A stretch of 64,000 nucleotides of DNA from an uncultured Psychroserpens sp. (GTDB lineage: Bacteria > Bacteroidota > Bacteroidia > Flavobacteriales > Flavobacteriaceae), in the NCBI RefSeq assembly GCF_947500255.1, contig NZ_CANMRL010000003.1:496001-560000 (forward strand). The letters run 5' to 3'. The translations under genes and the position numbers were made by a program. Below are positions 1 through 64,000 of this stretch, piece by piece (within the stretch, counting starts at the first letter, position 1; the number at the start of each line of letters is the position of its first letter). The notes under the pieces were generated by a model. That model was not told the origin of the DNA and did not search any database. It worked only from the letters and a program-made list of their open reading frames with translations.

Positions 1-1
1 A

Positions 2-211
2 TTTCATAAAAAGATCTCTAAGCGCACACAAGCTTTGTGTTACCAAGCTTTTTTTAATACCATATGGCAAAAACCATGGTTAGAAGGTGTGCATTTATGG
101 GAATGGCAATCGTCTAGCAATGATAGCGATGGTAATAATAATGCCTTTGTGGTTCAAGGAAAACCAGCGCTTAATGTGATTGCCAAGGAGTTTAAAAAAG
201 TAATCGACTAG
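2..211 (+). CDS. C-terminal fragment of a glycoside hydrolase, GH113-like (5' end outside window)
   Basis: Open from the window edge to TAG at 209-211, 69 residues. The fragment contains a Trp-rich stretch (NTIWQKPWLEGVHLWEWQ) followed by GKPALNVIAKEFKK. This resembles the last strand and helix of a TIM-barrel glycosidase of the GH113-like type found in Flavobacteriaceae, where the final aromatic cluster lines the active site. Only the C-terminus is visible, so the substrate cannot be judged and the family assignment is recognition by eye. It converges with the ccsBA gene, whose stop lies 12 bases downstream, and no terminator hairpin is visible between them. Confidence 0.5.
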   Translation, partial: FHKKISKRTQALCYQAFFNTIWQKPWLEGVHLWEWQSSSNDSDGNNNAFVVQGKPALNVIAKEFKKVID

Positions 212-222
212 TAAAACCCTAT

Positions 223-3200
223 TTATTTTCTGTAATACTTTGCGTATTTGCGGTACGCTAAGAATCCAAGAAGTGCAACTACACCTACTGCAATGGCAAT
301 ATATTGATAACTTAAGATTTGTTGTCCGCTTTGGTACGAATGCAGTCCAGAGAGGTAGAAATTCACACCAAAATAGGTAAACAATATAAATGAAAATGAA
401 ATGATTGATGCGAGATTAAATCCGTAACGACCACGAAGTCCAGGGATTAATCGCATATGAATCACAAACGCATAAGCCATAATACTAATTAATGCCCAAG
501 TTTCTTTTGGGTCCCAGCCCCAATAGCGTCCCCAACTTTCATTGGCCCACATACCTCCAAGGAAGTTTCCAATGGTTAACATCACCAAACCAACTGTTAA
601 GGCCATTTCATTTATAATGGTAAGTTCTTTAATATTGAGTAACATTTTGTCCTTATTAGAACTTGTAGTAAAAGCCATAAGTAGTAATACTGTTATTCCT
701 AGAATCATTCCTAAAGCAAATGGTCCATAACTCGCTACAATTACAGCAACGTGAATCATTAACCAGTAGCTATCTAAAACAGGTTGTAGGTTCGCAATAG
801 CAGGATCCATCCAGTTCCAATGAGCAACCATTAAGATCATAGAAGTCACGAATGCTCCAGCTGCGGTCGTTAAATACGACGTATTTTTTCCCAAAAAAAT
901 GCCTTTAAGAATGGAAATAAAATTAGAGCTTACAGAATTGGACAATAGTAAGCCAAACAACATTGTAGCCCATGCCACGTAAATCATCGATTCATAAGCA
1001 TCACTCCAAGGTGCATGCCCTGAGATATACCAACGTACAATTAAACCTGCAGTATGTAATAAGAACAATCCTAAAATAGTATAACCTAATACTTTAACAC
1101 TAACATCAACAAACTTGCTCTTGCTACTAAATATTTGAACAATTATTAAAATGAACAATACAGTACCAGCATACATGTACCAGCTAAATAACTTCTTAAA
1201 GATGTCATACTTATTGTATAATATCTCTGTTTTTATCTTGTCATCGGTTAACATGACTTCACTACCTAATTTGGACTGACTACTTTTAAATCCGATCAAT
1301 AATTTATCCGCCAACTCAAAGTTTCCAGATTGTTTGGCCTTATAGAGTTCCCCTAAATAGAAACCAAAACTGTTTTGGATATATTTTCCGTAGATAGAAT
1401 CTTTAATTTGAGATTTGTACTGTTCATTATATTCTACTGGCGAGATCCATGTATTCTTCTCATCACCAGGAATAGGAAATATTTTAATCGAACGACCATC
1501 AAGTGTGTTAAATAACAAACTCATACGATCATAGGCTTCCTTGAATTCTTTCTGAAAACCGTTAGGCACTTCAGCCGCGTAGGCTTCTTCGAGGTAAGGC
1601 CCGAGCTTATTGCGACCATCGTCTGTTAGAAAATCGGTAATCGATACATACTTTTTATCTTTTGAAACACCAATGATATTTCTAATCGAATCTCCTTTTC
1701 GTTTTGGTAAATAGATAATTGGAACGTTATACCAAAATAACGGACTTTCCTGCATGGATAGTAACACCTGATTCGCATCAAACTCTTCGTAGTGATCGCT
1801 CTTACTTAGCTTACGAAGTACTTCAGAAGCAAAGGTATTCATTGGCATCATTCTCCCGCTATAATCCTGTATCACTAATTCTCCAAATTGATCAGAATGT
1901 GCTTTAGGTGCAATATTAGCTCTAATTACAGAATCAATAGTAGCTTTTGTTGGACGTTGTATTTTCGTTTGTGTATTTGTTGTACTTGGACCATGATCAT
2001 GACCATCGTGTTCCGAATGTTCCTCTTGTGCAAAACCAAATAATCCAAAACAGAGTAAGGCCACTGTAAGCATCTTAGACCTCTCTTCTTTTACTTTTCT
2101 CAGCTTTTTCTTTAAATCTGCGAAGCGCGTATTACGATCAAATAAAATCGCCATTAAGCCAAAGTATAAAAGCATGTATCCAAAATAAGTCACCCAAGTT
2201 CCCCATTGATCATGGTTTACTGAAAGCTTAGTTCCTTTTTCATCGGGATAAAAACTCGCCTGAAAGAAACGATAGCCACCTTCATCTAAGATATTATTCA
2301 TGAAGATGTGGTAATCATAAGCCTCTTCATTTGGTTTCTCAACAGTGACTTCACTAGCAAATGCTGAAAAGTTATCTTCTGTACCAGGATAACGTTCGGC
2401 TATAAAATCGTTGAGTTTTATACTGAATGGTAATTCTTTAACAATAGATCCATACTTTACAGCAACATCTAAACCACCAAGATTTACTTGCTCAAATCGG
2501 CCATTAACGTATTGTCCGCCTAAAAGGTTTAAGGTTTTGGTTTCGCCATTAGCTGTGACATCGACAACGATGCCATCTTCTCTACTTCTTAATAGTTGAG
2601 ATTTTTTAACTACACCAAATTTTCCTTGCATGACTGGATTTGGAAATACCATAGCCATATTACCAATTTGATAACGTGATCTCAAGGCTAATGGCTGTAT
2701 CGAATCTTTAATGAGTTTCCCTGTGGCCTGAGTTGCCATGGTCATGTAGTCGCCTTCAAAAGGAGACTCTATAAAAATTTGGTTGCCTTGCGTCGTAATA
2801 TTAATTGCACCATTCTTAGGATTATTCAACGTAAAAGCCACATTATGAATGAGTGCTTCATCGCCATCTTTTATAAAATGACTATGAGATGCTTCATTAC
2901 CCGCTTCTACTAATTTTAAGTAACGATCACCTTCATCTCCTGGAATGATATCTAATTCGGCATCTTTGACAAACTTCTTCACTTTAATAGAAACTGGCGT
3001 GCCATTGTAATCAGTATTGATCTCAAAATCATTATCTAAACGTTCTGAAAAGTCAACACGCTCTTGTTCCACACGACGTTGCTGTTGTCCGTCAACAACC
3101 AGATCACCATCAACAAATGCTGTGATGTAAATATCTCGTGTGAGGTAGGTGTTTTGAGTTTCCCCTTCTCTAATTGGCATCCACCCTTCAAAACCTATAT

Positions 3201-3501
3201 ATCTTGTAATTCCGGCACCTATCAGAATAAAAATAAACGCTAAATGTAAGATTAGTGTTGCCCATTTTTCTTTTCTGAGTAGTCTGTATCTAAAGATATT
3301 TCCGATGAAATTAATCATAAAAAGTACCATAATGGCTTCAAACCACCAGGCATTATAAATGTAATGTCTTGTATATGGTGTTGGCGATGTTTCTTGACCA
3401 GCGTCTAAAAACGTACCTGTTATCATAGCAACAGCATAAACAATAAATAAAATACCAGTAAGACGTGTAGAAAAGAGAATGTTAGCAAGTTTCTTTTGCA
3501 T
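223..3501 (-). CDS. ccsBA: Fused cytochrome c biogenesis protein CcsB-CcsA (ResB/CcsA, system II haem lyase)
   Basis: Membrane protein of 1092 residues that exports haem and attaches it to CXXCH apocytochromes c. The N-terminal ResB half has membrane helices near residues 10-95, then a large periplasmic domain to about residue 440, then another helix. The C-terminal CcsA half has several helices and the tryptophan-rich WWD motif (WGRYWGWDPKETW, about residues 990-1002) that binds haem. Between the halves is a second signal-like hydrophobic stretch followed by a His/Asp/Glu-rich segment (about residues 490-505). An upstream TTG (3529-3531) is in frame, but it lies inside a TATCTTTG promoter box, so ATG at 3499-3501 is preferred. 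The fusion is normal for Bacteroidota. It implies c-type cytochromes and respiratory electron transport. Confidence 0.93.
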   Translation of the reverse strand: MQKKLANILFSTRLTGILFIVYAVAMITGTFLDAGQETSPTPYTRHYIYNAWWFEAIMVLFMINFIGNIFRYRLLRKEKWATLILHLAFIFILIGAGITRYIGFEGWMPIREGETQNTYLTRDIYITAFVDGDLVVDGQQQRRVEQERVDFSERLDNDFEINTDYNGTPVSIKVKKFVKDAELDIIPGDEGDRYLKLVEAGNEASHSHFIKDGDEALIHNVAFTLNNPKNGAINITTQGNQIFIESPFEGDYMTMATQATGKLIKDSIQPLALRSRYQIGNMAMVFPNPVMQGKFGVVKKSQLLRSREDGIVVDVTANGETKTLNLLGGQYVNGRFEQVNLGGLDVAVKYGSIVKELPFSIKLNDFIAERYPGTEDNFSAFASEVTVEKPNEEAYDYHIFMNNILDEGGYRFFQASFYPDEKGTKLSVNHDQWGTWVTYFGYMLLYFGLMAILFDRNTRFADLKKKLRKVKEERSKMLTVALLCFGLFGFAQEEHSEHDGHDHGPSTTNTQTKIQRPTKATIDSVIRANIAPKAHSDQFGELVIQDYSGRMMPMNTFASEVLRKLSKSDHYEEFDANQVLLSMQESPLFWYNVPIIYLPKRKGDSIRNIIGVSKDKKYVSITDFLTDDGRNKLGPYLEEAYAAEVPNGFQKEFKEAYDRMSLLFNTLDGRSIKIFPIPGDEKNTWISPVEYNEQYKSQIKDSIYGKYIQNSFGFYLGELYKAKQSGNFELADKLLIGFKSSQSKLGSEVMLTDDKIKTEILYNKYDIFKKLFSWYMYAGTVLFILIIVQIFSSKSKFVDVSVKVLGYTILGLFLLHTAGLIVRWYISGHAPWSDAYESMIYVAWATMLFGLLLSNSVSSNFISILKGIFLGKNTSYLTTAAGAFVTSMILMVAHWNWMDPAIANLQPVLDSYWLMIHVAVIVASYGPFALGMILGITVLLLMAFTTSSNKDKMLLNIKELTIINEMALTVGLVMLTIGNFLGGMWANESWGRYWGWDPKETWALISIMAYAFVIHMRLIPGLRGRYGFNLASIISFSFILFTYFGVNFYLSGLHSYQSGQQILSYQYIAIAVGVVALLGFLAYRKYAKYYRK

Positions 3502-3528
3502 AGCAAGAAGGCTTATTTTTTTGTTGTG

Positions 3529-3536
3529 CAAAGATA
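3529..3536 (-). promoter_or_regulatory. -7 promoter box of ccsBA (TATCTTTG)
   Basis: Reads TATCTTTG on the minus strand, an exact match to the Bacteroidota -7 consensus TAnnTTTG, 27 bases before the ATG at 3501. No TTG is seen at the expected -33 distance, so the promoter is half-supported. It overlaps the in-frame TTG codon and argues against that TTG as a start. Confidence 0.55.
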
Positions 3537-3599
3537 ACCAATTTAGTTCGTTTAGACTTGGAGAATTGACACCAAAAATGTGTTAAATAAAAACAAGCA

Positions 3600-4004
3600 T
3601 TAATTAGCCTGTCTAGCTTCAAAAATTTTGAGATATATAAAAGTTCCCATTTTTCTAGATCTGCGTTTGGCATTCTCGGTAACTTCACCAGTAAACAGTT
3701 CATCTAAAGTCTCATACCAAAGGTTGAGCCAGATACCAAAATGAAGTTCTGTAATGCTATTATCAAATTGTTGATCTACCTTTATGTGCACTTCTAATGG
3801 ATTGCCATAGTATTTCTCTTCGAGCTTTCGAGTCATAAATAAACTCGTTTCCCAAAAAGTTGTTAATCGCTGTAAGTGTGCATCCCAATCCTTTATCGTA
3901 TCATTAAAAAAAGGTCCTAATACATCATTCGCTCTTACTTTTTCATAAAACGTAGTTACCAATAAAAATATATCGTCTCTCGTATGAATGTCTTTCTGTG
4001 CCAT
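3600..4004 (-). CDS. Group III truncated haemoglobin
   Basis: Small globin of 134 residues that binds haem and handles O2, NO or related ligands in the cytoplasm. Typical group III features are an N-terminal helix ending in GPFFN, a Trp/Phe-rich E-helix region (TTFWETSLF), GNPLEVH with a candidate proximal His73, and HFGIWLNLW. Length fits the family (about 120-135). ATG at 4002-4004 is chosen; an in-frame TTG six bases upstream is part of a TATCTTTG promoter box. That box ends only three bases before the ATG, so the mRNA may be leaderless. Neighbours are ccsBA and a Crp/Fnr-type regulator, a respiratory/redox setting. The physiological ligand cannot be read from sequence. Confidence 0.88.
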   Translation of the reverse strand: MAQKDIHTRDDIFLLVTTFYEKVRANDVLGPFFNDTIKDWDAHLQRLTTFWETSLFMTRKLEEKYYGNPLEVHIKVDQQFDNSITELHFGIWLNLWYETLDELFTGEVTENAKRRSRKMGTFIYLKIFEARQAN

Positions 4005-4007
4005 AAT

Positions 4008-4015
4008 CAAAGATA
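4008..4015 (-). promoter_or_regulatory. -7 promoter box of the globin gene, abutting the start codon
   Basis: TATCTTTG on the minus strand, exact TAnnTTTG match. Only ATT separates it from the globin ATG, so a transcript starting 3-7 bases downstream would begin at or inside the start codon. No -33 TTG is seen at standard spacing. Confidence 0.5.
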
Positions 4016-4019
4016 GTAT

Positions 4020-4304
4020 TTATAATACAGGATATGTAAGTAGTAATACAATGTTAGTTACCAAACTAATGATGAGCAAATTAAAGATCCATTTCTTCTT
4101 TAATTGTGCCATAATGGAAGCATTATAACACATACAAACAATAGTACATAAGGTAACTCTAATTAATGAACTTGTACTGTAAGGCATTTGTGTTAAATAG
4201 AAAATAGAGATAGAACCTAAACAACTCTGCAAAATGATACTAAGAGGAACATACAAGATTAAATTCTCTTTAAAATCTGTTAACCATTTGTTGTAAAGTG
4301 TCAT
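4020..4304 (-). CDS. Small integral membrane protein of unknown function
   Basis: 94 residues with three predicted membrane segments: about residues 14-37 (LILYVPLSIILQ...), 48-70 (including CTIVCMCYNAS) and 72-94 (WIFNLLIISLV...). The middle segment carries Cys residues at CTIVCMC, close enough to be noticed but not a known metal motif. ATG at 4302-4304 follows an A-rich stretch and is preferred over an in-frame TTG at 4331. It is divergent from the Crp/Fnr-type gene, with 74 bases between start codons, and upstream of the globin on the same strand (gap 15), so it may be co-transcribed with the globin. No family is recognised. Confidence 0.6.
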   Translation of the reverse strand: MTLYNKWLTDFKENLILYVPLSIILQSCLGSISIFYLTQMPYSTSSLIRVTLCTIVCMCYNASIMAQLKKKWIFNLLIISLVTNIVLLLTYPVL

Positions 4305-4322
4305 CTTTTTTTGTTTAAATTG

Positions 4323-4351
4323 TTGACACAAAATTGTTACAATTATCTTTG
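4323..4351 (+). promoter_or_regulatory. Promoter of the Crp/Fnr-type gene (TTG-N18-TATCTTTG)
   Basis: TTG at 4323-4325 and TATCTTTG at 4344-4351 are separated by 18 bases, matching the Bacteroidota housekeeping promoter. The start codon at 4379 leaves a leader of about 20 bases. Confidence 0.75.
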
Positions 4352-4356
4352 TTCTT

Positions 4357-4374
4357 TTATGATTGAAATCATAA
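4357..4374 (+). promoter_or_regulatory. Palindrome TTATGAT-TGAA-ATCATAA, candidate Crp/Fnr operator
   Basis: Perfect 7-base inverted repeat with a 4-base spacer, lying between the -7 box (ends 4351) and the ATG (4379) of the Crp/Fnr-type gene. The half-site GAT-N4-ATC has the spacing of FNR sites (TTGAT-N4-ATCAA). Its position over the transcript start suggests autorepression. That reading is inference. Confidence 0.55.
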
Positions 4375-4378
4375 GCCT

Positions 4379-4969
4379 ATGATCCCTGTAGAATTATTAG
4401 AAACTTATAACGCTAAGCTCAAAACGTACACTAAAGACGCTACTATTTTTGAAGAATTAGATACGCCGAGATTTTACTATCAAATTAATTCGGGAAGCGT
4501 AAAAATGATCAATCTATCTGAAGACGGTAAAGAGTTTGCTCAAGGTATTTTTTACGATGGCAATGCTTTTGGTGAGCCGCCTTTGTTTGGTGATTTTAAG
4601 TATCCAGCTACAGCATTATGTGTGCAAGATTCTTCCATTTACATTTTACCAAAAGACACATTCTTTGATTTACTTAAAGCGCATCCAGATATTCACTTAA
4701 ACTTTACAAAATTGCTTTGTAAGCGTATGATATATAAAGCCAAAATCATGAAAGAAGTGTCTATTCATCCTCCAGAACATCGCATCATGACTTTACTTGA
4801 GCACTTAAAAAACAACTTCGGAAATGAGATGCAGGACTATGAAGTCGAGTTGACCAGACAAGATATTTCAAATCTTACAGGTTTGCGTGTTGAAACGGTT
4901 ATTAGATCCATAAAGAAACTAGAAAAAAACAATAAATTAAGTATACGAGACCGAAAAGTATATCTCTAA
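4379..4969 (+). CDS. Crp/Fnr family transcription regulator
   Basis: 196 residues. An N-terminal cyclic-nucleotide-type beta-roll (about 20-115) includes FGEPPLFGDFKYPATAL; the phosphate-binding Arg of true cAMP receptors is missing (Tyr-Pro instead), so cAMP binding is doubtful. There is no N-terminal Cys cluster as in FNR. A C-terminal winged helix (about 150-196) has the recognition helix GLRVETVIRSIKKLEK, keeping the Glu and Arg used by this family to read half-sites. The gene follows a good promoter and a palindrome of FNR-like spacing, suggesting autoregulation. The nearby globin and cytochrome c maturation genes make a role in respiration or NO/O2 response plausible but unproven. Confidence 0.9.
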   Translation: MIPVELLETYNAKLKTYTKDATIFEELDTPRFYYQINSGSVKMINLSEDGKEFAQGIFYDGNAFGEPPLFGDFKYPATALCVQDSSIYILPKDTFFDLLKAHPDIHLNFTKLLCKRMIYKAKIMKEVSIHPPEHRIMTLLEHLKNNFGNEMQDYEVELTRQDISNLTGLRVETVIRSIKKLEKNNKLSIRDRKVYL

Positions 4970-4989
4970 ATTATCCTTATTTTAGCAGC

Positions 4990-5748
4990 ATGATTTCAGT
5001 AGTGATTTTAGGAGCAGGTAATGTTGCTCATCATTTATATAAAGCATTTGTTTCTTCGGAAACCGTTAGCGTTAAGCAACGTTATAATCGACATATCAAG
5101 TCTTTAGAAGCATATAAAACAGACGTTGCTATTACAGATGACCTGAATCAGCTTGTTGAAGCAGATATCTACATTATTGCGGTTAGCGATGATGCCATTG
5201 CAGAACTTTCTGAACAACTACCCTTTGAAAATCGTTTTGTTGTTCACACTTCTGGAAGTGTAAGCGCTTATGATCTGGATAAAAAGAACAGACGTGGTGT
5301 GTTTTATCCATTACAAACCTTTTCTAAATCGGCTAGTATTGATTTCACTCAAGTACCAATTTGTTTAGAAACCTTAATGAAGAAAGATTATATGGCACTT
5401 AAAAATCTGGCAACAGCTATAAGTACCATTACAAAACGTGTTAACAGTGACCAACGCGCAGCCTTGCATCTAGCTGCTGTGTTTGTCAATAATTTTACGA
5501 ATCAGTTGTATCGCGTCGCCCATGAAATTACAGAATCACAAGGAGCAGAGTTTGATTTACTAAAACCACTTATACTAGAGACAGCTAACAAAGTACAAGA
5601 CCATTCACCTTATAAGGCACAAACTGGTCCGGCAAAACGCAACGATAAAAAAACAATCAAGCGGCATTTAAAGTTACTTGATAACGAACACCATAAAGAT
5701 CTATACAAGCTATTAACCGCTTCAATAAAAAACACACATGGACGATAA
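4990..5748 (+). CDS. Rossmann-fold protein with DUF2520 domain
   Basis: 252 residues. The N-terminus shows a dinucleotide-binding GAGNVAHHL glycine loop, and the C-terminal half carries the helical DUF2520 domain (AAVFVNNFTNQLYRVA). It resembles F420/NADP-dependent reductases (ProC-like), but no substrate is known. First gene of a tight operon; it overlaps the KdsC-type gene by 11 bases. A TATTTTAG-like sequence just upstream may be a weak -7 box. This gene order (DUF2520, KdsC, UbiA-type, Maf) is familiar from Flavobacteriaceae. Confidence 0.85.
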   Translation: MISVVILGAGNVAHHLYKAFVSSETVSVKQRYNRHIKSLEAYKTDVAITDDLNQLVEADIYIIAVSDDAIAELSEQLPFENRFVVHTSGSVSAYDLDKKNRRGVFYPLQTFSKSASIDFTQVPICLETLMKKDYMALKNLATAISTITKRVNSDQRAALHLAAVFVNNFTNQLYRVAHEITESQGAEFDLLKPLILETANKVQDHSPYKAQTGPAKRNDKKTIKRHLKLLDNEHHKDLYKLLTASIKNTHGR

Positions 5749-6268
5749 AAGTTATAAAGAATACTTAGAAGATATAAGCACTTTCATTTTTGATGTTGAT
5801 GGTGTTCTTACCGATGGTACTGTAACCGTTATGACTAATGGAGACATGCTGAGACGCATGAATATTAAAGACGGTTATGCCCTTAAAACTGCTAAAGATG
5901 CTGGATTTAAGATATGTATTATTTCTGGTGGTAGTAACCTAGGTGTTCAAAAACGTTTGGAAGGTTTAGGTATTACAGATATTTATTTAGGAGCACACCA
6001 AAAGGTTAATCAATTTAACGACTATCTATCGCAAAACAATATTGACACAAAAAATGTGTTGTATATGGGTGATGATATTCCTGATATTCCTGTAATGAAA
6101 TTAGTAGGTTTAGCGTGTTGCCCACAAGACGCTGCCATTGAAGTCAAAGGTATTAGTCAATACATTTCTCATAAAAATGGTGGAAAAGGTGCTGTTAGAG
6201 ATATCATCGAGCAAGTCATGAAAGTTCAAGGCAAATGGGACGGAAACTTTGATGCGAAATACGATTAA
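5738..6268 (+). CDS. kdsC: KdsC/YrbI-family HAD phosphatase (KDO-8-phosphate phosphatase type)
   Basis: 176 residues of the C0-type HAD superfamily without a cap domain. Motif I is FDVDGVLTDG (residues about 14-23), motif II contains ISGG, and motif IV is MGDDIPD. These are the hallmarks of KdsC, which removes phosphate from 3-deoxy-D-manno-octulosonate 8-phosphate in lipopolysaccharide synthesis in the cytoplasm. Overlap with the preceding DUF2520 gene suggests translational coupling. A related sugar-acid phosphate substrate is possible. Confidence 0.88.
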   Translation: MDDKSYKEYLEDISTFIFDVDGVLTDGTVTVMTNGDMLRRMNIKDGYALKTAKDAGFKICIISGGSNLGVQKRLEGLGITDIYLGAHQKVNQFNDYLSQNNIDTKNVLYMGDDIPDIPVMKLVGLACCPQDAAIEVKGISQYISHKNGGKGAVRDIIEQVMKVQGKWDGNFDAKYD

Positions 6269-6303
6269 TTAAACAACACAACTAACCATACCTCTACTCT
6301 TTA

Positions 6304-7233
6304 ATGCAAAGCATTTTAAATCTTATTCGCTGGCAAAACTTGGTCATGATTATCATAGCGCAAGTCCTTATTAAATATGCTTTTTTTGAACATTTTAATG
6401 CCCTTACAGCTCTTGATACCTTACATTTTATAATTCTAGTTATTGCCACTATTTGTATTGCAGCAGCCGGAAATATCATTAATGACATTTACGATGTCGA
6501 AACCGATACAATTAACAAACCCGATAAGGTTCTTATTGGAAAGCAAATATCAGAAAAGCTCGCTTATAATCTGTTTTTCGCATTAAACATTATTGGTATA
6601 CTATTAAGCCTTTATTTATCACATAGTGTCGGGAAAAGTTCATTCTTTTCAATATTTGTCATGATTTCAATCGCTCTTTATATGTATGCCTCTTATTTAA
6701 AAGGCACAGTGCTTTTTGGAAATATTCTCATTTCATTTTTGGTCGCTATGAGTTTACTTGTGGTTGGTATATTCGATATATTACCCGTTATGGTTCCAGA
6801 GAACAAACCCCTCTTATCTCCATTTTTAGATAAGTTAATCGACTATGCCATTTTTGCATTTCTAATTAATTTGATTAGGGAAATCATTAAAGATATTCAG
6901 GATGTAGATGGTGATTATAAAGCAGGTATGAATACCTTACCTATTGCTTTAGGTCGAGATCGAGCTACAAAAATTGCTTTTGCTGTTAGTATGATTCCTA
7001 TTGGTGCTGTTATCTATTTTGTGATCACGTATCTGTATCAATATCAGGTAGCTATTGGCTATTTTTTACTATGCATCATTGCGCCTCTTATTTATGCAAC
7101 AATTAAGATTTTTGGAGCAGAACATCAACATCATTACAAACATATTAGTACTATTTATAAATTAATAATGCTCTTTGGCATCTTATCTTTGCTTCTCTAT
7201 CCTTTTATTATTAATTTAAACGGCAATGCTTAA
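6304..7233 (+). CDS. UbiA-superfamily prenyltransferase (geranylgeranylglycerol-phosphate geranylgeranyltransferase-like)
   Basis: 309 residues, mostly membrane helices. Two Asp-rich motifs needed for Mg-diphosphate binding are intact: NDIYDVETD (about 59-67) and KDIQDVDGD (about 196-204). Bacteroidota homologues are commonly named after the archaeal ether-lipid enzyme DGGGP synthase. Whether this one makes an ether lipid, a quinone or another prenylated product cannot be read here. It overlaps the Maf gene by 8 bases. No mevalonate or polyprenyl synthase gene is adjacent. Confidence 0.85.
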   Translation: MQSILNLIRWQNLVMIIIAQVLIKYAFFEHFNALTALDTLHFIILVIATICIAAAGNIINDIYDVETDTINKPDKVLIGKQISEKLAYNLFFALNIIGILLSLYLSHSVGKSSFFSIFVMISIALYMYASYLKGTVLFGNILISFLVAMSLLVVGIFDILPVMVPENKPLLSPFLDKLIDYAIFAFLINLIREIIKDIQDVDGDYKAGMNTLPIALGRDRATKIAFAVSMIPIGAVIYFVITYLYQYQVAIGYFLLCIIAPLIYATIKIFGAEHQHHYKHISTIYKLIMLFGILSLLLYPFIINLNGNA

Positions 7234-7813
7234 CACAAAACTAAATAACTTTAATATTATTCTGGCATCAGGTTCTCCTAGGCGTCAGCAATTTTTTAAA
7301 GATTTAGGACTCACTTTTGAAATTCGATTAAAACCGGTAAAAGAGGAATATCCAAACCGATTACATCACTTTGAAATTAGTGATTATCTGGCACAGCTTA
7401 AATCATTACCATTTAAAGATGAGTTAAATGATAATGATATCCTCATAACTAGTGATACTATTGTTTGGCATAATGATACAGCTCTTGGTAAACCGAGAAA
7501 TCACGACGATGCGTTTAACATGTTATCTTCTATGAGTGACACGTCTCATGAGGTTATTACATCGGTATGTTTTACCATGGCGAATTCTCAAAAAACAGTG
7601 AATGCTATTACCAAAGTCACATTTAAAGCTCTTTCTGAAAGTGAGATCAATTATTATATAGATACATACAAACCATTTGATAAAGCTGGTGCTTATGGTA
7701 TTCAAGAATGGATTGGTCAAATAGGTATTACCAACATAGAAGGTTCATATACTAATGTCGTTGGTTTGCCTACACACCTCGTTTATAAAACGTTAAACAG
7801 CATGGTTTTGTAA
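7226..7813 (+). CDS. maf: Maf-family nucleoside triphosphate pyrophosphatase
   Basis: 195 residues, the usual Maf length. The N-terminal substrate loop ASGSPRRQQFF (about residues 12-22), the catalytic TSDTIVW region and the KPFDKAGAYGIQEW stretch are all present, matching the YhdE-type subgroup that hydrolyses dTTP/UTP or modified nucleotides. Such enzymes clean the nucleotide pool and affect septum formation when overproduced. ATG overlaps the end of the prenyltransferase gene, so it is probably the last gene of the 4990-7813 operon. Confidence 0.92.
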   Translation: MLNTKLNNFNIILASGSPRRQQFFKDLGLTFEIRLKPVKEEYPNRLHHFEISDYLAQLKSLPFKDELNDNDILITSDTIVWHNDTALGKPRNHDDAFNMLSSMSDTSHEVITSVCFTMANSQKTVNAITKVTFKALSESEINYYIDTYKPFDKAGAYGIQEWIGQIGITNIEGSYTNVVGLPTHLVYKTLNSMVL

Positions 7814-7853
7814 AATTTCGGTTGTAATTTTATAATAACGTAAAATTATAGTC

Positions 7854-8804
7854 ATGATCAAGATATTCAAATTAGAAATTCCCGTATGTATTACTGTTCT
7901 TTTCTTCGGAACATTGATGTCTTGCGGTGAAAAAAAAACACATACAGACCAAGCTTTACGAACTGAAACTCTAGTGTCTTCGGAAAAATTACCTACAACA
8001 TCACCTTTCGAACAATCTGAAGATTTTAAAAACTACTGGTATGCTGGGGAAGCTGAAATATCATCCTATAAGTTAGAGCAAGCACGATATGGAGAACTTA
8101 GAAACGGTACAGCCGTTTTAGTCTACGTTACTGAAGATTTCCTTCCAGGAAAACAGGTCAAAGCTGATAGATATAGTAAAAGCAATACAAGTATATTAAA
8201 ACTCAATGCGACTAAAAAATTCAACACAGGGATATATCCGTATTCCATTATGCAATCCACATTTTATCCTGTGAGCAATACGAAACACGCCATTAAATTA
8301 AGCTGCTCTGTTCAAGAGTGGTGTGGTCATGTGTACTCGCAATTAAATAATAGAGATTTGTTTGAAATCAAGTCGCATAGTTATTTTGAGAGTGAGGCCG
8401 ATCAAGATCTAAAACTAGATAAAGCGATACTAGAAAATGAATTATGGACACAACTTAGACTAGATCCTGAAAGTTTACCGGTTGGAAATTTAAAAGTCAT
8501 TCCATCTCTAGAATATGTGAGATTAAAACATATAGAACTTAAAGCTTATAATGCCACTGCCGAACTTAAAAATGGTGTTTATAGCATCTTCTATCCAGAG
8601 CTCAACCGTACATTAGCAATTAACTTTAATGCACAATTCCCATATGATGTATTAGGATGGGAAGAGACATACAAAGATGGTTATGGTATTAATGCGAAAA
8701 CGCTAACTACAACTGCTACAAAACTAAAAACGATCAAATCACCTTATTGGAGTAAGAATTCAAATACTGATAGTGATTTAAGAAAAGATCTTAGTTTAGA
8801 ATAG
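7854..8804 (+). CDS. Predicted lipoprotein of unknown function
   Basis: 316 residues. The N-terminus is a hydrophobic signal (ITVLFFGTLMSC) with a Cys at residue 24 that fits lipid modification by signal peptidase II. The mature part is soluble, with many Lys/Tyr/Thr, and contains QEWCGHVYSQLNN with a second Cys. It resembles conserved Flavobacteriaceae periplasmic lipoproteins without known function. Gap to Maf is 40 bases, so it could be co-transcribed or independent; no clear promoter was found. Confidence 0.7.
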   Translation: MIKIFKLEIPVCITVLFFGTLMSCGEKKTHTDQALRTETLVSSEKLPTTSPFEQSEDFKNYWYAGEAEISSYKLEQARYGELRNGTAVLVYVTEDFLPGKQVKADRYSKSNTSILKLNATKKFNTGIYPYSIMQSTFYPVSNTKHAIKLSCSVQEWCGHVYSQLNNRDLFEIKSHSYFESEADQDLKLDKAILENELWTQLRLDPESLPVGNLKVIPSLEYVRLKHIELKAYNATAELKNGVYSIFYPELNRTLAINFNAQFPYDVLGWEETYKDGYGINAKTLTTTATKLKTIKSPYWSKNSNTDSDLRKDLSLE

Positions 8805-8826
8805 CGCATACAAGGTTGAACTATTA

Positions 8827-8834
8827 TATCTTTG
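8827..8834 (+). promoter_or_regulatory. -7 promoter box before the MscS gene (TATCTTTG)
   Basis: Exact TAnnTTTG match 19 bases before ATG 8854. No TTG at the normal -33 spacing, so the support is one box only. Confidence 0.5.
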
Positions 8835-8853
8835 TAATGGTAAACCAAAAATT

Positions 8854-9402
8854 ATGTCAGAGTTTTTTTCTACCTACAATACGCAAATTATAAATTCATG
8901 TATTGTATTTGGTATTTTCTTTATTATTCAATTAATAGCTCGATTAGTTGTTAGGGTTATTGGAAATTCTAAAAAAATTCATGTTGGACGTGCAAAACTT
9001 GTTGGACGTTATATAACCATTTCATTTTTGTTTATAGCGATCTTAATCGAAGCTTTTATTTTAGGCGTAAGTACTAGTGATCTAGCCTTAGTCTTTTCAT
9101 CGGTTTTTGCCGTTATTGGGATTGGATTATTTGCCATTTGGTCCATATTAAGTAATGTCACTTCTGGAATAATAATGTTCTTTTCATTTCCATATAAGAT
9201 TGGAGATAAAATAAAAATACATGATAAAGACTACGAAATTGAAGCTATCATTGAAGATATTCGCTCGTTTCAAATTCATTTAAGAAAAGACAATGGTAAT
9301 TTGGTCACCTATCCAAATAATCTGCTCTTGCAAAAAGCAATTACTTTAGTAGAAAAAGATGCTTTTGAGAGTATAGAGGATGATGGAAGTGATTATATTT
9401 AA
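8854..9402 (+). CDS. Small mechanosensitive channel of the MscS family
   Basis: 182 residues, a minimal MscS. Three membrane segments (about 13-35, 48-75 and 78-105) are followed by the short beta domain (KIGDKIKIHDKDYEIEAII) and an NNLLLQKAI segment that corresponds to the start of the MscS cytoplasmic vestibule. The large C-terminal cage is missing, as in other short homologues. Role: opening under membrane tension to release solutes during osmotic downshock. Start ATG follows a clear -7 box. Confidence 0.88.
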   Translation: MSEFFSTYNTQIINSCIVFGIFFIIQLIARLVVRVIGNSKKIHVGRAKLVGRYITISFLFIAILIEAFILGVSTSDLALVFSSVFAVIGIGLFAIWSILSNVTSGIIMFFSFPYKIGDKIKIHDKDYEIEAIIEDIRSFQIHLRKDNGNLVTYPNNLLLQKAITLVEKDAFESIEDDGSDYI

Positions 9403-9413
9403 TAATTAAAATT

Positions 9414-9770
9414 ATGAGTGCAAAAAATAACCATATAAACTATGTAGAGTTAAAAGCTAAGAACCTTGAACGTATTAAAGCATTCTACACTGAAGCTTTT
9501 GGCTGGACGTTTACCGATTATGGATCTGGATATACGGCGTTTGCTGATAGTGGACTCGATGGTGGTTTTCAGTTAACAGATGAAGACATCGTTAATGGTG
9601 GTTTAGTTGTTTTGTATCATAAAGATCTAGAAGCAATTAAAGATAAAGTCATTGCCTGTGGTGGGAAAATTTCGGTAGATATCTTCTCTTTCCCTGGAGG
9701 CAGACGGTTTCATTTCTTAGATCCTTCGGGAAATGAACTCGCTATTTGGAGTGAACCTGAAGCTGAATAA
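9414..9770 (+). CDS. VOC-family (glyoxalase/bleomycin resistance-like) protein
   Basis: 118 residues, a single vicinal-oxygen-chelate unit. It opens with NHINYVELKAKNLERIKAFYTEAFGW, the typical beta-alpha start (shown by HINYVE and FYTEAFGW), and ends with PGGRRFHFLDPSGNELAIW, the second metal-ligand strand. The chemistry is not predictable from this fold. Its stop overlaps the ATG of the next gene (TAATG), so the two are translationally coupled. Confidence 0.85.
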   Translation: MSAKNNHINYVELKAKNLERIKAFYTEAFGWTFTDYGSGYTAFADSGLDGGFQLTDEDIVNGGLVVLYHKDLEAIKDKVIACGGKISVDIFSFPGGRRFHFLDPSGNELAIWSEPEAE

Positions 9771-10642
9771 TGAATTCAAAACAACAGATAGGCATATTAG
9801 GGATTGGAGCCATCGGAACGGTTATTGCCTATCAACTACTACAAAACAATTTAAATGAGCTGTTCTATTTCAGCAGAACATCACGCACTCATTTAAAACT
9901 AATTTCTGAAGATCGTCGCCATGAACTACCTGTAGATATAAAAACTACAATCTCAAAACCAATACATTTAGATTGGCTAATCATTTGTCTAAAAGAACAT
10001 CAATATCAAAACGCAAAAGATTGGTTTCCAAAACTTATACAGCCCCATACGAGAATTGCTGTGATTAGAAACGGACTTCAACTTAAGCGTCCACTATTAG
10101 CGTTTACAGATGATCACCATATTTTAGAATGTATGATTGATGCGCCGACACAACTTAGTAATGAAGGGTTTTATCAAAATTTAAACACACCTATTCTAAC
10201 TGTTCCTCAAAGTGATTTGGCTAGTGCATTTGAATTATGCTTTAAGCATTCTAAACTCACCATAACCCAAGTTGAAGATTTCAAAACCGAGAGCTGGAAA
10301 AAGCTATGTGAAAGTGCCACACTTGGAGCTTTATTATGTTTACATAATGATACTTGCCATATTTTTAAATCTGAAAAGCTACAGCATGACTATAGAGAGC
10401 TAATGAACGAAAGCATACAAGTTGCAAAAGCTGATGGAGCTCTTATAGATAACCGTTTTACTAATCAAATGCTAAACAAATTAATGAACTATCCCGACGC
10501 AAAAGGAAGTTCTATGCTTACCGATATGCGCAATTGTAAACCTATAGAACTAGGTGCCAAAAATGGTATCATCTCACAATTAGGTAAAACATATCAGATC
10601 AACACTCCAATAAATGATATGATTATTAGAGCATTGTCTTAA
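9770..10642 (+). CDS. Ketopantoate reductase (PanE/ApbA)-family protein
   Basis: 290 residues. The N-terminal GILGIGAIGTVIAYQLL carries the NADP-binding GxGxxG loop; the C-terminal helical domain contains SWKKLCESATLGAL, equivalent to the catalytic Lys region of PanE (usually a W-K-K-L-x-x-N/A pattern). The Asn usually found after that Lys is not in place, so ketopantoate may not be the substrate. It is coupled by a one-base overlap to a VOC protein, which is not a usual partner of pantothenate synthesis. NADP-dependent reductase is safe; the exact step is not. Confidence 0.75.
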   Translation: MNSKQQIGILGIGAIGTVIAYQLLQNNLNELFYFSRTSRTHLKLISEDRRHELPVDIKTTISKPIHLDWLIICLKEHQYQNAKDWFPKLIQPHTRIAVIRNGLQLKRPLLAFTDDHHILECMIDAPTQLSNEGFYQNLNTPILTVPQSDLASAFELCFKHSKLTITQVEDFKTESWKKLCESATLGALLCLHNDTCHIFKSEKLQHDYRELMNESIQVAKADGALIDNRFTNQMLNKLMNYPDAKGSSMLTDMRNCKPIELGAKNGIISQLGKTYQINTPINDMIIRALS

Positions 10643-10676
10643 ATAAATACGTATAATAAAGGATGTTGCACTCACG

Positions 10677-10703
10677 TTATGATTAGAACCTAACTTATCA
10701 TAA
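10677..10703 (+). repeat. Imperfect inverted repeat overlapping the L,D-transpeptidase start
   Basis: TTATGAT at 10677-10683 and ATCATAA at 10697-10703 are perfect complements with a 13-base spacer; the inner TTAG/CTAA can extend the stem with a bulge. The last base is the A of the ATG. The arms equal those at 4357-4374, but the spacing differs. Confidence 0.4.
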
Positions 10704-11446
10704 TGAAAAAAACTATCACTGTTCTTATCACTTGCTTTATTATATCATCATTTTCAACTCAATTAAGTTTTAAGGAAGCACAATTAAAGTATCCTAGAGT
10801 TAAACAAGCATACAAAGACAAATCTAAATGCATTAGTAAACTACTCAAATCCCATAATATTTCTAATGCTGAAATCTATATTAGAGCGTTCAAACTTGAA
10901 GAAAAAATAGAAGTTTGGGCTAAAGAAAAAACAGATGTTACCTATAAATTAATTACCTCATATCCGTTTTGCTTTAGTTCTGGAGGTTTAGGGCCAAAAC
11001 GTCAACAAGGCGATTATCAAATCCCTGAAGGCTTTTATGTTATTGATAGGTTTAATCCTGAAAGTAACTTTCATTTATCATTAGGTATAAATTACCCAAA
11101 CGCTTCCGATAAAATCAAGTCTAATCATAGTCGATTAGGTGGTGATATTTTTATACATGGTTCTTGTTTTTCTGTGGGCTGCATACCAATAACAGATGAT
11201 TGGATCGAAGAACTCTATATTTTATCTGTAGAAGCAAAAAATGGTGGACAAACCAGCATTCCTGTTCATATATTTCCATTCTATCTAAGTGAAGACAATT
11301 ACGAAAAACATATTAAAGACACATCCATTTCTGGTAACCATTCAAAATTTTGGAACAATTTAAAAGAAGGTTATACTTATTTTGAAACCAACAGAACGGT
11401 TCCCACGATAGAGGTTTCAGAAGAAGGACACTATATATTCAAATAA
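10703..11446 (+). CDS. L,D-transpeptidase (YkuD/YafK-type) of the cell envelope
   Basis: 247 residues with an N-terminal signal segment (ITVLITCFIISSFS). The catalytic motif IFIHGSCFSVGCIPITDD (about residues 149-166) matches the YafK branch of YkuD enzymes: His, then a Cys-containing loop SVGC that supplies the nucleophile. These enzymes form 3-3 crosslinks or attach/release proteins on peptidoglycan in the periplasm. It ends two bases before the guaB stop on the opposite strand, with no terminator visible. Start codon lies at the edge of an inverted repeat. Confidence 0.85.
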   Translation: MKKTITVLITCFIISSFSTQLSFKEAQLKYPRVKQAYKDKSKCISKLLKSHNISNAEIYIRAFKLEEKIEVWAKEKTDVTYKLITSYPFCFSSGGLGPKRQQGDYQIPEGFYVIDRFNPESNFHLSLGINYPNASDKIKSNHSRLGGDIFIHGSCFSVGCIPITDDWIEELYILSVEAKNGGQTSIPVHIFPFYLSEDNYEKHIKDTSISGNHSKFWNNLKEGYTYFETNRTVPTIEVSEEGHYIFK

Positions 11447-11448
11447 TA

Positions 11449-12921
11449 TTATCTCGAATAGTTAGGTGCTTCTTTAGTAATCGCAACATCATGCGGATGA
11501 CTTTCATTAATACCAGAAGCCGTTATTTTCACAAAGCGTCCAGTGTCTTTTAAAGTAGCAATATCTTTGGCACCACAATAGCCCATTCCAGCTCTTAATC
11601 CGCCAACAAATTGATGAATACTTTCATACAACTCACCTTTGTAAGGCACGCGACCTACGATACCTTCAGGTACTAATTTTTTGATATCATCTTCAACATC
11701 TTGGAAATAACGATCCTTACTACCTTGCTTCATGGCTTCAACTGAACCCATACCACGATACGATTTAAACTTACGTCCTTCGTAAATAATCGTTTCTCCC
11801 GGACTCTCTTTTGTTCCGGCTAATAATGAACCTAGCATCACACTATCTGCTCCAGCGGCAATTGCTTTAGGGATATCACCAGTATAACGTATACCACCAT
11901 CGGCAATCACTGGTACACCAGATCCTTTAATGGCTGCAGCAACTTCTAATACTGCCGAAAACTGCGGGAATCCAACACCAGCAACAACTCTAGTGGTGCA
12001 AATAGAGCCTGGCCCTATACCAACTTTAACAGCATCAGCTCCTGCTTCAACTAAATATTTGGCCGCTTCTCCTGTGGCTATGTTCCCAACGATAACTTCA
12101 AGATTTGGAAATTTTGCTTTGATATCTTTAAGTACCGTAACCACACCTTTTGTATGTCCGTGAGCTGTATCAATAATCACAGCATCAACACCAGCTTTCA
12201 CCAAGGCCGAAGCTCTATCTACAGCGTCGCCAGTAACTCCAATAGCTGCTGCGACACGTAATCTTCCGTAAGAATCCTTATTAGCATTTGGTTTTTGAGT
12301 GACTTTAGTAATGTCTCTAAAGGTGATAAGACCTACGAGTTTATAGTTATCATCTACAATTAATAATTTTTCAATTTTATTTTTCTGAAGAATCTCTTCA
12401 GCATCTTTTAAAGACGTTCCAACTGCAGATGTTACTAAGTTCTCACTTGTCATAACCTCAACAATTGGTCTTTCATTAGCATGCTCAAAACGTAAATCAC
12501 GATTAGTAACAATACCCTTTAATTTACCATTATCATCAACAATTGGAATACCACCAATCTTATGTTCGGCCATACTTTGTTTAGCATCTATAACCTTAGC
12601 AGTTAATGGTAGTGTTACTGGATCTATAATCATACCACTTTCTGCACGCTTAACCTTACGTACTTTCTGGGCTTGCTGATCAATAGTCATATTTTTGTGA
12701 AGCACACCAATACCACCTTCTTGTGCCATAGCAATGGCCATTTTACTTTCGGTAACAGTATCCATAGCTGCAGAAACCACAGGAATGTTTATGGTGATGT
12801 TACGCGTGAATTTGGTTTGAATATTAACTTCTCTTGGTAAAACTTCGGAAAATGCTGGAACTAAGAGTACGTCGTCATAAGTAAGACCTTCTCCAACAAT
12901 TTTGTTTTCGTGTGCTGTCAT
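11449..12921 (-). CDS. guaB: Inosine-5'-monophosphate dehydrogenase
   Basis: 490 residues, full length. It oxidises IMP to XMP with NAD+, the committed step of guanine nucleotide synthesis. The N-terminal barrel part ([12 protein letters not shown]), two CBS domains (about 95-210), the catalytic loop [15 protein letters not shown] with Cys near residue 307, and the phosphate loop/flap ([18 protein letters not shown]) are all intact. ATG at 12921 directly follows a 9-base inverted repeat in the leader. Upstream is TATATTTG (-7 box). It converges with the L,D-transpeptidase gene. Confidence 0.97.
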
Positions 12922-12922
12922 G

Positions 12923-12946
12923 ATGCAATTACGGTTATAATTGCAT
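12923..12946 (-). promoter_or_regulatory. Perfect 9-base inverted repeat in the guaB leader
   Basis: ATGCAATTA (12923-12931), 6-base spacer, TAATTGCAT (12938-12946). It fills the space between the -7 box and the guaB ATG, so it can act as a DNA operator or as an RNA hairpin at the ribosome entry site. No known regulator is assigned. Confidence 0.5.
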
Positions 12947-12947
12947 G

Positions 12948-12955
12948 CAAATATA
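12948..12955 (-). promoter_or_regulatory. -7 promoter box of guaB (TATATTTG)
   Basis: Exact TAnnTTTG on the minus strand, 26 bases upstream of the ATG. No clear TTG at -33. Confidence 0.5.
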
Positions 12956-13013
12956 CAATTTAAATAGAGAATAGTATTAAGACTTTATTAAATCTTAAGG
13001 GAAAGGCGTTTTA

Positions 13014-13157
13014 TTAAATTCTAGGGCAACGCTTGCAGTTGGTCTTGCCCTTTTTCTTATACTTTTTACAGCATTTAGACTTCTTATTGACCTCACAGTA
13101 CATGATACATGAAGTGATAATAATTGGAGAACTCTCTAAGGTTAATTCGTCTTGCAT
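13014..13157 (-). CDS. Small basic cysteine-rich protein, 47 residues, unknown function
   Basis: Short ORF from ATG 13157 to TAA 13014. It has six Cys (positions 17, 21, 29, 30, 41, 44) in the order C-x3-C, CC, C-x2-C, and a very basic second half (KSKCCKKYKKKGK, then TNCKRCPRI). The pattern could bind Zn or an Fe-S/haem-type ligand, or nucleic acid; none is proven. A TAAATTTG -7 box lies about 25 bases upstream, directly beside the ferritin terminator. Coding is supported by the promoter, the ATG and the structured composition. Setting: between ferritin and guaB on the same strand. Confidence 0.6.
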   Translation of the reverse strand: MQDELTLESSPIIITSCIMYCEVNKKSKCCKKYKKKGKTNCKRCPRI

Positions 13158-13182
13158 TATTTTAATTTATTCTAAATAAATG

Positions 13183-13190
13183 CAAATTTA
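13183..13190 (-). promoter_or_regulatory. -7 box of the 47-residue cysteine-rich gene (TAAATTTG)
   Basis: TAnnTTTG match on the minus strand, 25 bases before ATG 13157. It begins one base from the U-tract of the ferritin terminator. The nearest upstream TTG is too close (13-base spacing) to be a normal -33 box. Confidence 0.45.
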
Positions 13191-13191
13191 T

Positions 13192-13218
13192 AAAAAAAGA
13201 TGCCAAAAAAGGCATCTT
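13192..13218 (-). terminator. Intrinsic terminator of the ferritin operon
   Basis: Minus-strand hairpin AAGATGCC-loop-GGCATCTT (8-bp stem, 6-base loop) followed by seven T. It lies 28 bases after the ferritin stop. Confidence 0.85.
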
Positions 13219-13245
13219 AATTCATTAAGTTATTAACAGATAGCA

Positions 13246-13749
13246 CTATTCATTTTCATGAGCTGCTGCTATGGTATTGATATCACGATCAAATAAATAA
13301 TGACCTGATTTATCAGTTCCAATTATATTAAGTTTATCTAATAAAGTTCTAGCCATAGCTTCTTCTTCCAATTGCTCAGTAACATACCATTGCATGAAAT
13401 TATGGACGTTATAATCTTTATGTTGTAAACACTCATAAATCACATGATTGATTTGCTCTGTTACAAACATTTCACTTTCTAAAAACTTTTCAAAAAGTTC
13501 GTTAAGTCCGCTAAATACAGGTTTAGGTTTATCGAGTTCTGGAATAATGACATTACCACCTCTTTCATTGACAAATTTTATAAGTTTGGTCATGTGCAGA
13601 CGTTCTTCTTCTGATTGACTGTAAAAGAAATCTGCTACACCATTATACCCTTCGGCATCTGCCCAAGAGGCCATAGCTAAATATTGCATCGAAGCTTGTG
13701 CCTCATATTTGATTTGGTTGTTTAATAAGTTTTCTATCGTTGTATTCAT
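13246..13749 (-). CDS. ftnA: Ferritin (FtnA-type iron storage protein)
   Basis: 167 residues, four-helix ferritin that oxidises Fe(II) and stores it in a 24-mer shell. Ferroxidase ligands are visible: the Glu in QIKYEAQASMQYLAM (helix A) and EEERLHMTK (Glu and His, helix B), with further Glu in helices C and D (TEQINHVIYECL; YVTEQLEEEAMA). No haem-binding Met of bacterioferritin is evident. It sits 31 bases after a membrane protein gene and is followed by a strong terminator, so it is probably the last gene of an operon with an FMN-binding protein. Confidence 0.95.
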   Translation of the reverse strand: MNTTIENLLNNQIKYEAQASMQYLAMASWADAEGYNGVADFFYSQSEEERLHMTKLIKFVNERGGNVIIPELDKPKPVFSGLNELFEKFLESEMFVTEQINHVIYECLQHKDYNVHNFMQWYVTEQLEEEAMARTLLDKLNIIGTDKSGHYLFDRDINTIAAAHENE

Positions 13750-13780
13750 TGTGAAAGCTATTTTTTACGAAGATAGGAAT

Positions 13781-14284
13781 TTATGTTTGAAGCACTTTCT
13801 TCGACTTAATTAATTGATAGAGAATTATAAGTACAGAAGTGGTATAGGTTAAGGTCATCAAAGTTCCTGAAATCATTACAATATATTTCATCCAGAGGAT
13901 ACCTTTCCATAGAAAATAAATACCACCAAAGGTTAGCAAAACTGAAATAAATGGCTCTACAATTAAAATTGCTTTTAATTTTTTTGAAAGCTTTGTAGTA
14001 CTCAAAATAAGGCCTACCAAAAAGAAAATAATGGACATTGATAATATATGCCCATGCACTAATGTGAGCATTTGTTGCTCATTTTTTTTGAACTTCATCA
14101 CAGTTGCATCTTCATCATCCTCGTTACCTAAATATTGTTCTTCTATACCATTTGGATTGGCAGAAGACGTCTCTCCTACAAATAATAGACCTGTGTAAAA
14201 CCCTACACTTAAAACAATAATAAATGATGCAATTAGTAATTTTATTTCCTTAGGAAAAGTATAAAGCATTCCGTTGAACTTCAT
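13781..14284 (-). CDS. Four-helix membrane protein with HGH motif, partner of the FMN-binding protein
   Basis: 167 residues. Predicted membrane helices near 14-36, 72-95, 101-124 and 130-157. The loop after helix 1 is acidic (YLGNEDDEDATV) and probably periplasmic. Helix 2 starts with LVHGHILSMS; the two His could bind haem or a metal, but no family is recognised. Its ATG overlaps the last base of the FMN-binding gene stop (TAATG), so the two proteins are likely made together. Function unknown; a membrane electron carrier is a guess from context. Confidence 0.65.
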   Translation of the reverse strand: MKFNGMLYTFPKEIKLLIASFIIVLSVGFYTGLLFVGETSSANPNGIEEQYLGNEDDEDATVMKFKKNEQQMLTLVHGHILSMSIIFFLVGLILSTTKLSKKLKAILIVEPFISVLLTFGGIYFLWKGILWMKYIVMISGTLMTLTYTTSVLIILYQLIKSKKVLQT

Positions 14285-14811
14285 TACAGAATGTTTTTAG
14301 ATTGAAGCATTTTTAAAGACCTCAATACATCATTTACTGCAGATGTCATTGAACGAACAGAAATTGTAGCACCAGATATAGCAACAATATCTTGTTCATA
14401 CTTGAGTTCATCTTCGGGTGTTTTACCTATAAATTGTCTCAACCATCGTTTACTACCAATTTCTCCTCCATATTCTTCTCTATAAATAAGTACTTTAGCC
14501 TTCTTTACTATGAGATCGCTGTCTAATAAAATAAGGTAATCAAACTGAGCTGTTTTACTGGGCGCTTTGGCCACATATGCAAAACCAATTCTTTTATCTG
14601 CAGATTTAATTTCAAAAAAGTTATCAGTTTCAAACTTGGATGGTAATTCTTTTACAACAGTGTCAGAAATTTTGAATGCTGAAAATTCAAATTTTTCAAC
14701 ATCGTATGTTGATTTAATCTCTTTGAACACCTTTTTTTTAATCTTTTCAGGTAATCCGAAAGACAAAAAAAACATGGATAAAACTAAGATGAAGATATGT
14801 CTCAAATTCAT
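14284..14811 (-). CDS. Exported FMN-binding domain protein (RnfG/NqrC-type, flavinylation motif)
   Basis: 175 residues: a signal peptide (FILVLSMFFLSFG), then a linker and the FMN-binding fold at about 85-165. It contains EEYGGEIGSKRWLRQF and the motif SGATISVRSMTSAV. In RnfG/NqrC-type proteins the Ser/Thr after SGA is where ApbE attaches FMN through phosphoester linkage; here SGATIS fits. The protein would carry electrons outside the cytoplasmic membrane. Partner genes: an HGH membrane protein (overlapping), ferritin downstream, a porin upstream. No ApbE gene is in the window. A TACTTTTG box ends four bases before the ATG. Confidence 0.82.
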   Translation of the reverse strand: MNLRHIFILVLSMFFLSFGLPEKIKKKVFKEIKSTYDVEKFEFSAFKISDTVVKELPSKFETDNFFEIKSADKRIGFAYVAKAPSKTAQFDYLILLDSDLIVKKAKVLIYREEYGGEIGSKRWLRQFIGKTPEDELKYEQDIVAISGATISVRSMTSAVNDVLRSLKMLQSKNIL

Positions 14812-14815
14812 GTTA

Positions 14816-14823
14816 CAAAAGTA
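14816..14823 (-). promoter_or_regulatory. -7 box of the FMN-binding gene, four bases from the ATG (TACTTTTG)
   Basis: TAnnTTTG match on the minus strand. Only four bases separate it from ATG 14811, predicting a leaderless or nearly leaderless transcript. No -33 TTG at the usual spacing. Confidence 0.4.
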
Positions 14824-14859
14824 TTAATTATATAATCGTTAAAACAATTAAAATGCCAA

Positions 14860-14896
14860 ATAGCCAATGTGATATTATACTTTCAACATTAGCTAT
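14860..14896 (-). other. Stem-loop between porin and FMN-binding genes
   Basis: On the minus strand ATAGCTAATGT pairs with ACATTGGCTAT (11 bp including one G-U) around a 15-base loop, 25 bases after the porin stop. No U-run follows directly, so it may be a weak terminator, processing site or 3' end stabiliser. Confidence 0.45.
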
Positions 14897-14920
14897 GAGA
14901 CACTCAAATTTTATTTTTTA

Positions 14921-16105
14921 TTAGAACCAGACACCGATACCAAAATTTAATCTATTATCAACATCACTATTATCTAGCGCATTACTTCTAAATTGATAAT
15001 CACCTTTTAATACAACTCCAGGCGCTATATGGTAACTTAAACCTGTAGTAATATCTGTTCTATTAAATGCATCGTTTCTTACTAAGTCTCCATCTGTATC
15101 TGCATGTGTATCATAATTTTCAAATCGCGCAAATGCAAATAAACGCTGAGCTTTTGTTAAAGGCAGTAAGTTATAAGACACCTCTGCATAATACCCCATT
15201 AAAGCACTACCTAAATCCCTATCAGTTAAATTATTATAAGCTTCTGTATCACTTAGAGATGCATAAATAAATTGGCCACGAGCAGCAAATCTTCTAAAGG
15301 CATAACGTGCATCAAAACCTACCATTGAAACACCAATATTAGCACCGTCGATATCTTCTACATCATCAGCAGCTTGCGTTTTTCCAAAATATCCTGACAA
15401 TCCTAAACGTAAACCAGGCAAACCGTAATATTCAATTTTAGTAGATAGTGTAGGACTATCAACAGTAGATTTAATTGCCTTTTGACGTCCGCCACGTAAA
15501 CCGTTACTTCCTTTTAAAAATCCGGTTACTTCACCATCTTCATTTACAGTAGATTTAAATCCGTTAAAAATATAAGCTTGGTAAGTCAATGATTGCTCAG
15601 GTAAACGACCTGTAACACCTACACCAATTTCTCTCCATGTTGTTGGAACAATCGCATTATCAACAGCTGGGCGTTCAACACCATTAAAAGTTGTAGGTTC
15701 ATGATATTCATTTACAATTCCCATTGGTACCAACATTAGTCCTCCACGTAAACTAATATTATCACCTACAGCATAATTTACAAAGGCTTGTTCAACAAAA
15801 ATCTCTTCTACATGCTCCATTTCAACTTCAGTAACAAATTGTGTTTTATCGTTAAATCGATAACCAAATAATAACACTAGACGTTGTACATCTAATTCTC
15901 CATTATTACCTTCTGGTTGGTTATAGGTAATTTCACCATACGCACCAACCGTAACGGCTTTTCCATAATTACCAGATAAAATACGTTGCGCTGCATTTAA
16001 CTGTTGTTGTGGGTTAAAAGTGATGCTATCTTGAGACGTTGGAGTAACTTGTGCTATAGCTGTTGCGCTGATTAAAATTAAAAGAAAAGTAAAAAATTTA
16101 TTCAT
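14921..16105 (-). CDS. Outer-membrane porin-like beta-barrel protein
   Basis: 394 residues with a signal peptide (FFTFLLILISATAIAQ) and alternating beta strands throughout, ending in a terminal Phe (LNFGIGVWF), the signature of outer-membrane barrels. Features such as GYRFNDKTQFVTEVEMEHVEE and GGLMLVPMGIVNEYHEP resemble the phosphate-selective porin (OprO/OprP) group. Substrate unknown. It has its own strong promoter and is followed by a stem-loop, then the FMN-binding/ferritin operon on the same strand, so a link to metal or electron transfer is possible. Confidence 0.82.
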   Translation of the reverse strand: MNKFFTFLLILISATAIAQVTPTSQDSITFNPQQQLNAAQRILSGNYGKAVTVGAYGEITYNQPEGNNGELDVQRLVLLFGYRFNDKTQFVTEVEMEHVEEIFVEQAFVNYAVGDNISLRGGLMLVPMGIVNEYHEPTTFNGVERPAVDNAIVPTTWREIGVGVTGRLPEQSLTYQAYIFNGFKSTVNEDGEVTGFLKGSNGLRGGRQKAIKSTVDSPTLSTKIEYYGLPGLRLGLSGYFGKTQAADDVEDIDGANIGVSMVGFDARYAFRRFAARGQFIYASLSDTEAYNNLTDRDLGSALMGYYAEVSYNLLPLTKAQRLFAFARFENYDTHADTDGDLVRNDAFNRTDITTGLSYHIAPGVVLKGDYQFRSNALDNSDVDNRLNFGIGVWF

Positions 16106-16151
16106 TTGTTTTTATTTAGACTTAATATAAATAGTTATTGATTTCTGATTG

Positions 16152-16181
16152 CAAAAATAGAATAGAATATTATTTACGCAA
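16152..16181 (-). promoter_or_regulatory. Promoter of the porin gene (TTG-N19-TATTTTTG)
   Basis: On the minus strand TTG (16181-16179), 19-base spacer, TATTTTTG (16159-16152). Both boxes and spacing match the Bacteroidota consensus. The leader to ATG 16105 is about 45 bases. Confidence 0.75.
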
Positions 16182-16217
16182 AGTTTATTTAGATTAATTT
16201 TAAATAAAAATGAGGTT

Positions 16218-16244
16218 AAAAAAACAACACATTGAAAACGTGTT
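16218..16244 (-). terminator. Weak intrinsic terminator after the HMG-CoA lyase-type gene
   Basis: Minus-strand AACAC-N9-GTGTT stem followed by G and seven T. The stem is only 5 bp, so efficiency is uncertain. Confidence 0.45.
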
Positions 16245-16280
16245 AATTAGAATAAAACAAAAAATATATTGGGAGACAAT

Positions 16281-17144
16281 TTAATGGTAAGTCGTAAAGA
16301 TTTTGGTTGCTTCATTATACGCACTTTCAAAACTCATCGCATTGAGATTGTTATTCTTTTTAGATGTGAAGTAAGATAGCACCTTCTCTGTTGGCATATT
16401 ACCTGTAAGCTCATCTTTAGCCATTGGGCAACCTCCAAAACCTTGTATTGCTCCATCAAAGCGTCTACATCCTGCTTTATAGGCTGCATCTATTTTTTCG
16501 AACCATGTCGTAGGAGTGGTATGCAAATGTGCACCAAATTCGATATCTGGATATTTCGGAATTAAATTAGAGAACAAATAATCAATACTTTCAGGATTAG
16601 AACTCCCAATCGTATCACTCAATGATAGTATCTTCACTCCCATTTTACTCAAACGTTCTGTCCACTCTCCTACAATATCCACATCCCATGGGTCACCATA
16701 AGGATTTCCAAACCCCATAGAAATATAAACAACCACTTCTTTGTTGTACTTATTAGCCATTTCTAAAATTTCGGAAAGCGTAACTACAGATTGTGCTATT
16801 GTTTTATGAGTATTACGCATCTGAAAGTTTTCAGATATAGAAAACGGATAGCCCAAATAATCAATTTCTGGATGTTTACAAGCGTCTGTAGCTCCTCTAG
16901 TATTTGCAATAATCGCAAGAAGCTTACTTATGGTTTCACTTAAATCTAATTGAGCTAAAACCTCAGCAGTATCTACCATTTGCGGAATCGCTTTTGGAGA
17001 TACAAAACTTCCAAAATCTATCGTATCAAAACCGACGCGTAATAGCGATTGAATGTATTGTACTTTCTTTTCAGTAGGAATAAAGTCCTTAATACCTTGC
17101 ATGGCATCACGAGGACATTCAATTATTTTAACGGATTTGCTCAT
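16281..17144 (-). CDS. Hydroxymethylglutaryl-CoA lyase-type enzyme
   Basis: 287 residues, a TIM barrel of the DRE-TIM family. ECPRDAMQG near the N-terminus supplies the Arg-Asp pair, GAHLHTTP the metal-binding His pair, and GFGGCPMAKDELTGNMPTE the catalytic Cys loop (GxGxCP) of HMG-CoA lyase, which splits HMG-CoA into acetyl-CoA and acetoacetate in leucine breakdown. Length is slightly short of the usual 295-300. Related aldolase-type lyases are possible. A TATCTTTG box ends six bases before the ATG. A leucine-type dehydrogenase is encoded at 27.6-28.7 kb. Confidence 0.88.
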   Translation of the reverse strand: MSKSVKIIECPRDAMQGIKDFIPTEKKVQYIQSLLRVGFDTIDFGSFVSPKAIPQMVDTAEVLAQLDLSETISKLLAIIANTRGATDACKHPEIDYLGYPFSISENFQMRNTHKTIAQSVVTLSEILEMANKYNKEVVVYISMGFGNPYGDPWDVDIVGEWTERLSKMGVKILSLSDTIGSSNPESIDYLFSNLIPKYPDIEFGAHLHTTPTTWFEKIDAAYKAGCRRFDGAIQGFGGCPMAKDELTGNMPTEKVLSYFTSKKNNNLNAMSFESAYNEATKIFTTYH

Positions 17145-17150
17145 CTAGCC

Positions 17151-17158
17151 CAAAGATA
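17151..17158 (-). promoter_or_regulatory. -7 box of the HMG-CoA lyase-type gene (TATCTTTG)
   Basis: Exact TAnnTTTG match, six bases upstream of ATG 17144, again predicting almost no leader. It sits in the 38-base gap after the LysE stop. Confidence 0.45.
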
Positions 17159-17182
17159 GCAATTATGATGATTTTGAAGTTG

Positions 17183-17809
17183 TTATTTTTCCGAAGTAAA
17201 AATGATAACCGCAATACCAACAAAGACAATGATTTGTAACCATTTAAGGTAAACTCCAATACGTTCGTGCTGTTTGATATATTCTGAAATGATACCTGCC
17301 AAAACAGCAATTCCTGAAAATATAATCGTTGATACGAACATAAAAAGTAAACCCAATACATAAAATTGAATCACAGTACTCATCGTATCACTAAATAAAA
17401 ATCCAGGAAAGAACGCTAAAAAGAAAATAGACACTTTTGGATTGAGTACATTCATAATGAAACCTTGTTTAAATAATTGCCCCAAACTTTTCTTCGGAAT
17501 ATGTTCAGAACCTAAACTCAATTTATCACTAGACTTATAAATCTTAAACGCTAGATATAGCAAATACAAGGCGCCTAATAACTTTATAATGAAGAATAAG
17601 GTGTCGTTTTCTTTGATGAGTGCCGAAACACCAAAAGCAACTAATGTGGTGTGTACTAAGCATCCTGAGATTAATCCTGCTACAGTGGCCAACCCAAATT
17701 TTTTACCATTGACAATGCTCTGCATCAAGACATAAATGTTATCTGGTCCAGGCGATATGGCTAAGGCAGAAGTGGCTAAAGCAAATGATATGAGTAGGTC
17801 GTAATTCAG
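17183..17809 (-). CDS. LysE/RhtB-family amino acid exporter with an apparent CTG start
   Basis: 208 residues if started at CTG 17809-17807. LysE proteins export amino acids or homoserine-type compounds and have about 205-210 residues and six helices. The frame upstream of the first ATG (17725) encodes NYDLLISFALATS and then ALAISPGPDNIYVL, the first helix and the conserved SPGPD motif of the family, so translation must begin earlier than that ATG. The only candidates are CTG at the homologous position or ATT three codons before it; no ATG, GTG or TTG exists there. Either a rare start or a sequence error. Helices with GLATVAGLISGC and NPKVSIFFLAFFPGF are typical. Confidence 0.8.
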   Translation of the reverse strand: MNYDLLISFALATSALAISPGPDNIYVLMQSIVNGKKFGLATVAGLISGCLVHTTLVAFGVSALIKENDTLFFIIKLLGALYLLYLAFKIYKSSDKLSLGSEHIPKKSLGQLFKQGFIMNVLNPKVSIFFLAFFPGFLFSDTMSTVIQFYVLGLLFMFVSTIIFSGIAVLAGIISEYIKQHERIGVYLKWLQIIVFVGIAVIIFTSEK

Positions 17810-17850
17810 TCTGTTAATTTTTTTATAAAAATAATTAAAAATTGATGTAA

Positions 17851-17869
17851 GTAAGACGTATAGTCTTAC
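17851..17869. repeat. Inverted repeat GTAAGAC-N5-GTCTTAC between divergent genes
   Basis: Perfect 7-base arms in the 90-base region between the LysE gene (minus) and the spondin-domain gene (plus). Suitable as an operator; no regulator identified. Confidence 0.4.
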
Positions 17870-17872
17870 GAC

Positions 17873-17897
17873 TTAAATAGCTTAAAAAACTATTTAA
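17873..17897 (+). repeat. Inverted repeat TTAAATAG-N9-CTATTTAA in the leader of the spondin-domain gene
   Basis: Perfect 8-base arms ending two bases before the ATG at 17900, able to form an RNA hairpin at the start codon. Confidence 0.4.
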
Positions 17898-17899
17898 CT

Positions 17900-18844
17900 A
17901 TGAAAAAAATTACTTTTACTTTAAAATCTTTATGCTCAATTACTTTACTACTCTTTGCTACAGTAGCTTTTGCGCAATCTACAGCAAGCTATGACATTAC
18001 GTTTAGCAGTAATTGGGAAACCGAAACCGCAGATCCTGTTAAAGGAAATAGCACGATGACAATTCCTGGAAATGCACACTGGTCTGATCTTGTAGGTGCG
18101 ACGCACAATAGTAACTATACACTTGTTGAAATGGGTACATTAGCATCTGTTGGTGTTAAAAATGTTGCCGAATTTGGTTCCAATGATGCTTTAATGACTG
18201 AAGTTAATGCTAATGGGGATGCTAATCAATGGTTACAACAAAGCTTTTCTCCGTTTGCTGCTATTAGTTCTGCGACACTTAGTGATATTGTTGTAAGTTC
18301 TGATTATCCTTTATTAAGTTTAGTATCTATGATTGCGCCTAGTCCAGATTGGATGATCGCTATTAATGGTGTTAACCTAAGAGATGGAAATACTTGGCGA
18401 AATGAAATTATCATAGAGTTATTTCCATATGATGCTGGTACGGATAGTGGTGCGACATATACAGCTGCTAATCAACCAACAGTTCCTAGTTTTCAGCCTA
18501 TTTCAGTATTAATAAATCAAGGACCATTTAATGATAAACCAATTGGTACGATGACTATTAGCTTAAATCAGGTATTAAGTGTAGATGAGGCCGATATCAA
18601 TAAAGCTGTTATCTATCCTAACCCATCTACTGATGGTATATTTAATATTAACACAACAAATGCAAATCCGTTAAAAGAAGCTATGGTTTACGATGTCTTA
18701 GGAAAGCAGGTGTCTATAATAGAAAACAAAAACGCTGACAACCAAGTACGTATGGATTTAAATGAATTAAACGATGGTATATATTTGGTTAGATTAGTTC
18801 TTAAAGATGGTTCTGAGTCAACAAAAAAGGTAGTGATCAATTAA
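17900..18844 (+). CDS. Secreted spondin-domain protein with T9SS C-terminal sorting domain
   Basis: 314 residues. Signal peptide (SITLLLFATVAFAQS), then a spondin_N-type domain at about 28-215: it begins YDITFSSNWE, and contains PSPDWMIAINGVNL and ELFPYDAGTDSGATY, the conserved core of spondins. The last 80 residues are a type A T9SS sorting domain (VIYPNPSTDGIFNI ... YDVLGKQV ... LNDGIYLVRL ... KKVVIN), which directs export through the outer membrane and anchoring or release. Spondins bind extracellular matrix or glycans in animals; the bacterial role is unknown. Confidence 0.88.
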   Translation: MKKITFTLKSLCSITLLLFATVAFAQSTASYDITFSSNWETETADPVKGNSTMTIPGNAHWSDLVGATHNSNYTLVEMGTLASVGVKNVAEFGSNDALMTEVNANGDANQWLQQSFSPFAAISSATLSDIVVSSDYPLLSLVSMIAPSPDWMIAINGVNLRDGNTWRNEIIIELFPYDAGTDSGATYTAANQPTVPSFQPISVLINQGPFNDKPIGTMTISLNQVLSVDEADINKAVIYPNPSTDGIFNINTTNANPLKEAMVYDVLGKQVSIIENKNADNQVRMDLNELNDGIYLVRLVLKDGSESTKKVVIN

Positions 18845-18929
18845 CAAACATTGAGCATTTCGTCTATAAATTTGGTATTTAATCGATTTTTCGATATGTT
18901 TACGCCAATATTTAACCTACTATTTTGTT

Positions 18930-20681
18930 ATGAAAAAAGGAGCCCCAATTAAAAAGTTGCTTTTACTTTTAACGATTTTTTGTTCAATTACCAATGCTGT
19001 TGCTCAACATGATGAGGAATGCGGTACCGTATTTACTCCAGAATCTGAGTCCTATTTTAAAAAGATATTACCTCAGGTTAAACAGTATGAGGAAGAGTAT
19101 TTTCAAAAGCTTGCATTAAGACGATCTTCAACTGCAATTAGCTCTGTCCCCATCAAAGCACATATTATTAGAAATACAGATGGAACTGGTGGACTTACAG
19201 CGTCACAGCTAAACGATGCTATTGCAAACATGAATGCTTTTTATGCGAATGCGCTATTAGAATTCTTTTTATGTGATGGTATCAACTATATAGATAATTC
19301 AACTTATTTTGATTACGAAACAAATGAGGAAGCTGCATTAACAGCTGCCAATAATGTCAATAATGTGATCAATATCTATTTTGCAAATACAGTGGTTAAT
19401 AGCTCATCTGGTAGTGGCCTTTGTGGTTATGCTTATTTCCCTGGTGGACCAGAAGTTATTCTTATGAATAATAATTGTGCTATGAATGGTAGTACGCTTC
19501 CACATGAAGTGGGACATTTCTTTGCACTATCACATACACACGGACCAAGTAACAGTACTCAAACTACAGAATTAGTAGATGGGTCTAACTGTGATACTGA
19601 CGGTGACTTTATTTGTGATACACCAGCCGATCCACGATTAGGTTACAGTAATGTATCTGCGTTTTGCGATTATACTGGAAATGATACAGATGCCAATGGC
19701 GATACCTTTACTCCAGCACCAAGAAATATTATGTCTTACTCTCGTAAAGAGTGTCGTGATGAATTTTCACCACAACAGTACGCGAGAATTTACGGAATTT
19801 ATCAAGCATCACGTTCGGCAATGGCATGCCCGAGTTTTAATGTGGACATCGCTTCAAATTTCACAAGAGATTGTAGCAACTCATTAGATGTTGATTTTAC
19901 AGATAATAGTGTTGGCGCTACGTCTTGGGAATGGGATGTGGATGGTGATGATATTATCGATTATACAACACAAAACCCTTCTCATACCTATACTAGTTCT
20001 GGTGCTTACGACGTAAGGCTTACCATATCAAACGGATCGAGTTCATTAACTAAAGTGTATCAAGAATATATAGAAGTTGGTGGTGAAGACATTGCAACAA
20101 CAGAAATCATCTTAACCTTAGTAACCGATGATTGGCCTGCAGAAACGTCATGGAATTTAAAAGATAGTAGTGGAACTATATTATATTCGAGTCCGACCTA
20201 TATTGAAGGTACTGATGACTTTCAAACTTTTACCGAAAACTTTGTTGTAACAGCAAATGAATGCTATACATTTGAAATGATTGATGGTTATGGCGATGGT
20301 ATTTGTTGCGCCTCTGGTGCTGGATCATATACCTTGACTACACTCGAAGGTAGTACAATTGTAACAGGTGGTGCTTACGGTTTTGGAGAGATTACTTACA
20401 TGTCAAACAACGCTTTAAGTGTTGACGACTATTTTGATAATAATACCATGTCTGTTTATCCTAATCCGACTAAGGATATTTTAAATATTAAACTGGCAAA
20501 TACTAACGATTTACCTGATACTTATACAATTTACAATGTATTAGGTCAAACAATCACAACTAAAACTATTTCTCAAGTAACAGATTTAAGTATTCCTACA
20601 GAAAGCTTTAGTGAAGGTGTATATTATTTAAAAGTATCTAAAGGAACAAATTCAAATACGATTCCGTTTATTAAGAATTAA
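18930..20681 (+). CDS. Secreted M43-type zinc metalloprotease with PKD and T9SS sorting domains
   Basis: 583 residues. A signal peptide (LLLTIFCSITNAVAQ) and a pro-region precede a metzincin-type catalytic domain with HEVGHFFALSHTHG (zinc ligands HExxHxxxxxH, about residues 192-202) and the Met-turn NIMSY. This is the cytophagalysin/pappalysin (M43) pattern. Then come a PKD domain (about 305-385; VGATSWEWDVDGDD), a Cys-containing beta domain (DGYGDGICCASGAGSY), and a C-terminal T9SS sorting domain (VYPNPTKDILNI). Function: extracellular protein degradation. It follows another T9SS cargo in the same direction. Confidence 0.92.
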   Translation: MKKGAPIKKLLLLLTIFCSITNAVAQHDEECGTVFTPESESYFKKILPQVKQYEEEYFQKLALRRSSTAISSVPIKAHIIRNTDGTGGLTASQLNDAIANMNAFYANALLEFFLCDGINYIDNSTYFDYETNEEAALTAANNVNNVINIYFANTVVNSSSGSGLCGYAYFPGGPEVILMNNNCAMNGSTLPHEVGHFFALSHTHGPSNSTQTTELVDGSNCDTDGDFICDTPADPRLGYSNVSAFCDYTGNDTDANGDTFTPAPRNIMSYSRKECRDEFSPQQYARIYGIYQASRSAMACPSFNVDIASNFTRDCSNSLDVDFTDNSVGATSWEWDVDGDDIIDYTTQNPSHTYTSSGAYDVRLTISNGSSSLTKVYQEYIEVGGEDIATTEIILTLVTDDWPAETSWNLKDSSGTILYSSPTYIEGTDDFQTFTENFVVTANECYTFEMIDGYGDGICCASGAGSYTLTTLEGSTIVTGGAYGFGEITYMSNNALSVDDYFDNNTMSVYPNPTKDILNIKLANTNDLPDTYTIYNVLGQTITTKTISQVTDLSIPTESFSEGVYYLKVSKGTNSNTIPFIKN

Positions 20682-20698
20682 TAGATGGATCTAACTAT

Positions 20699-20737
20699 AA
20701 AAAAAGCGAATTGATTGGTTTCAATTCGCTTTTTTTA
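20699..20737. terminator. Bidirectional terminator between the M43 protease and pyrD
   Basis: AGCGAATTGA (20705-20714), six-base loop, TCAATTCGCT (20721-20730), flanked by A7 on the left and T8 on the right, so it works for both converging genes. The pyrD stop codon lies inside the right arm. Confidence 0.9.
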
Positions 20738-21758
20738 TAAGTGCTTTATTGATATTTTTTATCAGTTTAGGGCCTTCGTAAATAAAGCCAGTATAAACCT
20801 GTACTAGATCTGCTCCTGCAGCTATCTTTTCTAGCGCATCTTCAGCAGAATGAATACCTCCTACTCCAATTATTGGAAACGATTTATTGCTTTTATCTGC
20901 CAAATATTTTATAACTCTAGTTGATTTTGATTTTATAGGTTGACCGCTTAATCCGCCATTTCCAATTTCTGCAAGTTGCTCTTCAGAAGCCTTTAAACCT
21001 GTTCTATCTGTAGATGTATTACTTGAAATTACGCCATCTAAATTGGTTTCATTTACCAATTCTACAATTTCATCAAGCTGATTATTATTTAAATCTGGTG
21101 CAATCTTTAATAAAATTGGTTTTTGCTTTTCAAAGCTAGCATTTGCTTTTTGTACTTCGGAAATGAGCTCTAAAAGGTAATCTTTATCATTTAGCTTAGC
21201 ATGGCTTCCTACATTTGGACAACTCACATTAAGAACGAAGTAATCAACATAAGGATGCAATCCATTAAAACACTCGAGGTAATCTTTGGTATAATCTTCA
21301 GGTTTTGTATCTGTGTTTTTGCCAATATTTCCGCCAATAACAAGTCTGCCTCTATTCTTCTTTAGTTGTGTAATAGCAGCTTCTAATCCTTCATTGTTAA
21401 AGCCCATTCTATTGATAATGCCCTTGTCGTCTTTTAATCGAAAAAGTCGCTTTTTAGGGTTCCCAACTTGCCCTCTTGGTGTAACTGTTCCAATTTCAAT
21501 AAAACCAAAGCCAAAGTTAGCCAGCTCATTATACAAGACAGCATTCTTATCAAAACCAGCAGCTAAACCAACTGGATTTTTAAATGTCAGCCCAAATAAT
21601 TCGCGCTCTAAAGTAGAATCATTAACCACATATAGGCTTCTAAATAAAGCACTCATGCCTGGGATTTTTGAAAAATTCCGAATTAATGAAAATGTAAAGT
21701 AGTGAACTTTTTCTGGGTCAAAAGAAAATAATAGTGGTCTTAGCAGAAGCTTATACAT
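20721..21758 (-). CDS. pyrD: Dihydroorotate dehydrogenase (quinone), class 2
   Basis: 345 residues. Membrane-associated flavoenzyme that oxidises dihydroorotate to orotate with quinone in pyrimidine synthesis. Class 2 marks: the N-terminal quinone-tunnel helices ([15 protein letters not shown]), [31 protein letters not shown] with the catalytic-Ser region, and [11 protein letters not shown] binding FMN phosphate. ATG at 21758 is chosen; an in-frame TTG at 21779 is part of a TATTTTTG promoter box. The last codons and stop lie in a bidirectional terminator stem. Confidence 0.96.
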
Positions 21759-21776
21759 AGGAAATCTTTTCTGATG

Positions 21777-21784
21777 CAAAAATA
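21777..21784 (-). promoter_or_regulatory. -7 box of pyrD (TATTTTTG)
   Basis: Exact TAnnTTTG on the minus strand, 18 bases before ATG 21758. No -33 TTG at standard spacing. Confidence 0.5.
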
Positions 21785-21882
21785 CTATAGATTTTGAATA
21801 TAATCGCTAACTTTCGCTTGATTAATTACTCAACGATATTTAATCACAATGTAAACTCGTAAAAGAAAAGAAATTAAGCGTT

Positions 21883-23124
21883 ATGATTACCAAAGAAGAC
21901 ATTACAAAACGTTTTATTAGTTATGTTACTGTAGACACCGAATCTGACCCAAAGAGCGATACAACTCCTAGTACAGAAAAACAATGGGACTTGGCAAATG
22001 CATTAGTTGAAGAGCTAAAAGCTATTGGGATGAAAGATGTTAGTATTGATGCTAATGCCTACATCATGGCAACTTTACCTAGTAATGTTGATTATGACGT
22101 TCCAACTATTGGATTTATCTCTCATTTTGACACGTCTCCAGATTTTACAGGCGCAAATGTAAAACCTCGTGTTATAGAAAATTATGACGGTAAAGCTATT
22201 ACGCTTAATAGCGATCAGAATATCATTCTATCACCAGATTATTTTGAAGATCTATTATTGTATAAAGGTCAAACATTAATTGTTACAGATGGAACGACAC
22301 TTTTAGGTGCTGATGACAAAGCTGGGATTACCGAAATAGTTTCTGCTATGGAATACCTTATCAACCACCCAGAAATTAAGCATGGAGATATCAAAGTTGG
22401 TTTTACACCAGATGAAGAGATTGGTCGTGGTGCGCATAAATTTGATGTTGAGAAATTTGGAGCCGATTGGGCCTATACCATGGATGGTAGTCAGATTGGT
22501 GAACTTGAATATGAAAACTTTAATGCTGCAGGAGCAAAAGTGACCGTTAAAGGTAAAATTGTTCATCCAGGTTATGCCAAAGGAAAAATGATAAACTCCA
22601 TGTACATTGCAACTGAGTTTATCAACTCTTTGCCTCGAATGGAAACACCAGAACATACTGAAGGGTATCAAGGCTTTTTTCATTTGCATCATATGGAAGG
22701 CAAAGTTGAAGAAACCGTATTACAGTACATCATACGAGATCACGATAAAGACCATTTTGAAGCTCGTAAAGAAGTTATGGTAAAACTTACGAATGATATC
22801 AACTCTCAATATGGAAGAGAAGTCATAACCATAGATATTAAAGATCAATATTTTAATATGAAAGAAAAGGTTGTGCCTGTAATGCATATTGTTGACATTG
22901 CCGAAGAAGCGATGAAACAGCTAGACATTGAACCATTGATTAAGCCCATTAGAGGTGGTACAGATGGTTCACAATTGAGCTATATGGGATTACCTTGCCC
23001 TAATATCTTTGCTGGTGGTCATAATTTCCATGGTCGTTATGAATATGTTCCTGTAGAAAGTATGATAAAGGCTACCGAAGTAATTTGTAAGATTGTAGAG
23101 CTAACAGCATTAAAAAATCAGTAG
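21883..23124 (+). CDS. pepT: Peptidase T (aminotripeptidase)
   Basis: 413 residues, M20B zinc peptidase that removes the N-terminal residue of tripeptides in the cytoplasm. Metal and catalytic motifs are in place: SHFDTSPDF (His and Asp), LLGADDKAG (bridging Asp), TPDEEIGRG (catalytic Glu pair), MDGSQIG and [12 protein letters not shown] (last His). Length matches PepT (about 405-415). The amidohydrolase gene begins two bases after its stop, so they are probably one transcript. Confidence 0.96.
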
Positions 23125-23125
23125 T

Positions 23126-24550
23126 ATGATGCATATCAAGTCCATTTTAGCCATAGCCTTATTACTAATAGTTAACAAACTAAATTCACAGGAATTTTCA
23201 TCTCAAGTACAACGTTTTATTACTGTTGATGATTCAAGCTATGCAATCACCAATGTTACTATTATTGATGGTACTGGAAATGCAACCAAAACCAACCAAA
23301 CTATAATTGTCAACAACAACAAAATAGAAGCTATTGGTAATTCAAATAATATAGAGTTATTTGGAGGAATTAAAACAATAGATGGAAGCAATAAAACTAT
23401 TATTCCAGGTTTAATAATGCTACATGAACACATGTTTTATACGAAACCATTTGAAAATTGGTTTAGCGTGGGACAAATGACCTTTACCTTTCCTCGCCTC
23501 TATTTAGCTGGTGGTGTCACAACCATGAGAACTGGTGGAAGTATTCAACCACAAACCGATTTGAATGTTATGAAATGGATTAATGAAGGAAAAATGACAG
23601 GACCAAATATGTTTGTTACTGGACCTTTCATTGAACGCGAAGGTCCTAAAGTTCCTGAATTAGGGTTTATTAATAATGCTGAAGAAGTCGCCTTTTTGGT
23701 CAATTACTGGGCAGATAAAGGGGTAACCTCATTTAAAGTTTATAACAATATTACTAAAGAGGATTTAGAAATTTGCGTTACTGAAGCTCATAAACGCGGA
23801 CTTAAAGTTACTGGGCATTTATGCTCCCTTACTTATGCCGAAGCCTCAGAGATTGGCATAGATAATCTTGAACATGGCTTTATGGCATCTAGTGATTTTT
23901 CAACAGATAAAGTCGAAGATTTATGTAATCCATATAGTGCAAGACAAGGTCTTGCAAATCAAGACGTAAACGGAAAAGCTATTAATGAACTCATCGATCT
24001 ACTAATTAAAAACAAGACCGTAATTACGACTACTCCCAATGTATTTGAACCTTATACAGATAGAGAAATTGTTCCTGGCGGAGGTTTAGACGCTTTAATT
24101 CCTCAAATACAAGAGCGTTTAAAAGCCAATTATGAACGTAGTCAAGGTCGAGATGCAAATAGCATTGCACTTTTTAATAAGAATCTAACTTGGGTTAAAC
24201 GCTTTTATGACAAAGGTGGGTTTTTAGTGGCTGGAACAGATCCAACTGGAGCTGGACGAACTGTGGCTGGTTATGCCAATCAACGTACTGTGGAGATATT
24301 GGTAGAAGCTGGTTTCACAGTTGAAGAAGCCATAAAAATATGTACGCTGAATGGCGCTATCTTTTTAAACATTAATAAAGATACAGGAACCATAGAAGAA
24401 GGAAAAACTGCAGATTTCATTTTAATAAATGGTAACTTAAATGACAACATCAAAAACATTAGAAACATGGAAATTGTATTCAAAAATGGTGTTGGTTTCG
24501 ATTCTAAAAAACTTTTTGAATCTGTCAAAGGGCAGGTTGGCTTGAATTAA
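23126..24550 (+). CDS. Secreted amidohydrolase-family protein
   Basis: 474 residues with a signal peptide (ILAIALLLIVNKLNSQ). The N-terminal beta-sandwich (ITNVTIIDGTGNATK) leads into a barrel with the HxH zinc motif in LIMLHEHMFY, then GHLCS, LEHGF and GTDPTGAG (Asp), as in imidazolonepropionase/prolidase-like amidohydrolases. Bond specificity cannot be called; the periplasmic location and the PepT neighbour suggest peptide or amide scavenging. The ATG-ATG start leaves a one-codon ambiguity. Confidence 0.88.
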   Translation: MMHIKSILAIALLLIVNKLNSQEFSSQVQRFITVDDSSYAITNVTIIDGTGNATKTNQTIIVNNNKIEAIGNSNNIELFGGIKTIDGSNKTIIPGLIMLHEHMFYTKPFENWFSVGQMTFTFPRLYLAGGVTTMRTGGSIQPQTDLNVMKWINEGKMTGPNMFVTGPFIEREGPKVPELGFINNAEEVAFLVNYWADKGVTSFKVYNNITKEDLEICVTEAHKRGLKVTGHLCSLTYAEASEIGIDNLEHGFMASSDFSTDKVEDLCNPYSARQGLANQDVNGKAINELIDLLIKNKTVITTTPNVFEPYTDREIVPGGGLDALIPQIQERLKANYERSQGRDANSIALFNKNLTWVKRFYDKGGFLVAGTDPTGAGRTVAGYANQRTVEILVEAGFTVEEAIKICTLNGAIFLNINKDTGTIEEGKTADFILINGNLNDNIKNIRNMEIVFKNGVGFDSKKLFESVKGQVGLN

Positions 24551-24583
24551 TCAATTGATCAAATTATTGTATCTTGATTTGAT

Positions 24584-24940
24584 ATGAACACAGCACGATT
24601 AGTCAATATCTGGTTTGAGAAATGGAATACTGGTGATTTTCAAAACTTGCCAATTACCGATAGCTTTGAGCATACTAGTCCTTTTGGGATCGTAAAAGGG
24701 AAACAAGTATACATTAATTTAGTACATGAGAACAAGGATAAATTTTTAGGCTATGTGTTCGACATACATGACGCTATTTATAAGGTAGATAGTGCTTGTG
24801 TGCGTTATACGGCTAAACAAGGAAATGACTTTTCTTTAGACGTAAGTGAATGGTATTATTTTAAAAGCAACCTTATAGATAAAGTAATTGCGTATTACCA
24901 TATTGGAGATATTCGAGAGGAAAGATCTTATAAAAATTAA
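24584..24940 (+). CDS. NTF2/SnoaL-like small protein
   Basis: 118 residues with the SnoaL-type pattern: helical start (LVNIWFEKWNTGDF), then TDSFEHTSPFGIVKGKQVYINLV, and late beta strands (SEWYYFKSNLIDKVIAYY). The fold holds small hydrophobic ligands or acts as an isomerase/hydrolase; no catalytic assignment is possible. It precedes a YdeI-like protein by five bases, probably as one transcript. Confidence 0.72.
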   Translation: MNTARLVNIWFEKWNTGDFQNLPITDSFEHTSPFGIVKGKQVYINLVHENKDKFLGYVFDIHDAIYKVDSACVRYTAKQGNDFSLDVSEWYYFKSNLIDKVIAYYHIGDIREERSYKN

Positions 24941-24945
24941 ATGTT

Positions 24946-25545
24946 ATGAAAAAAATATATTCTGTAGAAGAGTACATAGAGGTAAATCCGCATTACGCAG
25001 AAGAACTGTCAATATTACGAGATATTATTAATTCCACAGAACTTGAAGAAACAGTAAAATGGAGCATGCCTACCTATTGTCTAAATGGAAAGAATGTTTT
25101 AGGTATTGGCGCCTTTAAAAATCATTTCTGTTTATGGTTTCATCAAGGCGTGTTTTTAAAAGACGAACATAACTTACTCATCAATGCCCAAGAGAATAAG
25201 ACCAAAGCTTTACGGCAAATGCGTTTTGATTCTAAATCAGACATTAATAAAGGTGCAGTATTGACCTACGTCAAAGAAGCCATTGAAAACCAACGCTTAG
25301 GTAGAGAAATAAAACCTGTTCGTAAAACAAAGGAAGTCATTATTCCTCCAGAATTACAAGAGGCTTTAAAAGGAAATTCTGAATTCGATACTAGCTTTAA
25401 AGCTTTAACTCCTGGAAAACAACGTGAATATTGTGAGTATATAGCTGAAGCCAAAAGAGAAGCCACTAAACAATCTCGGCTAGAAAAAATAATGCCAATG
25501 ATCATTCAGGGTGTTGGACTTCATGATAAGTATAAAAACTGCTAA
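24946..25545 (+). CDS. DUF1801 plus YdeI/OmdA-associated domain protein
   Basis: 199 residues. The N-terminal DUF1801 part (about 10-110) has VKWSMPTYCLNGKNVLGIG and CLWFHQGVFL. The C-terminal YdeI/OmdA part (about 135-195) has PPELQEALKGN and TPGKQREYCEYIAEAKREATKQSRLEK, abbreviated here to the recognisable ends. Such proteins occur in stress or bacteriocin-tolerance contexts, but their biochemistry is unknown. A strong terminator follows. Confidence 0.85.
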   Translation: MKKIYSVEEYIEVNPHYAEELSILRDIINSTELEETVKWSMPTYCLNGKNVLGIGAFKNHFCLWFHQGVFLKDEHNLLINAQENKTKALRQMRFDSKSDINKGAVLTYVKEAIENQRLGREIKPVRKTKEVIIPPELQEALKGNSEFDTSFKALTPGKQREYCEYIAEAKREATKQSRLEKIMPMIIQGVGLHDKYKNC

Positions 25546-25556
25546 ATACAGAGCAT

Positions 25557-25591
25557 AAAAAAACTCCGAAAGTAACTTCCGGAGTTTTTTT
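25557..25591. terminator. Bidirectional terminator between the YdeI-like gene and yajC
   Basis: A7 then ACTCCG...CGGAGT stem (extended to 10 bp with one mismatch) then T7. Serves both convergent genes. Confidence 0.88.
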
Positions 25592-25608
25592 ATGAATAGT
25601 ATTATATT

Positions 25609-25899
25609 CTATTTTGTTGTCGCTGGAGCATTTAACTTTCTACTTATTTCCATAGAAATTGCAGAACGTTCAAATTTTATTTTTCCAGCTAGTGTTTCAA
25701 TTACACAGCTATTGTCTTTATCATTGATATCAACTACTTTACCGTGCATTCCACTTTTAGTTACAACTTTATCACCTCTTTTTAATGCAGCGGCAAACGC
25801 TTTTTCTTGTTTTGCTCTTTTCATTTGCGGTGCGATCATAAAGAAATACACCACAGCAAACATTAAAATAAAAGGCAGAAAATCTCCAATTGATCCCAT
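25609..25899 (-). CDS. yajC: Preprotein translocase subunit YajC
   Basis: 96 residues. One membrane helix (FILMFAVVYFFMIAP) then a basic stretch (QMKRAKQEKAFAAAL) and the small beta domain GDKVVTKSGMHGKVVDI. It is part of the SecDF-YajC complex that helps export through SecYEG. It starts three bases after the DUF1573 gene, so they are co-transcribed, a common Bacteroidota pair. Confidence 0.95.
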   Translation of the reverse strand: MGSIGDFLPFILMFAVVYFFMIAPQMKRAKQEKAFAAALKRGDKVVTKSGMHGKVVDINDKDNSCVIETLAGKIKFERSAISMEISRKLNAPATTK

Positions 25900-25902
25900 A
25901 AA

Positions 25903-26403
25903 TTATTTTCCTACAGGTTTAATTGCAGCTGAACCAGCTTTTTTGTTTGCAGCATTTGGATCTGGTTGTACAAAAGCTTTAATTTTAACTACTTCAGAAC
26001 CTTTTTCAGTATTTGTAGTTAACGTAATAGATTTTTGTACTTGGTTAGTTCCTTTTCCGTTGAATTTTACAGTAAACTCAGCAGACTCTCCTGGAGCTAA
26101 AGGATCTCTGTTCCAATCTGAAGGTACAGTACATCCACAAGTACTCTTAATATTACTAACAACTAAAGGTGTTTTTCCTGTGTTAGTGTATTTAAATTTT
26201 GTTTCAACTGCAGTACCATTTACGATTGTACCAAAGTCATGCTCAGTTTCGTCAAAAGAAATTACTGGATAATCTTGAGATTTTGCATCTCTCTCTGCAG
26301 CCGATGCTACATTATCAGAATTAATCTTTGCTGTTGCATCTTCTTTACAAGATGTGAAAGCCACTAAACATAATGCGCTTAACGCTAAAATTGCTTTTTT
26401 CAT
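25903..26403 (-). CDS. DUF1573 lipoprotein
   Basis: 166 residues from ATG 26403. Signal peptide with lipobox LVAFTSC (Cys20), then a single DUF1573 (ASH/MSP-like beta sandwich): FDETEHDFGTIVNGTAVETKF, shown by HDFGTI, then STCGCTVPSDW and PGESAEFTVKF. Bacteroidota have many such lipoproteins; the role is unknown, possibly envelope folding or binding. An in-frame upstream start (26442) would add a 13-residue extension before the signal peptide and is rejected. TACATTTG (-7) lies 36 bases upstream. Confidence 0.9.
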   Translation of the reverse strand: MKKAILALSALCLVAFTSCKEDATAKINSDNVASAAERDAKSQDYPVISFDETEHDFGTIVNGTAVETKFKYTNTGKTPLVVSNIKSTCGCTVPSDWNRDPLAPGESAEFTVKFNGKGTNQVQKSITLTTNTEKGSEVVKIKAFVQPDPNAANKKAGSAAIKPVGK

Positions 26404-26439
26404 TGCTATGATTTTTAAATTATTGTTGATTCGAGAAGC

Positions 26440-26447
26440 CAAATGTA
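26440..26447 (-). promoter_or_regulatory. -7 box of the DUF1573-yajC operon (TACATTTG)
   Basis: TAnnTTTG match on the minus strand, 36 bases upstream of ATG 26403. No -33 TTG at standard spacing. Confidence 0.45.
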
Positions 26448-26528
26448 CTAATTATTTCATCTAATTAAAATTTTTAGTGCATTTTCAAAGAAAACATTAA
26501 CAGTCTATAGCCTGTAAAACCTAGAAAC

Positions 26529-27473
26529 TTAGAGTAAGCCTCTACCTATTTTATTTAATTTCCCTTCAGATGTGTATTCTTTTATGATTTTATCTAAAAT
26601 ACCATTAATGAAGTTACTACTCTTTGGTGTTGAATATTCTTTAGCAATTTCCAAATACTCATTAATAGTTACTTTTATTGGTATAGATGGAAATTTTTGA
26701 AACTCACAAATAGCCATTTGCATTAAAACAGTATCTATTTGAGTGATACGCTCTGCATCCCAGTTTTTTGTTTTTAGCGCTATTTCATTACTAAAAGTTC
26801 CTTGATTCAATATTGTCTTTTTAAGCAAATCAACGCCAAAGTCTCTATCTTCTAAATCTTTGAATAATTTAGGTGTAAAGAATTTCCCTTCAGAAGACAC
26901 TTTAACTTTCTTAAACAATTTTAGAATGGAGGTATTTACAACTGGTAAATCGTCTAACCATGTGATTCGTTTATCTTCAAAGTAATCATACAATTTATCA
27001 TTAGGCGCAATGATTTCGGTAAATATATCAATAACAAAATCTTTATCCTCTTTAAAAGTAGACGTCTTAGTAGACATATAATCTTTATAAATATCACTTT
27101 CTAAAATGGCTTTAAAAATGACATCGATATATTCAAAATCTAAATACCAAGGGTTTTCTTTTTGATTTTCTAAATGCTCCTGTAACGCTTCATTAGAATT
27201 GAGTAGCTCCAACACTTCATTATTAACAAACTTAGCATTTGGATTCTTTTCTTCTTGAGTAGCTAAAAACTTTTTTTGTGATTTCTCTAATCTGTCCTTA
27301 GACTTTTTATGTACTTCAGCCAATAATGCCAATTGAGCCAAAAACAGATCATACATACTATCTAGACTTTTCAGTAGAAATTTTTCATAGGCTTTAATAT
27401 TATCACTCTCACTTCCTTTTGAAGCGTAAAGTGTTTGCATAACCTTTATACGAATGTGACGTCTATTTAACAT
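26529..27473 (-). CDS. nusB: Transcription antitermination factor NusB (long Bacteroidota form)
   Basis: 314 residues, about twice the length of enteric NusB. The C-terminal 140 residues contain the NusB fold (LKKTILNQGTFSNEIALKT, WDAERITQIDTVLMQMAICEF, IPIKVTINEYLEIAKEYSTPKSSNFINGILDKI in part). The N-terminal half begins RRHIRIKVMQTLYAS, the usual first NusB helix, followed by an inserted Lys/Glu-rich helical region typical of the phylum. With NusE/S10 it supports antitermination of rRNA transcription. The leader carries a 12-bp hairpin directly after a -7 box. Confidence 0.93.
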   Translation of the reverse strand: MLNRRHIRIKVMQTLYASKGSESDNIKAYEKFLLKSLDSMYDLFLAQLALLAEVHKKSKDRLEKSQKKFLATQEEKNPNAKFVNNEVLELLNSNEALQEHLENQKENPWYLDFEYIDVIFKAILESDIYKDYMSTKTSTFKEDKDFVIDIFTEIIAPNDKLYDYFEDKRITWLDDLPVVNTSILKLFKKVKVSSEGKFFTPKLFKDLEDRDFGVDLLKKTILNQGTFSNEIALKTKNWDAERITQIDTVLMQMAICEFQKFPSIPIKVTINEYLEIAKEYSTPKSSNFINGILDKIIKEYTSEGKLNKIGRGLL

Positions 27474-27496
27474 GTTTCCAAAGAGCTAATAATTAA

Positions 27497-27526
27497 CAAA
27501 GCGAAAGATTACTGTCTTTCGCTTTG
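27497..27526 (-). terminator. 12-bp hairpin between the leucine-type dehydrogenase and nusB
   Basis: CAAAGCGAAAGA and TCTTTCGCTTTG pair perfectly around a 6-base loop. On the minus strand it is followed by TTAATTATT, a poor U-tract. It may end read-through from the dehydrogenase gene or act as a leader structure of nusB. Confidence 0.6.
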
Positions 27527-27534
27527 CAAAAATA
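27527..27534 (-). promoter_or_regulatory. -7 box of nusB (TATTTTTG), touching the hairpin
   Basis: Exact TAnnTTTG on the minus strand, ending where the hairpin stem begins. A transcript starting here would lack part of the 5' arm of the hairpin. No -33 TTG seen. Confidence 0.45.
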
Positions 27535-27577
27535 CTATTATTTTAAAGGTATAAAAATATTTAAATGGGGATTTCGG

Positions 27578-28681
27578 TTATTTTCCTTGTTCTTTTTTTC
27601 TTGTTTCTATGCGATCTTTTGCGATCCTTAATGCTGAAACATTTGTAGTTACGTTATTTTGTTTCGCTCCTTCAAAGATTTCTAAAGTTGTATTATAGAT
27701 ATTTTCTGTTTTACGAATAATTTCCTGTTTTCCGTAATTTTCTAATTCTGCATAAACATTAATAATACCTCCAGCATTAATTAAGAAATCTGGAGCATAT
27801 AGAATACCTCTATCTTGAAGCATTCTTCCGTGTTTTGACTCGTCAGCTAATTGATTATTTGCTGCTCCTGCAATAATATCAGCACGTAGTTTATTAATCG
27901 TATCATCATTAATTGTTGCTCCAAGAGCACAAGGTGCATAAATATCCATAGATTCACTATAAATATCATTTCCCTTATAAATGGCAACATTATACTTTGA
28001 GCTAACCTCTTCTAAACGCTCTTGATTTATATCAGCAATTGTAACATTAGCTCCTTCGTTTGTTAAATGTTCAACCAATGATTCACCTACATGACCAATA
28101 CCTTGAACAAATACAGACTTATCTTCAAGTATATCACTTCCATATTTAAATTTAGCAGCTGCTTTCATTCCCATAAAGACACCATAAGCTGTTATAGGCG
28201 AAGGATTTCCAGCACCTCCTTTACTTTCAGAAATACCTGTAACGTAAGGTGTTACTTCTCTTACTGTATCCATATCAGCTGTAGTCATTCCAACATCTTC
28301 AGCAGTAATGTATCGTCCACTCAAAGAATGTACAAATTCACCAAATTTTCGCATTAATTCTGGTGTCTTTTGTGTTTTAGCATCACCAATAATGACTGCC
28401 TTACCTCCTCCTAGATTAAGTCCAGTTATTGCCGATTTAAACGTCATACCTCGAGACAATCTTAGTACATCATTAAGAGCTTCCCATTCATTATTATAAG
28501 CCCACATTCTTGTCCCTCCTAATGCAGGTCCCAAAACTGTATTGTGTATACCAATTATTGCTTTTAATCCAGTATCTTTGTCGTTGCAAAACACGATTTG
28601 TTCGTGATTATCAAAAGATAATTGCCCAAAAACTGGATCTATTTTTGAAAGTTCCTTAGAACTGATAAGGTCTGATGTCAT
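27578..28681 (-). CDS. Leu/Phe/Val/Glu-family amino acid dehydrogenase (leucine dehydrogenase type)
   Basis: 367 residues. NAD-dependent oxidative deamination of a branched-chain amino acid. The glycine loop and catalytic Lys region (GPALGGTRMWAY, RGMTFKSAITGLNLGGGKAVI), the Asp-containing TAEDVGMTTADM and the Rossmann loop VQGIGHVGESL are all typical of leucine dehydrogenase (about 360 residues). Leu versus Val or Phe preference cannot be settled here. It has a full promoter and a leader with an 8-base inverted repeat. HMG-CoA lyase, the last leucine-breakdown step, is in the same window. Confidence 0.92.
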   Translation of the reverse strand: MTSDLISSKELSKIDPVFGQLSFDNHEQIVFCNDKDTGLKAIIGIHNTVLGPALGGTRMWAYNNEWEALNDVLRLSRGMTFKSAITGLNLGGGKAVIIGDAKTQKTPELMRKFGEFVHSLSGRYITAEDVGMTTADMDTVREVTPYVTGISESKGGAGNPSPITAYGVFMGMKAAAKFKYGSDILEDKSVFVQGIGHVGESLVEHLTNEGANVTIADINQERLEEVSSKYNVAIYKGNDIYSESMDIYAPCALGATINDDTINKLRADIIAGAANNQLADESKHGRMLQDRGILYAPDFLINAGGIINVYAELENYGKQEIIRKTENIYNTTLEIFEGAKQNNVTTNVSALRIAKDRIETRKKEQGK

Positions 28682-28698
28682 TTGAATTTAGATTAAGT

Positions 28699-28723
28699 CT
28701 ATTTTACATTATACATAAAATAG
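28699..28723 (-). repeat. Inverted repeat in the leader of the leucine-type dehydrogenase gene
   Basis: CTATTTTA and TAAAATAG, perfect 8-base arms, 9-base spacer, between the -7 box and the ATG. Candidate operator or hairpin. Confidence 0.4.
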
Positions 28724-28727
28724 CGTG

Positions 28728-28758
28728 CAAAAATAACTCAATATTGGAGTATTAGCAA
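28728..28758 (-). promoter_or_regulatory. Promoter of the leucine-type dehydrogenase gene (TTG-N20-TATTTTTG)
   Basis: Minus strand: TTG at 28758-28756, 20-base spacer, TATTTTTG at 28735-28728. Leader about 45 bases. Confidence 0.7.
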
Positions 28759-28811
28759 AAATTAAGACGTTAAAATGTCAAATTGCTAAAAATCAAGCCT
28801 CGAAATAGTAA

Positions 28812-30566
28812 ATGAAAGAACTAAAACATATTAATAAATATTTCTATAAGTATAGAAGTCGACTTCTATTAGGTATTTTAATAACAATTGGCGCAAAAAT
28901 ATTTGCATTGTTTATGCCTAGATTTATAGGTAAGGCAATTACTGTTATTTCTAAAGCTAATAAAGATGAGATTTCAGAAGTTGTTTTTAGAGAACAATTG
29001 ACATTAAATATTCTATATATTATTGGTGCTGCCATTATCACTGGAATATTTACATTTTTAATGCGTCAAACCATCATTAATGTGTCACGATATATTGAGT
29101 ATGATTTAAAAAATGAGATCTATAAACAATACCAAAATCTGTCATTAAATTTTTATAAGGCTAATAGAACTGGTGATTTGATGAATCGAATTAGTGAAGA
29201 TGTTGGAAAAGTTCGTATGTATTGCGGACCAGCTATCATGTATACTATAAATACTATTACACTGTTTATTGTTGCATTAATCTATATGCTAAGTGTTGCT
29301 CCTAAATTGACGCTTTACACTGTATTACCTCTTCCAGTTTTGTCGTTTATCATTTACAAGTTGAGTAGGGTTATTAATAAACGTAGTCGTATTGTTCAAG
29401 AATACTTATCACATTTATCTACGTATACACAAGAATCCTTTAGCGGAATTTCGGTAATCAAATCCTATGGTATAGAAAAAGATAATTTTGATGAGTTTAA
29501 TAAACTCTCAGAAGAGAGCAAACAAAAGCAAATTGATCTCACCAAAGTACAAGCCTTATTTTTCCCTTCTATGATATTGCTCATAGGTGTGAGTAACATT
29601 CTAGTCGCCTATATTGGTGGTATGCAATACATTAATGGGGAAATTGAAGAAATAGGAACTATTGCAGAGTTTTTGATCTATGTAAATATGTTAACATGGC
29701 CTGTTGCAACTGTAGGTTGGGTGACTAACTTAGTTCAACAAGCTGAAGCCTCTCAAAAACGTATCAATGAGTTTTTAAAACAAGAACCAGAAATCAAAAA
29801 TAATAATGACACACCATCAGAAATTAATGGAATTATCGATTTCGATAAGGTAACCTACATCTATCCAGATACCAACATTAAAGCTCTTGATGAAGTAAGT
29901 TTCTCTCTCAAAAAAGGAGAAACTTTGGCCATACTTGGCAAAACAGGATCTGGAAAATCTACAATTCTAGATTTAATTGGAAGACTTTATGATACTCAAG
30001 AAGGTCAAATTTCTATAGATGGCACACCAATAGATCAAATTCATTTAAAAAGTTTGCGCGATCATATTGGATATGTTCCACAGGATGCTTTTTTATTTTC
30101 TGATACCATTGAAAACAATATTAAATTTGGGAATGAAGATGCCACTGAACAAGAAATAATCACCGCTGCAAAATATGCCGATGTACACAAAAACATTTTA
30201 AACTTTAACGAAGGTTATCAAACAAAATTAGGTGAACGAGGTATTACCTTATCTGGTGGACAAAAGCAACGTATCTCTATTGCGAGAGCTATTATCAAAA
30301 CTCCAGAAATTATGTTATTTGACGATTGTCTATCGGCTGTCGATACTGAAACTGAAGAAAAAATACTAACCAGTCTTCGTGAAATTTCCCAAGGAAAAAC
30401 AACTATAATCGTAAGTCACCGTGTATCCTCTGCTAAAGATGCAGATAAAATTATTGTATTAGAAGATGGTAAAATCATTCAAGATGGAACTCACGAATCC
30501 TTAGTAAACACAGATGGTTACTATAAAGAGCTTTACTTAAAACAGCTCAGTACAAAAGAATTATAA
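28812..30566 (+). CDS. ABC exporter, fused membrane and ATPase domains (MsbA/MdlB-like)
   Basis: 584 residues, a half-size exporter. Six membrane helices lie in about residues 15-310; the ATPase domain follows with Walker A LGKTGSGKST (about 377-386), Q-loop YVPQDAFLFSD, signature LSGGQKQRISIARA and Walker B IMLFDDCLSAVD. The residue after Walker B Asp is Asp then Cys, where the catalytic Glu normally follows; the sequence FDDC suggests the Glu is replaced by Asp, which lowers ATPase in some half-exporters that act as heterodimers. Substrate unknown (lipid, drug or peptide). Confidence 0.93.
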   Translation: MKELKHINKYFYKYRSRLLLGILITIGAKIFALFMPRFIGKAITVISKANKDEISEVVFREQLTLNILYIIGAAIITGIFTFLMRQTIINVSRYIEYDLKNEIYKQYQNLSLNFYKANRTGDLMNRISEDVGKVRMYCGPAIMYTINTITLFIVALIYMLSVAPKLTLYTVLPLPVLSFIIYKLSRVINKRSRIVQEYLSHLSTYTQESFSGISVIKSYGIEKDNFDEFNKLSEESKQKQIDLTKVQALFFPSMILLIGVSNILVAYIGGMQYINGEIEEIGTIAEFLIYVNMLTWPVATVGWVTNLVQQAEASQKRINEFLKQEPEIKNNNDTPSEINGIIDFDKVTYIYPDTNIKALDEVSFSLKKGETLAILGKTGSGKSTILDLIGRLYDTQEGQISIDGTPIDQIHLKSLRDHIGYVPQDAFLFSDTIENNIKFGNEDATEQEIITAAKYADVHKNILNFNEGYQTKLGERGITLSGGQKQRISIARAIIKTPEIMLFDDCLSAVDTETEEKILTSLREISQGKTTIIVSHRVSSAKDADKIIVLEDGKIIQDGTHESLVNTDGYYKELYLKQLSTKEL

Positions 30567-30639
30567 TTTTTGTTGTTTACTAACCTTTTTTTTTAGATTT
30601 TTGATGCACAATCAAACAAAAAAATAAAAAAAAATAGCT

Positions 30640-31047
30640 ATGAGTGATCACGGAATGATGGAAAAAGAGGAAATATTTTCAAAAGTATTGCGAGCAGGAA
30701 GAAGAACCTACTTTTTTGATGTTCGAGCAACTAAAGCTGGAGATTATTACCTTACCATCACAGAAAGTAAAAAATTTACTAACGACGACGGATCGTTTCA
30801 CTACAAAAAACACAAAATCTATTTGTATAAAGAAGATTTTTCTGAATTCAATGAGATTTTAAGAGAAATGACCGATTACATAATCGCGGAAAAGGGAGAT
30901 GAAGTGATTAGTGAACGTCATCAAAAAGATTTTAAGAAAGAAGACTATTCATCAAATACTAATGATGACATAGCTAAAGACGAAGAATCTACTTCAGATT
31001 CAGAATCTGCTGAAAAGTTTACAGACATCAATTTTGAAGACATCTAA
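30640..31047 (+). CDS. PUR-domain (DUF3276) nucleic-acid-binding protein
   Basis: 135 residues. Contains one PUR repeat at about 5-85: EEIFSKVLRAGRRTYFFDVR, then KAGDYYLTITESKKF and FHYKKHKIYLYKEDF, the strands that hold single-stranded DNA or RNA in PUR-alpha homologues. The tail (about 100-135) is acidic (DDIAKDEESTSDSESAEKF). Family members in Bacteroidota are dimeric and bind nucleic acids; the target is unknown. A strong terminator follows. Confidence 0.9.
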   Translation: MSDHGMMEKEEIFSKVLRAGRRTYFFDVRATKAGDYYLTITESKKFTNDDGSFHYKKHKIYLYKEDFSEFNEILREMTDYIIAEKGDEVISERHQKDFKKEDYSSNTNDDIAKDEESTSDSESAEKFTDINFEDI

Positions 31048-31071
31048 ATCCCATTTTTGTTAAATTATACT

Positions 31072-31102
31072 AAACCGCTATTCTAAGACTAGCGGTTTTT
31101 TT
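31072..31102 (+). terminator. Terminator of the PUR-domain gene
   Basis: AAACCGCTA, nine-base loop, TAGCGGTTT followed by more T. 25 bases after the stop and 29 before the next ATG. Confidence 0.9.
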
Positions 31103-31130
31103 ATTTTTATAATCTAATCTAAACCATAAT

Positions 31131-33629
31131 ATGAGACTAACTATCCTCCTACTTGTTTTAAGCTACTTCCAGCTTAATGCACAATCAAAACCTGATCTAT
31201 CATATTACCTTCCGCAAAACACAACATACAACCAAAGTATTCCAACACCTGAATCTGTCATAGGTCACCAAGTTGGAGAATGGCATATTACGCATGATAA
31301 GTTGGTGCAGTATATGCGTGCTCTAGCAGCTGCATCTGATAGAATTAGTATTGAAGATAGAGGAACAACATTTGAAGGTCGACCGCTGCTTCTACTAACA
31401 ATAACATCACCTACAAATCACAACAATCTTGAAACAATTAGACAAACGCATATAGCATCTACCGAAAACAATACCGTAGACACCAATAACATGCCAATTG
31501 TTATTTATCAAGGCTTTTCAATTCATGGAAATGAAGCTAGTGGTTCTAATGCCTCAATGCTAGCTGCTTACCATTTAGCTGCTGCACAAAGTAATGATGT
31601 TAAAGACCTATTGGACAATGCTGTTATTTTATTTGACCCTTCGTTGAATCCTGATGGACTGCAACGTTTTGCTTATTGGGCAAATACTAATAAAAGCAAC
31701 AACTTAAATCCAGACCCAAACGATAGAGAATATCGTGAAGTGTGGCCAGGTGGACGAACTAATCACTACTGGTTTGACATGAATCGGGATTGGTTGCCTG
31801 TTCAGTTGCCAGAATCTCGTGCACGAATAGCGAGTTTCCATAAATGGTTACCAAATATTCTAACCGATCATCATGAAATGGGAACCAATGCCAGTTTCTT
31901 TTTCCAACCCGGAATTCCGTCACGTACACATCCTTTGACACCAAAATTAAACCAAGAGTTGACAAAGAGTATAGGTAATTATCATGCCAAAGCGTTTGAT
32001 AAAATAGGGTCACTGTATTACACCGAAGAAAGCTTTGACGATTTTTACTACGGAAAAGGATCAACCTTCCCAGATATAAATGGAGGTATTGGAATCTTAT
32101 TTGAACAAGCCAGTTCTCGTGGGCATATCCAAGAAAGTGCAAACGGTATATTAACCTTTCCTTTTACAATCAGAAATCAATTTACAGCTGCTTTATCTAC
32201 ACTCGAAGCAGGAAAAAACATGAGGCAAGAAATACTTCAATACCAGCATGATTTTTATAAAAATGCAAGAAAAGAAGCGTCTAAAGAAAATGGAAAAGGA
32301 ATCGTTTTTGGAGACGAAAAGGATGCTGCTAAAACCTATCATCTCGCCGAAATATTGAAACGTCACAGAATTGATTTTCACGAGATTAAAAGTGATTTCA
32401 CGACTAATGGTAAACGCTTCAAAAAAGGCTACGCCTATATCATTCCGAAGAATCAAAAAAATACACGCTTGATTAACGCAATGTTTGAAAAACGCACCAA
32501 ATTTCAAGATAGTTTGTTTTACGATGTTTCTGCTTGGACATTTCCACTCGCATTTGGATTGGATTATGCTGAAGGGATTTCTACTTCAAACGCAGGAGCT
32601 AAAGTAGAAAAACTTAGCATGCGCTCTGGTGTTGTTTCAGCAAAAAGCAACTACGCTTACCTCATGGAATGGCATGAATATTATTCGCCAAAGGCCTTAA
32701 ACAAAATTTTAGAAAGTGGGCTACGTGCTAAAGTAGGTATGAAGCAATTTTCAATGAATGGAAAAACCTATGATTACGGAACCATATTAATTCCTATTCA
32801 AAATCAAAAGAAGTCCGCCGATCAACTTTACAGCTTCCTTCAAAAAGTTGCTGCAGACTGCCATATTAATATTGATGCTGTTAATACAGGATTAACTGAA
32901 GGTATAGACTTGGGAAGTAATCAATTTAGAGCATTAACACAACCTAAAGTCGCTATCATTGTTGGTGATGGTATTCGCAGTTATGATGCCGGTGAAATAT
33001 GGCATTTATTTGATCAACGTTACGACATGCGCTTGACCAAACTCGATACAAGATCATTAAGTCGTGTGAACCTTAGTAGATACAATACAATCATTTTACC
33101 AAGTGGTTCGGTGAGTGCTACTAAACAATTAAAGGAATGGGTTCAAAATGGCGGTACACTCATTGGATACCGAAGCGCCTTAAACTGGTTAAAGCGAAAT
33201 GAGTTTATTAAATTGGATTTTAAAAAAATGGAACGCCAAGCTACAGATATTTCTTTTGAACAACGCGGTAATTTTAATGGCGCTCAGGTAGTTGGAGGTG
33301 CAATTTTTGAAGCTGAACAAGATCGTTCTCATCCAATAAATTTTGGATATAAAAATGATAGAATAGCATTATTTAGAAATAACACTATGTTTATGAAAGC
33401 TGATAAACAGAGTTATAATAATCCGATAAGATACACTAAAACACCTTTATTAAGTGGTTATATCTCGAAACCTAACTTAGATAGTTTATCATTGACCGTT
33501 CCGTTTAAAGTTAATCGATTAGGCGGTGGTAATGTTGTTGTGTTTACAGATAATACTAATTTTAGAGCATTTTGGTACGGCACAAATAAACTTATGATGA
33601 ATGCCATATTCTTTAGAGAAGAACTATAG
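31131..33629 (+). CDS. Secreted M14-family zinc carboxypeptidase-like protein
   Basis: 832 residues with a signal peptide (LTILLLVLSYFQLNAQS). The M14 catalytic domain spans about 50-360: HGNEASG gives the zinc ligands His and Glu, ILTDHHEMG follows with the third His region, FDMNRDW is the Asn-Arg substrate motif, and GGIGILFEQAS carries the catalytic Glu. The C-terminal 450 residues have beta domains and a class-I-glutamine-amidotransferase-like fold (KVAIIVGDGIRSYDAGEIWH). No T9SS sorting domain is present. Probably periplasmic peptide or peptidoglycan processing. Its last six bases overlap the acyltransferase gene end to end. Confidence 0.9.
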   Translation: MRLTILLLVLSYFQLNAQSKPDLSYYLPQNTTYNQSIPTPESVIGHQVGEWHITHDKLVQYMRALAAASDRISIEDRGTTFEGRPLLLLTITSPTNHNNLETIRQTHIASTENNTVDTNNMPIVIYQGFSIHGNEASGSNASMLAAYHLAAAQSNDVKDLLDNAVILFDPSLNPDGLQRFAYWANTNKSNNLNPDPNDREYREVWPGGRTNHYWFDMNRDWLPVQLPESRARIASFHKWLPNILTDHHEMGTNASFFFQPGIPSRTHPLTPKLNQELTKSIGNYHAKAFDKIGSLYYTEESFDDFYYGKGSTFPDINGGIGILFEQASSRGHIQESANGILTFPFTIRNQFTAALSTLEAGKNMRQEILQYQHDFYKNARKEASKENGKGIVFGDEKDAAKTYHLAEILKRHRIDFHEIKSDFTTNGKRFKKGYAYIIPKNQKNTRLINAMFEKRTKFQDSLFYDVSAWTFPLAFGLDYAEGISTSNAGAKVEKLSMRSGVVSAKSNYAYLMEWHEYYSPKALNKILESGLRAKVGMKQFSMNGKTYDYGTILIPIQNQKKSADQLYSFLQKVAADCHINIDAVNTGLTEGIDLGSNQFRALTQPKVAIIVGDGIRSYDAGEIWHLFDQRYDMRLTKLDTRSLSRVNLSRYNTIILPSGSVSATKQLKEWVQNGGTLIGYRSALNWLKRNEFIKLDFKKMERQATDISFEQRGNFNGAQVVGGAIFEAEQDRSHPINFGYKNDRIALFRNNTMFMKADKQSYNNPIRYTKTPLLSGYISKPNLDSLSLTVPFKVNRLGGGNVVVFTDNTNFRAFWYGTNKLMMNAIFFREEL

Positions 33630-34655
33630 CTTAACTGAAAGTAAAGCCAGAATAGTTACAATGATAACATATAATAACGCTATTTGAAACTGAAATACTA
33701 AAGATAGTATCAACATAACGACTAGAATAAAAATTGGTACTAAGGATATTGCGATAGCAAACCGGAACGTAGAAGTAAACTCAATTTCAGTAATTTTTGG
33801 CTGAGCTATCTTTTTCCAGATTATATATGGTATAAAGAGACTAATAATCAATAATATCTTAGATAAACGCTTTATTAGATTTGGTTTTACAGTCTCAACC
33901 TTGATACAAGTTTTAAAATCACTTTTAATACATCTATTGACATCCTCAGGCTTAGTGAAGTCAACATTTAAATCTTCAAGCACTTTTAGTGTTGTCTCGT
34001 AATTTTCACTAGGAATATGTGTAGTAAGCTGGGTTAGTTGTTCAAAAATAATGGCCTTGAGTTCTAAAACATTTTTGCTTTTTTCTGTAATAATACCAGA
34101 ATCGATTTCTATGATATTTCCGAAGTTAATCAAGGTAGAATCTGCAAATTGGGTGGCATTCTGAAAATTTAATCCAACAGGAATTAAATGAATTTTCGTG
34201 TTAGGATACTGCTCTAATGTTTCAAAAATAATACGTGTAAATCCCTTGCTTAAAGGCCGGACAGTTCGTTTTAGATTATGACTACCCTCAGGAAAAATAA
34301 CAATAGCATGTTTATTACTTAGCAATTTAGAGCTCTTTGAAAACACCGAATTGTTCTTAGTCAAATTAGACCAACCGTCTCTAATACGATATACAGGAAG
34401 CATCAACAAGCTTTTTAATATCGCACTCACTATTGGTTTATTAAACACACTTGCTCGTGTTAAAAAATATGAGAATCGACCATTCTTAGTGGCAATAAGC
34501 AAGGCATCTAACAACGCATTTTGATGATTCCCCAAAAACAAAACAGCCTCATTTTTTGGGATACGATCAGCATACTTCACTTCTATTTTCTTAAAATAAA
34601 AAAAGAGGCCTAAACGCAAATATGCTCTTATACTATATAACCATAATTGCCTCAC
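33624..34655 (-). CDS. PlsC-type acyltransferase with GTG start
   Basis: 343 residues. Acyltransferase motif I GNHQNALLDALL (NHx4D) at about residues 42-53, FPEGSHN (motif III, EGS) near 119, and VGLNF later, as in 1-acylglycerol-3-phosphate acyltransferases. The C-terminus has two or three hydrophobic helices (KILLIISLFIPYIIW, AIAISLVPIFILVVMLIL). The frame opens with GTG within GTGA, overlapping the symporter stop by four bases, so translation is coupled. Exact acceptor unknown. Confidence 0.88.
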   Translation of the reverse strand: MRQLWLYSIRAYLRLGLFFYFKKIEVKYADRIPKNEAVLFLGNHQNALLDALLIATKNGRFSYFLTRASVFNKPIVSAILKSLLMLPVYRIRDGWSNLTKNNSVFSKSSKLLSNKHAIVIFPEGSHNLKRTVRPLSKGFTRIIFETLEQYPNTKIHLIPVGLNFQNATQFADSTLINFGNIIEIDSGIITEKSKNVLELKAIIFEQLTQLTTHIPSENYETTLKVLEDLNVDFTKPEDVNRCIKSDFKTCIKVETVKPNLIKRLSKILLIISLFIPYIIWKKIAQPKITEIEFTSTFRFAIAISLVPIFILVVMLILSLVFQFQIALLYVIIVTILALLSVKL

Positions 34656-35563
34656 GCTTTAACAACTTTAGAAGGTTTATAACTCCAAAAAAATGAAATT
34701 GCTAATCCTGAGATGATATGCCAAATACCCCAAAAAGCAGCCATTATTGCCATTCCTCCCAATCCATCAAAAAATGTAAAAATGAGTAGCAATCCTAAAC
34801 CAGAATTTTGAATACCAGTTTCAATGGCTAATGTTTTTTGATCCTGAAAAGACAACTTAAACACTTTAGCTGTAAAGAACCCAAGTAATATAGCTAAGAA
34901 ATTATGAGCAATTCCAATAAATAACACATAGTGAATATAAGTATTGAACACATCCACATTTTTAGAAAAGGCAATAACAACAATACTTACGAAAACAACA
35001 ATGGAAATTGGTTTCAAAAGTTTAGAGAGTTTATCAGCTATAGCTTTGTTCTTATGCCTCACAAACATTCCTATTAACAATGGAACCCCTAAAATTAGCA
35101 GGACTAGTTTTACAAGTTCAAAAGGTTGTAATTCTACACTTTTGAGCAATTGTGCTGTAGGCTCATATAAATTTCCATATAGCTGAAAGTTTATAGGCGT
35201 AACTACCATTGCTAGTAAGGTTCCAAAAGCTGTCAAACTCACAGATAAAGCTGTATTTCCATTGGCTAAATGTGTCATGAAGTTAGAAATATTTCCGCCA
35301 GGACATGCCGCAACCATAATCATTCCGAGCGCTATACTCGGCTGCGGCTTAACAAGTATGATAACTAAAAAAGTAAGTAAAGGTAATAGTACAAACTGCG
35401 CTAAAACACCAACCAATACTAGTTTAGGTTGTTTGAATAAAGACTTAAAATCATGTACTGAAATCCCTAAAGCCACACCAAACATGACAATCGCCAATGC
35501 AATGTTCAATACCCAAAGTCCGTTACTATCAAAGTTAATTTTTACGTTATCTAATTGCTCCAT
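34652..35563 (-). CDS. Bile acid:sodium symporter (SBF/BASS) family transporter
   Basis: 303 residues, about nine to ten hydrophobic segments. The family hallmark region is visible: MVAACPGGNISNFMTHLANGNTALSVSLTAFGTL in part (CPGGNISN and NTALSV), and ETGIQNSGLGLLL corresponding to the second core crossing helix. Bacterial BASS members carry organic anions such as pantoate or pyruvate rather than bile acids. Here the substrate is unknown. It lies between CsaA and the acyltransferase on one strand with 3-base spacing and 4-base overlap. Confidence 0.9.
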   Translation of the reverse strand: MEQLDNVKINFDSNGLWVLNIALAIVMFGVALGISVHDFKSLFKQPKLVLVGVLAQFVLLPLLTFLVIILVKPQPSIALGMIMVAACPGGNISNFMTHLANGNTALSVSLTAFGTLLAMVVTPINFQLYGNLYEPTAQLLKSVELQPFELVKLVLLILGVPLLIGMFVRHKNKAIADKLSKLLKPISIVVFVSIVVIAFSKNVDVFNTYIHYVLFIGIAHNFLAILLGFFTAKVFKLSFQDQKTLAIETGIQNSGLGLLLIFTFFDGLGGMAIMAAFWGIWHIISGLAISFFWSYKPSKVVKA

Positions 35564-35566
35564 ATA

Positions 35567-35902
35567 TTATGACACTGTTGATCCGTTTTTTACTTTATTT
35601 TGCGGATTTAAAAGTATCACATCCTTTCCATCTACAGCACCAAGCACCAGACATTCGCTCATAAACTTTGCGATTTGCTTTTTTGGGAAATTCACCACAG
35701 CAACAATTTGTTTATGTAATAGATCCTCCTTTTTATAACGTATAGTTATTTGGGCCGAAGACGTCTTAACTCCCAAATCTCCAAAATCGATCTTAAGTTG
35801 ATATGCTGGATGATGAGCTTCAGGAAAATCATTCACCTCAACAATGGTCCCAATGCGCAAATCCACCTTTGTAAAGTCTTCGAAAGTTATTATATTATCC
35901 AT
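35567..35902 (-). CDS. csaA: tRNA-binding/export chaperone-like protein CsaA
   Basis: 111 residues, an OB-fold of the tRNA-binding domain type. Characteristic parts are FEDFTKVDLRIGTIVEV, PAYQLKIDFGDLGVKTSSAQI and GAVDGKDVILLNP. It is related to the C-terminal domain of MetRS and to Arc1p. CsaA is reported as an export chaperone in Bacillus; tRNA binding is equally possible. First gene of a minus-strand operon with the symporter and acyltransferase; divergent from the thioredoxin-like gene with 36 bases between starts. Confidence 0.92.
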   Translation of the reverse strand: MDNIITFEDFTKVDLRIGTIVEVNDFPEAHHPAYQLKIDFGDLGVKTSSAQITIRYKKEDLLHKQIVAVVNFPKKQIAKFMSECLVLGAVDGKDVILLNPQNKVKNGSTVS

Positions 35903-35938
35903 TCCTTAAACATACAAATTAATCTTAACATTTACATT

Positions 35939-36493
35939 ATGGCATTAACACCTTCAAACATGTTGCCTTTAGGTACAATAGCACCAAATTTTGAATTGGT
36001 AAATACAGTTGATAATACATCAGTCACATTAGAAAGGGCTAAAGGCCTTAATGGCACAGTTATCATGTTTATCTGTAACCATTGTCCGTTTGTAAAGCAC
36101 GTTAATGAAGAATTATCAAAACTAGCGAAAGATTACATTTCAAAAGGCATAAACTGTATAGCTATATCAAGCAACGACATTGATAACTATCCAGAAGATG
36201 CACCACATTTGATGACTCAAAATGCTATTGAACACGACTTCATCTTTCCATATCTATACGATCAAACTCAACAAGTTGCCAAAGCTTATGATGCGGCTTG
36301 TACTCCAGATTTTTATGTTTTCAACAATAATCTAAAACTAGTATATAGAGGTCAGCTTGATGATTCAAGACCTGGTAATGGAAAACCAGTAACTGGAAAA
36401 GATTTGAGAAACACATTAGATCTCTTACTTGAGAATCGTCCCATTTCCGAAGTACAAAAACCAAGTATTGGCTGTAATATCAAATGGAAATAG
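35939..36493 (+). CDS. Thioredoxin-fold peroxiredoxin-like protein (AhpC/TSA family)
   Basis: 184 residues from ATG 35939. MLPLGTIAPNFELVN is the peroxiredoxin-type opening, FICNHCPFVKHVNEEL holds a CxxC pair (Cys-Asn-His-Cys) near residue 50, and TPDFYVFNNNLKLVYRGQLDD matches the conserved C-terminal part of this thioredoxin family. Probable cytoplasmic disulfide or thiol reductase; no signal peptide. The frame stays open 63 codons upstream, but that stretch is the complement of csaA, so the ATG is chosen. Confidence 0.9.
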   Translation: MALTPSNMLPLGTIAPNFELVNTVDNTSVTLERAKGLNGTVIMFICNHCPFVKHVNEELSKLAKDYISKGINCIAISSNDIDNYPEDAPHLMTQNAIEHDFIFPYLYDQTQQVAKAYDAACTPDFYVFNNNLKLVYRGQLDDSRPGNGKPVTGKDLRNTLDLLLENRPISEVQKPSIGCNIKWK

Positions 36494-36539
36494 ACTGCCT
36501 TTTGCCAATCTTACGTTAAAGAAAAACTAAAAACAACTC

Positions 36540-36566
36540 TTGCGCTAATAGACTTCATTATATTTG
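36540..36566 (+). promoter_or_regulatory. Promoter of the PIG-L deacetylase gene (TTG-N16-TATATTTG)
   Basis: TTG 36540-36542 and TATATTTG 36559-36566 with a 16-base spacer, slightly short of the consensus. The TTG inside the -7 box is in frame with the gene but is not its start. Confidence 0.6.
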
Positions 36567-36587
36567 GTTTTAGCTAACTATTTTATA

Positions 36588-39113
36588 ATGAAAACAAGAT
36601 TACATTTATTCTTATTATTACTCTTTTCTTCATCGCTAATCATAGCGCAACAACCGAAAAAACCTACTGCTTCTGACATTCACGAATCTATAAAAAAACT
36701 CAATTTTTTAGGATCAGTATTATATGTTGCTGCACATCCAGATGATGAAAACACACGTTTAATTTCTTACATGTCTAATGAAGTTAAAGCCAGAACAGCC
36801 TATTTATCATTAACACGTGGTGATGGAGGTCAAAACCTTATTGGCCCAGAAATTAGAGAGCTTTTAGGAGTCATTAGAACGCAAGAACTTCTAGCCGCTC
36901 GACGCACAGATGGTGGTGAGCAATTATTTACAAGAGCTAATGATTTTGGATACTCAAAACATCCAGATGAAACGCTAGCTATATGGAATAAAGAACAGGT
37001 ACTAAATGATGTTGTACTAGCTATTAGAAAATTTAAACCTGATGTGATCATCAATCGTTTCAATCACAGAACTCCAGGAACTACACATGGCCATCATACG
37101 AGTTCGGCTATGTTAAGTATTGAGGCTTTTGATCTAGTTGGTGATAAAAATGCTTATACAAATCAATTATCAACGGTGAATACATGGCAGCCTAAGCGCT
37201 TGTTTTTTAATACTGGATGGTGGTTCTACGGAAGTCGTGAGAACTTTGAAAAAGCAGATAAAAGTGATTTAATACAAGTTGATACTGGTGTTTATTTTCC
37301 TAGTAACGGATTAAGTAATCCTGAAATTGCTGCACTAAGTAGAAGTCAGCATAAATCTCAAGGCTTTGGAAGTACTGGACGTCGTGGTTCACAAATTGAA
37401 TACATAGAATTAATAAAAGGTGATTTACCTACAGATAAAAGTAATTTATTTGAAGGTATTGATACTTCATGGAATAGAATTGAAGGTGGTAAAGCAATCG
37501 GAGAGATTTTATATGCTGTTCAAAACAATTTCGATTTTAAGAACCCTTCTGCATCAATACCACAATTAGCTAGAGCTTATAATGCAATACAAGGTCTAAA
37601 AGACACACACTGGAAAACACTAAAAACCAAGGAAATTAAAGACATTATTGCTGCATGTGCTGGATTATATCTTGAAGCTACTGCAAACACTAATCACACT
37701 ACAGCAGGAGCAACAGTGAATTTAAATCTTGAGGTCATCAACAGAAGTAATGCCAATATCACACTATTAAATATTACAGATCCTAATGGATTAATGATAG
37801 ATAAGAATTTAAAATTAGACAATAATACAGGTTTTGATTTCAAGGAAACATTAGAGATCAGTGACAGTCAAATTGTTTCTACACCATATTGGCTTACTAA
37901 AAAAGGAAGCTTAGGAATGTACATGGTTGAAGACAAAAACCTCATTGGAAAACCTGAAACACCAAGAGCATTAAATGTAACCTTTAATCTCAATATCGAA
38001 AATGTAGCAATTCCATTTACTAAACCTATCGTCTACAAAACCAATGACCCTGTAAAAGGCGAGGTCTACAAACCATTTGAAATCATTCCTGAAGCCTCAG
38101 CAAAGATTTCAGAGAAAGTAATTATTCTAGATACCGATAAGCAACGAGACATAGAAGTTATTGTTAAAGCTGGACGAGACAGTTTAGAAGGTTTTGTGCA
38201 AATAGCTTATCCAAATAATTGGAGTGTTTATCCAGAAAAACAAAAAGTAAGCATTGCCAACAAAGGTCAAGAACAGCGTCTCGTATTTACGGTGATTCCT
38301 CCTAAAGAACAAAGTGAAGGTCTATTAACACCTATGGTGCATATTGGAAATAAGACTTACACTAAAGAACTTATTGAAATTGATTACGACCATATCCCGT
38401 TTCAAACTATTTTACTTCCTAGTGAGAGTAAAATTGTACGATTAGATATTCAAAAACGGGGAGAAAGCATTGGTTATATTGAAGGTGCTGGTGATGTTGT
38501 TCCAGAAAGTTTAAGACAGATAGGTTATAATGTTGCCATTTTAAAACCAGACGACATTACTGAAGATAATTTAAAGCGTTTTGATGCTATAGTTGTTGGA
38601 ATTAGAGCTTATAATACAGTTGAAGCCTTAAATTTTAAACAACAAATCCTATTTGACTATGTTGCTCAAGGCGGAAATATGATTGTTCAATACAATACGC
38701 GACATCGTGTAAAAGTTGATCAAATTGCACCTTTCGATCTTAAATTATCACGAGATAGAGTGACTGATGAAAATGCTAACGTTAAACTACTTGCAACAGA
38801 TCATGAAGTATTAAACTTTCCAAATAAAATTACCTCAAAAGACTTTGATGGTTGGACCCAAGAACGAGGGCTCTATTTTCCAAATGAATGGTCAAGTGAG
38901 TTTACACCTATCCTATCTATGAGTGATAATGGTGAAACTCAAAAAACAGGAAGTTTGCTTGTTGCTGCTCATGGAAAAGGACATTACGTTTATACAGGAC
39001 TTAGCTTCTTTAGAGAGTTTCCTGCAGGTGTTTCGGGTGCATATCGCTTATTCGCAAATATGTTGTCTTTAGGAAAAAACAATATCAATACTGATAAAAA
39101 ATTTAACGATTAA
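36588..39113 (+). CDS. Secreted PIG-L (LmbE)-family deacetylase with extra C-terminal domains
   Basis: 841 residues from ATG 36588. A signal peptide (LHLFLLLLFSSSLIIAQQ) precedes the LmbE domain (about 35-290) with AAHPDDENTRL (zinc ligands HPDD), TRGDGGQN and HGHHTSSAM. LmbE enzymes remove acetyl groups from GlcNAc-type sugars. Beyond it are Ig/beta domains and a C-terminal amidotransferase-like Rossmann part (FDAIVVGIRAYNT). The gene runs into a 36-residue membrane protein (2-base gap) and a sodium:solute symporter, suggesting a deacetylate-and-import unit for an amino sugar derivative. That coupling is inference. Confidence 0.9.
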   Translation: MKTRLHLFLLLLFSSSLIIAQQPKKPTASDIHESIKKLNFLGSVLYVAAHPDDENTRLISYMSNEVKARTAYLSLTRGDGGQNLIGPEIRELLGVIRTQELLAARRTDGGEQLFTRANDFGYSKHPDETLAIWNKEQVLNDVVLAIRKFKPDVIINRFNHRTPGTTHGHHTSSAMLSIEAFDLVGDKNAYTNQLSTVNTWQPKRLFFNTGWWFYGSRENFEKADKSDLIQVDTGVYFPSNGLSNPEIAALSRSQHKSQGFGSTGRRGSQIEYIELIKGDLPTDKSNLFEGIDTSWNRIEGGKAIGEILYAVQNNFDFKNPSASIPQLARAYNAIQGLKDTHWKTLKTKEIKDIIAACAGLYLEATANTNHTTAGATVNLNLEVINRSNANITLLNITDPNGLMIDKNLKLDNNTGFDFKETLEISDSQIVSTPYWLTKKGSLGMYMVEDKNLIGKPETPRALNVTFNLNIENVAIPFTKPIVYKTNDPVKGEVYKPFEIIPEASAKISEKVIILDTDKQRDIEVIVKAGRDSLEGFVQIAYPNNWSVYPEKQKVSIANKGQEQRLVFTVIPPKEQSEGLLTPMVHIGNKTYTKELIEIDYDHIPFQTILLPSESKIVRLDIQKRGESIGYIEGAGDVVPESLRQIGYNVAILKPDDITEDNLKRFDAIVVGIRAYNTVEALNFKQQILFDYVAQGGNMIVQYNTRHRVKVDQIAPFDLKLSRDRVTDENANVKLLATDHEVLNFPNKITSKDFDGWTQERGLYFPNEWSSEFTPILSMSDNGETQKTGSLLVAAHGKGHYVYTGLSFFREFPAGVSGAYRLFANMLSLGKNNINTDKKFND

Positions 39114-39115
39114 AT

Positions 39116-39226
39116 ATGGATCACAAGTCACCACAAAAGCAACCTTGGCTTAAATCATATACACTTGTCCTTGTTGCAAATTTTATTTACATCGTTTTGT
39201 TCTACCTCTTAATGAAAGTCTTTTAA
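39116..39226 (+). CDS. Single-helix small protein paired with the symporter (36 residues)
   Basis: Short ORF from ATG 39116 to TAA 39226. It has a polar N-terminus (MDHKSPQKQPWLKS) and one membrane helix (YTLVLVANFIYIVLFYLL), ending MKVF. It lies 2 bases after the deacetylase stop and 3 bases before the symporter ATG. Small single-helix partners next to sodium:solute symporters are a known arrangement; here the tight spacing, start codon and membrane profile support real coding. Role as symporter subunit is inferred. Confidence 0.75.
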   Translation: MDHKSPQKQPWLKSYTLVLVANFIYIVLFYLLMKVF

Positions 39227-39229
39227 ATT

Positions 39230-41032
39230 ATGCAGAAATTAGATTGGATAGATTGGTTAGTATTGATCATTACTTTATTAACTATAGTGGGCTATGGTAC
39301 TTGGAAGACCAGAGGTAGTAAAAACGTTCAAGATTATGTACGTGGCGGAAACACCTCAAAATGGTGGACGATAGGGTTATCTGTAATGGCTACTCAAGCT
39401 AGTGCAATAACATTTTTATCTACAACTGGTCAAGCGTTTTCTGATGGAATGGGATTTGTACAATTCTACTTTGGATTACCTATTGCAATGGTAATTATTT
39501 GTCTTGTTTTTATTCCATTGTATCATCGCTTAAAGGTATATACAGCTTATGAGTTTTTAGAAAATCGATTTGATTTAAAAACTAGAAGTCTTACTGCAAT
39601 TCTCTTTTTAGTTCAGAGAGGCTTAGCTGCAGGAATTACGATTTTTGCTCCAGCTATAATTTTATCGGTTGTTTTAGGATGGAACATTATAACCCTTAAC
39701 ATCATTATTGGTGTTCTGGTTATCATTTATACAGTATCTGGTGGTACCAAAGCTGTTACAGTAACTCAAAAGCAACAAATGTTTGTCATTTTTGCAGGAA
39801 TGTTAGCAGCTCTATTTATCATTCTAAATTTAATTCCTAAAGACGTTTCTTTTACTAGTGCATTAGATATTGCTGGAGCTAGTGGTCGTATGGAAGTTTT
39901 AGACTTTTCATTTGATTTAGAAAATAGATATACTGTTTGGACAGGTTTAATTGGAGGTACATTCTTAATGCTATCTTATTTTGGTACAGATCAAAGTCAA
40001 GTGCAACGTTACCTTTCTGGAAAATCTATGAAAGAAATGCAAATGGGGCTTATTTTTAATGGTCTATTAAAAGTTCCTATGCAGTTTTTTATATTATTAG
40101 TGGGCGTTATGGTATTTGTGTTTTATCAGTTTAATCAGGCGCCTTTAAATTTTATTGATTCCTCTACAGAAACGGTTTTAGCCTCTCAATATTCCGAAGA
40201 CTATAAACAGCTCCAACTAAAACAAAATAACGTATTTGAGAAGAAAAAAGAATTGAGTATTGCCCTATCAAAAAATGAAAATGACGGAAAACTCAAGAAA
40301 GAGCTATTCTACCTAGATAGTATTGAAAAAAGTAATCGACTAGAATCTAAATACTTAATAAAGCGAGCGATTGATACAGCTTATGCCAACAAGTATGATC
40401 AACTAAGTTTAGAGTTAAGCCAGTTAAATAAAGACAACAACTTATATTCTGGTAAAAAAGCAGAACTAACTGAACTTTATAAGGCTTCGGCAAAAGACAC
40501 AAAAACGAATGATAGAGATTACATGTTCATTACCTTTATTTTAAAGTATTTACCTAAAGGACTCATTGGTTTATTACTTGCAGTTATCTTATCTGCAGCA
40601 ATGTCTTCAACAGCATCTGAGGTTAATGCTCTTGCTACTATCACATCTATAGATTTATATAGTAGAAATTTGAAAGAAGAGAAAGACGAAGCTCATATGG
40701 TAAAAGCTACTAAATTCTTCACATTAATTTGGGGACTTGTAGCCATTATAATTGCTTGTTTTGCTAATCTTGCCGAAAATTTAATTCAACTGGTAAATAT
40801 TATAGGCTCCATTTTCTATGGCAATGTTTTGGGTATTTTTCTATTAGCTTTCTTTTTTAAGTTTGTAAAAGCCAATGCCGTTTTTACCGCTGCCATAATT
40901 ACCCAAGTAATAGTTATTATTGGTTGGTGGTTTGATTGGATGCCGTATCTATGGCTTAATCTATTTGGATGTATATTAGTGATGCTAATTGCATTTGTTG
41001 CTCAACTATCTTCGCCAAACAAAACATCATAA
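39230..41032 (+). CDS. Sodium:solute symporter (SSS) with an extra charged insertion
   Basis: 600 residues. Core SSS helices are visible: TRGSKNVQDYVRGGNTSKWW, WTIGLSVMATQASAITFLS (helix 1 sodium-site region), VYTAYEFLENRF, YTVSGGTKAVTVTQ and GLIGLLLAVILSAAMSSTAS, each abbreviated. Between the sixth and following helices, residues about 315-425 form a hydrophilic Lys/Glu/Leu-rich insertion likely to be a coiled coil, not found in standard PutP-type members. The substrate may be a sugar or amino sugar in view of the deacetylase neighbour. It ends in a strong terminator. Confidence 0.9.
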   Translation: MQKLDWIDWLVLIITLLTIVGYGTWKTRGSKNVQDYVRGGNTSKWWTIGLSVMATQASAITFLSTTGQAFSDGMGFVQFYFGLPIAMVIICLVFIPLYHRLKVYTAYEFLENRFDLKTRSLTAILFLVQRGLAAGITIFAPAIILSVVLGWNIITLNIIIGVLVIIYTVSGGTKAVTVTQKQQMFVIFAGMLAALFIILNLIPKDVSFTSALDIAGASGRMEVLDFSFDLENRYTVWTGLIGGTFLMLSYFGTDQSQVQRYLSGKSMKEMQMGLIFNGLLKVPMQFFILLVGVMVFVFYQFNQAPLNFIDSSTETVLASQYSEDYKQLQLKQNNVFEKKKELSIALSKNENDGKLKKELFYLDSIEKSNRLESKYLIKRAIDTAYANKYDQLSLELSQLNKDNNLYSGKKAELTELYKASAKDTKTNDRDYMFITFILKYLPKGLIGLLLAVILSAAMSSTASEVNALATITSIDLYSRNLKEEKDEAHMVKATKFFTLIWGLVAIIIACFANLAENLIQLVNIIGSIFYGNVLGIFLLAFFFKFVKANAVFTAAIITQVIVIIGWWFDWMPYLWLNLFGCILVMLIAFVAQLSSPNKTS

Positions 41033-41035
41033 CAT

Positions 41036-41068
41036 AAAAAAAGCACAGCAATTAAGCTGTGCTTTTTT
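41036..41068. terminator. Bidirectional terminator between the symporter and DUF2911 genes
   Basis: A7 then AGCACAGC, six-base loop, GCTGTGCT then T5. Convergent genes on both sides. Confidence 0.9.
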
Positions 41069-41088
41069 ATGTTATAAATACTATTTGA

Positions 41089-41937
41089 TTACATAGCTCC
41101 CCATTCTTTAAGAGATTCCATGTTTTGCTTTACATAGTTTTGGTTACCAGCTTCTTTTGCAGCAGCCATAGATTCTTTAGCTAATTTGATAGCGCCATTC
41201 TTATCTCCGGCAGCAGCATAAATTAACGACTGTTGTCTTACTTGCCAAAATCCAGGTTTCTCGATCATAGACATCGCTTTATCAATCCACTTTTTAGCCT
41301 TATTCACATCTTTTCCTGCATTTAAATAATATACAGCTGATGCATAATAATCATTTGCACTTGGTCCAGCCATTACTTTATCAATTGCAGCAGAAACCGT
41401 TTTATCTGTAGGTACTGTAAAAGGAATGCCAACATATGACTTTTCCCAGATGATATCAATAGTTCCTCCTGTAGCAGAAATATTATTAATATCGATTGTC
41501 ATCGTTTCTACATTAAATGGAATAGCATTCACATCTACTTTTGCAGTTGCAGCAACTTTACTGTCGTCCCAATTTCTTGGTGTTCCCCAATTATTAGTAT
41601 CACTATAGAACATAACATCCCATTGCGTAGCTGAGTTTAATTTAGTGAACATCGCATAAGAACCTGCCTTTACATCTTGACCAGCAATTGTTACATCATC
41701 GCTAAATGTAATAATAGTATTCTTGTTAGCTCCTGTTCTCCAAACACCTCCAAAAGGTTCTAAATCTCCAAATATTGTTCTTCCTTTAACACTCGGACGA
41801 GAATATTCGATAGTAATATCAGTAAGGCCTACCTTCTGCTCCACCTTTGAAAATGGACTAGGTTGAGGCGTTTCAATTTGTGCATAAGTCGTGAAAGTCA
41901 TAGCAAACACTGCACATGCTAGAAATAATTTTTTCAT
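41089..41937 (-). CDS. Secreted DUF2911 protein
   Basis: 282 residues. Signal peptide (LFLACAVFAMTFTTYAQ), DUF2911 at about 30-170 (ITIEYSRPSVKGRTIFG, GGVWRTGANKNTIITF, AGSYAMFTKLNSATQWDVMF in part), then a TPR-like helical tail (AVYYLNAGKDVNKAKKWIDK). Common in Bacteroidota, function unknown. Divergent from the aquaporin gene; the space between them has an ACAAACA-N11-TGTTTGT inverted repeat. Confidence 0.88.
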   Translation of the reverse strand: MKKLFLACAVFAMTFTTYAQIETPQPSPFSKVEQKVGLTDITIEYSRPSVKGRTIFGDLEPFGGVWRTGANKNTIITFSDDVTIAGQDVKAGSYAMFTKLNSATQWDVMFYSDTNNWGTPRNWDDSKVAATAKVDVNAIPFNVETMTIDINNISATGGTIDIIWEKSYVGIPFTVPTDKTVSAAIDKVMAGPSANDYYASAVYYLNAGKDVNKAKKWIDKAMSMIEKPGFWQVRQQSLIYAAAGDKNGAIKLAKESMAAAKEAGNQNYVKQNMESLKEWGAM

Positions 41938-41981
41938 TTGTATTAGTATTTAATGATTAGTTTTAAATTTCACGTAAATTT

Positions 41982-42006
41982 ACAAACAAGCTAAGCCTTT
42001 GTTTGT
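41982..42006. repeat. Inverted repeat ACAAACA-N11-TGTTTGT between DUF2911 and aquaporin genes
   Basis: Perfect 7-base arms in the 115-base divergent region. Candidate operator for one or both genes. Confidence 0.35.
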
Positions 42007-42052
42007 TAAGAAAACCTTAAATTAAAAACGGGTTCTTTGAGTATTTAATCAT

Positions 42053-42709
42053 ATGAAAAAATATTACGCTGAAATCATCGGAACTTTCGCTATGGTATTT
42101 TGCGGTTGTGGTGCTATGACCGTAAACGAAATTACCAATGGAAGTATTTCACATGTTGGAGTTGCTATAACTTGGGGATTAATAGTCATGAGTATGATCT
42201 ATGCCTTTGGAGAAATATCGGGAGCTCATTTTAATCCTGCTGTTACCTTTGGGTTTGCTTATGCAAAAAAATTCCCTTGGAATGAAGTTCCCAAATATAT
42301 TCTAGCTCAAGCCATTGGTGCTTTTCTTGCTTGTTTTATTCTTTGGTTCTTATTTCCCGAAAGTGAAACATTAGGTAGTACATTACCCGCCGAAAATTTC
42401 GAAGCATACAAAGCATTTGTACTAGAAATATTACTCACGTTCTTCTTGATGGTTGTGATCATAAATGTATCAACGGGAAGCAAAGAAATTGGTACTATGG
42501 CAGCTATAGCAGTAGGAAGTGTGATTTTATTAGAAGCTATGTTTGCAGGACCTATGACCAAAGCATCCATGAACCCAATACGTTCGCTAGCACCAGCTGT
42601 AGTATCTGGAAACTTACAACACCTGTGGTTATACCTTACAGCACCTTTTGTTGGAGCCTTTCTAGCTGTTGTGAGTTGCGCTCTTGTAAAAGATAAGAAT
42701 TGCTGCTGA
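42053..42709 (+). CDS. Aquaporin/glycerol facilitator (MIP family) with variant second NPA box
   Basis: 218 residues with six helices. First half-helix motif HFNPAVTFGF (about residue 60) is canonical. The second is MNPIRSLAPAVVSG (about residue 174): Asn and the selectivity-filter Arg are kept, but NPA reads NPI. Water or small neutral solutes (glycerol, ammonia, H2O2) could pass; the narrow-filter composition suggests an aquaporin-type channel rather than a wide glycerol pore. This is uncertain. Confidence 0.9.
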   Translation: MKKYYAEIIGTFAMVFCGCGAMTVNEITNGSISHVGVAITWGLIVMSMIYAFGEISGAHFNPAVTFGFAYAKKFPWNEVPKYILAQAIGAFLACFILWFLFPESETLGSTLPAENFEAYKAFVLEILLTFFLMVVIINVSTGSKEIGTMAAIAVGSVILLEAMFAGPMTKASMNPIRSLAPAVVSGNLQHLWLYLTAPFVGAFLAVVSCALVKDKNCC

Positions 42710-42731
42710 ACTCTTACTTCTTATAATGTCT

Positions 42732-42784
42732 TGTTAAATTATGTTTAACTTTTAATTTTAATGATTAAACATTTTGTATCTTTA
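42732..42784 (+). promoter_or_regulatory. Composite operator-promoter of the TetR-like operon (copy 1 of 2)
   Basis: TGTTAAA (from 42732), TGTTTAA (42742-42748), 16 bases, TTAAACA (42765-42771), five bases (TTTTG), TATCTTTA (42777-42784, a near -7 box). ATG is at 42803. The same elements with the same N16 and N5 spacing precede the gene at 46990. The usual -33 TTG is absent; the palindrome occupies that place. Confidence 0.7.
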
Positions 42785-42802
42785 CAGTACAATTTAACAG
42801 TC

Positions 42803-43459
42803 ATGGCAAAAAAGAAAACTATTACAAACAACGACATCATTTCGATGTATATGGACTATGTTTTAGAGCATAATCAACAACCCAATACAGTATATGCCTT
42901 TGCTAAGGCCAATAACTTCGAAGAACAAAAATTCTATGATCACTTTGGATCTTTTGAAGCATTGGAAAAAGATGTATTTAATGCATTCTTTCACAATACG
43001 ATTAAAGTTTTAGAAAAAAGTGAAGACTATCAAACCTTTGATTCACGACACAAGCTATTGAGCTTTTATTTTACCTTCTTTGAAAATCTTACGGCTAATA
43101 GAAGCTATGTAAAATACGCCTTAGATCGTCATAAGAATAGTCTTATAGGCTTGAGCTTACTTTCTGAATTAAAGGGCTCTTTTACAAATTATATTGAACA
43201 TCTTGGAATTGAACTTATCGAAATTAAACAAGAGCAAATTGATCGGATTCAACGTCGCGGACTTAAAGAATCTGCTTGGCTGCAACTACTGCTAACTATG
43301 AAATTTTGGATTGATGACACTTCTGCTGGTTTTGAAAAAACAGATATTTTTATAGAGAAATCTGTAAATACAAGTTTTGATGTCTTAGACATTGCTCCAA
43401 TCAAAAGCTTAATAGACTTTGGGAAATTTATTTTCAAAGAAAAAATTCACATGAACTAA
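42803..43459 (+). CDS. TetR/AcrR-like transcriptional regulator
   Basis: 218 residues from ATG 42803. The N-terminal 60 residues have the TetR-like helix pattern (NDIISMYMDYVLEHNQ, TVYAFAKANNFEEQKFYDHF), in which the recognition helix follows a Thr-x-x-x-F-A turn; the remaining helices form a ligand/dimer domain. It heads an operon with an ABC1 kinase, flavin reductase and SDR, behind a palindrome that it might bind itself. The first 14 codons of the open frame upstream (from 42761) overlap the operator and are rejected as coding. Confidence 0.78.
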   Translation: MAKKKTITNNDIISMYMDYVLEHNQQPNTVYAFAKANNFEEQKFYDHFGSFEALEKDVFNAFFHNTIKVLEKSEDYQTFDSRHKLLSFYFTFFENLTANRSYVKYALDRHKNSLIGLSLLSELKGSFTNYIEHLGIELIEIKQEQIDRIQRRGLKESAWLQLLLTMKFWIDDTSAGFEKTDIFIEKSVNTSFDVLDIAPIKSLIDFGKFIFKEKIHMN

Positions 43460-43469
43460 TCTGCTCTCT

Positions 43470-44780
43470 ATGAAAACTATAGACAAAATACCTACATCTA
43501 AAATACAACGAGCAACAAAACTAGTATCAACAGGTGCAAAAGTTGGCGTTAATTATCTAAAATACTATGGAGATAAGCTAACAAAATCTGAAACTGAAGC
43601 CAAAGAACGACTCAATCAAAACAATGCAGAAGATATTTATGATGGTTTAAAACAACTCAAAGGAAGTGCACTTAAAGTAGCGCAAATGCTAAGTATGGAA
43701 AAAAGCATTTTACCTCAAGCTTATGTTGAAAAATTTTCATTGGCTCAATTTTCAGTACCACCATTATCACCTCCATTAGTATTAAAGACATTTAAAAAAT
43801 ACTTTGGTAAACTACCAAATGACATATATGATACCTTTAACGCAACTTCTGTTAACGCTGCAAGTATAGGACAAGTCCATGTTGCAGAAAAAAATGGGAA
43901 AAAACTTGCTGTGAAAATCCAATATCCAGGAGTTGCTGAAAGTATCGCCTCAGATCTTGCAATGGTTAAACCCATAGCCATGAGTATGTTCAACATTAAA
44001 GGAAAAGATTCTGATAAGTACTTTAAAGAAGTTGAAGGTAAATTAATTGAAGAAACAAATTATATATTGGAAGTTGAGCAAAGTAAAGAAATTGCTCAAA
44101 AATGCGCTCATATACCAAATCTTTTGTTTCCTCAATACTATGAAGATCTATCCTCTGAACGTATTATTACCATGGATTATATGATTGGTGAGCACCTTTC
44201 AGAATTTTCAGCTTATAATACAAACCAAGAGTTTTCCAATCAATTAGGTCAAGCACTTTGGGACTTTTACATGTTCCAAATTCATAAGTTAAAGAAAGTA
44301 CATGCCGACCCTCATCCTGGAAATTTCTTGGTGTCTAAGGACGGACAACTTATTGTTCTTGATTTTGGCTGTATGAAATCTATTCCTGAAGAGTTTTATG
44401 TTCCTTATTTTGAACTAGCCGAAAGAGAGAACATTAATAACCGTGAGTACTTTGTTGAGAAATTATATCAACTCGAAATATTGAGAACAGATGATAGTCC
44501 TAAAGAAATAGCCTTCTTTACAGAGATGTTTCATGAAATGCTAAGTTTATTTACACAACCGTTTCACTCAGAAATTTTCGATTTCTCAGATGGCGAATTC
44601 TTCGGAAAAATTGCCGAATTAGGTGAGCGTTATTCAAAAAGTACCGAATTAAGAAAAATGAATGGTAATCGCGGATCTAAACATTTTATTTATATCAATA
44701 GAACATTCTTTGGTTTATACAATCTTATGTTTGACTTAAAAGCTAAGAACATAAAAATCAACAACTTCAATACTTTGTAA
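43470..44780 (+). CDS. ABC1/AarF/UbiB-family atypical kinase
   Basis: 436 residues. Kinase-like motifs: KGSALKVAQMLSM (the KxGQ-like region), NAASIGQVHVAE (Ala-rich loop), LAVKIQYPG (Lys), HADPHPGNFLV (catalytic Asp/Asn) and VLDFGCM (metal Asp). The family supports ubiquinone or other isoprenoid lipid metabolism and stress tolerance. Here it follows the TetR-like gene by 10 bases and overlaps the flavin reductase start by one base (TAATG). Confidence 0.92.
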   Translation: MKTIDKIPTSKIQRATKLVSTGAKVGVNYLKYYGDKLTKSETEAKERLNQNNAEDIYDGLKQLKGSALKVAQMLSMEKSILPQAYVEKFSLAQFSVPPLSPPLVLKTFKKYFGKLPNDIYDTFNATSVNAASIGQVHVAEKNGKKLAVKIQYPGVAESIASDLAMVKPIAMSMFNIKGKDSDKYFKEVEGKLIEETNYILEVEQSKEIAQKCAHIPNLLFPQYYEDLSSERIITMDYMIGEHLSEFSAYNTNQEFSNQLGQALWDFYMFQIHKLKKVHADPHPGNFLVSKDGQLIVLDFGCMKSIPEEFYVPYFELAERENINNREYFVEKLYQLEILRTDDSPKEIAFFTEMFHEMLSLFTQPFHSEIFDFSDGEFFGKIAELGERYSKSTELRKMNGNRGSKHFIYINRTFFGLYNLMFDLKAKNIKINNFNTL

Positions 44781-45397
44781 TGACATACATTAGTAATGAG
44801 CAACTCGATAATTTTCATCATATATACCGAATCAATCTAATTAACAGTTGTTCAGGTTATAAGTCTGCAAATTTATTAGGTTCATCATCTGCTAATGGTA
44901 TTGAAAATGTTGCAGTGTTTAGTTCTGTGACACATATTGGTTCAAATCCTCCAATGCTCGGTTTTTTCTTGAGGCCAACCACAGTCATGAGAAACACCTA
45001 TGAAAACCTAAAAGCGTCAGGATACTATACTATAAATCACATTCACGAATCTATCCTAGAGGACGCACACCATACCTCAGCCAAATACGATGTAGATATT
45101 TCAGAATTTGACAAAACGAGTCTCATTTCAGAATATAAAAATGAATTTCAAGCACCATTTGTGAAAAATGCTCCCATACAATTAGCAATGCAATATGTTG
45201 AAGAATATGAAATTAAAGCCAATGACACTATTCTTGTCATAGGGAAAATAGTAGGCTTATATATTAATGATAACATATTGGAAGATGACGGTTTTATAAA
45301 CTTATCTAAAGCTAAGGTAGCAGCTATAAATGGCTTAGATGGTTATGCTGTGCCAGAACTAAAAACACGTTTTGGGTATCAACGACCAAAATTATAA
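44780..45397 (+). CDS. Flavin reductase-family (flavoredoxin) protein
   Basis: 205 residues, split-barrel FMN-binding fold. SCSGYKSANLLGSSSANGIENVAVFSSVTHIGSNPPMLGFFLRP, recognised by its ends SCSGYKSANL and PPMLGFFLRP, is the FMN-binding opening, and MRNTYENLKASGYYTINH follows as in the family. It reduces flavin or uses bound FMN for electron transfer. Third gene of the TetR-led operon, so a redox partner for light or oxidative stress is plausible. Confidence 0.88.
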   Translation: MTYISNEQLDNFHHIYRINLINSCSGYKSANLLGSSSANGIENVAVFSSVTHIGSNPPMLGFFLRPTTVMRNTYENLKASGYYTINHIHESILEDAHHTSAKYDVDISEFDKTSLISEYKNEFQAPFVKNAPIQLAMQYVEEYEIKANDTILVIGKIVGLYINDNILEDDGFINLSKAKVAAINGLDGYAVPELKTRFGYQRPKL

Positions 45398-45400
45398 CGA

Positions 45401-46825
45401 ATGAAAATTCTTGTAACAGGCGCCACAGGTTATATTGGTAAACGGTTGATTCCGTTACTAAACAATGATGGGCATCATGTCGTGTGCGCTGTTAGAGACA
45501 AACTGCGTGCTGATAAAGGTTATGCAGACGACAACGACATAGATATTATAGAAGCCGATTTCTTGAAACCTGAAACACTTCACAATATTCCTAATGATTT
45601 GGATGCTGCGTTTTACTTGATTCATTCCATGTCTAATTCGTCTAAAGATTTTGAATCCCTTGAGGAACGTTGCGCAGTCAACTTCAAAAATCAATTAGAG
45701 AAAACTAAGGTTAAGCAAGTTATTTATCTCAGCGGAATTACTAATGAAGATAATCTATCTAAACATTTACAATCACGTAAAAATGTTGAAGACACCTTAA
45801 AATCTGATCAATATGCGCTTACAATTTTCAAAGCGGGAATAATTGTTGGTTCTGGCAGTTCTTCATTTGAGATCATTAGGGACTTGGTAGAGAAACTCCC
45901 TTTTATGATTGCGCCCAAGTGGTTAAATACTAAAACGCAGCCATTAGCTGTAAGAGATGTATTATCTTTTTTACATCGTAGTGTCGGATGCAAAAAACTT
46001 TACAATAAATCCTTTGATGTCTATGGTCCAGAAATTTTAACCTACAAGCAAATGCTTTTACAATTTGCAGAAGTAAGAGGATTGAAACGATATATACTAA
46101 CAGTCCCAGTGATGACACCAAAACTATCCTCTTATTGGTTGTATTTTGTGACCTCAACATCCTATAAATTAGCGACATCATTAGTAGATAGTATGGGTGT
46201 TCAAATTATAGGAAAGCCAAGTAATATCAACAACATTTTAGATGTTAATCCAAAATCATACAAAGAAGCTGTTGAACTGGCTTTTGAAAAAATAGAGCAA
46301 AATAGTATCATATCCAGTTGGAAAGATTCTATGGTTAGTAGTGGGCGATTGAGAAACAACGTTCATAAGTACATCAATGTTCCAAAATTTGGGTGTTTTA
46401 AAGATTATAAAGAACGTCAAGTCAAGGATTCTAAAAAAACCATTGATAAAATTTGGAGTATTGGTGGTACTACTGGTTGGTATTACGGTACATTTCTGTG
46501 GAAATTAAGAGGTTATATTGACAAACTATTTGGTGGTATTGGTTTACGTCGAGGACGTACAAGTCCCACAAATCTTGACGTTGGTGATGCTTTAGATTTT
46601 TGGCGTGTCATATTTGCCGATAAAGAACAGCAAAAACTACTACTCTATGCAGAAATGCGTCTACCTGGAGAAGCATGGTTAGAATTTAAAATTGAAGACA
46701 ATTTACTTAAACAAACCGCTACATTTAGACCTCGCGGACTTTGGGGACGATTGTATTGGTATAGCGTATTACCTTTTCATGGGCTCATTTTTTCTGGAAT
46801 GATCAATAAACTTGTTGATGTTTAA
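45401..46825 (+). CDS. NAD(P)-binding SDR-type oxidoreductase with DUF2867 tail
   Basis: 474 residues. Atypical SDR N-terminus with MKILVTGATGYIGKRLIPLL (glycine loop) and AFYLIHSMSN, VKQVIYLSGI. The C-terminal 170 residues form DUF2867 (WSIGGTTGWYYGTFLWKLRG, LDVGDALDFWRV, LPGEAWLEFKI, FRPRGLWGRLYWYSVLPFH). Homologues sit near photolyase and folE genes in other bacteria. Substrate unknown. Last gene of the first operon of the light-stress island. Confidence 0.88.
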   Translation: MKILVTGATGYIGKRLIPLLNNDGHHVVCAVRDKLRADKGYADDNDIDIIEADFLKPETLHNIPNDLDAAFYLIHSMSNSSKDFESLEERCAVNFKNQLEKTKVKQVIYLSGITNEDNLSKHLQSRKNVEDTLKSDQYALTIFKAGIIVGSGSSSFEIIRDLVEKLPFMIAPKWLNTKTQPLAVRDVLSFLHRSVGCKKLYNKSFDVYGPEILTYKQMLLQFAEVRGLKRYILTVPVMTPKLSSYWLYFVTSTSYKLATSLVDSMGVQIIGKPSNINNILDVNPKSYKEAVELAFEKIEQNSIISSWKDSMVSSGRLRNNVHKYINVPKFGCFKDYKERQVKDSKKTIDKIWSIGGTTGWYYGTFLWKLRGYIDKLFGGIGLRRGRTSPTNLDVGDALDFWRVIFADKEQQKLLLYAEMRLPGEAWLEFKIEDNLLKQTATFRPRGLWGRLYWYSVLPFHGLIFSGMINKLVDV

Positions 46826-46913
46826 TAAAAACTACTACTTCAATTTACTTTAAAGACTTTAACTTTTTGCAAATCAATAATTTACGTTACTATAAATAAA
46901 ATCTATAGTAATA

Positions 46914-46967
46914 TGTTAAATTTTTGTTTAATCATATTTAATAAACTTTAAACATTTTGTATTTTTG
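46914..46967 (+). promoter_or_regulatory. Composite operator-promoter of the second stress operon (copy 2 of 2)
   Basis: TGTTAAA (46914-46920), TGTTTAA (46925-46931), 16 bases, TTAAACA (46948-46954), five bases (TTTTG), TATTTTTG (46960-46967, exact -7 box). Geometry equals the copy at 42732-42784. No -33 TTG. Confidence 0.72.
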
Positions 46968-46989
46968 ATTTGTATCAAAATAATTAAAG

Positions 46990-47415
46990 TTGATTTTAGA
47001 TTCCACACATTCTAATAAAGAGCATAAAAAAATCATTGTTGATTTGATTGGCAAACCCTTTTCATTTTTTGAGGCTCTCAAAATGAAAGGGATAGGGTCT
47101 AAACGTATGATTATTGAAGATGTGAGTCCGAATATGACTCAATATCTTAACAAGGTTTCAGACATTAATTATGCTAACATAGAAATGCGATCGCATGGCA
47201 TATTGATTTATATTAATAAAGGTCTAAAAAACTTTACTTGGATTATCCCCTATTATCAATTAGTGATATACAAGACAAATGGAACTAGCATTCATGCTCA
47301 AGGAAAGTATATTCACTTTAGAAACAGCAAAACCTTTAAAGAGAACAAACAGTTTTTTGATAAACTTTTACAAGCAAAAGTAAAATATGATGAACAATTT
47401 AACTTTCAGTTTTAA
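46990..47415 (+). CDS. Conserved-type hypothetical protein, TTG start
   Basis: 141 residues from TTG 46990; the next in-frame ATG is 31 codons later and would cut into what looks like a folded domain. The protein has an amphipathic start (DSTHSNKEHKKIIVDLIGKP) and an alternating strand/helix end (SHGILIYINKGLKNFTW, YYQLVIYKTNG, KYIHFRNSKTF), perhaps a PH-like fold; this is a guess. It sits 23 bases after the -7 box and 5 bases before the TIGR03643 gene, in the operon led by the second composite operator. Confidence 0.7.
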   Translation: MILDSTHSNKEHKKIIVDLIGKPFSFFEALKMKGIGSKRMIIEDVSPNMTQYLNKVSDINYANIEMRSHGILIYINKGLKNFTWIIPYYQLVIYKTNGTSIHAQGKYIHFRNSKTFKENKQFFDKLLQAKVKYDEQFNFQF

Positions 47416-47420
47416 CGTGT

Positions 47421-47693
47421 ATGGAATTAGATGTAAGAGCGACTGATAGAATAATAGAAATGGCTTGGGAAGACAGAACCACTTTCGAAGCTATAAACTT
47501 TCAATTTGGTCTAAAAGAACAAGATGTGATTGAATTGATGCGCAAAGAAATGAAACCAAAAAGTTTTAAAATGTGGCGCAAACGTGTTCAAGGAAGAAAA
47601 ACCAAACATGAAAAACTAAGATCATTTCTAGAAGGACGTTTTAAATGTTCTAGACAAAAACAAATTACACACAACTCGATTTCAAAACGATAA
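47421..47693 (+). CDS. TIGR03643-family (DUF2805) small protein
   Basis: 90 residues with the family signature: DRIIEMAWEDRTTFEAINFQF, QFGLKEQDVIELMRKEMKP and SFKMWRKRVQGRKTKH. The fold resembles a small helix-turn-helix. Family members lie beside photolyase/cryptochrome and folE genes in many marine bacteria, which fits this neighbourhood. Molecular role unknown. The region just after its stop forms a nested hairpin before folE. Confidence 0.9.
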   Translation: MELDVRATDRIIEMAWEDRTTFEAINFQFGLKEQDVIELMRKEMKPKSFKMWRKRVQGRKTKHEKLRSFLEGRFKCSRQKQITHNSISKR

Positions 47694-47694
47694 C

Positions 47695-47732
47695 GTGCTT
47701 TGACTTAGGAGATGAGTTCCTAAGGACAGCAC
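47695..47732 (+). other. Nested stem-loop in the folE leader
   Basis: Outer arms GTGCT/AGCAC and inner arms CTTAGGA/TCCTAAG with a 7-base loop, separated by small internal bulges. It starts 2 bases after the TIGR03643 stop and ends 16 bases before the folE ATG. No U-tract follows, so it is not a standard terminator. Confidence 0.5.
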
Positions 47733-47748
47733 ACTAAAAAGACAACAC

Positions 47749-48444
47749 ATGAGTACAAACACTTTAAACCTCAAAAAAAACGGCCACAACCTCAACAGAT
47801 TTTCAACTACTGATATTGGTGACGACCATCTTTTTACAGGATTAGAAACTCCAATGAAAAAGGATGCTTTTAAACTTAGTGATGATGAAAAAAAGCAACG
47901 TATTGCTATCTTATTTGAAGAGATTATGGACGTTATGGGATTAGACCTTACTGACGATTCTTTAAAAGGTACACCCAAGCGTGTAGCAAAAATGTATATC
48001 GATGAAATATTTTCAGGTTTAAACCCTAATAACAAACCTAAGATTGCACTTTTTGATAATAAATACCAATATAATCAGATGTTGGTAGAAAAAAATATTA
48101 CGTTTTATTCAAATTGTGAGCATCATTTCGTACCAATCATCGGCAAAGCACATGTGGCTTACATTTCATCTGGCAAAGTAATAGGTTTATCAAAATTGAA
48201 TAGAATAGTTCAATACTACGCTAAACGTCCACAAGTACAGGAACGTTTAACCAATCAAATAGCCGAAGAATTGAAAAACGTATTAGAGACTGAAGATGTT
48301 GCAGTAATTATAGATGCTAAACATTTATGTGTCTCATCAAGAGGAATTAAAGATGATACTTCGGCGACGGTAACGACCTATTACGGCGGACAATTTAATA
48401 AAGCAGAAAAAATAACAGAATTACACAACTATATAAACAATTAA
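47749..48444 (+). CDS. folE: GTP cyclohydrolase I
   Basis: 231 residues. Converts GTP to dihydroneopterin triphosphate, first step of tetrahydrofolate/pterin synthesis. Zinc and active-site motifs: FYSNCEHHFVPI (Cys-Glu-His-His), GKAHVAYISSGKVIGLSKLNRIV in part, QVQERLTNQIA and KHLCVSSRGIKD (second Cys). A non-conserved N-terminal 40 residues precede the catalytic domain. In a photolyase-linked operon it may supply the folate-type antenna cofactor. A structured leader lies upstream. Confidence 0.96.
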   Translation: MSTNTLNLKKNGHNLNRFSTTDIGDDHLFTGLETPMKKDAFKLSDDEKKQRIAILFEEIMDVMGLDLTDDSLKGTPKRVAKMYIDEIFSGLNPNNKPKIALFDNKYQYNQMLVEKNITFYSNCEHHFVPIIGKAHVAYISSGKVIGLSKLNRIVQYYAKRPQVQERLTNQIAEELKNVLETEDVAVIIDAKHLCVSSRGIKDDTSATVTTYYGGQFNKAEKITELHNYINN

Positions 48445-48448
48445 GATT

Positions 48449-48673
48449 ATGGAATTAATAAATAGAGCATTAGAATTTGAGCAAAGAAAAATGCGATCAT
48501 TATCTACTAGTGATCGTGTAAAGATTTCACGTGAAGCCAAAGCGTTAATTTTAGATTTAAATCAAATCTATAAGCAGAAAAAAGACCAAAACATCATGGA
48601 AATCATGAAGCGTTTGACAGTAATAAAAAGAAAAGTTGAGAAGCGCCTAAAAGGAGCGCCATTAACTGCATAA
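48449..48673 (+). CDS. Small helical protein of the folE operon
   Basis: 74 residues, highly charged and helical: FEQRKMRSLSTSDRVKISRE, then LNQIYKQKKDQNIMEIMKRL and IKRKVEKRLKG. It starts 4 bases after folE. Homologous short proteins accompany folE in Flavobacteriaceae; no domain or function is known. Possibly a coiled-coil adaptor. Confidence 0.75.
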   Translation: MELINRALEFEQRKMRSLSTSDRVKISREAKALILDLNQIYKQKKDQNIMEIMKRLTVIKRKVEKRLKGAPLTA

Positions 48674-48693
48674 ACTTAACCTTATTTGAGAAC

Positions 48694-48735
48694 GAGCGTA
48701 ATGGATAGCTTCACTTACAGCTATCTATTACGCTC
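48694..48735 (+). terminator. 17-bp stem-loop after the folE operon
   Basis: GAGCGTAATGGATAGCT pairs with AGCTATCTATTACGCTC (one G-U), 8-base loop. The sequence after it (TATTTATAAT) is not a clean U-run, so it may be a terminator, an RNA stabiliser, or an operator for the SDR gene at 48760. Confidence 0.6.
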
Positions 48736-48759
48736 TATTTATAATAAACCAATTTAAAA

Positions 48760-49443
48760 ATGAAGACCTATATCGTCATCGGTGGTAGTAAAGGCATAGG
48801 GAATGCTATAGTAGATCTCTTGTTAGAACAAAATAAAATCATCAATATAAGTCGTACGAAACCTGAAAATTCTCACGACAATTTAACGCATTATAATTGT
48901 GATATTCTGTCTGATGAATTACCAAATATTGAAAGTGCTGATGGCTTAGTATATTGCCCTGGTAGTATAAATTTAAAACCTATTGGTCGCTTTATATTAG
49001 ACGATTTCCGAGAAGATTATGAAATTAACGTCATTGGAGCTGTAAAAGCAATCCAAAAGTACTTAAACGTGATTAAGAATGGTGACGATCCATCAATTGT
49101 TTTATTTAGCACAGTGGCTGCCAAATTAGGTATGCCTTTTCATGCTAGCATTGCTGCAGCCAAATCTGGAGTTGAAGGTTTAGTTAAATCTCTTGGTGCA
49201 GAATTAGCAACATCATTACGAATTAATGCCATAGCTCCTACCGTAACAAATACGGAGTTAGCTGCAAAACTACTACGCAACGAAAAAATGATTGAAAATA
49301 TTACCGAACGACACCCAATGAAAAAGTTCTTACAACCAAAGGATGTTGCTGGAATGGCAGAATTCTTGCTTTCTGAAAAAGCAAACTCAATATCTGGACA
49401 AGTATTTGAAATGGATTATGGTATCGTAAGCTTTAAAATTTAA
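48760..49443 (+). CDS. Short-chain dehydrogenase/reductase
   Basis: 227 residues, classical SDR. IVIGGSKGIGNAIVDLL is the cofactor loop; VYCPGSINLKPIGRF replaces the NNAG motif; FSTVAAKLGMPFHASIAAAKSGVEG carries Ser and the x-x-x-K motif, but the usual catalytic Tyr (YxxxK) reads H-A-S-I-A-A-A-K here, with His/Ala in place of Tyr, so classic catalysis may be altered. Part of the stress island, followed by glutathione peroxidase after 2 bases. Substrate unknown. Confidence 0.85.
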   Translation: MKTYIVIGGSKGIGNAIVDLLLEQNKIINISRTKPENSHDNLTHYNCDILSDELPNIESADGLVYCPGSINLKPIGRFILDDFREDYEINVIGAVKAIQKYLNVIKNGDDPSIVLFSTVAAKLGMPFHASIAAAKSGVEGLVKSLGAELATSLRINAIAPTVTNTELAAKLLRNEKMIENITERHPMKKFLQPKDVAGMAEFLLSEKANSISGQVFEMDYGIVSFKI

Positions 49444-49445
49444 TT

Positions 49446-49988
49446 ATGAAACCTTTACTTATTTTTATGACGACTCTTTTTTCAAAACCTAAAACTCAAC
49501 AACCAGTGGATAATGCATCACTTTACGATATGAAAATCAACCTTTTAAATGGGGAATTTTTAAATCTATCTAAATACAAAGGAAAACACTTACTGTTTGT
49601 AAATGTTGCTTCAAAATGCGGATTTACATCACAATACAAAGACCTTCAAAAACTCTACAACACTTACCAAGATACGTTGGTTATTATAGGTGTTCCATGT
49701 AATCAGTTTGGAAATCAAGAACCAGGAGATTCTCGTGAAATAGAATCTTTTTGTGAAGTAAATTATGGAGTTACATTTCCTATAACAGAAAAAATTAATA
49801 CTAAAGGGATAAAACAACATTCACTATATCAATGGTTAACCCAAAAACGAAGAAATGGTGTTAAAAACTCTAGTGTAAAGTGGAATTTCCAAAAATATCT
49901 GGTAGGACCCAATGGAGAACTCATCGATTTTTACTATTCGATGACATCACCAACAAGTCCAAAAATAACTAAACATCTAAAGCAATAA
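49446..49988 (+). CDS. Glutathione peroxidase-family protein (Cys type)
   Basis: 180 residues. Peroxidatic motif VNVASKCGFTSQYKDLQKLY with Cys in place of selenocysteine, then GVPCNQFGNQEPG (resolving region and Gln) and SSVKWNFQKYLVGPNG (Trp and Asn of the catalytic tetrad). It detoxifies H2O2 or lipid peroxides using thioredoxin or a thiol. The first 25 residues are extra relative to the family core and could be a weak membrane anchor. Confidence 0.93.
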   Translation: MKPLLIFMTTLFSKPKTQQPVDNASLYDMKINLLNGEFLNLSKYKGKHLLFVNVASKCGFTSQYKDLQKLYNTYQDTLVIIGVPCNQFGNQEPGDSREIESFCEVNYGVTFPITEKINTKGIKQHSLYQWLTQKRRNGVKNSSVKWNFQKYLVGPNGELIDFYYSMTSPTSPKITKHLKQ

Positions 49989-49991
49989 TCT

Positions 49992-50159
49992 ATGCTCGCA
50001 TTATTTAAAAAAACATCTGAGTTGGACAAGCTTCAGAAGAGATACGAAAAACTAATGAAAGAATGGCATACATTATCAGCTACAAACAGAGGAGAAAGTG
50101 ATAAAAAATATGCCGAAGCTCAAAAAATACTCGATCAAATAGAAATCCTTCAAAAGTAG
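49992..50159 (+). CDS. Lacal_2735-family (DUF6435-type) small protein
   Basis: Short ORF of 55 residues from ATG 49992 to TAG 50159, charged and helical: MLALFKKTSELDKLQKRYEK, then LSATNRGESDKKYAEAQKIL, ending EILQK. This pattern is familiar as the Lacal_2735 family of Flavobacteriaceae. Function unknown. It starts 3 bases after glutathione peroxidase and ends 6 bases before tspO, so it is co-transcribed. Confidence 0.8.
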   Translation: MLALFKKTSELDKLQKRYEKLMKEWHTLSATNRGESDKKYAEAQKILDQIEILQK

Positions 50160-50165
50160 ATTCAG

Positions 50166-50627
50166 ATGAAATTTTTGAAAATTTTTATCGTATTCTTAAT
50201 CATCAACTTTGGTGCATTGGGCATTGGCTCATGGCTTATGGCAGAAGGACCTCAAGGCGATTGGTATTTAACACTTGAAAAAGCTCCTTGGACACCAGAT
50301 GGTTGGGTTTTTGGAGCGGCTTGGACTACCATAATGATTTGCTTTTCAGTATATATGTCCTTTCTCTATTTAAAAAGACCAACACAAAAAATCATAGTAT
50401 TATTTGCCATACAATTCATACTTAATGTAAGCTGGAATTTTATATTTTTTCACCAAAAACTGGTAGACATAGCTTTGATAGATATTGTGCTACTAACCAT
50501 TATTGTTACTGCATTTTTATTTACGTATGTCAAAGATTTAAAAGCAAAATCTCTTTTCATACTTCCTTACTTAATTTGGTTGTGCATTGCTACATCACTT
50601 AATTTATACATTTTATTATACAACTGA
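50166..50627 (+). CDS. tspO: TspO/MBR-family tryptophan-rich membrane protein
   Basis: 153 residues with five helices. Trp-rich hallmarks: LEKAPWTPDGWVFGAAWTTI (loop 1 porphyrin region), and NVSWNFIFFHQKLVDIALIDI in helix 3-4, abbreviated. TspO binds porphyrins and haem precursors and is linked to light and oxygen responses in other bacteria. Location within an operon with glutathione peroxidase and photolyase supports a photo-oxidative stress role. Confidence 0.93.
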   Translation: MKFLKIFIVFLIINFGALGIGSWLMAEGPQGDWYLTLEKAPWTPDGWVFGAAWTTIMICFSVYMSFLYLKRPTQKIIVLFAIQFILNVSWNFIFFHQKLVDIALIDIVLLTIIVTAFLFTYVKDLKAKSLFILPYLIWLCIATSLNLYILLYN

Positions 50628-50628
50628 T

Positions 50629-51096
50629 ATGAAAATTTACAGATTACATAAAAAACAGAACTTACCAATCTCTGTTGAAACTGCTTGGGATTTTTTATCC
50701 GACCCAAATAACCTTAAGACAATTACACCTGACTATATGGGATTTGAAATCTTATCTGGAGCAGATCGCCCTATGTTTGCTGGTCAAATCATTCAGTATA
50801 TAGTGACTCCTGTTCTAGGTATTAAAACAAAATGGGTTACCGAAATAACTCATAGCATTGATAAACACTATTTTGTAGATGAACAACGTTTTGGACCATA
50901 CGCCTTGTGGCACCATAAACATTTCATTAAAGAAATAGAAGGTGGTGTAGAAATGGAAGATATTATTGATTACAAAGTTCCCTTCGGAATTATAGGTCAG
51001 CTCGTACATCCAATACTCGTAAAACCAAAATTGGAAGAAATTTTCAACTATCGTACTAAGAAATTAGAAGAACTATTCGGAACTTACACCAAATAA
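50629..51096 (+). CDS. SRPBCC-family (START/Bet v1-like) protein
   Basis: 155 residues from ATG 50629. YRLHKKQNLPISVETAWDFLSDPNNLKTITP is recognised by its ends LPISVETAWDF and PNNLKTITP, followed by KWVTEITHSIDK and ALWHHKHFIKEIEGGVEMED, typical of the polyketide-cyclase-like fold with a large ligand cavity. It is one base after the tspO stop and 15 bases before the photolyase gene. Ligand unknown; a hydrophobic or porphyrin-like molecule is conceivable. Confidence 0.85.
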   Translation: MKIYRLHKKQNLPISVETAWDFLSDPNNLKTITPDYMGFEILSGADRPMFAGQIIQYIVTPVLGIKTKWVTEITHSIDKHYFVDEQRFGPYALWHHKHFIKEIEGGVEMEDIIDYKVPFGIIGQLVHPILVKPKLEEIFNYRTKKLEELFGTYTK

Positions 51097-51111
51097 GACA
51101 ATTGACCTTTT

Positions 51112-52416
51112 ATGAAACAACCCCTTAGTATTTTTTGGTTTAGACGTGATCTTAGACTTGATGACAATGTAGGCTTATATAAAGCTCTTAAGAGTGATTA
51201 TCCTGTCTTACCTATTTTTATCTTTGACTCAGAAATACTAAGTAAACTTCCAGAAAATGATGCTAGAGTCACTTTTATTCATGATACTTTACAGAAAATG
51301 CGAATAGCACTTCATGAAGAACACAACAGTAGTATTGCCATGTTTTATGGAAAACCAATAGATATATATGAGCAGTTAGTTAAAGATTATGATATCCAAG
51401 TTGTGTATACCAATCACGATTATGAACCCTACGCTAGAGAACGAGATAATGAAATAAAAAGGCTTTTATCCAAAAAAAATATTGAATTCAAAACGTTTAA
51501 AGATCAGGTCGTTTTTGAAAAAGATGAAGTGGTAAAAAAAGATGGTAATCCATATGTAGTTTATACACCTTACATGAAAGTATGGAAAGCCCAATTTAGA
51601 ACTCGTAATCTTGATTTTTTTCATACAAACCCTCTTTTAAAGAACCTAATCAAGCACACGAACTTACCTAATTTGAGTTTATTTGATATCGGATTTAAAA
51701 CGTCAACCCTAAAGATAGCTAAGTATGATGTAACACCTACATTGATTCAAGACTACGAAAACACTCGTAATTTTCCAGCTAAAGACTCGACATCTCGATT
51801 AGGTCCGCATCTACGTTTTGGAACTGTAAGCATTCGGAAAATGGTAAAGAAAGCCGTAGCCGAAAACAATGAAATCTTCTGGCAAGAACTAATTTGGAGA
51901 GAATTTTTCATGCAGATATTATGGCATTTTCCACATACAGCAACAGAATCATTTAAATCCAAATACGACAGAATAGAATGGCGCAATAACGAAGATGAAT
52001 TCCAACTTTGGTGTGAAGGAAAAACTGGATATCCTCTTGTTGATGCCGGAATGCGACAACTCAACCAAACCGGATTTATGCACAATCGTGTGAGGATGCT
52101 AGTTGGTAGTTTTTTATGTAAGCACTTACTTATTGATTGGCGTTGGGGCGAAGCTTATTTCGCTGAAAAATTACACGATTATGACATGGCAAGCAATGTT
52201 GGAAACTGGCAATGGGTTGCAGGTTCTGGAGTTGATGCTGCACCATATTTCAGGATTTTTAACCCAACCTCTCAAATCCAAAAGTTTGACAAGGATCATA
52301 CATACATCAAAACTTGGGTTCCAGATTACCAAGAATTTACTTATCCTAAACCCATTGTTGATCATAAAGAAGCTAGAGAACGTTGTCTTAAAACATATAA
52401 AGAAGCACTGCAATAA
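51112..52416 (+). CDS. phrB: Deoxyribodipyrimidine photolyase/cryptochrome (class I type)
   Basis: 434 residues. The N-terminal antenna domain begins IFWFRRDLRLDDNVGLYKAL. The FAD domain (about 215-425) includes RLGPHLRFGTVSIRKM, WQELIWREFFMQILWHFP, GYPLVDAGMRQLNQTGFMHNR in part, and SNVGNWQWVAGSGVDAAPY, the Trp/Asn-rich FAD pocket. Repair of UV-made cyclobutane dimers by blue light is the likely function; a signalling cryptochrome role cannot be excluded. Last gene of the light-stress operon, which also makes the pterin precursor (folE). Confidence 0.95.
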   Translation: MKQPLSIFWFRRDLRLDDNVGLYKALKSDYPVLPIFIFDSEILSKLPENDARVTFIHDTLQKMRIALHEEHNSSIAMFYGKPIDIYEQLVKDYDIQVVYTNHDYEPYARERDNEIKRLLSKKNIEFKTFKDQVVFEKDEVVKKDGNPYVVYTPYMKVWKAQFRTRNLDFFHTNPLLKNLIKHTNLPNLSLFDIGFKTSTLKIAKYDVTPTLIQDYENTRNFPAKDSTSRLGPHLRFGTVSIRKMVKKAVAENNEIFWQELIWREFFMQILWHFPHTATESFKSKYDRIEWRNNEDEFQLWCEGKTGYPLVDAGMRQLNQTGFMHNRVRMLVGSFLCKHLLIDWRWGEAYFAEKLHDYDMASNVGNWQWVAGSGVDAAPYFRIFNPTSQIQKFDKDHTYIKTWVPDYQEFTYPKPIVDHKEARERCLKTYKEALQ

Positions 52417-52487
52417 ATCCTAACATATTTTTAAGAGTCTCATGGTTGTTTTTCACTAAATTTAAGTGCTCAACTTTATGAATAACT

Positions 52488-53189
52488 ATGCAGCTTCGTT
52501 TTATTTGGATTCTATTTATCTCATTATCATTTTATTCACAAGATAAATCCAAACAACTTTTATTCGTTGGAAACAGCTTAACATACACAAACGATCTTCC
52601 AAAAATTGTTGAGCATATAGCTTCAAATTTTAACGAAACTGTTGAAACAACAACATTGTGTTATCCAAATTATGCTTTAGTAGATCACTTAAAAGAAGGA
52701 AAACTTCAAAAGTTATTAAAAACAGGTACGTTTGATTATGTGATTGTGCAGCAAGGTCCTTCTTCACAAAACGAAGGGAAACAAATGCTCTTGAATGATG
52801 GCGCTAAAATTAAAGTGCTATGTGATGACAATGGAAGTCAGTTAGCCTTTTTTATGGTATGGCCGTCAAAATACTATTATCACACTTTTGATGCTGTGAT
52901 AGCAAATCACAAATTAGCTGCCAAGACTAACAATGCTTTGTTATGCCCAGTGGGAGAACTATGGAAAGCTTACGATATGGTCAAAGGTCTAGAAACTTTA
53001 TATAGTGCAGATGATTTTCATCCATCCAAAGCTGGAAGCTTTTTAGCTGCGCTAACTATTTTTAATACTATATATCCAGATAAAACATTAAAAGACTTAC
53101 CGTTTGAAATGTCTCAGACGTGGATGACCAGTAAAGATTCATTTCATTCAATAATTAAATTAATCAATAATAAAAATCTAAAAAAATGA
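52488..53189 (+). CDS. Secreted SGNH/GDSL-type hydrolase
   Basis: 233 residues with a signal segment (FIWILFISLSFYSQ). LLFVGNSLTYTNDLP supplies the catalytic Ser block (GNS), VIVQQGPSSQNEG fits block III, and SADDFHPSKAGSFLAA holds the Asp-x-x-His block V. It should act as an esterase or deacetylase outside the cytoplasm. Overlaps the next gene by four bases (ATGA), so it is translationally coupled. Separate from the photolyase operon by 71 bases. Confidence 0.85.
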   Translation: MQLRFIWILFISLSFYSQDKSKQLLFVGNSLTYTNDLPKIVEHIASNFNETVETTTLCYPNYALVDHLKEGKLQKLLKTGTFDYVIVQQGPSSQNEGKQMLLNDGAKIKVLCDDNGSQLAFFMVWPSKYYYHTFDAVIANHKLAAKTNNALLCPVGELWKAYDMVKGLETLYSADDFHPSKAGSFLAALTIFNTIYPDKTLKDLPFEMSQTWMTSKDSFHSIIKLINNKNLKK

Positions 53190-53548
53190 ACACTAAAGAC
53201 GTCGCACAACAATGGACTCAGATGTGCAGAGAAGGTAAAAACTTAGACTGCATCAATGAACTTTATGCTGAAAATGTAACAAGCAGAGAAATGCCAGGTA
53301 TGCCTGATGAGATTGTTTCAGGTAAACAGAATGTATGGAACAAAAACAAAGAGTGGTTAGATAATGTTGCCGAATGGCATGGTGGTGAAATAAGTGAGCC
53401 TACAGTTACTAACAATCATTTTACGAGTAAAATGACCTTTGATGTTACTTTTAAAGATAGAGGAAGACAACAAATGGAGGAAGTTGCAGTTTTTGAAGTT
53501 AAAGATGGAAAAATAACTAATGAGCAGTTTTTCTATTCAATGGAATAA
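53186..53548 (+). CDS. NTF2/SnoaL-like small protein
   Basis: 120 residues. Pattern AQQWTQMCREGKNLDCINELYAENV, GKQNVWNKNKEWLDNVAEWHGG and GRQQMEEVAVFEVKDGKI fits the SnoaL/NTF2 cone fold. No catalytic residues can be assigned. It overlaps the SGNH hydrolase gene and precedes a small secreted protein by six bases, making a three-gene unit. Two other NTF2-type or ligand-binding small proteins occur in the window but are not close copies. Confidence 0.75.
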   Translation: MNTKDVAQQWTQMCREGKNLDCINELYAENVTSREMPGMPDEIVSGKQNVWNKNKEWLDNVAEWHGGEISEPTVTNNHFTSKMTFDVTFKDRGRQQMEEVAVFEVKDGKITNEQFFYSME

Positions 53549-53554
53549 TTCAAT

Positions 53555-53950
53555 ATGAAACTATACACTGTATTTGCTTTTTTATGCTGTAGCATCTGTT
53601 TTGCACAACACGATGAAAATATTTCCAGCATGGATTTTGTACAAATCCAAAATGATAACGTAGCCGAAGCTATGCACTATTATAACAATAATTGGAAAGT
53701 GCTAAGAATTAAAGCACTTGAAAAGGATTATATAGCATCTTATCAAATCTTAAAAACGGAGTTTACTGATGAAGCTCCTTTTCATTTGATCTTGGTAACA
53801 ACTTATAAAAACAAAGCGCAATTTGATGCTCGCGAAACCCATTTTCGAGAACTCATAGACGAATTAGGCAAACTCAATTTGTTAAATGATAAGAAACCAG
53901 AAGAGTTTAGAAAAACACTTATGGGTACTGATGCGAAGCATCTCAATTAA
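53555..53950 (+). CDS. Small secreted protein of unknown function
   Basis: 131 residues. Signal peptide (LYTVFAFLCCSICFAQ), then a mature part with an EthD/dimeric-ferredoxin-like pattern (MDFVQIQNDNVAEAMHYYNN, SYQILKTEFTDEAPFHLILV, TTYKNKAQFDARETHFRELI). Not confidently assigned. Third gene of the SGNH/NTF2 unit; a strong terminator follows. Confidence 0.7.
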   Translation: MKLYTVFAFLCCSICFAQHDENISSMDFVQIQNDNVAEAMHYYNNNWKVLRIKALEKDYIASYQILKTEFTDEAPFHLILVTTYKNKAQFDARETHFRELIDELGKLNLLNDKKPEEFRKTLMGTDAKHLN

Positions 53951-53952
53951 AT

Positions 53953-53980
53953 AAAAAGCCTCGAATTATCGAGGCTTTTT
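53953..53980. terminator. Bidirectional terminator between the small secreted protein and murA
   Basis: AAAAAGCCTCGA, four-base loop, TCGAGGCTTTTT: perfect 12-bp stem with A- and T-tracts inside it. Confidence 0.92.
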
Positions 53981-54005
53981 ATTTATGATTTTTCCTTAGA
54001 AGAAT

Positions 54006-55322
54006 TTAATTTCCATCAACTCGTGTGATCTTGGCTCCAATAGCTCTTAAACGCTCGTCAATGTTCTCATAACCTCTATCGATTTGTTCAATATTATGAA
54101 TTGTTGATGTTCCACTGGCAGATAAAGCTGCAATTAATAATGACACACCTGCTCTAATATCTGGAGAGGTCATTGTAGTCGCTTTCAACTGCGATTTAAA
54201 ATCATGACCAATTACTGTGGCACGATGCGGATCGCAAAGAATAATTTTGGCTCCCATATCGATGAGCTTATCCACAAAGAATAAACGGCTTTCAAACATT
54301 TTTTGATGTACAAGTGCGCTTCCTCTAGCTTGTGTTAACACTACTAAAACGATACTCAATAGGTCTGGTGTAAACCCAGGCCAAGGCGCATCTGAAACTG
54401 TTAGAATTGAACCGTCTATATAGTTTTGTACTTCGTAACCATTAGTATGTGCTGGAATATGAATATCATCGCCTTGTTGTTCTACAGTGATTCCTATTTT
54501 TCTAAACACATCTGGTATTTGACCTAAATCGTCCCAACTTACATTAGTAATAGTAAGTTCACTTTTAGTCATTGCGGCTAACCCAATCCAACTTCCAATT
54601 TCGATCATATCTGGAAGCATTCTATGCGTTGTTCCGCCTAATGTATCCACACCATCTATGATTAACATATTAGAACCAACGCCCTTGATCTTAGCTCCCA
54701 TTCTATTGAGCATTTTACAAAGTTGTTGCAAATAAGGTTCACAAGCTGCATTATAAATAGTAGTGGTTCCTTCAGCAAGGACAGCAGCCATTACAATATT
54801 TGCTGTTCCAGTAACTGAGGCTTCATCGAGGAGCATATAAGTTCCTTTAAGTTTATCAGCTTCTACACCATAAAAGTAATCCTCTTTATTATATCTAAAT
54901 TTTGCACCAAGATTGATAAATCCTTCAAAGTGAGTATCTAAACGACGACGGCCAATCTTATCTCCTCCAGGTTTTGGAATATATCCTTTTCCGAAGCGTG
55001 CTAACAATGGACCTACAATCATAATAGAACCTCTAAGCCCTTTTCCATCTTCTTTAAACTCGGCAGACTCTAAATACTTGAGATTAACCTCGTCGGCTTT
55101 AAAAGTATAAGATCCCTTACCAACATTATTAATTTTAACACCTAGCTTTTTAAGCAGAGCAATAAGCTTGTTTACATCGATAATATCTGGAATGTTATCG
55201 ATTCTAATTTCTTCTGCAGTCAAGAGTACCGCACATAAAATTTGTAATGCTTCGTTTTTAGCACCTTGAGGTTGTATTTTTCCCTTTAACTGGTGACCTC
55301 CTTCAATAATAAATGTTCCCAT
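54006..55322 (-). CDS. murA: UDP-N-acetylglucosamine 1-carboxyvinyltransferase with Asp in place of catalytic Cys
   Basis: 438 residues. First committed step of peptidoglycan synthesis: transfer of enolpyruvate from PEP to UDP-GlcNAc. Family landmarks are LKGKIQPQGAKNEALQIL (Lys-Asn pair), ARFGKGYIPKPGGDKIGRRR, LAEGTTTIYNAACEP and QIDRGYENIDERLRAIGAKI in part. In the PGGC loop of E. coli MurA the residue matching Cys115 is Asp here (codon GAT at 54960-54962, residue 121). It lies 9 bases after the DUF4290 gene on the same strand. Confidence 0.96.
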   Translation of the reverse strand: MGTFIIEGGHQLKGKIQPQGAKNEALQILCAVLLTAEEIRIDNIPDIIDVNKLIALLKKLGVKINNVGKGSYTFKADEVNLKYLESAEFKEDGKGLRGSIMIVGPLLARFGKGYIPKPGGDKIGRRRLDTHFEGFINLGAKFRYNKEDYFYGVEADKLKGTYMLLDEASVTGTANIVMAAVLAEGTTTIYNAACEPYLQQLCKMLNRMGAKIKGVGSNMLIIDGVDTLGGTTHRMLPDMIEIGSWIGLAAMTKSELTITNVSWDDLGQIPDVFRKIGITVEQQGDDIHIPAHTNGYEVQNYIDGSILTVSDAPWPGFTPDLLSIVLVVLTQARGSALVHQKMFESRLFFVDKLIDMGAKIILCDPHRATVIGHDFKSQLKATTMTSPDIRAGVSLLIAALSASGTSTIHNIEQIDRGYENIDERLRAIGAKITRVDGN

Positions 55323-55331
55323 GAACTATAG

Positions 55332-55967
55332 TTAGTAACGTTTTCGGTTTTTGTTCTTTTTGTGATGCGACTTCTTATTGCTAGAATATTTCTTTTTGTT
55401 TCTCATCAAACTGGTAGAATCTGAAAGGTCTTCAGCACCTCCTTTTAAATTAATCTTGCCTCCTGAAAGCTCAAATAAGTGCTCAAAAATCACGTCATCT
55501 TCTACCGTATCTTTGTTCCAATTCAGGAAACACTTTTTCATATGGTTGGCAATAGTATATACCAACGCTTCTTTTAACTCACCCTCTTCCCATGTATTGG
55601 CAACATCAATCATTGTTTTGATGTTATTTCCGTAGAAACGATATTTAGGGTGGTTTTGAGGATATTTTAAAGGTTCTGGGTTTTCACTCAACTCTTCTTT
55701 TGAAGGCTTAGGGTATGGTGAATCTGCATCCAATTTGAAATCGGACATAATAAATAATTGATCCCAAAGTTTATGCTGAAAATCTGGCACATCACGCAAA
55801 TGTGGCTGTAAATTCCCCATCACGTTAATGATTGATTTTGCAACTTTATTACGCTCTTCCTTAGTTGGCAAATCTTTAGCGTAATTAATCATTTTTTGAA
55901 GATGTCTTCCATACTCAGGAATAATCAAATGTTCACGCTCTGTGTTGTATTCTAAATCGTCTATCAA
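55332..55967 (-). CDS. DUF4290 protein with TTG start
   Basis: 211 residues from TTG 55965-55967; homologues begin around the same LEYNTxRxxLIIPEYGRH segment, and no ATG lies upstream in frame. A helical DUF4290 domain (EYGRHLQKMINYAKDLPTKE, NVMGNLQPHLRDVPDFQHKLW in part, YRFYGNNIKTMIDVA) is followed by a basic, low-complexity tail (KKYSSNKKSHHKKNKNRKRY) that may bind RNA or DNA. Restricted to Bacteroidota, function unknown. Conserved linkage to murA suggests an envelope or growth role. Confidence 0.88.
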   Translation of the reverse strand: MIDDLEYNTEREHLIIPEYGRHLQKMINYAKDLPTKEERNKVAKSIINVMGNLQPHLRDVPDFQHKLWDQLFIMSDFKLDADSPYPKPSKEELSENPEPLKYPQNHPKYRFYGNNIKTMIDVANTWEEGELKEALVYTIANHMKKCFLNWNKDTVEDDVIFEHLFELSGGKINLKGGAEDLSDSTSLMRNKKKYSSNKKSHHKKNKNRKRY

Positions 55968-56058
55968 AATATAAATTTGTGTAGTATTTTTAAATCATGC
56001 ATGAAGTACATCTGCATGTGCTTGCAAAATACAAAAAAATAGTTATTGAAACTTCTTT

Positions 56059-56352
56059 TTACAAAGAAATAACACCTTCAACAGAATTGGCTACTTCCTT
56101 GTATTTAGCAATAACAGCATCAGGGTCTTTCATTTGTAAATTAACCGATACGCTCGTGTAAGTACCTTTACCCGATTCTTTAGTTGTAATTACTGCGCCA
56201 AGATTATTAAATAAATCTTCTATCTGCTTTATTTTATTAGGATCTGTAGGCACTATAAATTTGTAAAGATATTCAGATGGCCAAGTTGTTGTTTCATATA
56301 ATTGACCTCTGAGTTTTTTATAAAATTCTTCTGATTTTTTCTGTGGACTCAT
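56059..56352 (-). CDS. DUF493 (YbeD-like) protein
   Basis: 97 residues from ATG 56352: WPSEYLYKFIVPTDPNKIKQ, GAVITTKESGKGTYTSVSVN and MKDPDAVIAKYKEVANSVEG mark the ACT-like DUF493 fold. Role unknown; YbeD relatives sit near lipoate genes in enteric bacteria. Open frame continues upstream to 56430, but the -7 box TATCTTTG at 56372-56379 lies in that stretch, so the ATG is chosen. Divergent from the NTPase gene. Confidence 0.88.
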   Translation of the reverse strand: MSPQKKSEEFYKKLRGQLYETTTWPSEYLYKFIVPTDPNKIKQIEDLFNNLGAVITTKESGKGTYTSVSVNLQMKDPDAVIAKYKEVANSVEGVISL

Positions 56353-56371
56353 AACATTTTTTCTTCGGAAG

Positions 56372-56379
56372 CAAAGATA
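56372..56379 (-). promoter_or_regulatory. -7 box of the DUF493 gene (TATCTTTG)
   Basis: Exact TAnnTTTG match on the minus strand, 19 bases before ATG 56352. No -33 TTG at normal spacing. Confidence 0.5.
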
Positions 56380-56442
56380 CATTTTACTTTGTATTTTGCT
56401 TTGCCTAATTATTGTTAATTTTACAGCCAAAACCTTGCCAAT

Positions 56443-56982
56443 TTGAATACAAGAAAAATCGTTATAACTGGTGGTCCTGGAACAGGAAAATCATCTATAA
56501 TTAATGAACTTATAAAACGTGATTACACCTGCTTTGAAGAAGTCTCAAGACAAGTAACATTAGCAGCCAGAGAGGATGGAATCGAGCAGTTGTTCTTAAC
56601 CAAACCTTTGTTATTTAGCGAATTACTGTTAAATGCTAGAATCCAGCAATTCAAAGACGCTCAAGCTATTAAAAAGGACATTATATTTTTAGATAGAGGC
56701 CTCCCAGATGTTTTAGCCTATATGGATTACGCCAATAGTGATTATCCAAAAGAGTTTACAGAGGCATGTGAAACTCATGTTTATGATAAAGTTTTTGTTC
56801 TAACACCTTGGCAAGAAATTTTTGTAACTGATAACGAACGTTATGAGAATTTTGATCAAGCTGTAGAAATTCATCATGCATTACTAGATACATATGAGCG
56901 TTTTGGATATCAATTAACCGATGTGCCTTTTGCAAGCATAGAGCAGCGCGCAGATTTTATTTTAGAGATCTTAAATGTATAG
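56443..56982 (+). CDS. AAA-type (AAA_28) NTPase, probable nucleoside/nucleotide kinase-like, TTG start
   Basis: 179 residues. Walker A GGPGTGKSSI at residues 9-18, a DRGLPDVLAY motif as in NadR-type and thymidylate-type kinases, and a long helix pair. The frame begins TTG AAT ACA; homologues begin MNxKxIVITGGPGTGKSS, so TTG is the true start and no ATG exists upstream. The ATG of recQ follows the stop directly. Substrate unknown. Confidence 0.82.
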   Translation: MNTRKIVITGGPGTGKSSIINELIKRDYTCFEEVSRQVTLAAREDGIEQLFLTKPLLFSELLLNARIQQFKDAQAIKKDIIFLDRGLPDVLAYMDYANSDYPKEFTEACETHVYDKVFVLTPWQEIFVTDNERYENFDQAVEIHHALLDTYERFGYQLTDVPFASIEQRADFILEILNV

Positions 56983-58881
56983 ATGTCACATCCTATCAAC
57001 ATATTAGAACAATATTGGAACCACACTTCATTTAGGCCTTATCAAGAAGAGATTATTCAGTCTGTTTTAGATAATAATGACACCTTTGCGTTATTACCTA
57101 CTGGAGGTGGAAAATCTATATGTTTTCAAATTCCAGCGCTAATTAAAGATGGTATTTGTATTGTCATATCTCCATTAATAGCTTTAATGAAAGATCAAGT
57201 GAATACTTTAAAAAGAAAAGGTATTAAAGCTATGGCAATCACCAGTGGCATTAAATATAATGAACTTGATACGATGCTCGATAATTGCATTTATGGCAAT
57301 TATAAATTTTTATACCTATCTCCAGAACGACTTCAGCAAGATATCGTAAAGCATCGCATACAGCAAATGAATGTAAACCTCATAGCTGTTGACGAAGCCC
57401 ATTGTATTAGTCAATGGGGAAATGATTTTAGACCTGCTTACAAAAACATTACACTTCTAAGACAATTACAACCTAGTGTAAATGTAATTGCATTAACAGC
57501 TACCGCTAAGCCAAAAGTTATAGAAGAAACAATAAACGCCTTAGATTTTATATCTCCAAAAGTATTTAAAGCATCATTTGTTAGACCCAATATAGCTTAC
57601 CAAGTTATACACAGTGAAGATAAAATCTATGATTTAGAACAACAGTTAAAAAAATATCCTGGTGCGTCAATTATCTATGTAAGGAGCCGAAAAATGAGTG
57701 TTGATATTCATAACACTTTAGAAAGAAAAGGATTTAGTTCTACCTTTTTCCATGGTGGAATCCCAACCAAAGACAAACAAGATCGCTTGTACCAATGGAT
57801 GAACAATCAAAAGGAAGTTATGGTAGCTACAACTGCTTTTGGTATGGGAATTGATAAATCTGATGTAAAAACAGTTATACATATTAATTTACCTGAAAGT
57901 CTCGAGAGCTACTACCAAGAAGCTGGTCGCGCTGGTAGAAATAATGAAGATGCGTTTGCCATATTATTAACAAATGCTTCAGACGAACAGGTTTTAAAAA
58001 ATCAATTTATCAATAGCTTACCCTCTATCGATGATATTAAGTTAGTATACAGAAAACTATGCAACTACTTTCAGATATCATATGGAGAAGGCGAATTAAC
58101 AACACACCGTTTTAATTTTAGTGAATTTTGCAAAGCTTACGATTTCAAAAGCGCTAAAACATTTAATACACTTAAGCTTTTAGATAGAAATAGTATTATT
58201 AAATTATCACAAGAATTCAATTACAAAACCAAACTACAATTTATTGTAAGCAATCCTGCTATGTTTTCATATTTAGAAACTCATAAGCAATACAATATTA
58301 TTGTAAAAACGATTTTAAGAACTTATGGTGGTATCTTTGAACATCAGTTGGCTATTAATTTGATATTGATTGCAGATAAAGCAGCTACAAATGAAAAAGA
58401 GGTTATCGCTGTCTTACAGCAGCTCCAAAAAGATGGGATTGTAGATTTCTTATTTTCTAATACAGACTCTGAAGTTATTTTTCTTCAACCTAGAGAAGAT
58501 GATAAAACAATACATAGAATTGCAAATGTTGTTGAGCAACAACAAGAGTTAAAACGTTTTCAAGTAAATTCAGTATTAGAATACATAAAAAATGATTCTA
58601 TTTGTAAAAGTAGACAACTACTCCATTATTTTGGAGAAGAGTCGGACAAAAATTGTGGACGTTGTACTGTTTGTAAACCTGATAATATCTCAAAAGAGAA
58701 CATAGATTTTAACACAATCAAACAGCAAGTCATTCGAGCACTGGAAAAGCAACCTTTAAGCTCTAGACAATTAGTTGAACAATTACCAGTAGAAAAAACT
58801 AAACTCCTAAAAATTATAGCAGTATTACTTGAACACGATTTGATTACCACAACACCTGCCAATACTTATAAAATAAAATAG
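56983..58881 (+). CDS. recQ: RecQ-family ATP-dependent DNA helicase
   Basis: 632 residues. Walker A LLPTGGGKSICFQ, DEAH box AVDEAHCISQWG, motif III LTATAKPKV, motif VI QEAGRAGRNN and the zinc cluster CGRCTVC are intact. After the RQC-type winged helix the protein ends with a short helical tail (LSSRQLVEQLPVEKTKLLKI) and lacks a clear HRDC domain, as in many Bacteroidota RecQ. Function: 3'-5' unwinding in recombination and fork repair. It starts right after the NTPase stop and is followed by fmt after 3 bases. Confidence 0.95.
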   Translation: MSHPINILEQYWNHTSFRPYQEEIIQSVLDNNDTFALLPTGGGKSICFQIPALIKDGICIVISPLIALMKDQVNTLKRKGIKAMAITSGIKYNELDTMLDNCIYGNYKFLYLSPERLQQDIVKHRIQQMNVNLIAVDEAHCISQWGNDFRPAYKNITLLRQLQPSVNVIALTATAKPKVIEETINALDFISPKVFKASFVRPNIAYQVIHSEDKIYDLEQQLKKYPGASIIYVRSRKMSVDIHNTLERKGFSSTFFHGGIPTKDKQDRLYQWMNNQKEVMVATTAFGMGIDKSDVKTVIHINLPESLESYYQEAGRAGRNNEDAFAILLTNASDEQVLKNQFINSLPSIDDIKLVYRKLCNYFQISYGEGELTTHRFNFSEFCKAYDFKSAKTFNTLKLLDRNSIIKLSQEFNYKTKLQFIVSNPAMFSYLETHKQYNIIVKTILRTYGGIFEHQLAINLILIADKAATNEKEVIAVLQQLQKDGIVDFLFSNTDSEVIFLQPREDDKTIHRIANVVEQQQELKRFQVNSVLEYIKNDSICKSRQLLHYFGEESDKNCGRCTVCKPDNISKENIDFNTIKQQVIRALEKQPLSSRQLVEQLPVEKTKLLKIIAVLLEHDLITTTPANTYKIK

Positions 58882-58884
58882 ATT

Positions 58885-59838
58885 ATGACGAGAGAGCGAT
58901 TAAAAATCATATTCATGGGAACTCCAGATTTTGCAGTTGCCACATTAAAGACACTTGTTGAGAACGATTATGACGTTGTTGGTGTTATTACTGCTCCAGA
59001 CAAACCTGCAGGACGTGGACGAAAACTGCATGAATCTGCTGTAAAAAAATATGCCATTGAACAAGACTTGAACCTTCTACAACCTACAAACCTTAAAAAT
59101 GAAGACTTCATTAAAGAATTAAAATCCCTTGAAGCAAATCTTCAAATTGTTGTTGCCTTTAGGATGCTCCCTGAAGTTGTTTGGAACATGCCAGCCTATG
59201 GTACATTTAATTTACATGCCTCACTCCTACCAAACTATAGAGGTGCAGCTCCTATACATTGGGCGATTATTAATGGCGAAAAAGTAACTGGTGCTACTAC
59301 TTTTTTTATAGATGAGAAAATAGACACAGGCGCCATTATATTACAAGAGGCAATCGCTGTTGATGATAATGAAACTGTTGGGTCACTTCATGACAAGCTT
59401 ATGGTGATGGGTAGCGAACTTGTAATAAAAACAGTAGACCTTATTCAAGAAGGAACAGTAGAAACAACAATACAGCCTAAAATAGAAAATCTGAAAACCG
59501 CTTATAAACTCAATAAAGAGAATTGTAAGATCGATTGGAACTTAGACATCGACACCATATATAATAAGATACGTGGTTTAAACCCATTCCCAGCAGCTTG
59601 GTGTCGCCTTTACAATAATAATGATGAATTAGATGTCAAAATTTTCAATGTAGAAAAAGAGAATGATGAACACGATTTAGACAACGGACAATTAATCGTC
59701 TCAAAAAATGAGTTAAAAGTTGCAGTTAGAGGTGGTTACATTAATATTAAGGAATTACAACTTCCAGGTAAACGAAAAATGGACGCTAAATCATTACTAA
59801 ATGGATATGATTTTAGTGAAAATGCTAAAATGCTCTAA
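58885..59838 (+). CDS. fmt: Methionyl-tRNA formyltransferase
   Basis: 317 residues. Transfers formyl from 10-formyl-THF to initiator Met-tRNA. IIFMGTPDFAVATLKTLV opens the protein; NLHASLLPNYRGAAPIHWAI holds the HxSLLPxxRG active-site motif (Asn, His); ATTFFIDEKIDTGAII (Asp) follows. The C-terminal OB-like domain begins about residue 205 (LNPFPAAWCRLY). Ordinary length (about 315). Operon with NTPase and recQ is not functionally obvious. Confidence 0.97.
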   Translation: MTRERLKIIFMGTPDFAVATLKTLVENDYDVVGVITAPDKPAGRGRKLHESAVKKYAIEQDLNLLQPTNLKNEDFIKELKSLEANLQIVVAFRMLPEVVWNMPAYGTFNLHASLLPNYRGAAPIHWAIINGEKVTGATTFFIDEKIDTGAIILQEAIAVDDNETVGSLHDKLMVMGSELVIKTVDLIQEGTVETTIQPKIENLKTAYKLNKENCKIDWNLDIDTIYNKIRGLNPFPAAWCRLYNNNDELDVKIFNVEKENDEHDLDNGQLIVSKNELKVAVRGGYINIKELQLPGKRKMDAKSLLNGYDFSENAKML

Positions 59839-59943
59839 AACCCTTATGTTTATTGATATTTGAAAAAAATCCGACGAAATGCAGCCCTTTATTAACAAAT
59901 GCCCTAAGTTATCAACAAATATTTGTATTTCCCTTGCTATTAC

Positions 59944-59973
59944 TTGCGTAGATGGATTTTACGTATAAATTTG
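59944..59973 (+). promoter_or_regulatory. Promoter of the HU gene (TTG-N19-TAAATTTG)
   Basis: TTG 59944-59946, 19-base spacer, TAAATTTG 59966-59973. Both elements and spacing match the consensus. Leader to ATG 60037 is about 60 bases. Confidence 0.8.
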
Positions 59974-59988
59974 TAGACGGATTTAACG
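59948..59988 (+). repeat. Imperfect direct repeat across the HU promoter
   Basis: GTAGATGGATTTTACG (59948-59963) and GTAGACGGATTTAACG (59973-59988): 14 of 16 identical, 25 bases apart start to start. One copy lies between the two promoter boxes, the other at the transcript start, flanking the -7 box. A palindrome ACAAATATTTGT is at 59915-59926. Confidence 0.55.
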
Positions 59989-60036
59989 ATAATGTTTAAC
60001 CCAACTATTTTTTTAACAATTTAAAATACAAATTTT

Positions 60037-60309
60037 ATGAACAAAACAGATTTAATCAATGGAATGGCAGAGAATGCTGGAATTACTAAAGCAGCTGCTA
60101 AGAAAGCATTAGATTCATTATTAATTGACATCGAAGGATCTTTACAAAAAGGAAACAGAGTTTCTTTAGTAGGATTTGGTTCTTGGTCAGTTTCAAGAAG
60201 ATCTGCAAGAGAAGGAAGAAACCCTCAAACTGGTAAAACAATACAAATCAAAGCTAAAAACGTAGTAAAGTTTAAAGCTGGTTCTGATTTAAGTAGTGCT
60301 GTAAACTAG
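60037..60309 (+). CDS. hup: HU-family DNA-binding protein
   Basis: 90 residues, histone-like dimeric protein. MNKTDLINGMAENAGITKAAAK, GNRVSLVGFGSWSVSRRSAR and GRNPQTGKTIQIKAKNVVKF (abbreviated at need) match HU; the arm RNPQTGKTI inserts into the minor groove and bends DNA. Single gene with its own strong promoter and terminator. The direct repeats over the promoter hint at repression, possibly by HU itself. Confidence 0.96.
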   Translation: MNKTDLINGMAENAGITKAAAKKALDSLLIDIEGSLQKGNRVSLVGFGSWSVSRRSAREGRNPQTGKTIQIKAKNVVKFKAGSDLSSAVN

Positions 60310-60330
60310 TATTTCTTTAAATAGATTACG

Positions 60331-60357
60331 AAAAGCCCACTTTAAAGTGGGCTTTTT
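60331..60357 (+). terminator. Terminator of the HU gene
   Basis: AAAAGCCCACTT pairs with AAGTGGGCTTTT around the short centre, followed by T. 21 bases after the stop. Confidence 0.92.
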
Positions 60358-60430
60358 GTTTTATGTATTCTATCAAAATTATTGGTTATTAGGAAAATAT
60401 GTTTTAGATTAGTACGTAAATCATATTGTT

Positions 60431-60991
60431 ATGATTATATCAAAGCCCAAAAAAGGACATCTTTTAATTGCTGAGCCTTCAATAATAGGCGACTTATCGT
60501 TTAATAGGTCTGTCATATTATTGGCCGATTATAACGAACAAGGGTCAATTGGGTTTATCTTAAACAAACCATTAGAATATACACTTAACGACCTGATTCC
60601 TGAAACAGAAGCCACTTTTAAAGTTCATAACGGAGGCCCTGTTGAACAAGACAATCTTTATTTCATTCATCAAGTACCAGATTTAATCCCAGATAGTATA
60701 GAAATTTCCCATGGTGTGTATTGGGGAGGAAATTTTGATGCTGTTTTAGAACTTCTTAATGCGAATAAATTGACTGGTTCAGATATTAGATTTTTTCTTG
60801 GATATTCTGGTTGGGACGCTAAACAATTAGATAATGAGCTAGAATCTCAAGCATGGATTGTATCTGAAAATGTCTACAAAAATGAACTCATAGAAAAGTG
60901 CTGTGATTCCTTTTGGAAAGAAAAAATGTTAGAGCTCGGCGGAGATTATTCCCTTTGGTCTAATGCTCCAGAAAATCCGAGTTATAATTAA
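60431..60991 (+). CDS. yqgE: YqgE/AlgH-family protein
   Basis: 186 residues. GHLLIAEPSIIGDLSFNRSV, GSIGFILNKPLEYTLNDLIP, HNGGPVEQDNLYFIH and FFLGYSGWDAKQLDNEL are the family's conserved blocks. Function not settled in any species; AlgH was implicated in alginate regulation in Pseudomonas. Converges with the aminotransferase gene with a 4-base overlap (60988-60991). Confidence 0.94.
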   Translation: MIISKPKKGHLLIAEPSIIGDLSFNRSVILLADYNEQGSIGFILNKPLEYTLNDLIPETEATFKVHNGGPVEQDNLYFIHQVPDLIPDSIEISHGVYWGGNFDAVLELLNANKLTGSDIRFFLGYSGWDAKQLDNELESQAWIVSENVYKNELIEKCCDSFWKEKMLELGGDYSLWSNAPENPSYN

Positions 60992-61833
60992 GACAATCTC
61001 AACTTTGTATTTAAACGCTTCAAGATATCTTCTGAGATTTTAGTCCCGTAAATCTTTTTTCGATACTGTAATATTGGTTGAATCCCAACAATAACATTAG
61101 TGATAAATAACTCATCTGCTTTTTGAAGTTCAAATGGAGAAATTGAAGTCTCATCTAAAACATAATCACCAGAGTTTAAAATCACATCAATAATTTGTTT
61201 ACGCATAACACCTTTCAAACTACCATCATCAAGAGGTGGTGTTTTGATTGTTTCACCTGAAACTAAAAATAAGTTTCCTTGCAAAGCTTCAACAACATTC
61301 TTATTTGTATTTAATAGTAAACAATTATCTAACTTGTTTTCTTCCGCATAAATACTGCCCAAAACATTAATAGCCTTATTATTTGTTTTTAACGTAGATA
61401 ACAATCCTGGAGCAACAAAATAGTCTTTATATAAATCGACAGTATATGATTCCTTTGTCGATGCTAAATAGAAATCGTCTTCCAATAATTCTACAACTAT
61501 ACTATAACATATAGCTTTGTTCTTTGGAAGATATCTACCACCATCTCCTCTATCAACATTTAATCTAACTCTTGCAGATGAAGTTGCTAATCCATTACCA
61601 TTTATAGTTTTTAAAATTTCAGCTTCAAGAAATTCCATAGTGAAATTCATTGGTATTTCCATTCGCATGATACGCATAGAAGCCATCAATCTAAAATAGT
61701 GATCTTCCCAAAACAAAATTTTGCCATGTACCACTTTCAAAGTTTCAAAAAGAGCATCTCCATATTTATAACCTCTATTTTCAAAAGTTATAAAGCTGGA
61801 ATTTTCAACTAACTCACCATTTATATTTATCAT
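60988..61833 (-). CDS. Class IV PLP aminotransferase (aminodeoxychorismate lyase-like)
   Basis: 281 residues from ATG 61833. Fold-type IV features: FENRGYKYGDALFETLKV (N-terminal GYxxGDGLFET-like block), LKTNNKAINVLGSIYAEEN (Lys for PLP), NVVEALQGNLFLV and LDDGSLKGVMRKQI. Length and motifs suit PabC (4-amino-4-deoxychorismate lyase) or a branched-chain/D-amino acid aminotransferase; these cannot be told apart here. The start ATG follows a hairpin and T7 directly, with a TATATTTG box abutting that hairpin. Confidence 0.87.
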   Translation of the reverse strand: MININGELVENSSFITFENRGYKYGDALFETLKVVHGKILFWEDHYFRLMASMRIMRMEIPMNFTMEFLEAEILKTINGNGLATSSARVRLNVDRGDGGRYLPKNKAICYSIVVELLEDDFYLASTKESYTVDLYKDYFVAPGLLSTLKTNNKAINVLGSIYAEENKLDNCLLLNTNKNVVEALQGNLFLVSGETIKTPPLDDGSLKGVMRKQIIDVILNSGDYVLDETSISPFELQKADELFITNVIVGIQPILQYRKKIYGTKISEDILKRLNTKLRLS

Positions 61834-61861
61834 AAAAAAAGTCTCGATTAAAAATCGAGAC
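61834..61861 (-). terminator. Hairpin with U-run between the START-like gene and the aminotransferase ATG
   Basis: On the minus strand GTCTCGATT-loop-AATCGAGAC (9-bp stem, 3-base loop) followed by seven T and then the ATG. It is a complete intrinsic terminator placed immediately upstream of a coding start. Confidence 0.8.
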
Positions 61862-61868
61862 AAATATA
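61861..61868 (-). promoter_or_regulatory. -7 box overlapping the hairpin upstream of the aminotransferase gene (TATATTTG)
   Basis: Exact TAnnTTTG; its last base is the first base of the terminator stem. Initiation a few bases downstream would remove the 5' arm of the stem from the transcript. Confidence 0.45.
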
Positions 61869-61890
61869 AAACTAATATGATTGAGAAGTT

Positions 61891-62283
61891 CTAAGCAGAA
61901 CCCAAAACTTGTTTCAAATCTGAAATTTGATTATCCCAAAGCATTTTCGCTTCATCAACTTCATCATCATCAGTAAAATCGGTAACTATTAAAGAAACAT
62001 CTTTAGTGATTTCATCAACTTGAATACGTATTTCAAAAAAGTAAGACGCGCCATCTTCTTCGTCATTTAGCCATCTAAACTTTACGCGTTCACCACTTTT
62101 CTTACTTAATAGCTTTGCTTTTTCTTCACTACCATCCCAAATAAATGTAAACAGTTCTCCTCTTGAATTCACATTATCGGCAAACCATTCTGATAAACCA
62201 GAAGGTGTAGATATATATTGATATAAAAGTTGTGGCGAAGCGTGAATAACAAACTCCATCTCAATTTTAACTTTGTCTTCCAT
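61891..62283 (-). CDS. START-like (SRPBCC) domain protein
   Basis: 130 residues. EMEFVIHASPQLLYQYISTP is the START/AHSA-type opening strand and helix; WFADNVNSRGELFTFIWDG and VTDFTDDDEVDEAKMLWDNQ follow, matching the START-like family of Bacteroidota. It has a hydrophobic cavity for an unknown ligand, and no signal peptide. Same strand as the aminotransferase gene but separated from it by a terminator-like hairpin. Confidence 0.88.
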   Translation of the reverse strand: MEDKVKIEMEFVIHASPQLLYQYISTPSGLSEWFADNVNSRGELFTFIWDGSEEKAKLLSKKSGERVKFRWLNDEEDGASYFFEIRIQVDEITKDVSLIVTDFTDDDEVDEAKMLWDNQISDLKQVLGSA

Positions 62284-62368
62284 AGATAAATTATTATGTT
62301 GTCAATATATACATTAATTGTTGAGTTTAAAACTAAAAATCAAAAAAAATAATTTGAGCATTTTATGT

Positions 62369-62398
62369 TTGTTCAGATAAATTTTGTTTTTATATTTG
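62369..62398 (+). promoter_or_regulatory. Promoter of the tRNA gene (TTG-N19-TATATTTG)
   Basis: TTG 62369-62371, 19-base spacer, TATATTTG 62391-62398; the tRNA begins 13 bases later. Confidence 0.82.
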
Positions 62399-62411
62399 CA
62401 CCCTTATAAAT

Positions 62412-62485
62412 GGCGAGGTAGCTCAGTTGGTTAGAGCGTCGGATTCATAACCCGGAGGTCACGAGTTCAAATCTCGTTCTCGCTA
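62412..62485 (+). tRNA. tRNA with CAT anticodon (probably elongator Met)
   Basis: 74 bases form a complete cloverleaf: acceptor GGCGAGG/TCTCGCT with G-U pairs at both ends, D stem GCTC/GAGC, anticodon loop TTCATAA, T arm ACGAG-TTCAAAT-CTCGT, discriminator A. CCA is not encoded. The acceptor starts with a G-U pair, not the C-A mismatch of initiator tRNA. In the anticodon stem (TCGGA/CCCGG) position 31-39 is an A-C mismatch. CAT could also be tRNA-Ile2 (lysidine-modified); the sequence alone does not fully decide. Confidence 0.92.
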
Positions 62486-62492
62486 CAGCAGT

Positions 62493-62523
62493 AAAAAGCT
62501 TGATGTAATCATCAGGCTTTTTT
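62493..62523 (+). terminator. Terminator of the tRNA gene
   Basis: AAAAAGCTTGATG pairs with CATCAGGCTTTTTT (one G-U), four-base loop, ending in six T. 7 bases after the tRNA. Confidence 0.88.
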
Positions 62524-62870
62524 GTTTTTAGAAGCTTAAGCAATGCTTAAAAGCGAAGTGAAAGCCAAAAATTACAAAAATGCGTAGTATCTTCTTTTAC
62601 TATTTACAAGGCATCTTATTAAGGTTATATAAATCTCGTTCTCCATTTAATATGTATTGATACATTACAATCAAAATCTTCTAAAATCATCAAAACACAC
62701 ATATTTTAACAATTCATTGATTTTCAGTCAATTATTTCTTACAAGATATTTTTCAAATGTTAAAAAAATGCATTTCATCGGTTTTTTTTGCGTTTTATGG
62801 AGTATAATTAAAATAAATTGATATATTAGCGACCTGATTAAACGACATAAATTCATTAAACCCCAAACTA
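62524..62870 (+). other. Gene-free stretch of 347 bases with a 13-base copy of the tRNA 3' end
   Basis: No ORF of note on either strand. It holds a near-palindrome TTAAGCA-A-TGCTTAA at 62536-62550 and the 13-mer AAATCTCGTTCTC at 62631-62643, identical to 62469-62481 in the tRNA T arm/acceptor. The right half is AT-rich and should contain the promoter of the M14 gene; no clear TAnnTTTG match was found. Confidence 0.6.
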
Positions 62871-64000
62871 ATGAGAAAAATTACCTGCTTACTTGTGCTA
62901 CTATTTTTAGTAGTTCAAACTTCATTTGCGCAAGAAATTTACAAGCGTATTATCATTAATGATAATTCTGATACCACAATACAAACATTACTAGATATTG
63001 GTATTGATTTAAGATGTGGTGCAGTATACAAAGACAATACTATCCAATTAGAATTGTCAATGGAACAATTAAACCTAATTGATAATGCCGGAATTCAATA
63101 CAACGTTACTGTTGAAGACCTTACGCAATTTTATCAAGAAAGGAATAATTCCGAAATAACAATAGATGATGCCTATGCTCAATTTAAGTCAAGCAATCAA
63201 CCTAGTATAAGCAATCGATCAATTGCGAGTACTATACTTGACAACCATTTACAATATACTGGGTGCGAAGAAGTCAATTGGGTAACGCCAACTAATTATA
63301 ACCAAGGATCTCTTGGTGGTTGTTTAACAGTGGACGAAATGGAAGCAGAACTGGATCAAATGTTCGCTAACTATCCTAGTCTAATTTCGGCTAAAGCAGA
63401 TGCTTCTCCAACTAATCAAACAACTTGGGGAAATCCATCAGGTACAATTACTAATAATGGATTAACATATACAGGACAAGGTACGACCAGATGGGATCCT
63501 AAAACGATATGGTATGTAAGAATTACTGGAGATCAATCTTCTCCTGAAGGAAGTAAACCTCAAATCTTGTATACATCAATGATACATGCAAGAGAGGTAA
63601 GTAGTTTAATGAATAACATGTACTTCATGTGGTATCTTCTTGAAAACTATGATACCGATCCTGCAATTAAAAACTTAGTAGACAATAACGAATTATATTT
63701 TATTCCGGTTGTAAATCCTGATGGTTTGCGCTGGAATCAGCATTTAAATTCTGGTGGTGGTACATTCCAAAGAAAGAACTGTAGACCAAATACAGGTAGC
63801 ACATCCAATAGTACTGCTACAAGAGGGGTTGATGTTAATAGAAACTTCGACTACTTATGGGGAGCCGATGGTGATGCCAGTGGTTCTTCAGATGTACCTT
63901 CTAGTGACACTTATAGAGGTCCAGCACCTTTCTCTGAGCCTGAAGCACAAATTTTAAGAGACTTTGTTTTAGCAAGAAATTTTGAAACCTGTTTGATGCA
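62871..64000 (+). CDS. Secreted M14 zinc carboxypeptidase (3' end outside window)
   Basis: 376 residues visible from ATG 62871, open at the window edge. Signal peptide (ITCLLVLLFLVVQTSFAQ), pro-region to about 155, then the M14 domain: TSMIHAREVSS supplies the first His and Glu zinc ligands, FIPVVNPDGL and GVDVNRNFDYLWG are the substrate-binding Asn-Arg motif, and YRGPAPFSEPEA follows. The missing part should include the last zinc His and catalytic Glu. A T9SS sorting domain further downstream is likely for this type but not visible. Secreted peptide digestion. Confidence 0.88.
   Translation, partial: MRKITCLLVLLFLVVQTSFAQEIYKRIIINDNSDTTIQTLLDIGIDLRCGAVYKDNTIQLELSMEQLNLIDNAGIQYNVTVEDLTQFYQERNNSEITIDDAYAQFKSSNQPSISNRSIASTILDNHLQYTGCEEVNWVTPTNYNQGSLGGCLTVDEMEAELDQMFANYPSLISAKADASPTNQTTWGNPSGTITNNGLTYTGQGTTRWDPKTIWYVRITGDQSSPEGSKPQILYTSMIHAREVSSLMNNMYFMWYLLENYDTDPAIKNLVDNNELYFIPVVNPDGLRWNQHLNSGGGTFQRKNCRPNTGSTSNSTATRGVDVNRNFDYLWGADGDASGSSDVPSSDTYRGPAPFSEPEAQILRDFVLARNFETCLM

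Follow-up and report, generated by a model that had tools for sequence, protein, structure and literature searches.

A fixed inverted operator in front of photoprotection genes of Flavobacteriaceae that very probably belongs to a CarH-type B12 photoreceptor

Two neighboring operons in the window (the whole 64,000-nucleotide stretch of Psychroserpens DNA analyzed here) are each preceded by the same composite promoter element (Table 1). The pattern TGTTTAA-N16-TTAAACA-N5-TATnTTT matches without mismatch at 42742-42783 and at 46925-46966, and the two sites share the TTTTG linker as well as the N16 and N5 spacing. The half-sites stand 23 bp apart, centre to centre, and form an inverted dyad of 30 bp. 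An earlier note on this DNA had described such a shared element, with this spacing and linker and with TGTTAAA upstream of both copies, and the description holds in each of these points. At up to three mismatches, 0.10 matches to the full pattern are expected in the window, and two sites were reached in 1 of 100 shuffles.

Table 1. Features of the two operons and their promoters in the window, and the CarH-type gene elsewhere in the same genome
Feature	Position	Strand	Remark
Upstream direct repeat 1, TGTTAAA	42732..42738	+	10 bases 5' of left half-site
Operator 1 left half-site, TGTTTAA	42742..42748	+	
Operator 1 right half-site, TTAAACA	42765..42771	+	inverted
Promoter 1 -7 box, TATCTTTA	42777..42784	+	
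TetR-like protein	42803..43459	+	operon 1 gene 1; PF17931 C-terminal domain
ABC1-type atypical kinase	43470..44780	+	operon 1
Flavin reductase-like protein	44780..45397	+	operon 1
SDR with DUF2867	45401..46825	+	operon 1
Upstream direct repeat 2, TGTTAAA	46914..46920	+	11 bases 5' of left half-site
Operator 2 left half-site, TGTTTAA	46925..46931	+	
Operator 2 right half-site, TTAAACA	46948..46954	+	inverted
Promoter 2 -7 box, TATTTTTG	46960..46967	+	
Hypothetical protein, 141 aa (hyp141)	46990..47415	+	operon 2 gene 1
DUF2805 / TIGR03643 protein	47421..47693	+	operon 2
folE, GTP cyclohydrolase I	47749..48444	+	operon 2
Small ORF, 74 aa	48449..48673	+	3' of folE; read from sequence
17-pair hairpin	48694..48735	+	terminator-like
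SDR, GPx-like, TspO, SRPBCC-like, photolyase genes	48760..52416	+	GPx-like named by eye
carH-type gene (MerR + B12 domain)	C6:27167-28060		adjoins crtI

The start of the TetR-like gene at 42803 agrees with an alignment of 80 related TetR loci (the best 80 of 262), and searches of Pfam and NCBIfam at E 0.001 returned no match for hyp141. Operon 2 probably ends at the hairpin. The earlier note had suggested that the folE operon perhaps runs on to photolyase; with this hairpin in between, photolyase is at most a possible member of operon 2. No dyad with up to two mismatches precedes the downstream gene block in this window. In other genomes the dyad is present in front of SDR, TspO and SRPBCC homologues. 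According to a review (PMC8243069), TspO of Dokdonia has been suggested to participate in light-regulated expression.

The exact dyad TGTTTAA-N16-TTAAACA occurs at four places in the 4.0 Mb genome, two of them in the window, compared with an expectation of about 0.14 from half-site frequencies in the window. A reading of the dyad as chance or as a simple AT-rich repeat can draw on the relaxed searches: at up to two mismatches the control reaches 96 matches in the genome where the pattern reaches 120, and the window holds three versus 2.45 expected, neither clearly above background. A genome-wide regulon search with two to three mismatches was dropped for excess noise. The strict pattern argues against this reading: it gives 247 forward and 268 reverse matches in 120 genomes, where a single dyad may score once per strand, and the reversed control gives 7 in each direction. 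So does the spacing: N16 accounts for 128 sites in the related loci examined, and every other spacing from 0 to 40 yields two sites at most. A chance origin is thus extremely improbable.

The two exact sites outside the window lie at C1:458784 (LacI/SusC) and at C7:113107 (flanked by an ABC-F gene and katG), and sites with one mismatch lie at C1:48219 and C1:54053 (GLPGLI-type genes), all gene names being assigned by eye from translations. None of the four is claimed for a regulon, because they were examined in this genome alone.

Conservation in front of orthologous operons, which the earlier note had named as a check, was found throughout the related TetR loci inspected: the dyad precedes the tetR-like gene at 80 of 80 (75 exact, five with one mismatch), loci that were taken from the top of 262 confirmed matches and not at random. 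The homologue of the DUF2867 SDR has a dyad of its own at three of these 80 loci. Among 51 pattern sites, drawn from 60 loci of which 30 came from ten genomes picked for high or odd counts, 34 have a crtI, fasciclin, TetR, hyp141, SDR, SRPBCC or TspO gene no more than 200 bases away. The upstream repeat is also phased. In 78 TetR promoters of relatives, TGTTAA occurs at shift 10 in 44 and at shifts 8-9 in five, and at shift 7 or shifts 11-17 in none. The 10-11 base, head-to-tail period put forward in the earlier note applies to this extra repeat, but the main element is inverted.

Elsewhere in the genome, next to crtI, lies a gene for a protein with an N-terminal MerR-type HTH (PF13411, 1e-14) and a B12-binding region (PF02607, above cut-off), whose best PDB matches are the solved CarH chains. 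The Wx9EH motif and the axial-histidine motif [E/D]xHxxG (for AdoCbl) occur in 30 of 30 CarH loci, the best among 105 genomes with a match, and a cobalamin adenosyltransferase is present. The protein scores 70 bits against the CarH equivalog NF052513, below the cut-off of 400, and is therefore called CarH-type rather than filed as an equivalog. The dyad lies between carH and crtI, exactly in 19 of the same 30 best loci and by a looser pattern in 23; at the other seven the looser pattern found none.

Across 120 Flavobacteriaceae, the strict motif was found in 97 of 105 CarH-positive and 0 of 15 CarH-negative genomes (p 1e-13, a Fisher value that, like the one below, is overstated because the genomes are related). 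By degree of relatedness there are exceptions both ways: three genomes have no exact site despite a CarH with 41% identity or more, and three have an exact site but only a distant CarH (33-37%), the cut between ortholog and distant match having been set after viewing the matches.

Palindromes are the usual targets of TetR proteins. The earlier note offered the TetR-like protein as one candidate, binding the palindrome and controlling both its own operon and operon 2, and the dyad in front of the tetR-like gene at every one of the 80 best loci is what such autoregulation would predict. The operator does not track TetR, however: among genomes with a CarH ortholog the motif is present in 76 of 78 with TetR and in 18 of 19 without a TetR match (p 0.48; one genome, G017, was scored negative since its match is a fragment with stops), so that no TetR effect is detectable. 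In addition, the putative TetR recognition helix differs among genomes that share the same operator (16 sequences, by eye), and the dyad also stands in front of crtI and fasciclin genes. With co-occurrence and HTH variation both against it, the TetR-like protein was discarded as the binder, a role that is highly improbable for it.

Co-occurrence alone cannot name the binder, and some other regulator that accompanies CarH might occupy the dyad. Evidence against this comes from the operator letter: where the recognition helix of CarH changes, so does the letter, at carH/fasciclin as well as at TetR promoters. Where the helix reads RKWE rather than RIWE, TGTCTAA dyads are found at 12 of 13 carH loci (N16 or N17, up to one mismatch), nine of the 13 at N16. 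In RKWE genomes with a TetR match (n=9), the TGTCTAA dyad is at five TetR promoters, three lack a dyad and one (G119) has a mixed dyad. In genome G022, whose sister CarH reads RIWE, the TetR promoter carries TGTTTAA. The RKWE relatives were sampled in response to an earlier result of the analysis, and the change is confined to one clade and therefore counts as one event. Like the motif, its conservation, the genes behind it and its co-occurrence with CarH, this co-variation is observed directly. Furthermore, the half-site TGTnnA matches the reverse complement of the published CarH repeat nAnnTnnACAn (PMC8156234), and another regulator is improbable. The alternative candidate of the earlier note, an unlinked LitR/CarH-like MerR protein, is thus favored by adjacency, co-occurrence and co-variation, and its claim that one regulator serves both operons is well supported. 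The operator very probably belongs to an unlinked, AdoCbl-dependent CarH-type (class I LitR) photoreceptor that in the dark represses the two operons of the window together with crtI and a fasciclin gene.

Bacteroidota promoters have the consensus TTTG at -33 and TAnnTTTG at -7. The -7 box is conserved in 68 non-redundant TetR promoters and 40 second-site promoters, and these 68 and 40 have no conserved TTG at the usual -33 distance, extending what the earlier note had seen in the two window promoters. A core without a -33 element would fit CarH acting as an activator or together with an additional one, and a precedent is LdrP, a CRP/FNR-type positive regulator of Thermus light-inducible genes (from a title cited in PMC7064467). 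The operator, though, overlies the promoter, at crtI even its -7 box, and therefore suits repression; activation is unlikely, if with a small real chance of being right.

With CarH binding, repression and light response as we infer them, AdoCbl-CarH would in the dark occupy both inverted half-sites, and the upstream direct repeat TGTTAAA where present, covering the promoter from the -33 position up to the -7 box and excluding RNA polymerase. Light would break the Co-C bond and CarH would leave the DNA, allowing transcription of operon 1 (from the TetR-like gene to the SDR gene) and operon 2 (from hyp141 to folE) along with crtI and the fasciclin gene.

The proposed system resembles the CarH proteins of Thermus thermophilus and Bacillus megaterium (class I LitR, AdoCbl photoreceptors) in its MerR HTH and B12 domain, the Wx9EH and axial-His motifs, the adjoining crt genes, an operator over the promoter and a half-site that fits the TnnACA contacts. 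It differs in serving more operons than crt, in scoring under the NCBIfam equivalog cut-off and in its operator, a 30-bp inverted N16 dyad plus one direct repeat instead of three or four tandem 11-bp repeats; here the main element is inverted, and an extra repeat at 10-11 bp is found in part of the promoters. PplR/PmlR, the class II LitR proteins of Pseudomonas, are described as having a regulon with photolyase, FolE, SDR and FAD oxidoreductase and two half-sites at a fixed distance, one site over the -35 (PMC9758184), and the likeness extends to both. Their consensus T(G/A)TACA-N12-TGTA(C/T)A, as given there, does not match the window sites by eye, and they act with a partner LOV photoreceptor, whereas here the dyad is N16 and the B12 motifs are intact. 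The Myxococcales CarA/CarH operators are similarly plastic in design, and inverted repeats were formerly proposed for CarA; later work prefers direct repeats, the inverted ones being degenerate between genera (PMC9304148). The flavobacterial dyad, by contrast, keeps one inverted spacing from genus to genus. The flavobacterium Chryseobacterium lacus speaks against the proposal, since light-induced carotenoids were reported in it without car or lit operon genes, by a mechanism its authors termed unknown in their strain (PMC7064467); that strain may differ.

Titles and abstract openings in the open-licence literature yielded no report of a flavobacterial CarH/LitR operator of this design. On balance we favor the broader proposal that a Flavobacteriales CarH with a so far undescribed operator (the fixed 30-bp inverted dyad and one direct repeat) runs a multi-operon light regulon of carotenoids, folE/pterin, the TetR-ABC1-flavin operon and fasciclin lipoproteins, and that one clade swapped specificity, the helix changing from Ile/Val to Lys with the operator changing from T to C. 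TGTTTAA and TGTCTAA would then be a natural pair of CarH specificities, and the tandem repeats through which CarH is described to bind do not account for the inverted operator. The bacterium probably switches on its sunlight-protection genes through one B12 light sensor. In a large bacterial family, this would give the pigment and photoprotection genes a named regulator and operator for their control by light, and would tie DUF2805, the TetR-ABC1 operon and the fasciclin lipoproteins, whose roles are unassigned, to light; the question of flavobacterial light control becomes directly testable.

The two composite promoter elements reported in the earlier note, one before the operon that begins with a TetR-like gene (operator 1) and one before the hyp141-DUF2805-folE operon 2 (operator 2), are both present exactly in the window. 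The 4.0 Mb Psychroserpens assembly has four strict copies of their shared dyad, TGTTTAA-N16-TTAAACA, two of them in the window, against about 0.14 expected from the half-site frequency in the window. With up to two mismatches the assembly contains 120 matches versus 96 in the control, which is hardly higher, and therefore only strict or conserved dyads are meaningful.

The conservation among relatives that the earlier note proposed to check was found. The TetR-like protein, used as query, matched 262 loci; the 80 best, from named genomes, were analysed, and each has a dyad within 150 bases upstream of its TetR gene (75 exact, 5 with one changed letter). Counting TGTTTAA-Nk-TTAAACA for k = 0 to 40 over the 1.28 Mb of these loci gave 128 sites at k = 16 and 0 to 2 at any other spacing. 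By downstream gene, 75 of the 128 belong to TetR, 25 to hyp141 (the 141-residue hypothetical of operon 2), 3 to SDR/DUF2867 and one each to folE and SDR227; 23 had no gene assignment, of which 21 sit no more than 200 bases from a locus end. Aligned with one another, 68 non-redundant TetR promoters give the consensus TGTTAAATTTTGTTTAAC-N14-GTTAAACATTTTGTATCTTTA, and a conserved -33 TTG was found neither there nor in 40 second-site promoters. The upstream TGTTAA repeat is shifted by 10 in 44/78 TetR promoters (8-9 in 5) and by 10 or 11 in 29/54 second sites (9 in 4); its strict form is absent from the others in both sets.

The site could be read by the TetR-like protein or by CarH, a B12-domain protein of the MerR type encoded elsewhere. 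Each of 120 Flavobacteriaceae genomes was searched for CarH, for TTGTTTAA-N16-TTAAACA and for the TetR protein. CarH of any kind occurs in 105 of them, and 97 of these have the strict motif, versus 0 of the 15 that lack CarH, the genomes being related and hence not independent; among genomes with a CarH ortholog, the motif was present in 76/78 that have TetR and 18/19 that lack it. Three genomes have the ortholog but no exact motif: G018 (with a one-mismatch dyad at its TetR promoter), G078 and G119 (with an additional second CarH, of the RKWE type described below). Three others (G006, G022, G025) have the motif despite only a distant CarH. The putative recognition helix of the TetR-like protein is variable and acidic. 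This protein may not be a DNA binder of the usual type.

The own-genome CarH-type gene is separated from crtI (identified from its sequence) by a one-mismatch dyad. Its product matches PF13411, PF02607 and solved CarH structures, and scores 70 bits against the NCBIfam CarH model, below the cut-off of 400. A cobalamin adenosyltransferase, relevant because it is needed for making AdoCbl, is encoded in the same genome. At the CarH loci studied, the 30 best from 105 genomes with a CarH match, the Wx9EH and axial-histidine motifs are present in all 30, and the carH-crtI gap holds the dyad exactly in 19 of 30, or in 23 of 30 by a looser pattern, with a -7 box TAnATTTG overlapping into the right half-site. 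In G119, one CarH adjoins crtI and the other (RKWE) adjoins a fasciclin gene (L187, L191).

The operator letter co-varies with the recognition helix. In genomes whose best CarH is a distant one reading RKWE, not RIWE, the TetR promoter can read TGTCTAA...TTAGACA with the layout kept, as in five of nine (exact in G035, G121 and G122, one mismatch in G124, N17 in G037); G119 has a mixed dyad with one half of each type, and no dyad was found at the TetR promoters of G013, G120 and G123. Across 24 carH loci (gene plus flanks; 13 RKWE, 11 other distant CarH), 12 of the 13 RKWE loci have a TGTCTAA dyad, exact or one letter off, with N16 (9) or N17, some N17 sites matching TGTCTAA and TGTTTAA equally well; for spacings of 5 to 30, TGTCTAA dyads number 14 at N16, 11 at N17 and 2 elsewhere. 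Exact TGTTTAA dyads are found at 6/11 other distant loci; these six include 4 of the 5 loci that belong to different families within the order (G131, G132, G135 and G142; not G141). Exact TGTCTAA dyads occur in 6 of the 120 genomes, 3/7 with RKWE (G029, G035, G119) versus 3/113 others (G005, G019, G105; Fisher p 0.002, the genomes being related and hence not independent). The 13 RKWE proteins form one clade of the CarH tree (support 96/77), whose sister, from G022, retains Ile, the TetR promoter of that genome reading TGTTTAA; thus this is one event, visible at more than one promoter. We infer as plausible a contact between the lysine and the guanine opposite the operator C.

Pattern searches returned 60 loci with 51 distinct sites, and gene starts were sought within 200 bases on either side. 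At 34 sites the gene is of a type listed in the table, four are single cases (CIA30, heme oxygenase, GHMP kinase, FAD amine oxidoreductase), and at 13 none of the named genes starts within that distance. An own-genome fasciclin gene has a one-mismatch dyad 45 bases upstream. Some genomes have the start of an htpG-like gene less than 200 bases from the dyad, in many cases facing away from TetR on the other side (L149, L154, L156, L192). Operon 2 probably ends at a very stable hairpin (z -7.7 for an 86-base stretch), and so photolyase control from operator 2, which the earlier note had considered, is unproven.

Features in the window, dyads on own-genome contigs C1 and C7, and gene types at the 51 sites
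Feature	Position or sites	Remark
TetR-like protein	window 42803-43459	
Small ORF, 74 aa	window 48449-48673	directly 3' of folE; shorter than ORF-list length limit
17-pair hairpin, terminator-like	window 48694-48735	between folE operon and SDR-photolyase genes
Exact dyad	C7:113107 (L004/L020)	between ABC-F gene and katG (named by eye), ~190 bases before katG; hairpin-like repeat intervening
One-mismatch dyads	C1:48219 (L005), C1:54053 (L006)	each upstream of one of two neighbouring similar genes, GLPGLI-type by eye
Fasciclin genes	12 of 51	one BLAST cluster; one member checked by Pfam
crtI	8 of 51	
TetR	4 of 51	
hyp141	3 of 51	
SDR/DUF2867	3 of 51	
SRPBCC	2 of 51	
SDR227	2 of 51	one shared with TetR
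TspO	1 of 51	

As excerpted from PMC8156234, the CarH contact unit is nAnnTnnACAn, in tandem 11-bp repeats, three in Thermus and four in Bacillus. Its reverse complement, nTGTnnAnnTn, is fitted fully by the upstream TGTTAAAT-T and, in TGTnnA, by the TGTTTAA half-site, where the last T is weakly kept (43%). Pseudomonas class II LitR proteins, in the excerpted text of PMC9758184, bind T(G/A)TACA-N12-TGTA(C/T)A and control PhrB, FolE, CryB and others. As far as our literature search reaches, neither the inverted layout with its constant N16 spacing nor the broad use of this layout across the order has been described. The dyad is a predicted operator, with binding, repression and light response likewise predicted. 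Given the resemblance to the CarH unit and to the Pseudomonas LitR regulon, the genes and predicted logic of the flavobacterial dyad system are of a known kind.
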